In this document: piece by piece, positions 1 to 38,987 of the stretch
How positions within the stretch are numbered: position 1 is the stretch's first letter
Layout: every line of letters begins with the position of its first letter
DNA from: a virus
DNA: 38,987 nucleotides
Reading direction: 5' to 3' (one strand)
IMG/VR virus record: IMGVR_UViG_3300035250_000079
Span: 1-38,987 of that record
Translations under genes and position numbers: made by a program
Notes under the pieces: model-generated
What the model was told of the DNA's origin: nothing
Seen by the model: only the letters and a program-made list of their open reading frames with translations
Databases searched by the model: none

Positions 1-165
1 CACATCCCTGCTGATTTCAGATACGTCAGTACCAATAGCGTCAAGGCGAACCTGATTCGCTGCGTGCTGCGCCGTGTTTTCACGGCGATACTTGGATGCG
101 ACTACCGCGAAGACGCCGCTTATGAGAGCGGCGGCTACCAGTCCTGCGAAGCCGATCCATTCCAT
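1..165 (-). CDS. DUF2746/holin-like membrane protein, C-terminus cut by window edge
   Basis: Fifty-five codons are present before the frame runs off the left edge. The protein starts MEWIGFAGLV, has one hydrophobic segment (about residues 4-23), then a basic KYRRENTAQ stretch and the start of a heptad-like helix. The ATG at 165 is preferred because it overlaps the stop of the upstream 29-aa gene as TGATG. It is the diverged second allele of the complete gene at 38720-38947. One N-terminal membrane span plus a charged coiled coil resembles DUF2746-type phage proteins found near lysis genes in actinophages; the family call comes from memory of its architecture. Confidence 0.7.
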   Translation of the reverse strand, partial: MEWIGFAGLVAAALISGVFAVVASKYRRENTAQHAANQVRLDAIGTDVSEISRDV

Positions 166-205
166 CAGGAGCAACCGCTCGTTTCACCGCACATGGGGCA
201 CACCA
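1..205. repeat. Left copy of imperfect terminal repeat
   Basis: These 205 bp match 38783-38987 in the same orientation with about 11 mismatches. Seven of the mismatches fall in the first 40 bp. The differences within coding sequence are mostly silent or conservative (V/I, R/K, A/S). The gene order on both sides is what a circle closing here would give, so the simplest reading is a contig end overlap that captured two alleles. A true near-terminal duplication of a holin-like gene is the alternative. Confidence 0.85.
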
Positions 206-254
206 GACATGAGCCTGCGCGTTGCATGGGCGCTGCGCAAAAAGGGCACGCCAT
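165..254 (-). CDS. 29-aa stand-alone zinc-ribbon peptide
   Basis: The frame begins MACPFCAAPMQRAG and has C3-P-F-C6, C16, C19-P-M-C22 and C28, so six cysteines in 29 residues, with two CPxC knuckles as in a zinc ribbon. It has a good ribosome binding site (AGGTGG a few bases before ATG), and its stop overlaps the next start (TGATG). The C-terminal half is also present at the right end (38947-38987) with only a silent difference, which supports it being translated. The spacing resembles the C-terminal Cys-rich tail of class II ribonucleotide reductases, but here it stands alone. Function unknown; a metal-binding or RNAP/ribosome-interacting peptide is possible. Confidence 0.65.
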   Translation of the reverse strand: MACPFCAAPMQRAGSCLVCPMCGETSGCS

Positions 255-354
255 ACCACCTGTTTGTATGGTGCAGGCGGGGGCGGGGGTTTCTAACACA
301 GTTTCGGTCATTCAGTAACTTTCGTTCATATAACAGGGTGTGGGTTGTAAAAAG

Positions 355-717
355 TCATTCGGTGATCTCCACCCATGAGGTCGTGGCTTCATCCCATTCA
401 TACATGTTGCCGTCATCAGGCATCGCCACAGGTGGCTGCCAGACGTAGTTCTCGTCCAGCGACCACGACCCATAGGGGGAGGGGGAGGCGAAGCCTGTGC
501 CGTCCCATGAGTAGCCGATGCCTGCGTAGTTCATGTGCAACGGGGTGCCACCATCGGTGTGGACGTTGGCGTGGGTGTTGTACGAAGTCTGTATCCAAGT
601 GCCACCTAATCCGAGGTCGTCGGCTAGGAAGTCTTGTCCACGATGTTCCTCGTCGTCAGAAACGACCAGCACCCGCAGCACAATGTTCGATTCGTCTATT
701 TCAGCGAAGTGGGCCAT
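355..717 (-). CDS. Conserved marine-phage virion-associated protein, 120 aa
   Basis: The sequence has the layout of a protein widely seen in marine T4-like and other aquatic phages: an N-terminal [19 protein letters not shown] beta hairpin, then WIQTSYNT, GGTPLHMNYAGIGY, a PYGSWSLDE block and a tryptophan-rich acidic end (YEWDEATTSWVEI). In those phages it lies among tail/fibre genes, as here. Its start overlaps the stop of the fibre gene upstream (TGATG), so translation is probably coupled. The exact biochemical role is unknown; small structural or fibre-accessory protein is inferred. About 100 bp after its stop (255-354) contain no gene that I can support. Confidence 0.7.
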   Translation of the reverse strand: MAHFAEIDESNIVLRVLVVSDDEEHRGQDFLADDLGLGGTWIQTSYNTHANVHTDGGTPLHMNYAGIGYSWDGTGFASPSPYGSWSLDENYVWQPPVAMPDDGNMYEWDEATTSWVEITE

Positions 718-1856
718 CAGACTGGGTACCTGATAATCACGATGCCGCTGCCTCCACTGCTCACGGGGTCTACACCGCCACCACCGCCACCACCCGTGTT
801 GACGGTGCCTGCCGTCTGATCGGTGGGGTCAGGTGTCGGTTCCGTCTTGCCGTGGCCCCCGCCGCCAGCACCGCCAGCACCGCCGCTGGCCTCCGGCCAA
901 TAGGCACCTCCACCACCTCCACCGCCGTAATATTGGGTAGTGCCGTCCTCGTAGACGTTGGCGATGCCATCACCACCAGCGCCCGGCCCCGAGGCATCTG
1001 CCGTATAGCCGACCTCGCTGGCACCTCCGCCTCCCCCGCCTGAACCATAGGGCGAGGAGTAGTAGCCGTTGCCACCCGCGTAACCCTCCACAGGCGAGTA
1101 ACCGCCAAGGTTGCCTGCTCCACCATGCGTTCGGTTTGGGTAGGACGGCGATTCATGGCGGGCACCACCACCGCCTGAGCCGCCTGCGCCAGACATCGCC
1201 CCCGAATAGCCGCCCTTGCCTCCACCAGTACAGGCAATCGTGTTGATCGCACAAGACGAGGTGTTGCCGTCCTGCTCGCCGGTACCCCCTGCCCCGATCA
1301 CGATGGTATAGCCCTGAGCGGTCACGGTCTGGCTGGTCTTGACGCGAACACCGCCCGCTCCGCCCGGCGCTGCCGAGGCCGAACCGCCGCCGCCTCCTGC
1401 GACGACGATGAACTCAACAAGTCCTGCGTCGCCAGCATCCGAAACGGTGAACGTCCCCGACGATGTGAAGGTGTGGCTCTTGTAGCCAGTGTAGGTAGTT
1501 ATCGTTCCACCTGTGGCGACCACTGGGGCGGAGGCGGTACTCAGACTTGGGGTGTTGCCGTCAGCGCCAGTGCCCTTCTCGTTGATGGCTGCCACGGTGA
1601 AGTTGTACGAGGTGTTACTTGAAAGCCCAGTAGCCGAATAGGTAGTCGCTGTGGAGCCGGTGTCGGCAACGAGGGTTGACCCGTCCTTCTTGATGCGATA
1701 GCCCGAGACTGTCCCACCACCCGTGTCCGATGGTGCCGACCACGACAAGTTGATGACTGTCGTGTCGGGGCTGCCTGCCGACAGCGACAGAGTGCCCGGA
1801 GCACCGGGAACCTTGATGCCGCCTTGACCGGCGACTGCGGACAGGAGCATGGACAT
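717..1856 (-). CDS. Fibre/adhesin protein: fibronectin type III plus glycine-rich domain
   Basis: The protein has 379 aa from the ATG at 1856, chosen because it overlaps the upstream stop as TGATG; an in-frame upstream start at 1883 would overlap that gene by 28 bp. After a short N-terminus there is an FN3 domain at about residues 20-110 ([45 protein letters not shown]). The remaining two thirds is Gly-rich with repeated GGGG blocks ([28 protein letters not shown]) and ends [11 protein letters not shown], the usual end of phage and bacterial glycine-rich fibre domains. Role inferred: host-surface binding at the tail or capsid. Confidence 0.75.
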
Positions 1857-2512
1857 CAGCCGATGTTTCCGATCAGGGTCCAAGTATCAGCGGCGATCTT
1901 GACGGCTGCGACGGTCGTGTAGCGGTCGCCACAGGTCAGGGTGGCGTCTTTGGAGTTGACGGTCGCCCCGGTTCCGGCTGCGAACGTGAGGGTGCCAGCG
2001 CCGTTGCGCTCAAAGTAGATTGTCGTTCCAACAGGAAAGGCAACCGCGGAGTCCTGAGGAAGGGTCACCGTGATGCCGGTTCCGTGAGTAGTCAGGATGT
2101 AGGCCCCGGCGTCGGTCAGGCCCGGAGTGCGGGTCGTGGTCGAGTCGGTGATGACATTCAGGTAGGTAGTTGTCGTGCCCGTGAACGTGGCGTCGGTGCC
2201 GTCGATGGCCCCAGTGAACGTGCCACCTGCCAGAGGCATCTTGGTGCTATCGGTAGGAACAGCCCACTTCAAACCCGTCGCCTCGCCCGAATCAGCAACC
2301 AACGCGTGCGTGTCCGTACCCACCGCCAAACGGGATACCGCATCAGCGGCGGTGGCCGCGACGATGTCGCCCTTGGCGTCCACAATGTCGTTTTGAACAA
2401 CACCGGGTGTGGTGTTGACGAATGCTTCAACATCGTCAAAGTTGGTGTTCATATCCGCTGCGACGATGGTCGTCCCAGCGGAGAACGAATTTGTAACAGC
2501 AAGTGTGCCCAT
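1856..2512 (-). CDS. Fibre-type structural protein, 218 aa
   Basis: The sequence is Thr/Ala/Gly rich with short beta repeats ([87 protein letters not shown]). The [14 protein letters not shown] and [10 protein letters not shown] motifs recur in tail fibre and collar proteins of aquatic phages. The start follows the previous gene with TAA directly before ATG. The part coding [12 protein letters not shown] has a 42-bp near-copy in an early gene at 13519-13560 (see findings). Probable short tail fibre or fibre anchor. Confidence 0.7.
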
Positions 2513-4096
2513 TTACCTTAGTCTCCTTGGCGTATAAGTAAACGCTAAAGCGTTTACTTCCCAATGGTTGTCTGACGAAGGTCCGCTGACCTTCATACTA
2601 ATACTTCTTCCTGTCCCAAGTGTGGGTAAGTTTAGTACATCTGCGGTGAGATTGGCCGAAATGGCATCCCAAGCCGCATATGTTGCTGATTCCGTATCGG
2701 AATCATCCCATTCCGCAGTATCCCACCGCGACGTAGAAACTTTACCTTCAATCGACAGATCGAAAGAGTTCGACTGTTCCGACTTGTCGAAATCCTTGTA
2801 AATCAAAATAGGTAGTGTGATGGTAGATTCCGCCGACAGCACCACTCTTGGGCGACCCCATCGTTTCTTGACAATGGGGTCGCGTCCCGTAACCCATCGG
2901 GTTACGAAATGGGATTCGATGTGTGCTTCAGTGGAACCCACATACCGATCACTGGTTCGATTCTGTGCATCTTCCACATCAACCATAATCCCCGTATTGG
3001 CGACACAACCGCCGAAAACGGTTGATGCCGCGTTCGGAGGGTTATACGCATACAGCGGGCCAGCGTCGATGTCTGTTGTTACCCACGCTCCACCCTCTCC
3101 CAAGGTGGGGTCGTAAACCAAAGTACGCCTAGTAGTTGCAGCATTTTCGGTCCAGTCCAGCGATACGTACAGTTTGTTATTTCCCCACGCCAACTGTGGC
3201 GGGTTAGTGTCCAGATTGTCAATACGTCCATCATCAATGGCAGGTTGCAGTTTGGCAAACAGCCACATGAACTGTTGCCCGTCATATACGTAAACGCCAT
3301 TGTTGGCGTACCAGAAGAAGGTTCCGAATGTAGTAGAAACGGGGGAAGAAAGTGGTATTGACCCGACATCGTTTGTCAGGTTGACAACTTGGAACGAGTC
3401 GGAATCCCATCCGAAAATAGCGTGAACACTATTGGATTTGAAAACCAATAACTTGTCCCCAGCAGGAACAAGTCCGGTTATGTAGTCTCCGTGTTCCCCT
3501 TTGTCAATATCAACGTAGTCAGCCGCAGCCCATTTCTCAGGTTCATTCGCATTGCTCCAACGAACGCGATATTTGTAGTCGGTAGCCGATTCATACGTGT
3601 TTGCCGCCCAAGCAAAGTTATTCCAAAACGCCACATATTGTGCTTGTGGGAAATTGCCTGATGAGCCATCCAACGTCACACCAAGATCGGCGTCAACACT
3701 ACCGTTCCACCTGAATGAAACCTTGTCGCGTGAAACCCCGTAGGCGACATTGTTCATTGTCATGCCATACACGCGCGAACCGTCAGTTCGCGCTGTGATA
3801 TTGGTCAGGTCGGTGAAGTTGGAGGTCGTGGCATAAGCCACCTTGGTTCCGTAGTTGACCATCTTTTGAGCGGTGCCAGAATCGGTGAAGAACCCCCATA
3901 TACCTTTGATGTCTGCACTCAGGGCAGTCGTATTCAACCGGTCTACGCCGTCGCGCTGGCGAATGCCGCCGCGCGGATCAACGACCACGTTCAATAGGTC
4001 CGGGGATTCGTTTTCTTGAAGGTTGAACTGGTCGGATCTGAGGTTCAATCCGCCTGTGAAGGCTTCAAGTACTTCTAGTTTGAATTGGCGGGCCAT
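2513..4096 (-). CDS. Probable tail hub/stabilisation-type protein (P22 gp10-like), 527 aa
   Basis: The N-terminus (FKLEVLEAFTGGLNLRSDQFNLQENESPDLLNVVVDPRGGIRQRDGV) is the usual opening of a podoviral tail protein that threads an N-terminal arm and then folds as a multi-bladed beta propeller. Repeated blades are visible (KMVNYGTKVAYATTSNFTDLTN; GVSRDKVSFRWNG; LVPAGDKLLVFKSNSVHAIFGW; FFWYANNGVYVYDGQ). It lies directly after the head-tail connector gene, as in short-tailed phages. The P22 gp10-like assignment is by N-terminal pattern, propeller character and position; a receptor-binding role is the alternative. Confidence 0.6.
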   Translation of the reverse strand: MARQFKLEVLEAFTGGLNLRSDQFNLQENESPDLLNVVVDPRGGIRQRDGVDRLNTTALSADIKGIWGFFTDSGTAQKMVNYGTKVAYATTSNFTDLTNITARTDGSRVYGMTMNNVAYGVSRDKVSFRWNGSVDADLGVTLDGSSGNFPQAQYVAFWNNFAWAANTYESATDYKYRVRWSNANEPEKWAAADYVDIDKGEHGDYITGLVPAGDKLLVFKSNSVHAIFGWDSDSFQVVNLTNDVGSIPLSSPVSTTFGTFFWYANNGVYVYDGQQFMWLFAKLQPAIDDGRIDNLDTNPPQLAWGNNKLYVSLDWTENAATTRRTLVYDPTLGEGGAWVTTDIDAGPLYAYNPPNAASTVFGGCVANTGIMVDVEDAQNRTSDRYVGSTEAHIESHFVTRWVTGRDPIVKKRWGRPRVVLSAESTITLPILIYKDFDKSEQSNSFDLSIEGKVSTSRWDTAEWDDSDTESATYAAWDAISANLTADVLNLPTLGTGRSISMKVSGPSSDNHWEVNALAFTYTPRRLR

Positions 4097-4102
4097 TGCC
4101 CG

Positions 4103-4819
4103 CTACCAGACAATGCCGCCGGTATTGGCATAACGCAATGCGCCAAATCCCGCCAAATACCGTGTTGACCTGCGACTATTCGCGACCATTGGCTGAGGTG
4201 CCGGAACGTCAGCGTATCGGCGCGCCACATTGTCCAAATCTGCTAAGAACTGTCCGTGGTACTGGTTCGCCATAACTGGATCTTCCTGTTGCAAATAGGC
4301 TTTACCTATCGCATACGTAACCAGCACCGGGTGGAACGGATCGGGAAGATCCGGTTCGGTCCCGTCAGCGGTTCCAACCCCAAAAGAGGTCGCGTTTCGC
4401 AACCCACGAACATAAATGGTTTGAACCGCATCTGGGGTGGGGTAGAAACGAACCGTGTCGTTCCAGAAACTCCACTCCCACGGTGACCCGACAGTAGCGA
4501 CATTCAACGGATAGTTCCAATCGGCGTCATCGGAGCCGATGTATTCAAGAACGTGGTCATCGTTGCGGAGAGCCATAACTTCCCGCAACCCTTGGCTTAC
4601 CGCATCGGGTGCAGCAGCAATTGTCGTAAGCGTGTAATCCTTGGTGTCGGCAACGGTCGAAAAGGTTGTGCGTGTCTCAAAAAAGGGCCAACGCTTTTCA
4701 CTGTACACGATTAGGTCAAAGCCTTGACCCAACATGTTATTCATTACTGTGTCGGAAATGTCGGTAGCGTCAATGTCAACCACCGCACGAACCTGTGTTC
4801 GCATTTCCGCAATGGTCAT
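4103..4819 (-). CDS. Head-tail connector/adaptor protein, 238 aa
   Basis: The start at 4819 (MTIAEMRTQVRAVVDIDATDISDTVMNNMLGQGFDLIVYSEKRWPFFE) is chosen because it lies six bases after the upstream stop; an in-frame start at 4864 would overlap that gene. The opening helical segment and the Y-SE-KRWPFFE motif are typical of podoviral head completion/adaptor proteins (P22 gp4 / gp6-like connectors), followed by beta segments (VRFYPTPDAVQTIYVRG) and a helical C-terminus. Its position between capsid and tail hub genes fits. Confidence 0.6.
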   Translation of the reverse strand: MTIAEMRTQVRAVVDIDATDISDTVMNNMLGQGFDLIVYSEKRWPFFETRTTFSTVADTKDYTLTTIAAAPDAVSQGLREVMALRNDDHVLEYIGSDDADWNYPLNVATVGSPWEWSFWNDTVRFYPTPDAVQTIYVRGLRNATSFGVGTADGTEPDLPDPFHPVLVTYAIGKAYLQQEDPVMANQYHGQFLADLDNVARRYADVPAPQPMVANSRRSTRYLAGFGALRYANTGGIVW

Positions 4820-4824
4820 TGCTG

Positions 4825-5094
4825 TCACGGAGCAGTCGCCTTCTGTCGTGTGTGACCAATACAAAGATCCGACCCAGACACGGGACGCGCTTTACAAGCG
4901 GTCCCGCGCCGGGTCGTCGCGGAACAGAAAACACCATGCGAAATGGGAGGTTCACCCTTCGGAGAGGGACCACTCACTCCCGGCACCAGACGAGTGCCTG
5001 AACGCTCGCCCGGTGCGTAATGGGATGGGTTGCCACCACGCGATCCCGCTAATTCGGCATTCTTGCCGTATGAAAGGGCAATTGCGCGTGCCAT
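4825..5094 (-). CDS. Small protein with C-terminal Cys/His motif, 89 aa
   Basis: The C-terminal half contains C-SATTRRGTA-C-KARPVSGSDL-C-IG-H, a CCCH arrangement that recurs in phage and bacterial proteins as a small putative zinc-binding module (C, hydroxyl-rich turn, G-x-x-C, G-S-D-x-C-x-x-H). The N-terminal half (SYGKNAELAGSRGGNPSHYAPGERSGTR) is polar and probably disordered. It lies between the capsid and connector genes, where head decoration or accessory proteins are often encoded. No function can be assigned. Confidence 0.6.
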   Translation of the reverse strand: MARAIALSYGKNAELAGSRGGNPSHYAPGERSGTRLVPGVSGPSPKGEPPISHGVFCSATTRRGTACKARPVSGSDLCIGHTRQKATAP

Positions 5095-5114
5095 TTTCTG
5101 CTCCTAGTTATTTA

Positions 5115-6056
5115 TCAGGTTGCACCGAAGATGTAACCCTGACGGGCACGGTTGCTGCACGTAAACTCGCCGTAGCAGAGAATCTGTGCATAGCGTGCAT
5201 CCTGATTGGTAGGCCGGACAAACGGAGTTGTCTGGAACCATGTTTCTGAATGAGCAACCAGTCGAAGGTACTTCGTATTGAGGAAGAAAATTTCCCCACT
5301 AGTTACGTCACCATCAAAGGTCACTGGAGCGCCCTTGAACATGAGGTTCTGGAAACCGCCATCAGCGAGGGCGGTATCCGTGTACCTCAGGTTCGGCTCA
5401 AGCAAAGCCTCATACGATTCGTACAAAGCCTGTGTACCGATGACTATGGTCGGCTGGTCGTTACCAACTGACACAGTGTTGTAGGTGACGCCCATTTGCT
5501 TCACAGTCAAAGCGCCACTCATGTTTGTTTCATCAGATGCCCACCATCCGTTACCGGAGTCGGTTGGGTCGATGCCACCAAGGGTGGTGTTGGGCTTGGT
5601 AACAATTAGGTCTAGGCCAATCCAGTCCTTGTTGCTGTTACCAGTACCGTCACCCCAAAACATGCTGTTCATATTCTGGATAATGGTTTCTTCCGTCTGC
5701 ATGACCTTGCCTTCCAGCAGGTCAATGATTTCGGCTTCACCATTATTTTTGGCTTCTTCAATACCCGTGATTGTCACGGTAGCGGCGTACTGTTTCCAGT
5801 CGTACTCAGCAGCCGTAATGCCTGTCTGAGCAGTTGTGGTAATAGTGTCGTCGCCAGAATACGAGGAAGCCGTGCTGTTTGTTCCGTAGATAATGGGAAC
5901 AACGATCTTCGCACCCCCGCTGATGCGCCGAATGGTCTGTCCATTGGTTAGCGCATAAAACAGCGGACGAGCAGTAAAGACGTTATCCGCCAACTTCGGA
6001 ACGTAATTTTTCAGCGTGGTACTTAGAATCTGGTCAAAACTGTCATTGCCAGCCAT
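5115..6056 (-). CDS. Major capsid protein
   Basis: The protein has 313 aa. The opening MAGNDSFDQILSTTLKNYVPKLADNVFTARPLFYALT is characteristic of one phage major-capsid family (HK97-fold assumed), followed by the ISGGAKIVVPIIYG segment, a KQYAATVTITGIEEAKNNGEAEIIDLLEGK helical spine-like stretch, and a C-terminal receptor-free beta domain (FKGAPVTFDGDVTSGEIFFLNTKYLRL). The gene follows a typical scaffold gene by 20 bp and precedes head-tail connector genes. The assignment is strong by position and sequence pattern. Forms the icosahedral shell. Confidence 0.85.
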   Translation of the reverse strand: MAGNDSFDQILSTTLKNYVPKLADNVFTARPLFYALTNGQTIRRISGGAKIVVPIIYGTNSTASSYSGDDTITTTAQTGITAAEYDWKQYAATVTITGIEEAKNNGEAEIIDLLEGKVMQTEETIIQNMNSMFWGDGTGNSNKDWIGLDLIVTKPNTTLGGIDPTDSGNGWWASDETNMSGALTVKQMGVTYNTVSVGNDQPTIVIGTQALYESYEALLEPNLRYTDTALADGGFQNLMFKGAPVTFDGDVTSGEIFFLNTKYLRLVAHSETWFQTTPFVRPTNQDARYAQILCYGEFTCSNRARQGYIFGAT

Positions 6057-6076
6057 GCTGAATCATTCCTTTCTTG

Positions 6077-6739
6077 TTAGGCGTTAGATAATTCTTCTGT
6101 CGCCAGCGAAAAAGCATCACGAATAGAGTTCACAGCGGTAGAAACATTGCTAGACACAGTTGATTCGGGACTTCCGACTGTGGATTCAACCACATTCGCA
6201 GCACGTTTCTCATCCACGATTTCGGCATTCGTGACCTTATCCTGCACATCCCCGTAGGTCATGTGCGCGTATGCGGCCTCAAGGTTACCGATATTGTGTT
6301 TGAGAGCGTGACTGTAAAGTTCCCGCTCGTCAATGTCAGCGCTAAATTTCTCCCGAAGTCCTTCAACTTCGCTTTGCATATTTTGCTGTCGTAGTGCGCG
6401 ATTATGTTCCTCAATGGAAGATTCCAGTCGTCGCAAGCGAACTTCCTCTGGGTCCAAATCCTCTTCCAGTTCTTTCTGGACGGTGTTTTGATTACCCACG
6501 CCAACCCCGAAAGCATCGGCTAAAGCCGTTACTGCGCCTTGGGGATCGGACTCTAATGCTTGGACGATTGCCTCTCCTTGAGCCAATCTCTCGCGTTCTG
6601 ATGCCAACTCCTGCGTCTTACGGGTGTAATCCGACTGTCGCTGGTATCCACTCTGAAGTTCTTCCAATGAGACACGATGTTCTTCGCCGTCGATCTTGAC
6701 GAGATACGTGTCACCTGTTGATGTCACTTCTGTTTGCAT
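6077..6739 (-). CDS. Capsid scaffolding protein
   Basis: The 220-aa protein is acidic and helical. Near the N-terminus is the block YLVKIDGEEHRVSLEELQSGYQRQSDYTRKTQELA, which is found in many phage scaffold proteins. A long charged coiled coil follows (ELEEDLDPEEVRLRRLESSIEEHNRALRQQ), and the C-terminus is helical and Ser-rich. It lies between portal and capsid genes, the standard location. It should chaperone capsid assembly and be absent from mature virions. Confidence 0.85.
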   Translation of the reverse strand: MQTEVTSTGDTYLVKIDGEEHRVSLEELQSGYQRQSDYTRKTQELASERERLAQGEAIVQALESDPQGAVTALADAFGVGVGNQNTVQKELEEDLDPEEVRLRRLESSIEEHNRALRQQNMQSEVEGLREKFSADIDERELYSHALKHNIGNLEAAYAHMTYGDVQDKVTNAEIVDEKRAANVVESTVGSPESTVSSNVSTAVNSIRDAFSLATEELSNA

Positions 6740-6785
6740 TCGGAATCCTTTCGGGTGTTCCTATATAAGACATGTAACTGTCCCG

Positions 6786-8705
6786 TTACAAGTTGGGCAA
6801 CTCTACTCCCATCTGGTTTTGTAGTTGCGCCAACAACTCAGGAGGCACCCCGCCGGTTGCCTCAAAGACCTGATTTGGTATTGGACCCGGCCCCATGCCG
6901 CCACTCATAGGGGGTGGGGCCATGCCGGGTTGCCCGCCCAATGGATCTGGAGCCGCTCCGGCTTCCGCCTCCGCAGCCGCCATATCCTGTGGCATCTGTT
7001 GCTGAATCAAAAACTTTTCGGCGTCGGTAACGCCAAACCCGAACTGAAGAACATGTTTGACCAGTTCGGCTGGATCAACAACAACGCCTACAAGCGGGGC
7101 CAAAGCGTTCATCAAAGAAATAGCCTGCTGCCGTCGTGCTGTCTCATTGAGCGGTTGCATTGAACCACCCTGAATGTTGAAATCATATTCTCCGATAATG
7201 TCATCACGGGTATAGGCAACGAAATACTCTTGTTCGTCCTTGCCGGTGACACGCACCATTTGCGCTTCGGTCATGTATTGCTGCATGAGTTGCATGACCA
7301 TACGGGCCACGGTACCTACAACGAGTTCCACGGTGGCAAGTTTGTCTGCTGCTCGGGCATTGCCAGCGTCCGCGATAATGCTCGCCTCTGTAGCAGTACG
7401 TCGAATCTCTGGCATCTGACCACGCGAGTATTCAGATACACCTGAAACCGTGTTGATGTCGGCCTCAATAATCTGAGACTGTTGATAGATTTCCGGCGAC
7501 AACGGCACCTGTGGCAGCGGTGCTACCACACTGGCTAGATCCCTGTTCTCATCAATGACCGGAACAAACCGACCATCTTCGTCGGATTCCAAAGCCTCCC
7601 GGCCCTCCGGGCCAAACGACCGTTCGTGATACAGGTACTTGCGGGCGTAACGCTTCCGGTGGTTCACCATCTGTGTACGCGTCTTGTTTAGTTCCTCCTG
7701 CAACGATTCGATTTGCGACAAGTCGCCCATCGGATAAAACGTGTCGGGAACGTCGTAGTTGCGAAGCATCACAAATGGATGCCCAAACGCATACGGCATG
7801 GGTGTGGGGTCCAACAGGTAGTCGTCGCCCGAACTGGCGCACACCGACAAGGTTCCCCGATCAATGTCGTAATACTCGTAGATGCTGACACGTTCCGCTA
7901 AGTCAGCGTACTGTTCCCGCTCTGTGTCATTATCCCACCGGTAACGCACCCCGGCATCAGCGGTAAGTTGCCTGCGGACACTTCTCTTGAACCGTTTATC
8001 CTTCTTGACCTCTGCCAAAGGTCGCACAATGCGTTGAACAACCCATTTGGCGTCCTCCAAGCAGGTTGCCTCCGGGTCCACCAGCATGTCGAACGGACTG
8101 ATCCGCTCCACAAACGCCTGATCTTCCACAATCTCCATAGTGGTAGCCGGAACCCCGGCCACAATGTCCTCATCGGAAGGAAGATCCGCAGCCATCGCCG
8201 GGTTCGCGTAAGCGAAATCCTGAACCTCCATCGCAGCGGTAGCGATCTCCAAGTCCTGTTCACCAGCCGACAACGGACGCTCTTCTTCTACAAAACGCCA
8301 TCCGACTTTGAGCCAGCCGTGCCCAACGATCAGGAAGTCCTTTACCGACCTGCGGAAAGGCTTCCGAAAGTCGTGATGCCGCCACAAATAGTTGATAACG
8401 GCTTCCACGAATACGGCACGATCCTCGTCACCCTCCTTGTTCGCAGTAACCGTAATCTTCGGATGGTTTACCGCGACAGAAGGAGCGATGACATTGATCG
8501 TACTAAACGCAAGATTGACAGAAACCCGGTCATAACCAACATTTCCGGCATAGTCGCCACCGTTGCCAAAATAGGTTTTGCCACGGTACATGTCGATCAT
8601 GCGCCGCCACATCTGGTCATAGCCCTCATCGACCCGCCAACGGTGGGTTTTGTCGATGCGTTCCTTGACCTTAGCGAACCGTTCCGCTTTGGTTTCTCGC
8701 GCCAT
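6786..8705 (-). CDS. Portal protein
   Basis: The protein has 639 aa. It opens with an Arg/Lys-rich helical segment (RETKAERFAKVKERIDKTHRWRVDEGYDQMWRRMIDMYRGK), followed by VSVNLAFSTINVIAPSVAVNHPKITV, a DFLIVGHGWLKVGWRF core, the FDMLVDPEA segment and an EEL-NKTRTQMVNHRKRYARKYLYH helix, all typical of portals of this phage type. The C-terminus is rich in Pro, Gly and Met (PLGGQPGMAPPPMSGGMGPGPIPNQ), probably flexible. It forms the dodecameric packaging channel. The start overlaps the upstream stop (TAATG). Confidence 0.85.
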   Translation of the reverse strand: MARETKAERFAKVKERIDKTHRWRVDEGYDQMWRRMIDMYRGKTYFGNGGDYAGNVGYDRVSVNLAFSTINVIAPSVAVNHPKITVTANKEGDEDRAVFVEAVINYLWRHHDFRKPFRRSVKDFLIVGHGWLKVGWRFVEEERPLSAGEQDLEIATAAMEVQDFAYANPAMAADLPSDEDIVAGVPATTMEIVEDQAFVERISPFDMLVDPEATCLEDAKWVVQRIVRPLAEVKKDKRFKRSVRRQLTADAGVRYRWDNDTEREQYADLAERVSIYEYYDIDRGTLSVCASSGDDYLLDPTPMPYAFGHPFVMLRNYDVPDTFYPMGDLSQIESLQEELNKTRTQMVNHRKRYARKYLYHERSFGPEGREALESDEDGRFVPVIDENRDLASVVAPLPQVPLSPEIYQQSQIIEADINTVSGVSEYSRGQMPEIRRTATEASIIADAGNARAADKLATVELVVGTVARMVMQLMQQYMTEAQMVRVTGKDEQEYFVAYTRDDIIGEYDFNIQGGSMQPLNETARRQQAISLMNALAPLVGVVVDPAELVKHVLQFGFGVTDAEKFLIQQQMPQDMAAAEAEAGAAPDPLGGQPGMAPPPMSGGMGPGPIPNQVFEATGGVPPELLAQLQNQMGVELPNL

Positions 8706-8965
8706 TAGGCAGGTGCCCTCTCAATAGTTTTGCCCGCCGCGTGTGCTTCGGCAATAACCTTCTTCTCTCGCTCACGCAAGGTGAGATGCTGCTCATCCTC
8801 AGGGACGCACCGTTCCCGATACCCACGACCGGTTGCAACACGCAACCCCAAAAGTTTCTGCCGCCATTCCCACAAATCGTCCATTTCCGCGCAGGAAAGG
8901 GAACCACGCAGATCCTCCACGTACTCGCGGAATTCTGCGTATGTGGCTTCAGGGGGAAGAATCAA
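8705..8965 (-). CDS. Unknown 86-aa protein before portal
   Basis: A charged, helical protein (YAEFREYVEDLRGSLSCAEMDDLWEWRQKLLGLR ... LTLREREKKVIAEAHAAGKTIERAPA). The start is TTG at 8965, overlapping the upstream stop as TTGA; its stop overlaps the portal start. The tight coupling on both sides supports translation. Not recognised; a packaging-complex or head accessory role is possible from position only. Confidence 0.65.
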   Translation of the reverse strand: MILPPEATYAEFREYVEDLRGSLSCAEMDDLWEWRQKLLGLRVATGRGYRERCVPEDEQHLTLREREKKVIAEAHAAGKTIERAPA

Positions 8966-9204
8966 CTCGGGTGATTAGCGCTATTCGGCTGCTTGGAAGC
9001 AGGCTCAACCTTGCCACCAACACCATGCTGGTTGAAAGGTGTTGAACGTGCAGCGCGCTCCGTGTTGAGGCCAGATGCCCCTTCCATTCGGATCTTAGCC
9101 GACTGGGGACCGTTCGTCTGAACAGGACCGTTATACAACTGGGCACTATTCAACTTCGGATTAGCACCCATACCAGAGGCATTGTACTTATTTGGCTTAC
9201 TCAT
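8962..9204 (-). CDS. Unknown 80-aa polar protein
   Basis: The start at 9204 (MSKPNKYNASGMGANPKLNSAQ) is preferred over an in-frame start at 9249 because it has a GGAG upstream and does not overlap the terminase. The protein is rich in Asn, Ser, Gly and Pro, with almost no hydrophobic core (YNGPVQTNGPQSAKIRMEGASGL), so probably disordered. Not recognised. The position between terminase and portal suggests a packaging or head role. Confidence 0.6.
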   Translation of the reverse strand: MSKPNKYNASGMGANPKLNSAQLYNGPVQTNGPQSAKIRMEGASGLNTERAARSTPFNQHGVGGKVEPASKQPNSANHPS

Positions 9205-9245
9205 ACAGGACGCTCCATTTCGTTGATTATGTCCTAAATAAATGC

Positions 9246-9911
9246 TCAAGGTGTCCCACGCATAGTGTTCAAACCGATGGTATCACCGTCAGGAACCCCC
9301 GTCGGCACCTGACGCCGCCACCAATTGAACGTCCACGTATCATCCACCTTCTGAACATATTCCGGTATAAAAGCGTACTTACGCATCTGATTCGCCAACG
9401 CCAACGCCATAACACGGTCATCATACGGCGACCCAGACATCGACCCACGGTCATTGCGGACAAACGTCCGCAACTCAGCAAGCGTATCCTTGCAATGCAA
9501 CACCAATTCGTCGTTCTTCAACGCCATACCCAAATCATCAATCATCAAAGGCTTGGATGTACGCGTTGTTTTCCACCCAAACTCCTGAGACATGCGATTA
9601 GTTTCGCTATTCAGCGAGCGCTTACGAAACAGATTCGGATAACCCAACTGACGCAACTGCACAATCGTCGTCAAACCATGATTATTCGACTCCACACAAC
9701 ACAACGCATTCCCATACCAAATACCAAGATTGTAAACCTCGTAAGCCAACTCATCCGGCGGGATACGCCCATGCCAGATAGCAACCTGCTCACCCTCTTT
9801 TACATCAATGACCTGAATACACGAATAGTCGCCATGCCCCAAACCCTCAGCCGTATCCACACCAAGCGCATAACCACTCCACCTCTCAGGACGCTCCCAC
9901 ACGGTCAGCAC
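9246..9911 (-). CDS. terL: Large terminase, nuclease part (separate frame)
   Basis: This is the RNase H-like nuclease domain of the large terminase: GYALGVDTAEGLGHGDYS (first acidic residue about D19), CCVESNNHG (E74) and SPYDDRVMALALA (D164/D165), the three acidic positions expected. It begins with GTG at 9911 inside the end of the ATPase gene and is shifted by -1 relative to it. A -1 fusion would read LEFRVLTVWERPERW, a natural junction for one protein of about 515 aa. Either two polypeptides form the enzyme, translation shifts frame, or a one-base change (real or assembly) split the gene. Confidence 0.85.
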   Translation of the reverse strand: MLTVWERPERWSGYALGVDTAEGLGHGDYSCIQVIDVKEGEQVAIWHGRIPPDELAYEVYNLGIWYGNALCCVESNNHGLTTIVQLRQLGYPNLFRKRSLNSETNRMSQEFGWKTTRTSKPLMIDDLGMALKNDELVLHCKDTLAELRTFVRNDRGSMSGSPYDDRVMALALANQMRKYAFIPEYVQKVDDTWTFNWWRRQVPTGVPDGDTIGLNTMRGTP

Positions 9912-10795
9912 CGGAACTCCAAAACATCCTTCTGAAGTTCGTGGAGATAACCTGACTCGCCCGTTCTAACATGCACAGACATACCATCAAGAACATCAAG
10001 GTCAAATACAGGGTTCCCAGAACGAACAAATGCCTCTTCGGCACTTGACGGATACTCCTGCGCGAGTTGCCACGGCAACATCGACTTGCACTTACCCTCA
10101 TACCACAACTCATCACGATCCTCAGACGCAGACCACGGAAAAAACATAGCATCAAACTTGTTGTTCCCCGTGACAGCACCCGTCCACAAATGATGAAAAA
10201 AGTTTCCAGACCCATTCGCCGTAGACAAACCAATAATACGGCCACCCACATCAGCCACAGGCTCTATAGAAGCCCACGCTTCCTCAGGGTTCGGCAAAAA
10301 CGCCCACTCATCCACAACAATCAACGTCGCAGACTCACCTCTAGCAGGATCGGATGCCGAAGGCATCGAAGTAATCTGGCTACCATTGCTAAACGCCATC
10401 TTCTGCTGATGTTCAACCAACGAATCAGGCCCACGCTCAACCATCCACAACGGCATATGCTTGAACCCATACTTCGTTTTCCTGAGAAGCAACACCGCCT
10501 CCCGCTCCGTACGCGACAAATCAATAATGTTCTGATCATCGTGAAAAAACGCCAACCAAAACTGGTGAGCAGCAATCAACGTCGTCCACCCGATCTGACG
10601 GGCCTTCAACGTGAGTGAATAACGGTTACTTGCCCATCGCTGTAACGCCTCTGACTGTGCGCCCCGGAGATCAAAAAGGATACGACCATGAGCAGGATGA
10701 GCAATATGCCAATACTTATGTAAGAAATGCGACTCATCGCGCACACATCTACGCCACTCCGCTTCTTGGCGGAGTTCACTCAGACGACCTCCCAC
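9905..10795 (-). CDS. terL: Large terminase, ATPase part (separate frame)
   Basis: The N-terminal motor domain, 296 aa: an atypical Walker A KARQIGWTT at about residues 64-72, as usual in this terminase group; a Walker B LIVVDEW at 158-164; and the coupling motif region GRIIGLSTANGSGNFF. The frame ends with TGA at 9905-9907, just before the nuclease domain, which continues in the -1 frame. The start is GTG at 10795, overlapping the small terminase gene by 20 bp. Together with the next frame it translocates and cuts DNA during packaging. Confidence 0.88.
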   Translation of the reverse strand: MGGRLSELRQEAEWRRCVRDESHFLHKYWHIAHPAHGRILFDLRGAQSEALQRWASNRYSLTLKARQIGWTTLIAAHQFWLAFFHDDQNIIDLSRTEREAVLLLRKTKYGFKHMPLWMVERGPDSLVEHQQKMAFSNGSQITSMPSASDPARGESATLIVVDEWAFLPNPEEAWASIEPVADVGGRIIGLSTANGSGNFFHHLWTGAVTGNNKFDAMFFPWSASEDRDELWYEGKCKSMLPWQLAQEYPSSAEEAFVRSGNPVFDLDVLDGMSVHVRTGESGYLHELQKDVLEFRC

Positions 10796-11234
10796 CTTCC
10801 ACCATCCTTAGTTGAATTACCTCAGCCTCCAAAGCAGAAGCCAACTCCTCATCTGAAAAAGCAGCAATATCCCGCTCATCCTCCACCACCACCTTACGGC
10901 GCGGAGTGAACTTCTCAATATACTGCAAATACAACGACGCAGCCTTCACATCACCAGCACTCGCACGCTGCCAGAGCGAATCAATCACACTCTGAACCCG
11001 TTCCGGGTTGATGTTCAGTTCCGCAGCACGACGATCCCACTCCTTGATAAAACGAGGATCGCGTTTGATGCGACGCAACGAATCCTCATGCATATCATTT
11101 TCGGCTGCCCATTCACGTTGCGTCTGCGGCTGACGCTCCGGGCCGCGTAAAAGCCAATCCAGAAAACCCTGCCACCGCAACGGCATGACTTTCTCGCCAG
11201 TCAACTCCGGCATGTCCACCAACTTCGTCGGCAT
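10776..11234 (-). CDS. terS: Small terminase subunit
   Basis: The start at 11234 (MPTKLVDMPELTGEK) has an AGGAG nine bases upstream; an in-frame start at 11282 lacks this. The 152-aa protein contains a helix-turn-helix-like part (QTQREWAAENDMHEDSLRRIKRDPRFIKEWDRRAAELNINPERVQSVIDSLW), then RASAGDVKAASLYLQYIEKF, as in small terminases that bind the packaging site, and an acidic C-terminus. It is the first gene of the leftward packaging/virion operon. Confidence 0.75.
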   Translation of the reverse strand: MPTKLVDMPELTGEKVMPLRWQGFLDWLLRGPERQPQTQREWAAENDMHEDSLRRIKRDPRFIKEWDRRAAELNINPERVQSVIDSLWQRASAGDVKAASLYLQYIEKFTPRRKVVVEDERDIAAFSDEELASALEAEVIQLRMVEGGRSSE

Positions 11235-11352
11235 GTATGCGCTCCTGTGTCTAGTCTCTATGAAGAACTCTATCTGTCCCATTCGGACATCTGTGAAATA
11301 GATTCAAATATCTATAAAAACTGTGGGACAAACAGGCTTTACAGAGGGGGGG

Positions 11353-11399
11353 GTACTAAGTCTCATCCCCAGCCCTTCAGGCTGGGGATGGTACTAAGT
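11353..11399. promoter_or_regulatory. TACTAAGT-flanked hairpin element, copy 1
   Basis: A perfect 11-bp stem, CATCCCCAGCC (11364-11374) with GGCTGGGGATG (11380-11390), has a 5-nt loop and is flanked on both sides by the direct repeat GTACTAAGT (11353-11361 and 11391-11399). The same layout with a slightly different stem recurs at 20392-20438. The shared flanks suggest a protein-binding operator combined with an RNA or cruciform structure. No T-run follows, so an ordinary intrinsic terminator is unlikely. Confidence 0.6.
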
Positions 11400-11702
11400 T
11401 TCTTAGCCGCATACAGCAGCAACAGCCACAAGAGTTATATCTACTCTGTATCGGCTCTCCATATCTATACATACAAAAGAGATCGACCGGCACCCCCCAA
11501 GGGGGGGTGGGTAGGGCCAGTTCGGCGGCTCTAGCGCATGTGCACGGCATTTCCCTTGGAAATGCGAGCCAACCAGCAGATTTGCCTCGCACGCGCGCGC
11601 AGTCCACGCGCATTATGCGCCTCAGACCGGGCACACAGGCGAGAGGAGCAACCGAAAGTTTACCCCGTAGGGGTAGGGAGGGGGTCGGCGGATTTTGGGG
11701 GT

Positions 11703-11733
11703 GTTTTCCCCCCTCATTTATGAGGGGGAAAAC
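11703..11733 (+). promoter_or_regulatory. Long leader hairpin before first early gene
   Basis: GTTTTCCCCCCTCAT pairs with ATGAGGGGGAAAAC across a short loop (about 14 bp, one bulged C). It lies about 15 bp before the ribosome binding site of the first rightward gene. It could shield the leader from nucleases or control translation of the 105-aa protein. Confidence 0.5.
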
Positions 11734-11764
11734 ATCCCCACCTAGCAACTTTGGAGGTTGCCAA

Positions 11765-12082
11765 ATGAACCAGACCCAGATCACAGCCATCGTCACCGCC
11801 GTCCTCGCCGCTCTGGAAGAGCCGCAGGTCACAACCAAAGCCGTCGCAAAGCCGAAGGCTAAGGTGGCCGCAACACCGAAGGTGTCGAAAAAGGCGAAGA
11901 AGGCTGCAAATCAGAAGTTGATGCGTAGCATCAATGGCAAGTTGGCTGCTGCAACCAGAGCAACCACGAAGGCGAAGGCGCGGGGCTTCCTGAAGGAAGC
12001 GATGAAGATGACTCCTGCGAACTGGACTTCAGTTCAGAACCAGATAGTTCGCAAGCATGAAACGCTTGGGATCACGGTCTAG
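11765..12082 (+). CDS. Basic 105-aa early protein, paralogue A
   Basis: First gene of the rightward operon, with a strong ribosome binding site (GGAGGTTGC). A short helical N-terminus (MNQTQITAIVTAVLAALEE) is followed by a Lys/Ala-rich linker (KPKAKVAATPKVSKKAKKA) and a C-terminal domain (ANQKLMRSINGKLAAATRATTKAK ... MTPANWTSVQNQIVRKHE). The same architecture and many matching residues occur in the 103-aa protein at 14896-15207 (AANKSLYRKIQG, PENWTLERDRIKAK), so they are paralogues. The basic linker suggests nucleic-acid binding. Not recognised as a known family. Confidence 0.75.
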   Translation: MNQTQITAIVTAVLAALEEPQVTTKAVAKPKAKVAATPKVSKKAKKAANQKLMRSINGKLAAATRATTKAKARGFLKEAMKMTPANWTSVQNQIVRKHETLGITV

Positions 12083-12101
12083 CCGAAACGCCTAGCCGAA
12101 A

Positions 12102-12127
12102 CGCCCGGTCCCTTCGGGGACCGGGCG
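12102..12127 (+). terminator. GC-rich UUCG hairpin after first early gene
   Basis: CGCCCGGTCCC pairs perfectly with GGGACCGGGCG (11 bp) across a UUCG tetraloop closed by C-G, the most stable RNA cap known. It is preceded by a 13-bp tandem duplication (12079-12091 and 12092-12104) that includes the stop codon. No U-tract follows. It may be a U-less actinobacterial-type terminator or an mRNA 3'-end stabiliser. Confidence 0.55.
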
Positions 12128-12186
12128 TCGGTCGGGATTCGCCACCCGGCCCTGATGATGGCAGGCGCATACACAGGAGGTTGCAA

Positions 12187-12420
12187 ATGAATGTTACACG
12201 GGAACTACACGCTTTGCAGGTGTGGATGGAAGGCGTGGAGGCGCGTCGGTTTGATCCGGCGTTGTTGTGCGAGGATCACTTGGCTCACTTGAGCGCATCT
12301 GCGAATGCGGCGGTGTTGACGCTGGAGCGTGAGCATGGTAGGGATACGGTGAGCGTGGTGTTCCGGTGTGCGTATGAGCGTGCGACTACGCCGGGCGTGA
12401 ACAGGTGGTTTGAGCGGTAG
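12187..12420 (+). CDS. Unknown 77-aa early protein
   Basis: ATG at 12187 follows CAGGAGGTTGCAA, a strong site. The protein is helical (VTRELHALQVWMEGVEARRFDPALLCEDHLAHLSASANAAVLTLEREHGRDTVSVVFRCAYERA), soluble and has two cysteines. Not recognised. The next feature is capped hairpin 1. Confidence 0.65.
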   Translation: MNVTRELHALQVWMEGVEARRFDPALLCEDHLAHLSASANAAVLTLEREHGRDTVSVVFRCAYERATTPGVNRWFER

Positions 12421-12432
12421 AGGCTGCCGAAG

Positions 12433-12479
12433 TTGGTGGTGTCTCTCTCTGAACGAAGTGAAGAGAGAGACACCACCAA
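12433..12479 (+). ncRNA. Capped hairpin 1 (GAAC-GAA-GTGA)
   Basis: TTGGTGGTGTCTCTCTCT pairs perfectly over 18 bp with its complement at 12462-12479. The 11-nt cap GAACGAAGTGA can extend the helix by sheared G.A and A.G pairs, then A-U and C-G, leaving a GAA loop. It lies between genes and no T-run follows. It is part of a ~105-bp block duplicated at 13033. See findings for the five-member family. Confidence 0.75.
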
Positions 12480-12523
12480 ACCAACCAGAAAAATCCAATC
12501 CAACTAGCAACGGAGGTTGCAGA

Positions 12524-12724
12524 ATGATGACCAGAAAAGATTACGTCGTATTTGCCAACTTGTTGGCAACTTACAAGGTTGATAGTCACGAGGACGGGGC
12601 GACACCCCGTGAGGTGGCTGATTTCCTGACGCTGCGCATTGCTGATGCGTTTGCTGCCGATAATCCCCGGTTTGACAGGGAACGGTTCCTGTCTGCTGCT
12701 ACACCCTTGGAGGTGCAGGCATGA
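12524..12724 (+). CDS. Conserved small phage protein, 66 aa
   Basis: Start MMTRKDYVVFANLLATYK with GGAGGTTGC upstream. The central VADFLTLRIADAFAADNPRFDRERFLSAATP is a motif I recognise from many small early-region phage proteins (…ADNPRFDRxRFL.A…), function unknown. The stop overlaps the next start (ATGA). Confidence 0.7.
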   Translation: MMTRKDYVVFANLLATYKVDSHEDGATPREVADFLTLRIADAFAADNPRFDRERFLSAATPLEVQA

Positions 12725-12921
12725 GATTGTTTCAGAGGGTGTACGAGTGGGTGACGGACCGGTGGTATGGCCGTTGCGAGAAGGTGGTACAGGAGTGCGC
12801 CGTCTGCGCATACACAGGAGGCATACACGGGAGAGATGACTCCGACGATGAGCGTGAGGTGGTGGACTCTGATCCGTACCGTTGGAATGGTTTGACCTAC
12901 GAGGAAGAGGTGCAGGTATGA
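12721..12921 (+). CDS. Unknown 66-aa protein
   Basis: Coupled to the gene before by ATGA and to the next by ATGA. The N-terminus is aromatic and basic (MRLFQRVYEWVTDRWYGRCEKVVQECAVCAY), with a CAVC pair, and the C-terminus is acidic (DDSDDEREVVDSDPYRWNGLTYEEE). A sequence like the ribosome binding sites of its neighbours lies inside the gene (about 12815-12838), which may point to a past insertion or an internal start. Confidence 0.55.
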   Translation: MRLFQRVYEWVTDRWYGRCEKVVQECAVCAYTGGIHGRDDSDDEREVVDSDPYRWNGLTYEEEVQV

Positions 12922-13031
12922 GTGTGTGGCGTGGGTTGGCTGCCATTGTGTTTACGCAGGTGGTGTGTGTGCTTGCGTTCATATGGTTCGCCCTTTGGGT
13001 TAGCGATTATGCACGGCTGAACTGGTACTAG
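12918..13031 (+). CDS. 37-aa single-span membrane peptide
   Basis: The frame MSVWRGLAAIVFTQVVCVLAF... ends in YARLNWY and has one strongly hydrophobic helix (about residues 7-28). The start overlaps the preceding stop as ATGA. It sits between coupled small genes and capped hairpin 2. Probably an early inner-membrane peptide, for example in superinfection exclusion or host modulation; function unknown. Confidence 0.6.
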   Translation: MSVWRGLAAIVFTQVVCVLAFIWFALWVSDYARLNWY

Positions 13032-13040
13032 GTGCCGAAG

Positions 13041-13088
13041 TTGGTGGTGTCTCTCTCTGAACTAAAGTGAAGAGAGAGACACCACCAA
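13041..13088 (+). ncRNA. Capped hairpin 2 (GAAC-TAAA-GTGA)
   Basis: The same 18-bp stem as hairpin 1, perfectly paired (13041-13058 with 13071-13088). The cap is 12 nt (GAACTAAAGTGA): the GAAC and GTGA flanks are kept while the apical loop changed from GAA to TAAA. This is the best evidence that the flanks, not the loop, are under constraint. It belongs to the second copy of the duplicated ~105-bp block. Confidence 0.75.
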
Positions 13089-13128
13089 ACCAATCAAAAA
13101 AAATCCGAATAGCAATGGAGGTTGCGTA

Positions 13129-13497
13129 ATGAGGACACTAGCGAGTGAGATTGAACGACTGAAGTCGTTTATTGTGTGGGGTGACGAGGATGTCGCCCAT
13201 CACGACTACACACCGCAGGTTTCTGCGGTGATGGAGTTGGCGGGGGTGCCTAACTGCACCGCTGGACGTAGGCGTGAGGCGTGGAGGTATGAGTTGCCTA
13301 TGAATGAGCGCTTGCGCTTGTATGGGTTGGATTTCAATGAGTCGCCCATGCCGGAGTTCCGGGTGATGCGTGCCTCTATGGTGCAGGAGGTGCCGACCAC
13401 GGGGATGACACCTAGCGAGTATGAGGCGTGGTGGCAGGAGTCGGAGCAGATTGAGCATGACGCTGCTCCTGCGTACTTGGGTGAGGTGACGGCATGA
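13129..13497 (+). CDS. Unknown 122-aa early protein
   Basis: Start after GGAGGTTGCGTA. A mixed alpha/beta, acidic protein (LASEIERLKSFIVWGDEDVAHHDYTPQVSAVMELAGVP ... MTPSEYEAWWQESEQIEHD). Not recognised. The stop overlaps the next start (ATGA). Confidence 0.65.
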   Translation: MRTLASEIERLKSFIVWGDEDVAHHDYTPQVSAVMELAGVPNCTAGRRREAWRYELPMNERLRLYGLDFNESPMPEFRVMRASMVQEVPTTGMTPSEYEAWWQESEQIEHDAAPAYLGEVTA

Positions 13498-13748
13498 GGA
13501 ATCCAGACCGCACCCGTGGATGCCGGTTCCGTGGGTGGTCAGGATCTACGCCCCGGCGTCATGATGGAGCCGTCTTTCACCTTGGCGACCGCGTGAAGGT
13601 CATCGACCAAGACATCCACGGCGAGATCGTCCGTTGGGATGGTGGCAAGGCTGTCGTTCTGGACGACGACGCTGCTGACTGGATGATTGAGGACGACGAT
13701 GGGACGCTGGTGTTCTCTCTGTCGGACTTGGTGAAAGGAGTGACATGA
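13494..13748 (+). CDS. SH3/KOW-like small protein with a patched N-terminus, 84 aa
   Basis: Residues about 27-84 form a small beta-barrel-like domain (FHLGDRVKVIDQDIHGEIVRWDGGKAVVLDDDAADWMIEDDDGTLVFSLSDL), the G-D-x-V-x-V…G-x-I/V pattern of KOW/SH3-like phage proteins. The N-terminus begins MRNPD, as do the next two genes, but residues ~9-22 are encoded by DNA almost identical to a piece of the tail-fibre gene (2072-2113), read on the opposite strand. The N-terminus thus looks like a recombination patch. Confidence 0.65.
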   Translation: MRNPDRTRGCRFRGWSGSTPRRHDGAVFHLGDRVKVIDQDIHGEIVRWDGGKAVVLDDDAADWMIEDDDGTLVFSLSDLVKGVT

Positions 13749-13903
13749 GAAATCCAGAACTGGCCTGTGACTGGTGCCTCGAAAATGCACCGAAAAGGAC
13801 GATGCTCACCATAGACGGGGAACGCGTCTGCGCCGAATGTTGGGAGTACACGTCAGCCACGGAGCGTAAGTTCATCCTCGATTTGCCTGAGGTGTCGGCA
13901 TGA
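13745..13903 (+). CDS. 52-aa zinc-finger mini-protein
   Basis: Starts MRNPELACDWCLENAPKR and carries C8-D-W-C11 and C29-A-E-C32, a treble-clef or zinc-ribbon pair. ATGA overlaps join it to both neighbours, so it is one of a translationally coupled run of genes. It is a tandem paralogue of the next gene (identical first 11 residues). Likely a small metal-bound regulator or adaptor; target unknown. Confidence 0.7.
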   Translation: MRNPELACDWCLENAPKRTMLTIDGERVCAECWEYTSATERKFILDLPEVSA

Positions 13904-14016
13904 GGAACCCGGAACTAGCGTGCGACTGGTGTGGTGACGAGGTTCCCAACGGTGAAGGCGTGGCCGTAGACGATGACCGCGTGTGCCCGGAGTGTGCCGA
14001 GGGGGTGACGGCATGA
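13900..14016 (+). CDS. 38-aa zinc-finger mini-protein
   Basis: Starts MRNPELACDWCGDEVPNGEG, then carries CPEC, giving two CxxC pairs 16 residues apart. It is a shorter tandem copy of the gene before, with different codons for the same N-terminal residues, showing protein-level conservation after an old duplication. ATGA overlaps on both sides. Confidence 0.7.
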   Translation: MRNPELACDWCGDEVPNGEGVAVDDDRVCPECAEGVTA

Positions 14017-14186
14017 GTAGTAAGACGCATACATTGGTGCTGAGTGACGATGAGTTGCAGCACATTGTGGATGGTTTGCGGTGGACGCATGTGGCGTTGT
14101 TCAACTGGACGCCGTTGCCGTCACCGCTGAACGCCCTTTGGGATGTGCTGGAGGATATGGCGCATGGCATCGGAGAGGATGCCTGA
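14013..14186 (+). CDS. Unknown 57-aa protein
   Basis: Start at 14013 overlaps the previous stop (ATGA). Sequence MSSKTHTLVLSDDELQHIVDGLRWTHVALFNW then a Pro-containing helical end. The LSDDELQHIVDGL pattern is common in short phage proteins that pair two helices. Function unknown. Capped hairpin 3 follows directly. Confidence 0.65.
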   Translation: MSSKTHTLVLSDDELQHIVDGLRWTHVALFNWTPLPSPLNALWDVLEDMAHGIGEDA

Positions 14187-14193
14187 GTCTCCT

Positions 14194-14230
14194 GTCCATA
14201 CTCTTTGAACGAAGTGAAAAGAGTATGGAC
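14194..14230 (+). ncRNA. Capped hairpin 3 (GAAC-GAA-GTGA)
   Basis: GTCCATACTCTTT pairs with AAAGAGTATGGAC (13 bp) around the same GAACGAAGTGA cap as hairpin 1. The stem sequence is unrelated to hairpins 1 and 2. Beyond a T.T mismatch the helix continues for about five more pairs. It lies 60 bp before the next ribosome binding site, with no T-run after it. Confidence 0.75.
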
Positions 14231-14290
14231 TGGAGGATGAAGCCGGTCGGGAGATTCCCGGTTGGATGTTGAGCATCGGGAGGTGCAGGT

Positions 14291-14629
14291 ATGGCAACGC
14301 TAATCAGAGATTCCTTGTACATAGGTGAGTCCCCTTGGGATGAGACTTGTGCGCAGGTTGGTTCGGACATGTATCTGGTGAACGCTCGTAAGGAGTGTCA
14401 GCGATTTATTGACCAGATTCGCAGGCATTACGGTGATGAGCCGGTGGGTGCCCGCTTGTATACCAAGTCAAACCCGCATGACTTTGGCAGTTATCTGTCT
14501 GTTGAGTGCGAGTTTGTGTGGGATCCGTCCAACGACGACGACCAAGACCTGACTCCTTCGCAGGTGTATGCCTTTGCGATTGAGGGTGACGACAAGTATG
14601 TGTTGCAGAACTGGGATTCCGATGAGTGA
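14291..14629 (+). CDS. Conserved phage protein, 112 aa
   Basis: Start after GGGAGGTGCAGGT. The segments ARKECQRFIDQIRRHYGDEPVGARLYTKSNPHDFGSYLSVECEFVWD and AFAIEGDDKYVLQNWD match the layout of a small alpha/beta phage protein I have seen in other early regions (G-ARL-x-x-KSNPHDFG-x-Y-x-x-V). Function unknown. Overlaps the next gene by 8 bp. Confidence 0.65.
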   Translation: MATLIRDSLYIGESPWDETCAQVGSDMYLVNARKECQRFIDQIRRHYGDEPVGARLYTKSNPHDFGSYLSVECEFVWDPSNDDDQDLTPSQVYAFAIEGDDKYVLQNWDSDE

Positions 14630-14765
14630 TCCCACGCAAGACCGCCGTGATTGGGAGGACACCGACCTCCGAAGGCGTCTGTTCGATGAGTGGTCCGAAC
14701 TCACGAAGGAACGTGACGGTGAACGTGAGGACGCTGAAGCAGAGCGTCGAAACCTTTACACATAA
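14622..14765 (+). CDS. 47-aa highly charged protein
   Basis: MSDPTQDRRDWEDTDLRRRLFDEW, then an acidic/basic helix ending ERRNLYT. Almost entirely charged and helical, possibly coiled coil. Starts inside the end of the previous gene, so probably translated by coupling. Not recognised. Confidence 0.5.
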   Translation: MSDPTQDRRDWEDTDLRRRLFDEWSELTKERDGEREDAEAERRNLYT

Positions 14766-14814
14766 AGACTCACACCCTTTGCGGGGTGTGGTAACAGGGC
14801 TGGCAGTTTCCCTG

Positions 14815-14851
14815 CCCCAATCTCTTTGAACGAAGTGAAAAGAGATTGGGG
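14815..14851 (+). ncRNA. Capped hairpin 4 (GAAC-GAA-GTGA)
   Basis: CCCCAATCTCTTT pairs with AAAGAGATTGGGG (13 bp) around GAACGAAGTGA. As in hairpin 3, the helix continues past a G-C pair and a T.T mismatch into CCC/GGG. The 130-bp gap also holds CACACCC/GGGTGTG (about 14771-14790) and CAGGG/CCCTG dyads. The next ribosome binding site is ~30 bp downstream. Confidence 0.75.
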
Positions 14852-14895
14852 CTGGGAGGCTCCGGTCTTTCGACAAATGAGGCAGGAGGTGCCAC

Positions 14896-15207
14896 ATGAC
14901 AAAGGTAAATGCGGAACTGATCGCTGCTATTGAGCAGGCGCTTAGTTCCATCGAAGAGGATGCACCCGCATCCAAGCCCACTAGGGCACAGCGGTCGGCT
15001 GCTAACAAGAGCCTATACCGCAAGATACAGGGCCAGAAAGGGAACATCACCCGTGCCGCCAAGAAGGGCGACAAGGTGGCGTTCGTGGCCGCTGTTCAGC
15101 AGGCAGACAACCTGTGTCCAGAGAACTGGACGCTGGAGCGTGACAGGATCAAGGCTAAGGCCACAGAGCAGGCCGTTGTGTTGAACGCTGTGCTCGCTAC
15201 TGCTTAG
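14896..15207 (+). CDS. Basic 103-aa early protein, paralogue B
   Basis: Paralogue of the 105-aa protein at 11765-12082: acidic-ended N-terminal helix (ELIAAIEQALSSIEED), Pro/Lys-rich linker, then AANKSLYRKIQGQKGNITRAAKKGDKVAFVAAVQQADNLCPENWTLERDRIKAK. Strong GGAGGTG site. It lies directly upstream of the tmRNA-like RNA. Small basic proteins next to structured RNA genes make an RNA-binding role worth testing, but this is inference. Confidence 0.7.
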   Translation: MTKVNAELIAAIEQALSSIEEDAPASKPTRAQRSAANKSLYRKIQGQKGNITRAAKKGDKVAFVAAVQQADNLCPENWTLERDRIKAKATEQAVVLNAVLATA

Positions 15208-15219
15208 AGGATAGCGCTT

Positions 15220-15250
15220 GCACCCCCGCCGGAACAACTGGCGGGGGTGC
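15220..15250 (+). terminator. GC hairpin between paralogue B and tmRNA-like RNA
   Basis: GCACCCCCGCC pairs perfectly with GGCGGGGGTGC (11 bp) across a 9-nt loop. It begins 12 bp after the stop of the 103-aa gene and ends 15 bp before the tRNA-like domain. The following sequence has only a weak T-content. It could terminate the upstream mRNA or serve as a processing boundary for the RNA downstream. Confidence 0.55.
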
Positions 15251-15265
15251 TTGCGGTGCCTTTAC

Positions 15266-15368
15266 GGGGGTGAAATGGTTTCGACCTATACGAGAACCAC
15301 ATGGTCGCACGCGGTGACCGGACCATGTGGGACGTATGGGTACCGGGGTTCGATTCCCCGCACCTCCA
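15266..15368 (+). ncRNA. Compact tmRNA-type tRNA-like domain
   Basis: The 5' end GGGGGTGAAATGGTTTCGAC is the tmRNA signature. GGGGGTG (15266-15272) pairs with CACCTCC (15361-15367) as a 7-bp acceptor stem, followed by A. The T-arm is CGGGG-TTCGATT-CCCCG (15344-15360). P2 is CCTATACG (15285-15292) with CGTATGGG (15333-15340). Normally P2 leads into 200-300 nt of tag frame and pseudoknots; here it is closed at once by a perfect 10-bp hairpin, CCACATGGTC (15297-15306) with GACCATGTGG (15321-15330). There is no tag frame inside, and CCA is not encoded right after A15368 (CGA follows). A canonical tRNA is excluded by the missing D-arm and anticodon arm. Confidence 0.8.
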
Positions 15369-15369
15369 C

Positions 15370-15489
15370 GAATGAGAGAGGGTGTACGCACACCGTGGTA
15401 ATCGCAGCGGGTGCTTAGCCCGGCCGTGCCCGTAGTGGGCCGAAATCACTAGACGTATCTAGTTAGGTGGCACCCTCTCCCATTCACCA
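15370..15489 (+). ncRNA. Structured RNA domain downstream of tRNA-like domain, possible detached mRNA-like part
   Basis: Fifteen positions at 15370-15384 pair with 15471-15485 (GAATG/CATTC and GAGAGGGTG/CACCCTCTC around one A.C mismatch), and the sequence ends A-CCA (15486-15489). Inside: CACC/GGTG (15391-15394 with 15466-15469); CGGCC (15421-15425) with GGCCG (15438-15442), whose loop CCCG (15429-15432) can pair with CGGG (15408-15411) as a pseudoknot; and ACTAG-acgtat-CTAGT (15448-15463). A short frame reads THTVVIAAGA then TAG (15416-15418), a hydrophobic, Ala-rich end like a degradation tag, with its stop in a hairpin as in tmRNA. The functional link to the upstream domain is inference. 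Confidence 0.55.
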
Positions 15490-15517
15490 CAAGTAGACGC
15501 ATACAGGGAGGTATGTA

Positions 15518-15709
15518 ATGGTAGATAAGTATCAGGATAGGGCAGAACACGAGTTTGTTTGCCTAGATTGCGGTGAGGACAAGGCATTGGGGGACATGGC
15601 TACAGAGTGCCCGGACATGTCGCACGCGGTGACCGGACAACGAACCGGCGCTTGTAAGGAATGCTATGCGCTGGATAGGACACCATTGGAGGTGTGTAAT
15701 GGTAGGTAA
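15518..15709 (+). CDS. 63-aa zinc-ribbon-like protein
   Basis: FVCLDCGEDKAL gives one CxxC and GACKECYAL the second, spaced as in a zinc ribbon. Strong GGAGGT site. The codons for SHAVTG lie in a 20-nt stretch (15619-15638) identical to the loop and 3' flank of the tRNA-like domain hairpin (15304-15323), so one copy was probably derived from the other. Not assigned to a known family. Confidence 0.65.
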   Translation: MVDKYQDRAEHEFVCLDCGEDKALGDMATECPDMSHAVTGQRTGACKECYALDRTPLEVCNGR

Positions 15710-15989
15710 GCGACCGATCATAGAGATGCAGCCACCTAGTTTGCCGCATCCGTTAGTGGAGTGGGATTTGAAATCGCCCACCGTAACGGTGCGTGTTGAG
15801 CGGGTAGATGGGCACGAATGTGCTTACGCTGCCGACAAGAACGCTCGTCTGTTTATTCAGTTGACTGGGCGTAAGACACTATTGAAAACTGACCTGACGC
15901 TCATCAAGGCGCTGGGTTTCCAAATAAAACAAGAGCAGCGTGTCGCTGACATGCTGAAGGAGGTGATGGGTAATGTTGGCAACGAGTGA
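15699..15989 (+). CDS. Unknown 96-aa early protein (RPIIEMQ type)
   Basis: Start at 15699 after GGAGGTGTGTA, overlapping the previous gene by 11 bp. Begins MVGKRPIIEMQPPSLPHP, followed by a beta-rich part (PTVTVRVERVDGHECAYAADKNARLFIQLTGRKTLLKTDLTLIKALGF) and a helical end. The N-terminal RP(I/V)IEMQ segment recurs in the gene at 16150, at the DNA level too, which suggests a duplicated 5' end. Function unknown. Confidence 0.65.
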   Translation: MVGKRPIIEMQPPSLPHPLVEWDLKSPTVTVRVERVDGHECAYAADKNARLFIQLTGRKTLLKTDLTLIKALGFQIKQEQRVADMLKEVMGNVGNE

Positions 15990-16146
15990 CGATGACCTGA
16001 CGGTCCTCATTTTGGACAACAACGAGGCTGGTGCGCTGGCTGACCTGTTGCGCTGGCTAACCTGTTCTGGGGGCGCTGCCGTCGTGCAGATGTCGTCCAA
16101 CCAGTTGGACGTATTGGCTGACCTTGCTGAAACGATGGGGGTGTAA
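15973..16146 (+). CDS. Unknown 57-aa protein
   Basis: MLATSDDDLTVLILDNNEAG ... QMSSNQLDVLADLAETMGV; starts inside the end of the preceding gene after AAGGAGGTGATGGGTA, a strong site. Compact alpha/beta pattern (TVLILDNNEAGALADLLRWL). Not recognised. Confidence 0.65.
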   Translation: MLATSDDDLTVLILDNNEAGALADLLRWLTCSGGAAVVQMSSNQLDVLADLAETMGV

Positions 16147-16149
16147 CCG

Positions 16150-16431
16150 ATGGATGAGCGACCGGTCATAGAGATGCAGCGTAAGACACAGTACCTAGTG
16201 CTGCGTGTGGATGACATAGTAGGTACTAATGCGTATGTGTGGGATTGGAATGATTTGGATTATTCGCCCGTGTCTAAGGGTTCCCCACATGTAATGGTGT
16301 ACGGCTATTTGATTCCCGATAGTGGCTATCACATTCCCATCGCAGGCCCGAGCGCTGGAGAGGGATGGGTTCCTCGCAGGGAGAATCATCCTCAGATTCA
16401 TTGGCGTCGCCCTCGCGGGATGGATTTCTAG
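16150..16431 (+). CDS. Unknown 93-aa protein (RPVIEMQ type)
   Basis: MDERPVIEMQRKTQYLVLRVDDIVG followed by aromatic beta segments (AYVWDWNDLDYSPVSKGSPHVMVYGYLIPDSGYHIPIAG). It shares the first residues and ~22 bp of DNA (around 16157-16179) with 15699 (around 15706-15728), then diverges. Function unknown. Followed by capped hairpin 5. Confidence 0.6.
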   Translation: MDERPVIEMQRKTQYLVLRVDDIVGTNAYVWDWNDLDYSPVSKGSPHVMVYGYLIPDSGYHIPIAGPSAGEGWVPRRENHPQIHWRRPRGMDF

Positions 16432-16450
16432 GGATGCGCATGGGTTCTGA

Positions 16451-16497
16451 TCTCTTCTTTACTGAACTGAACAAAGTGAAGTTCAGTAAAGAAGAGA
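16451..16497 (+). ncRNA. Capped hairpin 5 (GAAC-AAA-GTGA)
   Basis: TCTCTTCTTTACTGAACT pairs perfectly over 18 bp with its complement at 16480-16497, extending outward by A-T and wobble pairs. The cap is GAACAAAGTGA: GAAC and GTGA kept, loop changed to AAA. The stem is unrelated to the other four. It lies in a 106-bp gap before a GGGAGGTGCGTG ribosome binding site. Confidence 0.75.
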
Positions 16498-16537
16498 TTG
16501 GCTGCTGGACGACAACGATTAGCACGGGAGGTGCGTG

Positions 16538-16780
16538 ATGGAAGGCAAGACGGAAGTGAGCGCCACATGTAAGGAGTGTCGTGGCGTGGAGACTGTTCAT
16601 GTGGATGAGGCGGCGTGGCAACGCTACCTGCTGCGTGAAGGGCTGATTCAGACCATGTTTCCTGATCTGGACGATGCGGACCGGGAGTTGGTTATGAACG
16701 CAGCGAAGGGTGGATGGTTTATCTGCCGTGTGTGCTGGCCCATTGTGTTCGCAGAAACGGACGAGCAAGAAAGCGAATAG
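16538..16780 (+). CDS. 80-aa zinc-binding protein
   Basis: Two CxxC pairs (ATCKECRGVET near the N-terminus and WFICRVCWPIVF near the C-terminus) enclose a helical insert (AAWQRYLLREGLIQTMFPDLDDADRELVMNAA). The insert pattern, with Q-x-x-FPDL and an ELV helix, recurs in small actinophage zinc proteins. Probably a structural zinc site; function unknown. GGGAGG site at 16526. Confidence 0.7.
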   Translation: MEGKTEVSATCKECRGVETVHVDEAAWQRYLLREGLIQTMFPDLDDADRELVMNAAKGGWFICRVCWPIVFAETDEQESE

Positions 16781-16839
16781 TCCTATGCGATTGAAGGTAG
16801 TCAGATCGGCTGCCATGTACGAGCATCGGGAGGTGCGTA

Positions 16840-17358
16840 GTGAGTCACGATATAACCATAGGTAGTACCAGAGCGGTGATCGAAGTTGATGAGGTTGAAG
16901 TTGCCTTGGACTACAACGACATACTGGAGAATCTTGAGGACACCATCACAAGCAGGGTGTCGGAGCAGATCGGCGATGAGGCATGGGATGCGGTGTGCAG
17001 CCAAGTGGAGGATGCCGCTTACGAGGCGGCATCGGATTACGTTTCCAACCATGACATAAGTTCAGGTGTTAGCGAATCTGATCTTGAGGATCTGTTGAGG
17101 CAGTTGGCGACCCGTTTGGAGAACGGGGACGCCTTGTGTTCGTTGGGTAGGGCTGCTCAGAAGGCGGTTACGTTGGTTGTGCAGAACATTGAGAATCCTC
17201 ACGAGCAGACTCAGCAGCAGTTGGCAGAGGTGTCGCAGTTGGTTGATTACCAGTTGAAGGCACGCGTTGACCACCTAGAAACGCAGGTCAATGTGCTATT
17301 GGACGCAGCGCAGCAGAGTGGTGAGCGTGCGTCAGCAGTAGATCACCGGGATAACTAG
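16840..17358 (+). CDS. Unknown 172-aa acidic helical protein
   Basis: GTG start after GGGAGGTGCGTA. A short beta N-terminus (DITIGSTRAVIEVDEVEVALDY) is followed by amphipathic helices and a C-terminal coiled coil (EQTQQQLAEVSQLVDYQLKARVDHLETQVNVLLDAAQQ). Strongly acidic. Its TAG shares bases with the next GTG start (TAGTG). Not recognised. Confidence 0.65.
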   Translation: MSHDITIGSTRAVIEVDEVEVALDYNDILENLEDTITSRVSEQIGDEAWDAVCSQVEDAAYEAASDYVSNHDISSGVSESDLEDLLRQLATRLENGDALCSLGRAAQKAVTLVVQNIENPHEQTQQQLAEVSQLVDYQLKARVDHLETQVNVLLDAAQQSGERASAVDHRDN

Positions 17359-17609
17359 TGAATCATTTGGTTCCGTGCACGGCTATGAATCCGTGCCCGG
17401 AAGAAAGTTCGTTGAACATCAACGACTTCGTAGGCGAGGGGTGGGCGTTTATCGTCGGCATCTTCGTAGCGGGGTTTGTGATGCTGGCCGTAGAACAATG
17501 GCGTTTACGCCGTCGTTACAAGGCCACATACGGGCAGCGCTTAGAGGCGCTGCGCCGTGTCACACCTCGTGTCTACGATGACGAACAGCACGATGGAGGT
17601 GCGACTTGA
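17358..17609 (+). CDS. 83-aa single-span membrane protein
   Basis: A polar, Cys-containing N-terminus (PCTAMNPCPEESSLN) precedes one hydrophobic helix (GWAFIVGIFVAGFVMLAVEQW, about residues 28-47), then a basic cytoplasmic-type segment (RLRRRYKATYGQRLEALRR). The orientation by the positive-inside rule is N-out, C-in. Function unknown. Confidence 0.6.
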   Translation: MNHLVPCTAMNPCPEESSLNINDFVGEGWAFIVGIFVAGFVMLAVEQWRLRRRYKATYGQRLEALRRVTPRVYDDEQHDGGAT

Positions 17610-18664
17610 GAAGCGTTACAGATAATACAGGCAAGTATGAGCACAACTGGATTACCCGTCTGGTTGAAGAGGTTCAACCTCGTGCGGAGGCTGTCATTGA
17701 GGCAGCAGAAGTTATTCCGCAAGAGGATGGGTCCGTTGACTTCAAGGTTGATGGCAGCGTAAGTACGTTGGCTCGCATCCAAAACGCAGACTTCGACTTG
17801 GAGTATGTGCCTTCAGGGTACACGCATCCGGTGAGTGGCGAGTTGGTTGTCCCGACGTATGAGAAAGGCGTATACAAGGGTGACCCTTGCGACCAGTACC
17901 TTTTGCGTGCTGACACTTCACAGGTGGTTGGCAACATGAGTGGCCGTTACCCCAACCGTGATGGTTACAAGCATGTGTTTGCCACGCTTGATGAACTGTT
18001 CCCTGAGACATGCAAGAGTGTGTCGGTGTATGGGAATGGTGAGCGGGTAGTGGTTGAGCAGGTGCTTGATGAGCCATTCGATTTGGGCGGTGGTGACACT
18101 ATTCAGCCGTACATTTACACTCGTATGTCATTGAATGGTACGTGGAAAACGGAGATCATTCCGATTAGCCAGCGTATCTCATGTGAGAACATGCTTGGGT
18201 ATGGTGGTCAGATCATTGGTGTGCGTGCCACGAAGAACCACGACAAACTTCTAACCATGCGTTCACAGGTGATAGAAATGTCGATGGCTCAGGGTCAGAC
18301 GATTCAGCGTATGGCTCAAATCTTCACGGATCAGGAGTTCACGAACGGGATGTTCACCGAAATGGTGGACAGGCTGTTGCCTTACCCGGACGAGGATGCC
18401 CATGTTCGCACTCAGAACGCTGCCATTGACAAGCGCAGCGCTGTTTTCGGTGCATGGGATAAAGAGAATGCCTCAAATATGTGGGCTGCGTTCAACGCCT
18501 TTCAAGGTGGAGAGCAGCACCGCATCAACGCCAACTACAAGACCACCAGAGAAGCGCAGGAGCGTTCGTTTCTAAAGGCCCTTGATGGGAAAACTCCCAT
18601 TGCGGATGCAGCCGAACGATACCTGTTTGATCTGGTGTCTGTGGGAGCAGAAGAGCCGTTCTAA
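17606..18664 (+). CDS. DUF932-family phage/plasmid protein
   Basis: 352 aa from a TTG start with GGAGGTGCGAC upstream, overlapping the previous gene. The sequence follows the DUF932 layout: KGVYKGDPCDQYLLRADTSQVVGNMSGRY near the middle, a beta block (VFATLDELFPETCKSVSVYGNGERVVVEQVLDEPFDL), RMSLNGTWKTEIIPISQRISCENML, and a helical C-terminus with WAAFNAFQGGEQHRINANYKTTREAQERSFLKAL. Members are common in phages and plasmids near recombination genes, but their activity is unknown. Its position before replication genes fits an early role. Confidence 0.75.
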   Translation: MRSVTDNTGKYEHNWITRLVEEVQPRAEAVIEAAEVIPQEDGSVDFKVDGSVSTLARIQNADFDLEYVPSGYTHPVSGELVVPTYEKGVYKGDPCDQYLLRADTSQVVGNMSGRYPNRDGYKHVFATLDELFPETCKSVSVYGNGERVVVEQVLDEPFDLGGGDTIQPYIYTRMSLNGTWKTEIIPISQRISCENMLGYGGQIIGVRATKNHDKLLTMRSQVIEMSMAQGQTIQRMAQIFTDQEFTNGMFTEMVDRLLPYPDEDAHVRTQNAAIDKRSAVFGAWDKENASNMWAAFNAFQGGEQHRINANYKTTREAQERSFLKALDGKTPIADAAERYLFDLVSVGAEEPF

Positions 18665-18689
18665 GGTGCTAGAATGGTGGTCAGGCGGC

Positions 18690-18753
18690 GGGAGGTTTTT
18701 GCAACCTCCCCCCTCCTGCCGCCCGCAGGGGTGCGTCTGCGTAAACAACGCAC
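18690..18753 (+). promoter_or_regulatory. Hairpin cluster upstream of ParB-like gene
   Basis: GGGAGGTT-tttgc-AACCTCCC (18690-18710) can nest inside GGCGGC/GCCGCC (18684-18689 with 18718-18723), alternative to CCTGC-cgccc-GCAGG (18715-18729); then GTGCGT…ACGCAC (18731-18753). The mutually exclusive pairings look like an attenuator or terminator/antiterminator pair. An AAGGAGG site follows at 18774. Confidence 0.45.
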
Positions 18754-18785
18754 AACCTCTAGTCACTTGCACATAAGGAGGTAGC

Positions 18786-19664
18786 ATGAGTGACACCGCG
18801 CTTACCGGGAGTAGCGCCCCGCCCGTCATTACGACGGAGTACATCGGGCCACACGAGGCTCGTGATTTGCTGGAACAGGCAGCACCTAACCGCGCGATCA
18901 ACGAATCGTTGGTCATCAAATATGCGTGTGCGATGCTGGACAAGGACTGGCACAACATTGGCGTACCCCTCATCGTGGATAATCGGGGGCGTTTGACAGA
19001 TGGGCAGCACAGGTTGCGTGCGATTATCGAAAGCGAAACCGTTCAGCAGTTCACCGTTGCCCACGGCGTAGATGCAGAAGCGACGCTGATGGTAGTTGAC
19101 ACCGGTCGGAAGCGAACGGTGAGTGACATCTTGCGGATTATGACCAATGATCCTGAGAATCCTCGCCAGTTCCGATGGATTCGTTACCTGCCGTCGATAG
19201 CACGCAAGGTGATGATTTGGGAAAAGAGCGGAGACATGAATGTCAACTCGGTGTCCGCAAGAATGATAACGAATCAGCGCTTGCTTGACTTCATCTTCGC
19301 TAACCAGCACCAGTTGGAACTGGTTGCCTCTCAGGCTCTTCGGACGCAGACTCCTGCGCCGATGATTATGAGTGGTGTAGGCGCGGCTTACTATGTGTGC
19401 CGTTACTTTGGGGATGCTGCTATGGCGGATGAGTTTATCCGTGAGATTATCAAGCCGTCACAGACGGAAGGAAATGCAGCGTGGCTGCTGCGTGAACAGG
19501 CCACGAAGGATCGCCTCAGGCGAACTTGTTCGTGGACGGGTGATGGACGCGCTAGCGCTGCATACTTCATCAAAGCATTCAACCTTTACCGGTCAGGTGT
19601 CTCTAGGAAGGTACTTGTGTGGAAGAGCGTCGGCCCTACGGCTGAAGATTTTCCTACCGTTTAG
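18786..19664 (+). CDS. ParB/sulfiredoxin-fold-like protein, 292 aa
   Basis: Residues about 40-80 (INESLVIKYACAMLDKDWHNIGVPLIVDNRGRLTDGQHRLRAI) contain the DGQHRL motif (72-77) of ParB-like nuclease folds, preceded by the expected substrate helix. The remainder is helical with an aromatic/basic C-terminus. Single ParB-domain proteins of this type are frequent in actinophages and have been proposed to act on DNA or as CTP-binding switches, but not for segregation here, since there is no partner ATPase. Strong AAGGAGG site. Confidence 0.75.
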   Translation: MSDTALTGSSAPPVITTEYIGPHEARDLLEQAAPNRAINESLVIKYACAMLDKDWHNIGVPLIVDNRGRLTDGQHRLRAIIESETVQQFTVAHGVDAEATLMVVDTGRKRTVSDILRIMTNDPENPRQFRWIRYLPSIARKVMIWEKSGDMNVNSVSARMITNQRLLDFIFANQHQLELVASQALRTQTPAPMIMSGVGAAYYVCRYFGDAAMADEFIREIIKPSQTEGNAAWLLREQATKDRLRRTCSWTGDGRASAAYFIKAFNLYRSGVSRKVLVWKSVGPTAEDFPTV

Positions 19665-19674
19665 GTTTCATTCG

Positions 19675-19722
19675 CGTGTGGGGGCGGGGCAAGTATTCCC
19701 TTCCTTGTCTCGTCCCCACACG
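19675..19722 (+). promoter_or_regulatory. 19-bp hairpin with three G-U pairs
   Basis: CGTGTGGGGGCGGGGCAAG (19675-19693) pairs with 19704-19722 over all 19 positions when three G-U wobbles are allowed. Wobbles kept in one orientation indicate an RNA-level structure. No U-tract follows. It separates the ParB-like gene from the 129-aa gene. Confidence 0.5.
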
Positions 19723-19751
19723 CTCTCACACTAAGGAACGGAGATGTATAT

Positions 19752-20141
19752 ATGTGGGTTTATACTATTCATGGTTTTTATTCGGTTGTGTCTACGCCCG
19801 ATGATCCGACGGTTGTGTTGGTCAGGGCGAGAGACAAAGATTCCCTAACGAACTTGGCTGCTGCACTTGTAACAGGTGAAGGTCAGGGTGAGTACACGAA
19901 AGAGACAATCTTGACCACTCCGTATCGGGACTACCCGTATCGGATGGTCATGTTGCGTGACGACTGGGTTCACTACTTGGAGATGTACGCATACAAGGAT
20001 TTGGTTTATTCAAACTTCAAGCAGGCGTGTGAAGATGCGGGCATGGGCTTTCGCAAACTAGATGCGTTAGGTCATGTGTGGTACATAATGTATGACGAGT
20101 GGGCTACGCGTCCTGCTAAGGAGAAGAACGCATGGGCGTAG
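19752..20141 (+). CDS. Conserved phage protein, 129 aa
   Basis: The N-terminal MWVYTIHGFYSVVSTPDDPTVVLVRARDKDSLTNL pattern (MW(L/V)-T-x-x-GFYS-V) and the C-terminal YSNFKQACEDAGMGFRKLDALGHVWYIMYD block are shared with small proteins in many actinophage and marine-phage genomes. Aromatic-rich alpha/beta fold. Function unknown. Its end overlaps the next gene by 10 bp. Confidence 0.7.
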   Translation: MWVYTIHGFYSVVSTPDDPTVVLVRARDKDSLTNLAAALVTGEGQGEYTKETILTTPYRDYPYRMVMLRDDWVHYLEMYAYKDLVYSNFKQACEDAGMGFRKLDALGHVWYIMYDEWATRPAKEKNAWA

Positions 20142-20362
20142 CACAGCACGGAGTAAACGCATACAAGTCTGGAAAATGTAGGTGCGAGAAGTGCTGTGAG
20201 GCGAACACCGCCTATCAGCAGCGACGCAAACGGAATCCGATGATAATGCCGGGGTGGGATACGCTTACTCGCCGCGAGTTGTTACAGTTCCGTAACGAAA
20301 CCGCAAAGAAGGACATGAAAGCGAAACAAGAAACATCTACATGTAACCGGAAACGCAAATGA
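20132..20362 (+). CDS. Small Cys/His actinophage-type protein, 76 aa
   Basis: The first 30 residues, HGVNAYKSGKCRCEKCCEANTAYQ, match the HG…Y…KCRC..C..A pattern common in short actinobacterial phage proteins; the cysteines probably bind zinc. The rest is basic and helical (TRRELLQFRNETAKKDMKAKQETS). AAGGAG site. Likely nucleic-acid associated. Confidence 0.7.
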   Translation: MGVAQHGVNAYKSGKCRCEKCCEANTAYQQRRKRNPMIMPGWDTLTRRELLQFRNETAKKDMKAKQETSTCNRKRK

Positions 20363-20364
20363 CA

Positions 20365-20438
20365 GGTTGTAACAACCGCTAGACTTAGTACGTACTAAGT
20401 ACTCCCCAGTCCTGAAGGGACTGGGGATTACTAAGTAC
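20365..20438. promoter_or_regulatory. TACTAAGT-flanked hairpin element, copy 2, with palindromes
   Basis: The 89-bp gap before the nuclease gene holds GGTTG-taa-CAACC (20365-20377); a perfect 18-bp palindrome, ACTTAGTACGTACTAAGT (20383-20400); a 10-bp stem TCCCCAGTCC/GGACTGGGGA (20403-20412 with 20418-20427); and a closing TACTAAGTAC (20429-20438). The core is the same as at 11353-11399. The palindrome is a natural dimeric-repressor or activator site. The ribosome binding site GGGAGG follows at once. Confidence 0.65.
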
Positions 20439-20451
20439 CGTGGGAGGCAAA

Positions 20452-21270
20452 ATGAAATATCCGATTCACAAAGATTCCGATGGGCGATGGGTCCATACGT
20501 GGGTGCGACAGTCGGCCATCAAAACCTCAGACATGTGTCTGGAGCGCTGGCGCACTAACATCTTCAACCTTGTAAGCGAACGTATCAAAGATGCGTCGGC
20601 GCTGGGTACCGTGTGCCACTCCGTTGCTGAGGACGCTCTGAACGCACGCAAGGATGGCTGGGCGGAAATGTCTCTTGAGGACATGAACGATGCGTTTGGC
20701 TACTACTGGGAGGAAATGGTTCCCACCATTGAGGTGTGGAATAACTACACCCCTGATAGCGCATACAGGGCGGGGTTGGGGAAGATAGCCAACTGGTATG
20801 ACGAGGTGTTCCCACAGGTTGTTCCGGTGTTGGTTGAATATACGTTTGATGTGCCGCTCATCGACAACGATGAACGGCTCGTTCGCATGACTGGCACTGT
20901 TGATCTCGTGGAAGAGAACCGATTGTGGGATTGGAAGTTCCCCGGTCGGGACTACACGAAAGAACGCTGGCAGTACGAGCGTTGGGATGTGCAATCCATC
21001 GCTTACTGCTATGCGTTAGGTATCCCCAACTTCTCTTATGCGGTGATGCACCCCGATGGTGTGGGCCGTATGGACTTTGAACGTGGACAGCAGCATTTCG
21101 ACTGGCTGCGTAAAAAGGTTTCGGCGCTTTGCCGACTGTTAGAAAATCAGACGGGTGCATACCCGTTAGGTGACAACGGTTGGTGGTGTTCCGAAAAATG
21201 GTGCGAAAGTTTCGCACGGTGTAAAGGCGCAACACAAGGAGGCGCACAGTTATGGCATTCAAGCCAATGA
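20452..21270 (+). CDS. PD-(D/E)XK exonuclease (RecB/Cas4-like)
   Basis: 272 aa from the ATG at 20452 (GGGAGG upstream). Motifs in order: GTVCHSVAED with H56; GTVDLVEENRLWDWKF with D151, D160 and K162; and QSIAYCYA with Q181/Y185, the set of the RecB-like nuclease superfamily. The C-terminus has WWCSEKWCESFARC, cysteines that could ligate an Fe-S cluster as in Cas4/AddB, although the fourth (N-terminal) cysteine is only C29. Likely acts in recombination or end processing with the adjacent helicase and primase genes. Confidence 0.8.
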   Translation: MKYPIHKDSDGRWVHTWVRQSAIKTSDMCLERWRTNIFNLVSERIKDASALGTVCHSVAEDALNARKDGWAEMSLEDMNDAFGYYWEEMVPTIEVWNNYTPDSAYRAGLGKIANWYDEVFPQVVPVLVEYTFDVPLIDNDERLVRMTGTVDLVEENRLWDWKFPGRDYTKERWQYERWDVQSIAYCYALGIPNFSYAVMHPDGVGRMDFERGQQHFDWLRKKVSALCRLLENQTGAYPLGDNGWWCSEKWCESFARCKGATQGGAQLWHSSQ

Positions 21271-21959
21271 GTCCGCTAGAGCGGGCAAGTATAGAAGCAC
21301 AGGTCATTCTCAAAGCAGCGGTTGAACTCGCTGTCGCTGAGGTTGGCAACGAACCCGACGGTGTAGCCGTCACAATGGCAATTGAAAATGCACGCGTTTT
21401 GGCTCAGGAACTACCAAACCTCAAGAACTCTCTCGTAAGTTCGGGAGATATGGAGGTAGCGGTGGCTCCCAGTCAAGACGTAGTGGATGTTGTCGTAGAA
21501 GCATTCCCCGGAACGACTGAGGTCGCTTCGGATAAGCCCGTGTCCAAATATATAGACGACGAGCAATACGCTCTCGTCCATAAGATTTGGCTCGCAGAAA
21601 AGAGCGCAGGTATCGCTTACGCATCCAAGGACAGCATGTTCTTGGATAACCAAGCCATACGCAAACTCTTTCAGACTGGTACACGCGTATTCCCGACGGA
21701 TTATTGGGCGGTGGTGCTACAGGGTAAGGAAATCCCCCAGACCAAGACAGGCAAGTGTGGACTGGGTGATTTCAAAATCAAGAAGAGCGTAAACGTCAGT
21801 TCTGACGGTGTGCCATTCTTGGGTGAAGGTGATGGTAACCATCCCCTTGCCAATAAGAGCGGGTACTTCGCTGGTCTGGTGAAGAACAGCCCGTTCAACT
21901 GGGGCGAACGCCCCGATCCCGTAGATCCTCAGGGCTGGCTGGCAAAGGCTAATGCCTGA
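21252..21959 (+). CDS. Replication-module protein, 235 aa, unknown
   Basis: Start overlaps the nuclease gene; AGGAGG upstream. A helical acidic N-terminal third (ASIEAQVILKAAVELAVAEVG), a linker, then a C-terminal domain (YALVHKIWLAEKSAGIAYASKDSMFLDNQAIRKLFQTGTRVFPTDYWAVVLQGKEIPQTKTGKCGLGDFKIKKSV) ending in Trp/Pro-rich FNWGERPDPVDPQGW. Position between nuclease and helicase suggests a single-strand-binding or recombination mediator role; there is no motif to prove it. Confidence 0.6.
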   Translation: MAFKPMSPLERASIEAQVILKAAVELAVAEVGNEPDGVAVTMAIENARVLAQELPNLKNSLVSSGDMEVAVAPSQDVVDVVVEAFPGTTEVASDKPVSKYIDDEQYALVHKIWLAEKSAGIAYASKDSMFLDNQAIRKLFQTGTRVFPTDYWAVVLQGKEIPQTKTGKCGLGDFKIKKSVNVSSDGVPFLGEGDGNHPLANKSGYFAGLVKNSPFNWGERPDPVDPQGWLAKANA

Positions 21960-22959
21960 GGAACTGTCGTTGGAGGAAGCCATAGCGCTTGTGGCCGGGG
22001 CGGAATCGGATTCGCATTCCGCCCCGGCACCCCCCTCGCATCCTCCATCGGAAATAGAGGGAATCTCTCCCGCTGACCTGCAAAGACTGTTCACTCCTAA
22101 GAAGGAACAGGTGCGTCGTATGCGCCACGACCTTCGTTCGGGGAACGAATGGTCGTTGGGAATACGGACGTTTGATGACGCCACCTTGGGTGGCGCGCGT
22201 GGTGGTCAACTTGTAACCATCATCGGTCGATCCCACACAGGTAAGACGCTGCTGGCGTTGAACATGGTGGCTCGCAACCGCAAACATCGCACACTTTGGG
22301 TTAGCCCGGATGAAACAGAGACAATGTTTTGGGGCAGGTACACGGCTATACGCCTAGAGATTGACCAGAAAGATTGGATCGGCAGACTCATACGAGAAGA
22401 ATCCGTAGCGTGGGAAAGGGTGGAGCAGATCATGCGCGATGAAACCAACCTCCACTTTGAATCCACGGGTATGACCGTAGACGATATTGACAAGGCTATG
22501 CGCATAGCAGCAGTCGAACTCTGGGACGGTCAACGTCCAGAGGTAATCGTCTACGACTACCTAGAACTGATTCGGGGCGGAGGCGCTGGTGACGCAGCCA
22601 GCGTTCAAGCCAAAATCGAATCGTTCAAGCAGTTGGTATCTGATTGGCGTGTCGTAGGCGTGATACTTCACCAGTCCGGGCGCGGTTCAGGGAACCGTGG
22701 GCGTGCTGGTGGCATAGAGGCAGGCCGATATGCGTCCACTAGTGAAAGCCATTTTCTCATTGAAACATGGCGCAGATGGGACGATACTAACCTTGAGGAA
22801 GATACTCGTAGGCACTATAAAGATGAACTCAGCGTTGGATTGTGGAAGAATAAATCAGGTGATGGCGAAAAGGCGGAAGTCAACCTTACGATCCACACAA
22901 GTGGAAGGCTCTTAGAGCCGGGCATCACATGGGAACAGTTGCAGATAGATGATGAATGA
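21952..22959 (+). CDS. RecA/DnaB-like replicative helicase ATPase
   Basis: 335 aa. GGARGGQLVTIIGRSHTGKTLLAL contains a Walker A (GRSHTGKT, 92-99); RPEVIVYDYLELIRGG is the Walker B; FKQLVSDWRVVGVILHQSGRGSG is the sensor/arginine region of DnaB- and RadA-like ATPases. The N-terminal ~75 residues lack a full DnaB N-domain, so this is a minimal helicase of the phage type. It overlaps both neighbours and should unwind the fork with the primase-like protein. Confidence 0.8.
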   Translation: MPEELSLEEAIALVAGAESDSHSAPAPPSHPPSEIEGISPADLQRLFTPKKEQVRRMRHDLRSGNEWSLGIRTFDDATLGGARGGQLVTIIGRSHTGKTLLALNMVARNRKHRTLWVSPDETETMFWGRYTAIRLEIDQKDWIGRLIREESVAWERVEQIMRDETNLHFESTGMTVDDIDKAMRIAAVELWDGQRPEVIVYDYLELIRGGGAGDAASVQAKIESFKQLVSDWRVVGVILHQSGRGSGNRGRAGGIEAGRYASTSESHFLIETWRRWDDTNLEEDTRRHYKDELSVGLWKNKSGDGEKAEVNLTIHTSGRLLEPGITWEQLQIDDE

Positions 22960-23980
22960 CAACACACTTATCTCATTCCGTGATCTATTTCTAGGTTTTC
23001 CCTTTGCCTATGGCACCGACGAAGGCGGTTGCCGATGGGCAGACGTTGACACCATGTGGGAGAAGCACCTTTCAGGTGAAGAGATGATTGGGATTTACCC
23101 AATGGTCTACGATCCCCTCTTTACGCGCGGTGGTCCCGACTCGTGGACAGAGGGGCCGGACAATAATCGCCATTATGTAGAAATGGAGCCTGACCTATGG
23201 ATGTGCAAATGGGGGTCCGTTGACATAGACGAGGGCGATGACTCACTTGTCATTGCTCGTAACACTCAGAAAATCCTGCAAGCAATAGACATTGTGGCGT
23301 GGCCTGAACGATCACGTAGCAAGGGCTACCACCTGTGGATCTTCAATGAAGAGTGGGTGCGGGCGTCGGTTATCCGACGCGCCTTGAAAGCAGCGTTGGA
23401 TTTGGCGGGCGCAGAATACGATGCCGTCTATCCCAAACAGGATTCTTTGGCGGGGCCACCCGGCAATTATATGCGACTGCCGTACGGGGGGAACCGACTC
23501 AAGAACAGACAAGAAATACTTGACGGAGATGAAACGATTCCCTACGTGGGAGAGTTTGTTACTCTCGCTGAAGCAAACAAAACGCCTACGTCGGCCCTGA
23601 TACGCGCTGCTTCGCTATACGAAGATCCCATGCCGGTAGTGCCCGACCTGCCTCCGAAAAGGGACTACAGCAAAGAACCCCTTATGAATGTGGATGGCTC
23701 TCGTCTGCGAGGGCTATCCTCTGAGATGTTCAACAATGGACCAGTTCCCTATTACAAGGGCCACGGTGCAGGTAAGGGCAGACACGGGTTCCTGAATAGG
23801 TTCGCCCGTTCAATGTTTGAATCGGGCTACACTCATGTTGATGTTATTTCATGGACCAAGGATCTGGATTCGCGCTTAGGACAATGGTGGGATGACGGTC
23901 CAAAATTTGCAGGACGGCATGACTGTGAAAGACAAATCGAACGCCTCGTCAAAGACGCCCAGCAACGGGCAACCCGATGA
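22949..23980 (+). CDS. AEP-type primase-like protein
   Basis: 343 aa. The core motifs of archaeo-eukaryotic primases are visible: the metal-binding DID (VDIDEGDD, 92-94), RSKGYHLWIF (SKGYH, 124-128), and a later LPYGGN segment. The C-terminal third is helical (RHGFLNRFARSMFESGYTHVDVISWTKDLDSRLGQWW), as in primase C-terminal PriCT-like helices. It overlaps the helicase gene. No family A or B DNA polymerase is recognisable in the window, so this enzyme may prime for the host polymerase or synthesise DNA itself. Confidence 0.7.
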   Translation: MMNDNTLISFRDLFLGFPFAYGTDEGGCRWADVDTMWEKHLSGEEMIGIYPMVYDPLFTRGGPDSWTEGPDNNRHYVEMEPDLWMCKWGSVDIDEGDDSLVIARNTQKILQAIDIVAWPERSRSKGYHLWIFNEEWVRASVIRRALKAALDLAGAEYDAVYPKQDSLAGPPGNYMRLPYGGNRLKNRQEILDGDETIPYVGEFVTLAEANKTPTSALIRAASLYEDPMPVVPDLPPKRDYSKEPLMNVDGSRLRGLSSEMFNNGPVPYYKGHGAGKGRHGFLNRFARSMFESGYTHVDVISWTKDLDSRLGQWWDDGPKFAGRHDCERQIERLVKDAQQRATR

Positions 23981-24317
23981 GTTCTCATTCGTCGTACCGG
24001 AGCGTCCCGTTCCTAAGGGTCGCCCGCGCATGTCGCGCAAGGGTCGCGTGTACACGCCTAAAGAAACCGTTCTGGCTGAGAAATCTTACATCGCTGCGGT
24101 GGGGGAAAACCCTCCGTCGTTCGATGGGCCAGTACGGGTGGAGGTGATGTTTTGCCAAGAGGGTACTTTCGTTACCGTTCGTTCTCTGAAAGAATGGAAC
24201 ACACCCCTACGAGGGGATCTGGACAACTACATCAAACTTTGCCTAGACGGATGCCAACGGGCGGGATTGTTCCCGAACGACCGGTCAGTGGTTCAACTGG
24301 AAGCGACCAAAGAATGA
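23919..24317 (+). CDS. rusA: RusA-family Holliday junction resolvase
   Basis: 132 aa. FVVPERPVPKGRPRMSRKGRVYTP near the N-terminus and RGDLDNYIKLCLDGCQRAGLFPNDRSVVQL, with catalytic-type acidic residues D100, D102 and D121, are diagnostic of RusA endonucleases that cut four-way junctions before packaging. ATG 23919 has AGG six bases upstream; an in-frame ATG at 23892 is an alternative start. It overlaps the primase-like gene by about 60 bp. Confidence 0.85.
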   Translation: MTVKDKSNASSKTPSNGQPDEFSFVVPERPVPKGRPRMSRKGRVYTPKETVLAEKSYIAAVGENPPSFDGPVRVEVMFCQEGTFVTVRSLKEWNTPLRGDLDNYIKLCLDGCQRAGLFPNDRSVVQLEATKE

Positions 24318-24838
24318 TCCTTGTAGAATTAGAGTCATGGGAATACGAGTGGGCATTGCATGTAGGCGCTCGTCGGTACATAGAGAATTGGGGCAAACGT
24401 GACGCTCCCCACTACGACAAGAAACGCATGGAGGACGACCGCACCGCGCAAGCAGCCGCTTGCGTGGGAGAACTAGCGGTCGCTAAACTCACCAATCAGT
24501 ATTGGTCGGGTCACGTATGGAAAGCCGATCAACACAAGGACCATCGTGGTAAGCCTGATGTGGGAACCAACATCGAAGTTAGGCGCGTACGTACCAGTAC
24601 CAGTGCTGCTGTGCGCCGGAGGCAATTAGAAAAGGGTTTGATCCTGTTCGTGGTCAAACCCGTAGCGCCAGAGTTTCGGGCTGTGGAAATCCTTGGATGG
24701 ATCGACCACGACGAAGCGTGGGAGAAAGGCGAACCGTCCGGTTACGACCCAGAAGGCACACGCGTAATCGCAGAGGATTTTCTGAACCCTCCAATAATGT
24801 ATACTGGTGGAGATGGCGAAGAAGGAGTTTCCGTTTGA
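24314..24838 (+). CDS. Unknown 174-aa protein, possible nuclease fold
   Basis: Start overlaps the RusA stop (ATGA). MILVELESWEYEWALHVGARRYIENW, then ACVGELAVAKLTNQYWSG, KPDVGTNIEVRRVRTSTSAAV, LEKGLILFVVKPV, VEILGWIDHDEAWEKGE. The spacing E…PD…(I)EVR resembles a PD-(D/E)XK core with R in place of K, and the final beta-strand/tryptophan block occurs in similar phage proteins. The nuclease call is weak; its place beside RusA supports DNA metabolism. Confidence 0.55.
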   Translation: MILVELESWEYEWALHVGARRYIENWGKRDAPHYDKKRMEDDRTAQAAACVGELAVAKLTNQYWSGHVWKADQHKDHRGKPDVGTNIEVRRVRTSTSAAVRRRQLEKGLILFVVKPVAPEFRAVEILGWIDHDEAWEKGEPSGYDPEGTRVIAEDFLNPPIMYTGGDGEEGVSV

Positions 24839-25229
24839 TCCCTTGCGACTGGCTCCCTCAAGAAGTCGGACCAAGAACCAACTAGTACGAGAACTATCCC
24901 AAGCAGAAACACGGAGTGCGCCCGACACGCTTTTTCAGGCACTCCAACAGGCTGCTCCGCACGGCGAACCACGTATTTCTAAACAGGAACGTGCTGACCT
25001 ACAAGAGGTTGTCCTTGATGCCCTTGAAACGCTTGAACCGTGGGAGCATTGGCTTCTAAACGCTTTACTCTTTGAGCGCATGAGTCTGCGCCAAGTTGAA
25101 TATGTGTTGGGAATACCCAAGACTACGGTCGCCCGAAAGCGCGACCGAATATTAGAGAAACTGAAACACGAACTGTCTATTCATCCACTCGTACAAGAGT
25201 ATTTGAATGATAATAAACCCAGAGATTAG
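24813..25229 (+). CDS. Sigma-region-4-like HTH regulator, 138 aa
   Basis: The C-terminal half, LETLEPWEHWLLNALLFERMSLRQVEYVLGIPKTTVARKRDRILEKLKHEL, is a helix-turn-helix of sigma-70 region 4 type (a loop-rich first helix, then S-L-x-x-V-x-x-x-L-G-I-P-K-T-T-V recognition unit). The N-terminal half is polar. As the last early gene it is a good candidate for the switch to late leftward transcription. It lacks region 2, so it may act as an anti/appropriator of host sigma or as a simple activator. An in-frame GTG at 24807 is an alternative start. Confidence 0.7.
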   Translation: MAKKEFPFDPLRLAPSRSRTKNQLVRELSQAETRSAPDTLFQALQQAAPHGEPRISKQERADLQEVVLDALETLEPWEHWLLNALLFERMSLRQVEYVLGIPKTTVARKRDRILEKLKHELSIHPLVQEYLNDNKPRD

Positions 25230-25537
25230 TTCTCTTTTGTTTCCCCTATGGCTTCCACAGAGTTCATTATTAGTCCGGTAACAGTAGAGAATACATGGTT
25301 GTGAAGAGGACTATTTTCAAAGTCACTCATCATGTTTTCAACAGCAAAAGCCATCGCATGTTCGTAGGGTAATACAACTAAAACACCAAGACTATTTTCA
25401 TGCCATTTGGCATGATTTGAGTCTGTTATGTCTAGCAAATGTGACGTTTCTTTTATTTCTTCGTAGATTTCAGTTGCTATATACCCGTACTCGTCTGTCC
25501 ATTTGTCAAACGCTGCGTTTGTGGCTTCTTCATCCAT
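25226..25537 (-). CDS. Unknown 103-aa late protein
   Basis: Acidic alpha-helical protein (MDEEATNAAFDKWTDEYGYIATEIYEEIKETSHLLDITDSNHAKWHENSLGVLVVLPYEHAMAFAVENMMSDF). Its start is TAATG-coupled to the holin gene. Its stop overlaps the stop of the oppositely directed HTH gene, leaving no room for a terminator. Not recognised. Confidence 0.6.
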   Translation of the reverse strand: MDEEATNAAFDKWTDEYGYIATEIYEEIKETSHLLDITDSNHAKWHENSLGVLVVLPYEHAMAFAVENMMSDFENSPLHNHVFSTVTGLIMNSVEAIGETKEN

Positions 25538-25695
25538 TATGCAATCTTACCCATTGCGTAAGTTTTGACAACCGACAGGGCTGCGGCCGTACCAGCAATT
25601 GCTGCCACCCGCAGAGTGCTTAGATTGTCTATGGCAAAAATTGCAAGAAAACTCTGAGCAAACGTCCACGCTGCTCTTTCCAACATGTCTTTCAT
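25537..25695 (-). CDS. Holin, r1t-like, 52 aa
   Basis: MKDMLERAAWTFAQSFLAIF, then AIDNLSTLRVAAIAGTAAAL, ending in SVVKTYAMGKIA. Two hydrophobic helices, the amphipathic ERAAWTFAQSFLA start and the polar K-rich end match the pattern of r1t-type holins of actinophages. The start overlaps the endolysin stop (ATGA) and its stop overlaps the next start (TAATG). It should permeabilise the inner membrane at lysis. Confidence 0.75.
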   Translation of the reverse strand: MKDMLERAAWTFAQSFLAIFAIDNLSTLRVAAIAGTAAALSVVKTYAMGKIA

Positions 25696-26441
25696 ACTGT
25701 CCACAATACCTTCCATGTATCATCGTCAATGATCCCATTGACCTTGATTGCGTAATTTGATTGAAATTGCTTACAGGCGGCTATTGACTTACTTCCGTAA
25801 ATACCATCCACCTTCAGACCGGCTCCTGTTCGGTCGTTCAATCGCCCCTGAGCAAGTGCTACCCACTTGCCCGTGGAACGTCGTCTTATAGGAAGGGCTT
25901 CTTGTCCCCCCTCAATGATAAAGCGTAAAATCGCGTCCCAATCAATAGCAACATTAGTAGTTGGGTTCGCCTGAACGGGGGTTCCCTCTGCAACCCATTT
26001 GCTTAGAGTTTCGCCGGGGCAAGAGGTTGAAGAAAAATCCTTATGGCACTTGACCCAAAGGTGATCGCCGTATTTTTCCCTAATGGCCCCGACGACGACA
26101 AGCATAGTTTCTTTGCCGCGATTTGTGAACCGCTGATCAGAGTCTCCGATCAGCGCAACTGAAATGGTTTTAGAGTTCCATCCTCGCGTGGCTGCACCAC
26201 GATGCCAGCCACGCCCCTCAAAGATTTCTCCCGTTTCGTCAGATACCAACCAATTGTAGGCGATGGAATCCCATCCCTTTGTGTTGACATGATACCTGTC
26301 GTATCCTCTCACACGGTTCCACGGGTCGTGTGACGGCCCCGTGGAGTGATGAACGACGATTCCCTGTACTTTACGCCAGAAGCCCTTCAGGGGCTTCCCA
26401 GAGTCAATAGCGCCCCATTGCTCGCGTGTTACATAGTCCAT
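25692..26441 (-). CDS. Endolysin: N-acetylmuramoyl-L-alanine amidase with peptidoglycan-binding domain
   Basis: 249 aa. The amidase_2/PGRP domain covers residues ~1-155: VQGIVVHHSTGPSHD with zinc ligand H31, SIAYNWLVSDETGEIFEGRGW, TISVALIGD, and KCHKDFSSTSCPG with H133 and C141 as the other ligands. Residues ~185-249 are a PG_binding_1-type domain (LAQGRLNDRTGAGLKVDGIYGSKSIAACKQFQSNYAIKVNGIIDDDTWKVL). No signal peptide, so it is released through the holin encoded next. Confidence 0.9.
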   Translation of the reverse strand: MDYVTREQWGAIDSGKPLKGFWRKVQGIVVHHSTGPSHDPWNRVRGYDRYHVNTKGWDSIAYNWLVSDETGEIFEGRGWHRGAATRGWNSKTISVALIGDSDQRFTNRGKETMLVVVGAIREKYGDHLWVKCHKDFSSTSCPGETLSKWVAEGTPVQANPTTNVAIDWDAILRFIIEGGQEALPIRRRSTGKWVALAQGRLNDRTGAGLKVDGIYGSKSIAACKQFQSNYAIKVNGIIDDDTWKVLWTV

Positions 26442-26461
26442 ACTCTAAGGATAGTTCGTCC

Positions 26462-29400
26462 CTAGCGGAGTGTCGCGCTTCTCAACGAACGCTTCCTTTG
26501 CTCCTCTTCGCGTCCCTCGTACATGCGTCGAATTATTTCCATCTCCTGCTCATACTTGGTGTTGGTTCTCAATCCAACACCCGTCAGCCACGAAACCCAG
26601 TTACTCACCGCCCGCTCCTGATAACGAGTCTCATCAGGGAACAATCTGCGCAAATCAGTAAACGTCGGCAACAACTGCGCCATAGCGTGCAAGGTATAAT
26701 CCTGCATCGCCCACTCGCCCTCCGCTGTCTTACCAGCCGCACCCACCTTCTCAAGCAACGGCATCAAACCCGGAATTATCGTATACGCACGCGGCACAAC
26801 CTCAAAGCGACCGTCAAAGTTATACCCCTTCCAAAGATTCTGCTTCGCTTTCCACTCATACGGTGCCTTGATAAGCGGTGTGATCTGTGTGCCAATCGAA
26901 CCCAACGCAATCTCAACACGCTGCATGATCCCAAGATCGGGGTCCATCGCCAACGCCGGATCAAGCAGTTCCATCGGGGCCTTGAATGGCAAGTCAGGCG
27001 TAAAGAACATGTCCTCACCCTTGTACTTGAACGGCAACTGAATGGCACCCTGACGCATCATCCACTTCGGAATAATCCCCGGAGGTCCATCCGTCTGAAG
27101 TTCAATCTCTTTCTTCAAACTCATATACCGATTGAACACCTCCGGCCTACGAACAAACTGCTCCATCATCAACGGCAGATTCTTACGAGTCCACGTATAG
27201 AACGGAACCACCCGCTTCACGACGTTCCGTTCAAAGTCCGACAGATCGTCATAATCGAAATGAAACTTCATAATGTCATCAAACGCATCCGACGCATTGC
27301 CACCCTTGAGTAGCGTGTCAAACCCCAACGACCCACGCACAAAAGTCTCAGTAGCCATACCAAATTGCTTCGACAACCGCAACGGAAGGTTACGAGTATT
27401 CGCAGGATTTATCGCATCAACAACCGTTCCTATTCTTTTCGCCACCTTCTTCGACAATGGGCCTTTCCCCGGAACGAACTTGTGAATGTTGCTCGCTATA
27501 GCCCCTCTACCCCCCTGCTCCACGAACTCCGTAGCAACCTGACCCATTCCACTACCCAACGCACCACTCTCAGCCAACGTGCGAATATATTGCACATGCT
27601 CAGGATTCACGTTGTCAGGATCAATCAACCGGCCACGCATAGCCTGACGCATCGACTTCGCCCGCGATGTCAAACCCATTGCCGTGGCCTGTTCCTCCTG
27701 ATACTTCCAATAAGCACGCATAAACCGACGGTAACTGGACCAGTTTATGCCAGACAAATGATTCATAAACACAGCCGACATGAAGTTTCTGCCGTGAAAC
27801 CCCGGCTTGGCAATCATGTATGCGCGTAACAAGTTGTGAAGTTTGTCGTACTTCTTCCAGAACCCAGCCGCACCCCCACGAGCAACAAACCGTTCAGTGG
27901 CAAGCATCGACTCAACCAAAGTCGCATTGCCCTGCAACTGACCGAATGGTTTCATCCCAGATCGGAACACATACTCCAAAACATCTTCCCGCTGACCAAT
28001 CTTGTGGATGTCGCGTGTTCCTTCAGGCAACTGCGACACCAACTCCACCCAGTCCTTAGCACCTTTATCAAACTCGTCCATAGCAAACTTCAACATTGCT
28101 TGGTCGTTCTCAACGAGAGCGCCTACAGCAAGGCGAAGATCAACCAACTCGTCAGGAATGTTCTCCAACGGAACCGAACCCGGCGCACCCATACGCCCCA
28201 ATACGTCAATGGCGCGATTCATTTGAACGGTTTTCTGCGTAATGGCGGTGTTAGCCATCCACTCTTCGATGTCTAACGCGCTTAGTTCCAGAGAAGCCTC
28301 GCTCCGTGCCGTTTCCGTCGCGTTGCGAAGCGCTACGGCTTCCTCAAGGGCAGTAGCACTGTCATCGTACAACTGCTTAGAAGTGGTCATGTCAGCCATG
28401 ACCTGAACGCGACGTTCAACAAGTGTCTGCAAAATATCTGGGTCGGGGGCACCGTTATCTACCAGCCCACCGGGACCAGCGAGTACGTCCGCTTCCCACC
28501 ATTCCATGAATGGCAATGATTCTATGAACTTGGTTTCCCCGCCAAGAGCCTGTTTTGTGCCACGCATCTGTGGGGAAGCACTAGCACCCAAGTTCGGATC
28601 AAAGATAACGCTATCGGTTTTGGGTGCATCGACCATCTCGTCCAACCATGTGAAAAAATCGCCTTCGGTCAGTCCCCATACTTCCGGTTCACGCGCCAAT
28701 ACTTCGGCCGGGGCACCATAATCCTGCGCTATAGATGCCCAATATGGGTGCTCTTTGAGCGGAGGCCAAGCAGAAAACAACTCATCGCTGATTTCTTCTG
28801 GGGTTTTAGTGTCACCAAGCCCCTTCATCTTGGATTCCCATTCATCCATTGCTGTAATGGGCACATCATCCGCAGTCATACCGACTATTTCAAGCGGATC
28901 AGTTGGCGGCAGCAGATCCTTGTCAGCGACTCGCACATCTTCAGGTCTTAGCGGTACACCGTGTTCCGCTCCTGCCAAACGAGAAATGTTTCTATGTGTC
29001 ATGGCGACATCGGCTGACCGAAGGGCCAGCGGATTGGTCGCCAAGAAATTGGGCATCGTGACAGCACCTGCCCCAGAGGACAGGTAGGCACCCTCATTGT
29101 TCAGCCACATGGTGGCGTGATAACCGTCGGCAGACAGAGAGTTCTGATACTTATGGAAGAACTGATTCAGATACCAACCGGCCAAAGCCTGCTCCTCCAC
29201 GCCTGCTTGAAGTGAGGCACCACTGAATTGGTCGGCTGCGGTGGATTGTGCCGCCAGACCACCACCCGGCCCTTGCCGCCATTCACCATGCAAAACAAAA
29301 TCGAAATCGTTACCCCATTTGTGGATTCGGTATTGTTCTTCTGCTACGCCTGATGCCCAATTAGTGTTGATGGCAGGGTCCACATCAGCAAGAAACGCTG

Positions 29401-32400
29401 AATACCCGTCAGCCAACTTCGAAGGATTGTCCACAACCGACAACGCATCTAAACCATGAGCCTCAGGATCATTGAGCCACAGCACGAACTTCAAACGATC
29501 CTCAAAGGACGAAGCCGCTAGTTTCCCGGCCAATACAGACCGGGATGCTTCATTCAAATTCCACGCATTTACGTCCGTTGGCACCGGAATATGGCGCAGG
29601 TCGTCAGCGGCCTTGATAATGTGAATTGTTCTCATTTGATTGTCATTCAGGACCGGTATGTGACCTGTTTCCGCTATCCGCAAGAACTGGCGAAGAAAGT
29701 CGGGATCGGCCTCTGCGACACGAGACACCTGATCCAACAGAATCGACCCAACAGGCGTCACTCCACTGTGTTCATCTACAAATTCCTCCCCAATCTCTTT
29801 GGATTTTTTCGCAATCTCATCTGGATCTGACATTTTAGACATCTCTAAAACCATTTCAGCGGCACGAACCTCATCGGCGTTTGAAGCCAGATTGTAAATT
29901 TTGATGCCTTTGGCACCAGTAGGCAGATCCAACAACATGTTATACCCGTAATCTTGCCCCCAACCGCCGTAGTACATGTTGCCGGGACTCATGTTCAGAA
30001 ATGTCTTATCCCCCCAACCCACTTCATTACTAGCACCAAACCTTGTTGACAAAATCAACGGAGGATCTTGAGCCGTCAAATGAAACAGACGCATCTCCGT
30101 TCCCTGTTTCACAGCCTTCTCAACAACTTCTTCGGAGAAACCACGCGCAGCCAACGCTGCTTTCACCATCTCATCGCTGCCCGCAGCAGCGAATTCTTGC
30201 CCGTATGCGTTTGCCATTGCTTCTAAACGAACTTCAAAGAACTCAACGAACTTTGTCAAATCATCCTGTGCGTCCACGGGTGTAGGCATCATCCGGCGAA
30301 CAAAGTTCTCCATACCCCCAGCCTTTAGACGCATGTCCAAAAGTTCACGAACCTGATTCTTCATCATCTCGTCAACATTTTCTGCGCCCGCCTCAATAAG
30401 TGGTGCATACCATTCGTTTACTGAGGGGTCCAACATGCCGCCCGCACGTTCGATGTCGGACATTGCCTCCGGCAGCCACGCTTTCCCCGTAATGGGATTT
30501 ATCGCATCTGCCTTTGCGCTTCCCATAGCCCGATAAAAGAAACTAGAACCCTGATCTATGCGTACCAAACCCTCTGAAGCCGATACGCCGATATTGTCGA
30601 ACCCCATTCCCACAACATCCCAATTAGCCAACAGCATGTCAGCAGCCATACCGCGCGTCAGCGCATTAGCAACAGTCTGAGACATAGCACCAACAGGCAC
30701 CGAACCGGCATCGGCCAACGACCGTATACCCGTGGCGGGATCTGTAACGATAACGGCTGTAAACGGATCTAAACCAGATCCACTGGGACCACCCAGAACA
30801 GTCATATCGTCTATCCACGGAGCGATATGCCACAAAGATCCATCTTTGAGAGATCGTGACGCATACGAGGCTGGGGCAGCAATACCCAATTCACGATAAA
30901 CCGCATTCGCCAGCACTTCGCTGGTGATGCGGTCACGACCAGTACCCGGCGGCATCTCCAAGCCGTCGGCTGTTTCATCCCCGTACTGTTTCACATAATA
31001 TTCTTTACCATTGATCTCATAACGTCCACCGGGATTACTCCCAAGTTGTCCTGACGGATGCATCGTGCCGTCAAGAATCTCGTCAATGCTGAGGCGCACA
31101 GCATCAGCAGGAGACTGCATCGTTGCTTGAAACTGCTCCGTATGTTTGTATATCTGCTCCATCTGGACATAATCAGCAACACCCATGTGGCGTTCATGGC
31201 CATAAGCATCAACAATTCGCAACCGAACTTTCTGGCCGCTGGCCTCAGCGGCGGCTGTTATGTCCACGATATTCTGCTTCACACCGTCGATACTGCCGTA
31301 CAATGTGTCAGAAATTTGAGAAATGATTCCTTCCAAATCATTTCCATTATCAATAAACGCAGATACCGGCCGACTGGACCCCGCGTAATAGGTGGCTAAT
31401 GCTGTACGTAGTTCAGGGCTATCTGCGGCTACTTGCTGCAAAGATGTTGTCGGACCAAATTCTTTGGACAATTCATCTGAGACTCTCAGAATCTCTGCCT
31501 GTGCTGCCGTTACCTGATCCGGGGTGGGTAAAGGAGCGCCCCCATTAGGGGCCAGAACATCTGGTGCAAGTTCTGCATACTGGTTGATTACCTGCTGCAT
31601 TTCATCTATTTCTGTGCGGATACGCTCCAACGCAAAACCTATTTTGGCAACCTCATTATCCGCCGAACGCATGATGTCAAGGTCACGTTCAACCCCAAGC
31701 CAAACACCGACACCATTTGCGTCTGACTGTTGTAGAACCTCGTCCATATCCATGAACAATTGTTCTATCTCTATCGTCTTACCCTCAGGCGTCTGATACA
31801 CGTAAGCACGCGTCCCATCAGGACCGTCAAAACCGGTTATCGAATCGGGAAGATTCCCGGCCTGCTCTTCCGCCAAAAGGTTTGCGTTCAAATCGTCAGT
31901 ACGCAACCCACGTAGCAAATCATCAGAATAGAACGCATCAAACGCATCGCCCGTACCGAAAATCCTGCCAACAGCACGCTCAAGATGCATGAGTTGAACA
32001 GTGCTAGAAGTCAAAGTCTCATATGCGAATCTCAAAGTAGGAGCATCGACTGCCAACTCAGCAGCCGCATTCATCAACACAAGCCGCTCCCTCTCCAACG
32101 CCACCAATTTCGGTCCCACCGGAGTACCACTGATCTGCTGGTCAAGTACCTCCATCTGCGTTGTCAATTCCTCAAACTGCTTACGCCCCTCGTCGTAAGC
32201 GTTCTGTGCAACTATGTTCTCTTCTATCAAGCGACCCTGCCGCTTGTCCAAAACCTTTATCTCGGCTTCCTTCTGCCGAACAATTTCTTCCAACTTCTCC
32301 CGTTGACGAACATACAGAGCCTCATCAGCAGCGTTGAGAACGTCATCGTCTACCGCGTTTAGATGCCGCAACAGCGTTCCCTGTGCGCCCACATATGCTT

Positions 32401-34936
32401 CCTGAGCAGCCCTGAGTTTTGCACCAGTCTCAATTGCGGCTGCCGTAGGCATCCGCACGTATTCGGCCATACGATCTACAAGAATGCCCTCGTTGAACAA
32501 AAGGCTTTCAGTGTAAACCTCGCCTACACGGTGAGATACCTGATCTATATAGCCCTTCAGGGCCATCTCAATGTCGTTGGTGAACAACTGATAGTTGCCG
32601 CCAGCAGCCTCAATCGCTTCAGCGATCTGATCTTCCACTGATCCAGCGATCATTTCCTTACCAGTAGTGGGATCAATAATCCCCATTTTGGAACCGGGAT
32701 CAAGTAGTTCGGTTCCGAAGAACTCGTAGGTTCGACCTTCTCCACCCGGAGGTCCGCGACGGATTATCTCTTCTGCGGCTTCCGTACTAATGCCATCTTT
32801 TGCTGCCAGCGCAGCAACCTCATTATCGAACTGTTGCTTACTGATGTAGTTACGGGTGAGTTCAGGGCCACCCGGCTCTCCCATACGCCGACCGTGCAAC
32901 CGCTCGCTGAACTTGCCAGTCTCCCTCAGTTTTTCCTTCAGTGCTGCATGGGCCTCAGGTGTAAGTTGTCGTGGCACATAGTTGTCGGCTTTCCCGATGT
33001 GACCCCCCAAACGAGCACCAGCATTATTGGCAATGACACGCATACTCTCCATCATGTCCATGCCCTGCTGCCACAAACCCGGAGCCATCGCCTCCAAACT
33101 AATTTGCGAAGCCTCATTGCCTCCCATAGCGCTATAAACAAGTTCATTTGTGACATCAGCATTACCGGAACGAGCGACATTTACCTCGTCCATAAACGAA
33201 CCGGCCATCCGCGACATTTCAACCTTCGTAAATCGTGCCTTATTGCGACCACGCGCCATCGCGTGAATCACACGCTTTCCCTGTTGGATGAACACGCCAT
33301 CACTTGAAGTTTTGATAGCGGTTTTCAGATCGCCCATGCGACCACTCAACTCCCACCCGTTAGGAAGTTTCTTCCCAGCCAACCGCCACAAACCCCCGCG
33401 CCTCAAAGCATCAGGGATTTTCTTGACGCCAGCCGCCTGAGCGGCCTGACGCAAAATACCGTTGCGCACTCCCTGCGGAATGCCCGTCACCAACTTGCCG
33501 ATAATCGGCGTTTCAGAAGTCATCAACCGCAACCCAATAGGAATCTGCGCCCCCGAAGCACCCGTCTTGCGGATTACCTTTTCGATCATTGGAGCAATCC
33601 TGAGTTTGCGCCCGATAGGTCCAGTACCCGGCACCTTTATACCAAAGCCCAACTTCATGTTGGTCGCATCCTCAGCGGATAACCACCCGACATTGCGACG
33701 CCCGGTTAGCGGTCCTCGCTGTCCTACCGGGGCACCGCTCCGCATCCTCGCCTTGTATGCGTCCATATCTACAACGCTGCGACCGCCCCGCTTATAAAAT
33801 TCGCTGATGGTCTGATCGACGGTTTCAGCCAAACCAAATTCGTCAACCTGTTCACGCAAACCCCTGCCCAATTCGTCAACAAACTCATCTGCACCATGCC
33901 TGAGGTTCCGGTCCAAACCACTATCAGCAAACATTCTCGCCGCAAAGCGAAGATCATCACCCGACACAGCAGTTGCGCCAAAGCGACCAGCATTTCCGCC
34001 GATGTCCATAAGCCTTTCAAAGTTCAACACTTCATCGTTGGTAAACCGAATGGTTTGCTCGGGTAGCCCTGAAACCTTTCCGCTCCACTCCCAGCCGTCT
34101 TTCCCAAGATCCTTGAGGCTCGTCTTGCCGCCGTTTACAACCTTTTGCGCCAAATCGTCAGACAACGCCTCCCATTCTCCGCGCCTCATTCCCTTCCCGA
34201 AGGCGCTCATAATGTCATCACCCTTGGTGCGCAACTGAGTCAACACACTCTTGCGAACCAATTCACGAGTCGCCGCCTTGGCACCCCCCTTTCTAGCAAG
34301 TACCGAACCGAAAGCAACACCCTTACCCACCAATCCCAAATAGGACAATGGATCAAGAGCAACATCCCCTATAAATCCCAACGCGGCAGCAGCAAACTTC
34401 TGCCATCCGCTATCACGATCTTGTAGAATATCATAGTCGTGTAACAGGCGACCAAACGTATAGTTATCGTTGTACTGCTTTTTGAAGTCACCCCAACTGG
34501 CTTCTCCGCCAGTAAAGACATCAATGGTTTCCTTCAAAGCGGACGTAGTGAACGCCAAAGGCTTCTGAATAACATTCAGAAAGCCGCCTATAGGCCCGGT
34601 GGTAATGGCATCCAAATACCATGGGGTATTGTCCTTGATGTATTTTTGTTGTGCCCAGTTCTGCGTTATCTGGGAAACGGGACGCCCCGCAGACGCGCCC
34701 AGCGGGCCAACTATTCCTCCCGGTGTGGTACGACCCAGAGAGGCTACATCTACGTTTAGAATGTTCGCTAGTCGCTCCTGCGGACTAGGAATACCCGTGG
34801 GCCGAACTGGTGCTACCGGTGCAGAAGCAACTTGCGGTCGTTTGATCTCCGGCTTGGGAAGATCAGCCGTATTTTCTACGCCAGCGATTGCGTCGTATGC
34901 GACGCGTCGGTGGGCTTCGGGATTGAAAGTAACCAC
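26462..34936 (-). CDS. 2824-aa internal/ejected virion protein with kinase-like and ART-like parts
   Basis: It covers about 22% of the genome. The N-terminus ([44 protein letters not shown] near residue 200) and the C-terminus ([20 protein letters not shown] near 2380; [32 protein letters not shown] near 2560) occur in giant structural proteins of actinophages and podoviruses and probably enter the host with DNA. Around 830-960 is a coiled coil ([22 protein letters not shown]). At ~1290-1560: [36 protein letters not shown] and [12 protein letters not shown], the order of a HipA/PI4K-like kinase. At ~1610-1760, [12 protein letters not shown]…FGASNEVG recalls ADP-ribosyltransferases. The domain calls are pattern-based. 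Start is GTG. Confidence 0.75.
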   Translation of the reverse strand: [2824 protein letters not shown]

Positions 34937-34942
34937 AAGATA

Positions 34943-37627
34943 CTAATTCCGTGGTCCGCCACCGGGGATCTTTCCGACCCGGCCGCCCGGCACGTCTGCC
35001 CCAGCCGCAAGTCGCTGACGTTCCTTTTCTTCCCAAATTCGCTGTTCATCGGGACCGCGATCATAGTCAGTTCCCATTTGACCACCCAATAGATCGGCTT
35101 CGCTAAATCCTCCTGCACCAATACTCTTATCCAAAGCCAATGTTGCCTGCGCCAGATTAGAAGCCTGTTGCGTCGCAAGCGCAGCCAGCATCTCAGCAAG
35201 GAACAATTCGATCTTCAGAATATCATTTGCATCCATTGCCTGCTTGCCCATTCTGTCCATTTCAGAAAGCGAACCCAAATACAGTTCTCGCTCTGCATCA
35301 GACATTCCAACCATATGTTCAGCATGAAGAATATGGTCGCTGTTTTCCTCTCCGTATTGGCCAATCATATTTGCGTAAGTACCCGGCTGCCAACGGGCAC
35401 CCTGTATGTCCTCGGCAGCCACCTTGTCCATGTACATTTGAGTCTTTGCTGCCTCTGGCAGCGCATCCCATAACGCTGCACCTTCTGCCGTCGGGTTACC
35501 ATCGGCATCTTTGATGCCCATGAAATGAGCAGCAGCCGAAGCAGAACCCTGCGAAATCGCTGTATTGGCACTTGTTTCCGCCGCCTGTTGCGCGAGTCGC
35601 ACCTTCTCTTCATACGTCTGCGCTTCACTAATCTGCTGCTGAGAACGCTCAAACGCCTTCGTTGCCGCAGCCCTTTGATTGAATGCCGCTGTATTGGCAG
35701 CAGCCAACTGGGCGGCACGATCCAATGCACGTTCTCCCGACGACCGTTCAAACGCCGTCTTGGCAGCAGCCTGCGAACGAGCATACGCCATTGTGGCAGC
35801 ATCCTGTTGAGCGGTACGATCCAATGCACGCTCACCAGTCTGATAAATCTGGCCCGCTTCACGTTCACCGGTGCCATAAAGTTGGCTTGCCAATCGCTCA
35901 TTAGTACGCCAATCCTGCGCACCGATACGCTCGCCAGTCTGGAACTGCTGACCCTCAATGCGTTCGCCACGGCCATAATCCATCTGCTGCTGGCGCTCTG
36001 TTTCACGAGTCAAGAAGTCCTCGCGGCGACCAACATCACCAAGCAACGCATTTACCATGTCCTCGTCACGACGCGTATTGAAATCTTCCTGACGCATCGA
36101 CTCGTCCATCAAACGCTGAGTCTGCTCCTGATCCAATCCTTGGAACATGCGGAAAGCCTCATCGCCCAAAGCCAACTTGGATTCTGCCGCCAACTGCCCC
36201 GGCGCTGCGCCACGTTCGGCAGCAGCCATATTCGCCACCTGAGCAAGACGCGACATCGCATCCTGCGACGACGCGGCTTGCGAACCACCCAAACCACCAA
36301 CCAACTGAGCAACCTGCTCAAATTCATCGGTAACCTGCGGACCTAATGCCTCTCGTGCCGTGGTCAAACGATCCTGAATACCAGTTGTCAAATCACTTGT
36401 ACGACCCGTAACGGCGTCGATCAAAGCCTGCTGTTGAGCCAACCGATCAGTTTCAAGAGCACCAATGTCAATACCCAATTGTCTTTCAATGTCACTAATT
36501 TGACCCATGCGACGCGCTTCGGAAGCAGTCAAATTGCTTCGACGTTCAGCAATCATGTTTCTGATTTGCTGACTGAAATCTTGTGTGGTGCGTTCCGCCA
36601 TCAAATCACGGATGTCTTGTTCCAAATCCGCAGGACGACGGTAATCCGCTAGGTTTAGAGCGGACGCATACGGGTCAACAAAAGGAGCCGTACCGCCGAA
36701 GTAACCGCCTCCGCCTCCGCCCCCGACGCCGCCGCCGCCGCCGTCGTCAACCACCACCGGGTCATCGTCGCCACCCGGAGGAATAACCACCACCGGGTCA
36801 TCGTCGCCACCCGGAGGAATAACCACCACCGGGTCATCCTCGCCAGCAGGCGGAGGATCAACAGGTGGTGTGTATTTGTCAACAGGTGGTGTGTATTTGT
36901 CCAGTATCGCTTGAACCTCATCGGCGTCTGGAACGTAAGCGTTCCCGAAACCCGCAGCATCTTCCGCGATGTTTTGTTGCATGGCAGCCAGTTTCAACTC
37001 AGTTTCCGTGGGCTGAGGCCCAGCGTTCAACAAGGCATACAGGTCGCTATTTGCAACAGCACCCAGACCAAGACCAGCACCTAAACCGGGACTTACAGCA
37101 GGTGCAGCACGGTTCTGGGCTATTCTGATTTCTTTCTGTGTGGGCTGAGGTCCGGCGTTCAACAGAGCCGCATTTGCAACAGCACCCAGACCAAGACCAG
37201 CACCCAAACCGGGACTTACAGCAGGCGCAGCACGATTCTGGGCTATTCTGATTTCTTCCTGTGTGGGTTGAGGTCCAGCGTTCAACAGAGCCGCAAGCGC
37301 GGCCTGTTGTGCCGCAGCCGCAGCGGCGGCTGTATTCTGATTGGTCAAAGAAGGGGCAGGTGTCAGACGTGCCGCTTCGGGACTGAAAGAAGGGGCAGGT
37401 TGTGTCGTGGTGCTGGAACCCGGAAATGGACCACCCATATCAAACCAGTTCCCGCGAGGTTCCGAATAATAACGGCCGTGGCGACTGGGATCGGTAGCCA
37501 TCGCAGCAATGTTTGCGATAGCATCCTCCATCCTCACAGTGGATGCTGACGGAGGAGATTCAATTTCTTCACGAGGAGGTGGTATTTCCCTCCCCTTGAG
37601 GTTTCCAGAAATTGGGATACCACCCAT
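34943..37627 (-). CDS. 894-aa repeat-rich coiled-coil virion protein
   Basis: Residues 1-300 are low complexity with Ala/Pro/Gly, including in-frame repeats (ALLNAGPQPTQEEIRIAQNR twice and a third partial copy; DDPVVVIPPGG three times; KYTPPVD twice). Residues ~320-680 are long helices with repeated T/N-x-x-R-x-x-GER blocks (MDYGRGERIEGQQFQTGERIG; IYQTGERALDRTAQQ). The C-terminal ~200 residues are more globular. It precedes the giant protein by 6 bp; the two may work together as internal virion proteins. Confidence 0.65.
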   Translation of the reverse strand: MGGIPISGNLKGREIPPPREEIESPPSASTVRMEDAIANIAAMATDPSRHGRYYSEPRGNWFDMGGPFPGSSTTTQPAPSFSPEAARLTPAPSLTNQNTAAAAAAAQQAALAALLNAGPQPTQEEIRIAQNRAAPAVSPGLGAGLGLGAVANAALLNAGPQPTQKEIRIAQNRAAPAVSPGLGAGLGLGAVANSDLYALLNAGPQPTETELKLAAMQQNIAEDAAGFGNAYVPDADEVQAILDKYTPPVDKYTPPVDPPPAGEDDPVVVIPPGGDDDPVVVIPPGGDDDPVVVDDGGGGGVGGGGGGGYFGGTAPFVDPYASALNLADYRRPADLEQDIRDLMAERTTQDFSQQIRNMIAERRSNLTASEARRMGQISDIERQLGIDIGALETDRLAQQQALIDAVTGRTSDLTTGIQDRLTTAREALGPQVTDEFEQVAQLVGGLGGSQAASSQDAMSRLAQVANMAAAERGAAPGQLAAESKLALGDEAFRMFQGLDQEQTQRLMDESMRQEDFNTRRDEDMVNALLGDVGRREDFLTRETERQQQMDYGRGERIEGQQFQTGERIGAQDWRTNERLASQLYGTGEREAGQIYQTGERALDRTAQQDAATMAYARSQAAAKTAFERSSGERALDRAAQLAAANTAAFNQRAAATKAFERSQQQISEAQTYEEKVRLAQQAAETSANTAISQGSASAAAHFMGIKDADGNPTAEGAALWDALPEAAKTQMYMDKVAAEDIQGARWQPGTYANMIGQYGEENSDHILHAEHMVGMSDAERELYLGSLSEMDRMGKQAMDANDILKIELFLAEMLAALATQQASNLAQATLALDKSIGAGGFSEADLLGGQMGTDYDRGPDEQRIWEEKERQRLAAGADVPGGRVGKIPGGGPRN
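36751..36902. repeat. 36-bp and 21-bp coding tandem repeats
   Basis: A 36-bp unit starts at 36751, 36787 and 36823 (12 codons, DDPVVVIPPGG-type). A 21-bp unit follows at about 36861 and 36882 (7 codons, KYTPPVD). Both stay in frame, so copy number may vary without breaking the gene. Confidence 0.8.
37051..37296. repeat. 123-bp coding tandem repeat, two copies
   Basis: Copies start at 37051 and 37174 (period 123 bp, 41 codons) with a partial third copy just to the left. They encode VSPGLGAGLGLGAVAN plus ALLNAGPQPTQ-EIRIAQNRAAPA. In frame within the 894-aa gene; recent duplication by high identity. Confidence 0.8.
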
Positions 37628-38043
37628 TATGGCACCACGCCTTGTAACGTCTGAGCAACCGCAAATCTGCGCATAGCATTAGCGATCTGGTCGTCAACCA
37701 GACCGCCATAAAGATTCTCTTCCAACAAATTACGCTGCTTATCCAGTTGGCGTCGCGCCGCTTCTGCCGAAGCCTGAACCCCGTAACGGCCCATTTCAGC
37801 CTCAGCGGCGGCTACCTCCCTGCCCCGGCGGAACTGGCCCGAATCCAACATACCACGCCTATTGAAAGCACCCGGCAGCGCACGCGCCACCTTCTTTATC
37901 TGCTGATTAGTACGAAACATATTTGTTGTCTGTTCACGGCTAAGCCGTTCAGATGCTCGCTGAATATCATCAAGGCCATAGCCGTACTCTTGAGTGCGAC
38001 GCCCCATTGACCCCCGGCGTTCTGAATAATCAGAATAGGCCAT
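37627..38043 (-). CDS. Unknown 138-aa basic virion-region protein
   Basis: ATG at 38043 is preferred because it overlaps the upstream stop (TAATG); an in-frame start lies 9 bp earlier. MAYSDYSERRGSMGRRTQEYGYGLDDIQRASERLSREQTTNMFRTNQQIKKVARALPGAFNRRGMLDSGQFRRGREVAAAEAEMGRYG. The GAFNRRGMLDSGQFRRGREV motif recalls small structural proteins encoded next to internal virion proteins. Its stop overlaps the 894-aa gene start. Confidence 0.6.
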   Translation of the reverse strand: MAYSDYSERRGSMGRRTQEYGYGLDDIQRASERLSREQTTNMFRTNQQIKKVARALPGAFNRRGMLDSGQFRRGREVAAAEAEMGRYGVQASAEAARRQLDKQRNLLEENLYGGLVDDQIANAMRRFAVAQTLQGVVP

Positions 38044-38291
38044 TAGGCCCAAAGACCCGGCATGTTCGACACCAAAACCTTCTTAGTGGCACTTCCATCC
38101 GTGTCGTAGATCACGACATAATCGCCCGTAGCAACGGTTGCGCCAAGAGCGGTCAGATTGCTCGCATCTACAGTAAGTCCAATCGCTCCACCTGTCCCCC
38201 CGCCAGCCAAACCACTGTTCGCGGCAGTTGTGACAGCAGTAATATCTCCGGTAGGAACCTGATCTATTCTCTGAGTAACCCTTGAAGGCAT
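38043..38291 (-). CDS. 82-aa beta-rich structural protein
   Basis: MPSRVTQRIDQVPTGDITAVTTAANSGLAGGGTGGAIGLTVDASNLTALGATVATGDYVVIYDTDGSATKKVLVSNMPGLWA. The block GDITAVTTAANSGLAGGGTGGAIGLTV is a familiar shaft/stalk motif of phage fibres and baseplate spikes. Too short for a full fibre, so a decoration or fibre-base protein. Confidence 0.65.
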   Translation of the reverse strand: MPSRVTQRIDQVPTGDITAVTTAANSGLAGGGTGGAIGLTVDASNLTALGATVATGDYVVIYDTDGSATKKVLVSNMPGLWA

Positions 38292-38299
38292 AGTCGCTC

Positions 38300-38584
38300 C
38301 TAACCGAAGTAAGTGACATCAATAGTGCTGTCAGACGACACCCGAATAAACTTCACATCGGACAAATCATCCTTGTACAAATCCAGCACACTGTAAGGAT
38401 TCAAATAATGCCCCACACTCGCTGTAGGCGTACCCCAACGAACTCTGATGGGTTCCGCACCATTGGTAATCATTGCTGCTACGGCTCCAGTTGCAGCAGT
38501 AATACCAATGGCGGTATTGGATACCGCCACCTGTTCATCACCAACTGCTGACCCGTACTCTGCTGCTGATCTCCTAATACCCAT
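38300..38584 (-). CDS. 94-aa structural-region protein
   Basis: Start at 38584 (MGIRRSAAEYGSAVGDEQVAVSNTAIGITAATGAVAAMITNGAEPIRVRWG) with GGAG upstream; an in-frame start at 38611 lacks one. Beta-rich, ending VRVSSDSTIDVTYFG-like. The pattern VSNTAIGIT…GAVAAMITNGAEPIRVRWGTPTASVGHYL is that of small head/tail decoration proteins. Probable virion protein. Confidence 0.6.
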   Translation of the reverse strand: MGIRRSAAEYGSAVGDEQVAVSNTAIGITAATGAVAAMITNGAEPIRVRWGTPTASVGHYLNPYSVLDLYKDDLSDVKFIRVSSDSTIDVTYFG

Positions 38585-38591
38585 GTTTCTC

Positions 38592-38720
38592 CTACGGCTC
38601 CAAAGCCGCAATCCGTGCTTCTAGGTCGGCTAATTTCTTTGCGATCTTACGTAATTCGTATTCAATAGAACGGGCATTCTGTCCCAATATTTTGTGTGTC
38701 GGCTTATAGACAACAGCCAT
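38592..38720 (-). CDS. 42-aa coiled-coil peptide
   Basis: MAVVYKPTHKILGQNARSIE, then YELRKIAKKLADLEARIAAL, ending EP. The second half is a leucine/isoleucine heptad helix. Its start overlaps the stop of the membrane protein upstream (TAATG), and its stop leads into the GGAG site of the next gene. Likely partner or oligomerisation peptide. Confidence 0.6.
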   Translation of the reverse strand: MAVVYKPTHKILGQNARSIEYELRKIAKKLADLEARIAALEP

Positions 38721-38947
38721 TACGCCGCACTCTGTTCCGCGTGCCACTCCAAATGACGATGCTGCCATTCGCGTACAGAGCGGACATCTTTGCTGATTTC
38801 GGATATGTCAGTGCCGATAGCGTCAAGGCGAACCTGATTCGCTGCGTGCTGCGCCGTGTTTTCACGGCGATACTTGGATGCGACTACCGCAAAGACGCCG
38901 CTTATGAGAGCGGCGGATACCAGTCCTGCGAAGCCGATCCATTCCAT
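38720..38947 (-). CDS. DUF2746/holin-like membrane protein, complete
   Basis: 75 aa from the ATG at 38947 (TGATG overlap with the zinc-ribbon gene). One membrane helix (IGFAGLVSAALISGVFAVVA), then a charged coiled coil (YRRENTAQHAANQVRLDAIG, DISEISKDVRSVREWQ) and a His/Glu end (HRHLEWHAEQ). The single-span plus coiled-coil pattern is that of DUF2746-type proteins near lysis genes. With the 25537-25695 holin the phage encodes two candidate lysis membrane proteins. Differs from the left-end copy at a few residues. Confidence 0.65.
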   Translation of the reverse strand: MEWIGFAGLVSAALISGVFAVVASKYRRENTAQHAANQVRLDAIGTDISEISKDVRSVREWQHRHLEWHAEQSAA

Positions 38948-38987
38948 CAGGAGCACCCGCTCGTTTCACCGCACATCGGGCACACCA
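38783..38987. repeat. Right copy of imperfect terminal repeat
   Basis: Matches 1-205 at ~95% identity (see left copy). If the overlap marks a circle or permuted ends, the unit is about 38,782 bp. Confidence 0.85.
38947..38987 (-). CDS. Zinc-ribbon peptide, N-terminus cut by window edge
   Basis: Codes …VCPMCGETSGCS, identical in protein to the end of the 29-aa gene at 165-254 with one silent change (CCC to CCG). This conservation between alleles supports that gene being real. Confidence 0.65.
   Translation of the reverse strand, partial: VCPMCGETSGCS

Follow-up and report, generated by a model that had tools for sequence, protein, structure and literature searches.

Can the tRNA-like domain (TLD) of tmRNA, the RNA by which bacteria rescue stalled ribosomes, stand alone as a phage gene and, if so, what might such a gene do? 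The question arises from a 103-nt element in the uncultivated virus record IMGVR_UViG_3300035250_000079, the whole of which (38,987 nt) was analysed and is here called the window. A preliminary description had recognized in positions 15266-15368 a complete TLD without the rest of the tmRNA, and had proposed that the RNA could be charged with alanine and bind SmpB, and so act as a decoy or as the acceptor half of a rearranged tmRNA.

Anatomy of the element

The element matches the Rfam tmRNA model RF00023 with 71.7 bits (E=3.9e-26), and the cmscan alignment, 15266-15371, spans the whole model, with 16 nt in place of 280 model positions. All features of a TLD are present: the acceptor stem is paired at 7/7 positions, GGGGGTG/CACCTCC, including G3.U70, and it is accompanied by the D-loop signature, an 8-bp P2 and the T arm. 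The TLD fold was recovered at -50.8 kcal/mol (z=-3.6), and none of 200 shuffles folded equally well. The preliminary description thus had the elements, their pairing and their coordinates right, as well as the 10-bp hairpin that closes P2. The encoded 3' end reads ACGA and not ACCA.

An mRNA-like domain with a resume codon and tag reading frame is absent from the RNA, the hairpin occupying its place in the RF00023 alignment, and pseudoknots PK1-PK4 are likewise absent from the 56-nt P2 region, a closed hairpin that leaves no room for them. Nor is the RNA a tRNA-Ala, since it lacks the D stem and an anticodon arm with an alanine anticodon; ARAGORN detected no tRNA in the window and did not report the TLD gene. 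No other tmRNA match was found in the 38,987-base record. We conclude that a true phage gene lies at 15266-15368 and that it encodes a TLD-only tmRNA.

At 102 nt plus the discriminator, this copy is atypical within the family described below. Its closest relative among the matches listed lies on L099, a contig from a MAG bin that bears the label archaeon, and is a 78-nt TLD nearly identical to the window copy minus 24 nt of the hairpin. Because this relative is 78 nt long, comparison of the two sequences identifies the window copy as a 78-mer carrying a 24-nt hairpin insert. The acceptor pair G5-C68 of the window is replaced by A5-U68 in L099. The two loci are 88% identical over window positions 15241-15498, and the remaining L099 sequence that was compared has no match. 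We also observed that 15305-15323, in the hairpin, forms an exact 19-nt direct repeat with a segment of the downstream open reading frame, for which about 0.02 chance matches would be expected.

The gene sits between two open reading frames on the same strand (Table 1). The window DNA showed no similarity to cultured phages, and the best capsid and portal relatives of the window phage are distant and give no host assignment. Elsewhere in the window, a type II hammerhead ribozyme at 12094-12170 scores 45.7 bits, over the Rfam cut-off, and long near-perfect hairpins at 20392-20438 and 14794-14871 are possibly terminators or regulatory elements; the Rfam microRNA matches at these two hairpins were rejected as chance.

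Table 1. Features of the TLD locus and of related phages; positions refer to the window unless a contig is named.
Feature	Positions	Strand	Evidence
Upstream open reading frame of 103 aa without Pfam match; followed by the gap that holds the TLD	14896..15207	+	
Stand-alone tmRNA tRNA-like domain (TLD-only tmRNA), acceptor to discriminator A	15266..15368	+	RF00023 match; covarying homologues
TLD acceptor stem, 5' strand GGGGGTG, G3 paired with U70	15266..15272	+	cmscan alignment; all 7 positions paired in 55/55 homologues
TLD D-loop-like segment AAATGGTTTCGA	15273..15284	+	tmRNA 5' signature
P2, 5' strand CCTATACG	15285..15292	+	covariation (55 non-redundant homologues; RNAalifold)
10-bp hairpin capping P2, where tag and pseudoknots would be	15297..15330	+	RF00023 alignment, fold
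24-nt insert CATGGTCGCACGCGGTGACCGGAC relative to 78-nt homologue L099; last 19 nt repeated at 15620-15638	15300..15323	+	
P2, 3' strand CGTATGGG	15333..15340	+	RF00023 alignment, homologue pairing
T arm CGGGG-TTCGATT-CCCCG	15344..15360	+	RF00023 alignment, homologue pairing
Acceptor 3' strand CACCTCC and discriminator A (A15368); CCA not encoded, CGA comes next	15361..15368	+	
Second structured RNA directly 3' of TLD; closing stem GAATG.GAGAGGGTG / CACCCTCTC.CATTC, then ACCA	15370..15489	+	fold z=-4.3
Downstream open reading frame, 63 aa, no Pfam match; holds second copy of 19-nt repeat	15518..15709	+	
Pistol ribozyme	L029 13481-13542		
Pistol ribozyme	L259 2620-2684		
Pistol ribozyme	L270 1437-1506		
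Pistol ribozyme	L138 6093-6154		
Pistol ribozyme	L189 706-767		
Pistol ribozyme (below cut-off)	L010 4341-4411		

A family of TLD-only RNAs in phages

Viral contigs were first scanned for two tmRNA signatures spaced 45-75 nt apart, with the acceptor and P2 left free. Many pattern matches fell in tRNA arrays and were chance joins of adjacent tRNAs; once these had been set aside, complete TLDs were found also in L006, L007, L010, L015, L018, L028 and L029, each with a fully paired 7-bp acceptor that includes G3.U70. Wider scans were then filtered with a strict descriptor requiring complete acceptor and T-arm pairing, which removed the tRNA-array joins and gave 0 matches in 7.8 Mb of dinucleotide-shuffled window sequence. 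In total, the pattern scans and the descriptor identified at least 62 distinct TLD-only RNAs in viral contigs, mostly 76-79 nt long, with a few longer members of up to 136 nt. Across 84,980 genomes of bacteria and archaea, a comparable pattern produced five matches, three of them real TLDs, of which one shares its contig with genes for phage heads; the viral loci numbered at least 31, and the TLD is therefore mainly a phage gene.

The preliminary description had made its proposal depend on compensatory changes among homologues, and P2 does covary. P2 was part of none of the search patterns, whereas the conservation of the D-loop and T-loop is partly imposed by them. Among 55 non-redundant TLD sequences, the seven outer P2 positions are paired in 91% of cells, as compared to 35-43% when the strands are shifted against each other by one or two positions. 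Pairing at each position after the first is achieved with five or six pair types; position 2, for example, is paired in 55/55 through UA, GC, AU, CG and UG. The outermost pair is C-G in 54/55; both it and the GAC/TAC junction are similar to their counterparts in true tmRNA. RNAalifold, applied to 30 of the 55, independently recovered P2 and the T arm, with compensatory double changes in 10/16 pairs and P2 pairs nearly unbroken. Furthermore, G3.U70, the alanine identity pair, is present in every member of the family, including the eight from the first scan, in which position 70 lay outside the pattern. As judged from these alignments, TLD-only RNAs make up a gene family that is widespread in phages and maintained by selection.

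BLAST searches with TLD queries extended the family to cultured phages. The Streptomyces phages BRock, LuckySocke, GiJojo and pSt2308 encode 77-nt TLD-only RNAs, and phage Alone3 encodes a more diverged one. In all five, the gene lies in a tRNA cluster between tRNA-Val and the next tRNAs and is unannotated as tmRNA. Their acceptors vary (GGGTCTG/CAGATCC, GGGTTTG/CAAATCC, GGGGCTG/CAGCTCC) and G3.U70 is again constant. The BLAST matches in PegLeg, LilhomieP and the Pseudomonas record L314 turned out to be full tmRNAs and were not counted.

Some observations on unusual members may be added. Still shorter TLDs of 62-63 nt, whose P2 ends in a tiny loop, occur in L111, L123, L150, L163 and L177. A common loop motif, TTGTCATCA / TTCGTCATCA, is found in the P2-capping hairpin of L007, L010, L028 and L029. 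At the other extreme, four contigs (L059 1623-1758, L074, L084 and L091 5174-5307) encode tmRNA-like RNAs of 134-136 nt in which P2 covaries and a short tag may be present, GCAAATACG... (ANTAGLTE or ANTVGMFK, followed by a stop); these are perhaps minimal tmRNAs with non-degrading tags. The ARAGORN "tmRNA" calls at L106, L138 and L221 look artefactual, a TLD 3' end being joined to unrelated upstream or downstream sequence.

In 40 TLD-bearing records, which may be fragments except for three complete phage genomes, we found neither SmpB (0/40; 10/14 positive controls were detected) nor any tmRNA match above the cut-off other than the TLD itself. Any function of the TLD therefore depends on the SmpB, AlaRS and processing enzymes of the host.

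Neighbouring RNAs and mobility of the gene

The RNA at 15370-15489, directly downstream of the TLD, matched no Rfam family. It travels with the TLD in L099 (238-350), and it occurs twice in L308 in the absence of a TLD, at 2670-2777 (-) and 207-290 (+). Its closing stem shows compensatory change, from GAGAGGGTG/CACCCTCTC in the window to GGATGGGTG/CACCCATCC in L308, and its multibranched core, GGGTGTACGCACACCGTGGTAATCGCAGCGGGTGCTTAG...GCCGAAA...GGCACCC, is conserved. We consider it a candidate for a new phage RNA class or ribozyme. In the related phages L029, L138, L189, L259 and L270, the TLD is preceded by a Pistol ribozyme at a distance of about 90-320 nt; the corresponding match in L010 is below the cut-off.

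The distribution of the gene among the relatives of the window phage is patchy. The homologous phages L028 and L029, whose DNA matches the window in blocks at about 65-80% identity, both carry a TLD, the one in L028 at a different place in the genome. The relatives L259 and L270 also have it, and it is absent from others, including several with sufficient upstream sequence, in which no tmRNA match was found. The presence of relatives lacking the TLD, together with its other location in L028, indicates that the gene is mobile or dispensable.

Function and comparison with known systems

We favor the hypothesis that the TLD-only RNA inhibits trans-translation in the host by acting as a decoy for SmpB, and would put the probability of this reading at roughly 0.55. 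The transcript would be trimmed by host tRNA-processing enzymes and given its CCA; it would then fold and probably be alanylated via G3.U70, as the acceptor half of tmRNA is. In this form it could replace the host tmRNA as a ligand of SmpB, and perhaps of EF-Tu and the stalled ribosome as well. Trans-translation could not be completed on an RNA that lacks both resume codon and tag, and the net result would be inhibition through sequestration of SmpB, dead-end occupation of stalled ribosomes, or both. The decoy role suggested in the preliminary description is thus supported by homologues with compensatory changes, by the constancy of G3.U70 and by carriers in which neither a full ssrA nor smpB was found, with charging and SmpB binding as its presumed steps. 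As a counterpoint to inhibition, other phages carry full tmRNAs, which presumably help translation.

One could also imagine that the RNA helps rather than harms, the charged TLD and host SmpB taking over the nascent chain and a hydrolase then freeing the peptidyl-TLD, as might happen with the tag-less tmRNAs that exist in organelles. The acceptor, G3.U70 and the T arm are intact in all members, and an RNA that did no more than soak up SmpB might not need all of them. Yet tmRNA was reportedly inhibited by a TLD molecule of this kind irrespective of charging (see below), no dedicated release factor was noticed close to the TLDs, and we regard such a rescue function as unlikely. The strict maintenance of the acceptor may nevertheless mean that a charged TLD enters stalled ribosomes, as a dead end or for tag-less release, beyond merely soaking up SmpB.

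Rather doubtful, too, is the idea that the TLD is a processing or stability module, serving as an RNase P/Z landmark or as a cap that frees the 15370-15489 RNA or upstream ribozyme-cut transcripts. The TLD abuts the second structured RNA in the window and in L099, and the upstream Pistol ribozymes of the related phages fit the same idea, but such neighbours are absent from most family members examined, and a plain tRNA would suffice for the purpose, making the strict tmRNA features unnecessary.

The remaining explanations are all very improbable. The ssrA gene is a frequent integration site of phages and islands, and in the Mycobacterium phages Shandong1 and Marshawn an ssrA 3' end adjoins the integrase, so that the element might be an attP site or a captured ssrA fragment marking integration into host ssrA. 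The elements in these two phages, however, are attP-like 3' ends only and not TLD-only RNAs, whereas the window TLD has both halves and P2, complete and covarying; no Phage_integrase or other tyrosine integrase was found in the window record, and the covariation of P2 refutes attP as a sufficient explanation. The other proposal of the preliminary description, an acceptor half whose mRNA-like partner is encoded elsewhere in the phage, found no support. Permuted two-piece tmRNAs do occur in several of the phages examined, and those of Ruegeria RpAliso, Stenotrophomonas DLP_6 and Moby, Xanthomonas Rb1 and Pseudomonas SM1 were set aside as permuted tmRNAs, but in these the break separates the 5' and 3' halves, while the window has both in one RNA, in normal order and with P2 closed by the hairpin; moreover, the carriers lack another tmRNA match over the cut-off, and the model RF04321 scores only 25.2 bits on the window, against a cut-off of 47. 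Finally, a deletion remnant of a longer ssrA, at first sight plausible given the clear tmRNA origin of the TLD sequence and the 134-136-nt intermediates, is excluded because P2 covaries, the acceptors are perfect and most members are uniformly 76-79 nt long.

Beyond the single locus, there are dozens of homologues that covary and whose carriers show neither smpB nor a full tmRNA, which suggests that phages repeatedly resort to disarming trans-translation or redirecting it. More tentatively, at somewhat less than even odds, stand-alone TLD RNAs could be widespread non-coding inhibitors of trans-translation, by which phages counter ribosome rescue at the RNA level; they would have evolved or spread over many phage lineages and would form, in the group of the window phage, a small mobile cassette together with either a new structured RNA or a self-cleaving ribozyme. 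With cultured Streptomyces phages available, the idea can be tested now. The findings also expose an annotation gap, as ARAGORN misses or mis-assembles TLD-only genes and the GenBank phage copies that we checked are unannotated as tmRNA.

The closest precedent is the mycobacteriophage DS6A, whose tmRNA (tmID 11587) is listed as "TLD only" and, according to the same accounts, is a proposed inhibitor of host tmRNA (PMC4131195, PMC11915505). These sources cite Mao et al. (2009) for strong inhibition of tmRNA by an RNA similar to the DS6A TLD, irrespective of whether it could be charged, with titration of SmpB as a possible cause. The decoy idea has thus already been published for this one phage, where the RNA had been listed as a single curiosity; new here are the size, the covariation and the distribution of the TLD-only family, and its cultured representatives. 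Like the DS6A gene, which we compare by its description only, the window gene encodes little beyond the TLD, but the window phage is uncultivated and distinct, and its copy has the 24-nt hairpin insert and the downstream partner RNA. The Streptomyces phage copies, of 76-77 nt, are likewise TLDs with covarying acceptor (GGGTCTG/CAGATCC etc.) and P2, and differ in their location inside a tRNA cluster and in the larger genomes of the phages, about 112-116 kb.

With the standard one-piece tmRNA (RF00023), the window RNA has in common the acceptor with G3.U70, the GG.TTCGAC segment, P2, the GGAC/GTAC junction and the T arm, whereas it has 103 nt instead of more than 300, no tag frame or pseudoknots, and a hairpin closing P2. 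The mitochondrial tmRNAs of jakobids and oomycetes and the plastid tmRNAs of about 65 bp in the Mallomonadaceae likewise lack the tag frame and retain only the tRNA-like part. However, permutation is usual among the mitochondrial genes, whose SmpB is encoded in the nucleus, whereas the phage TLD must use the SmpB of a bacterium.
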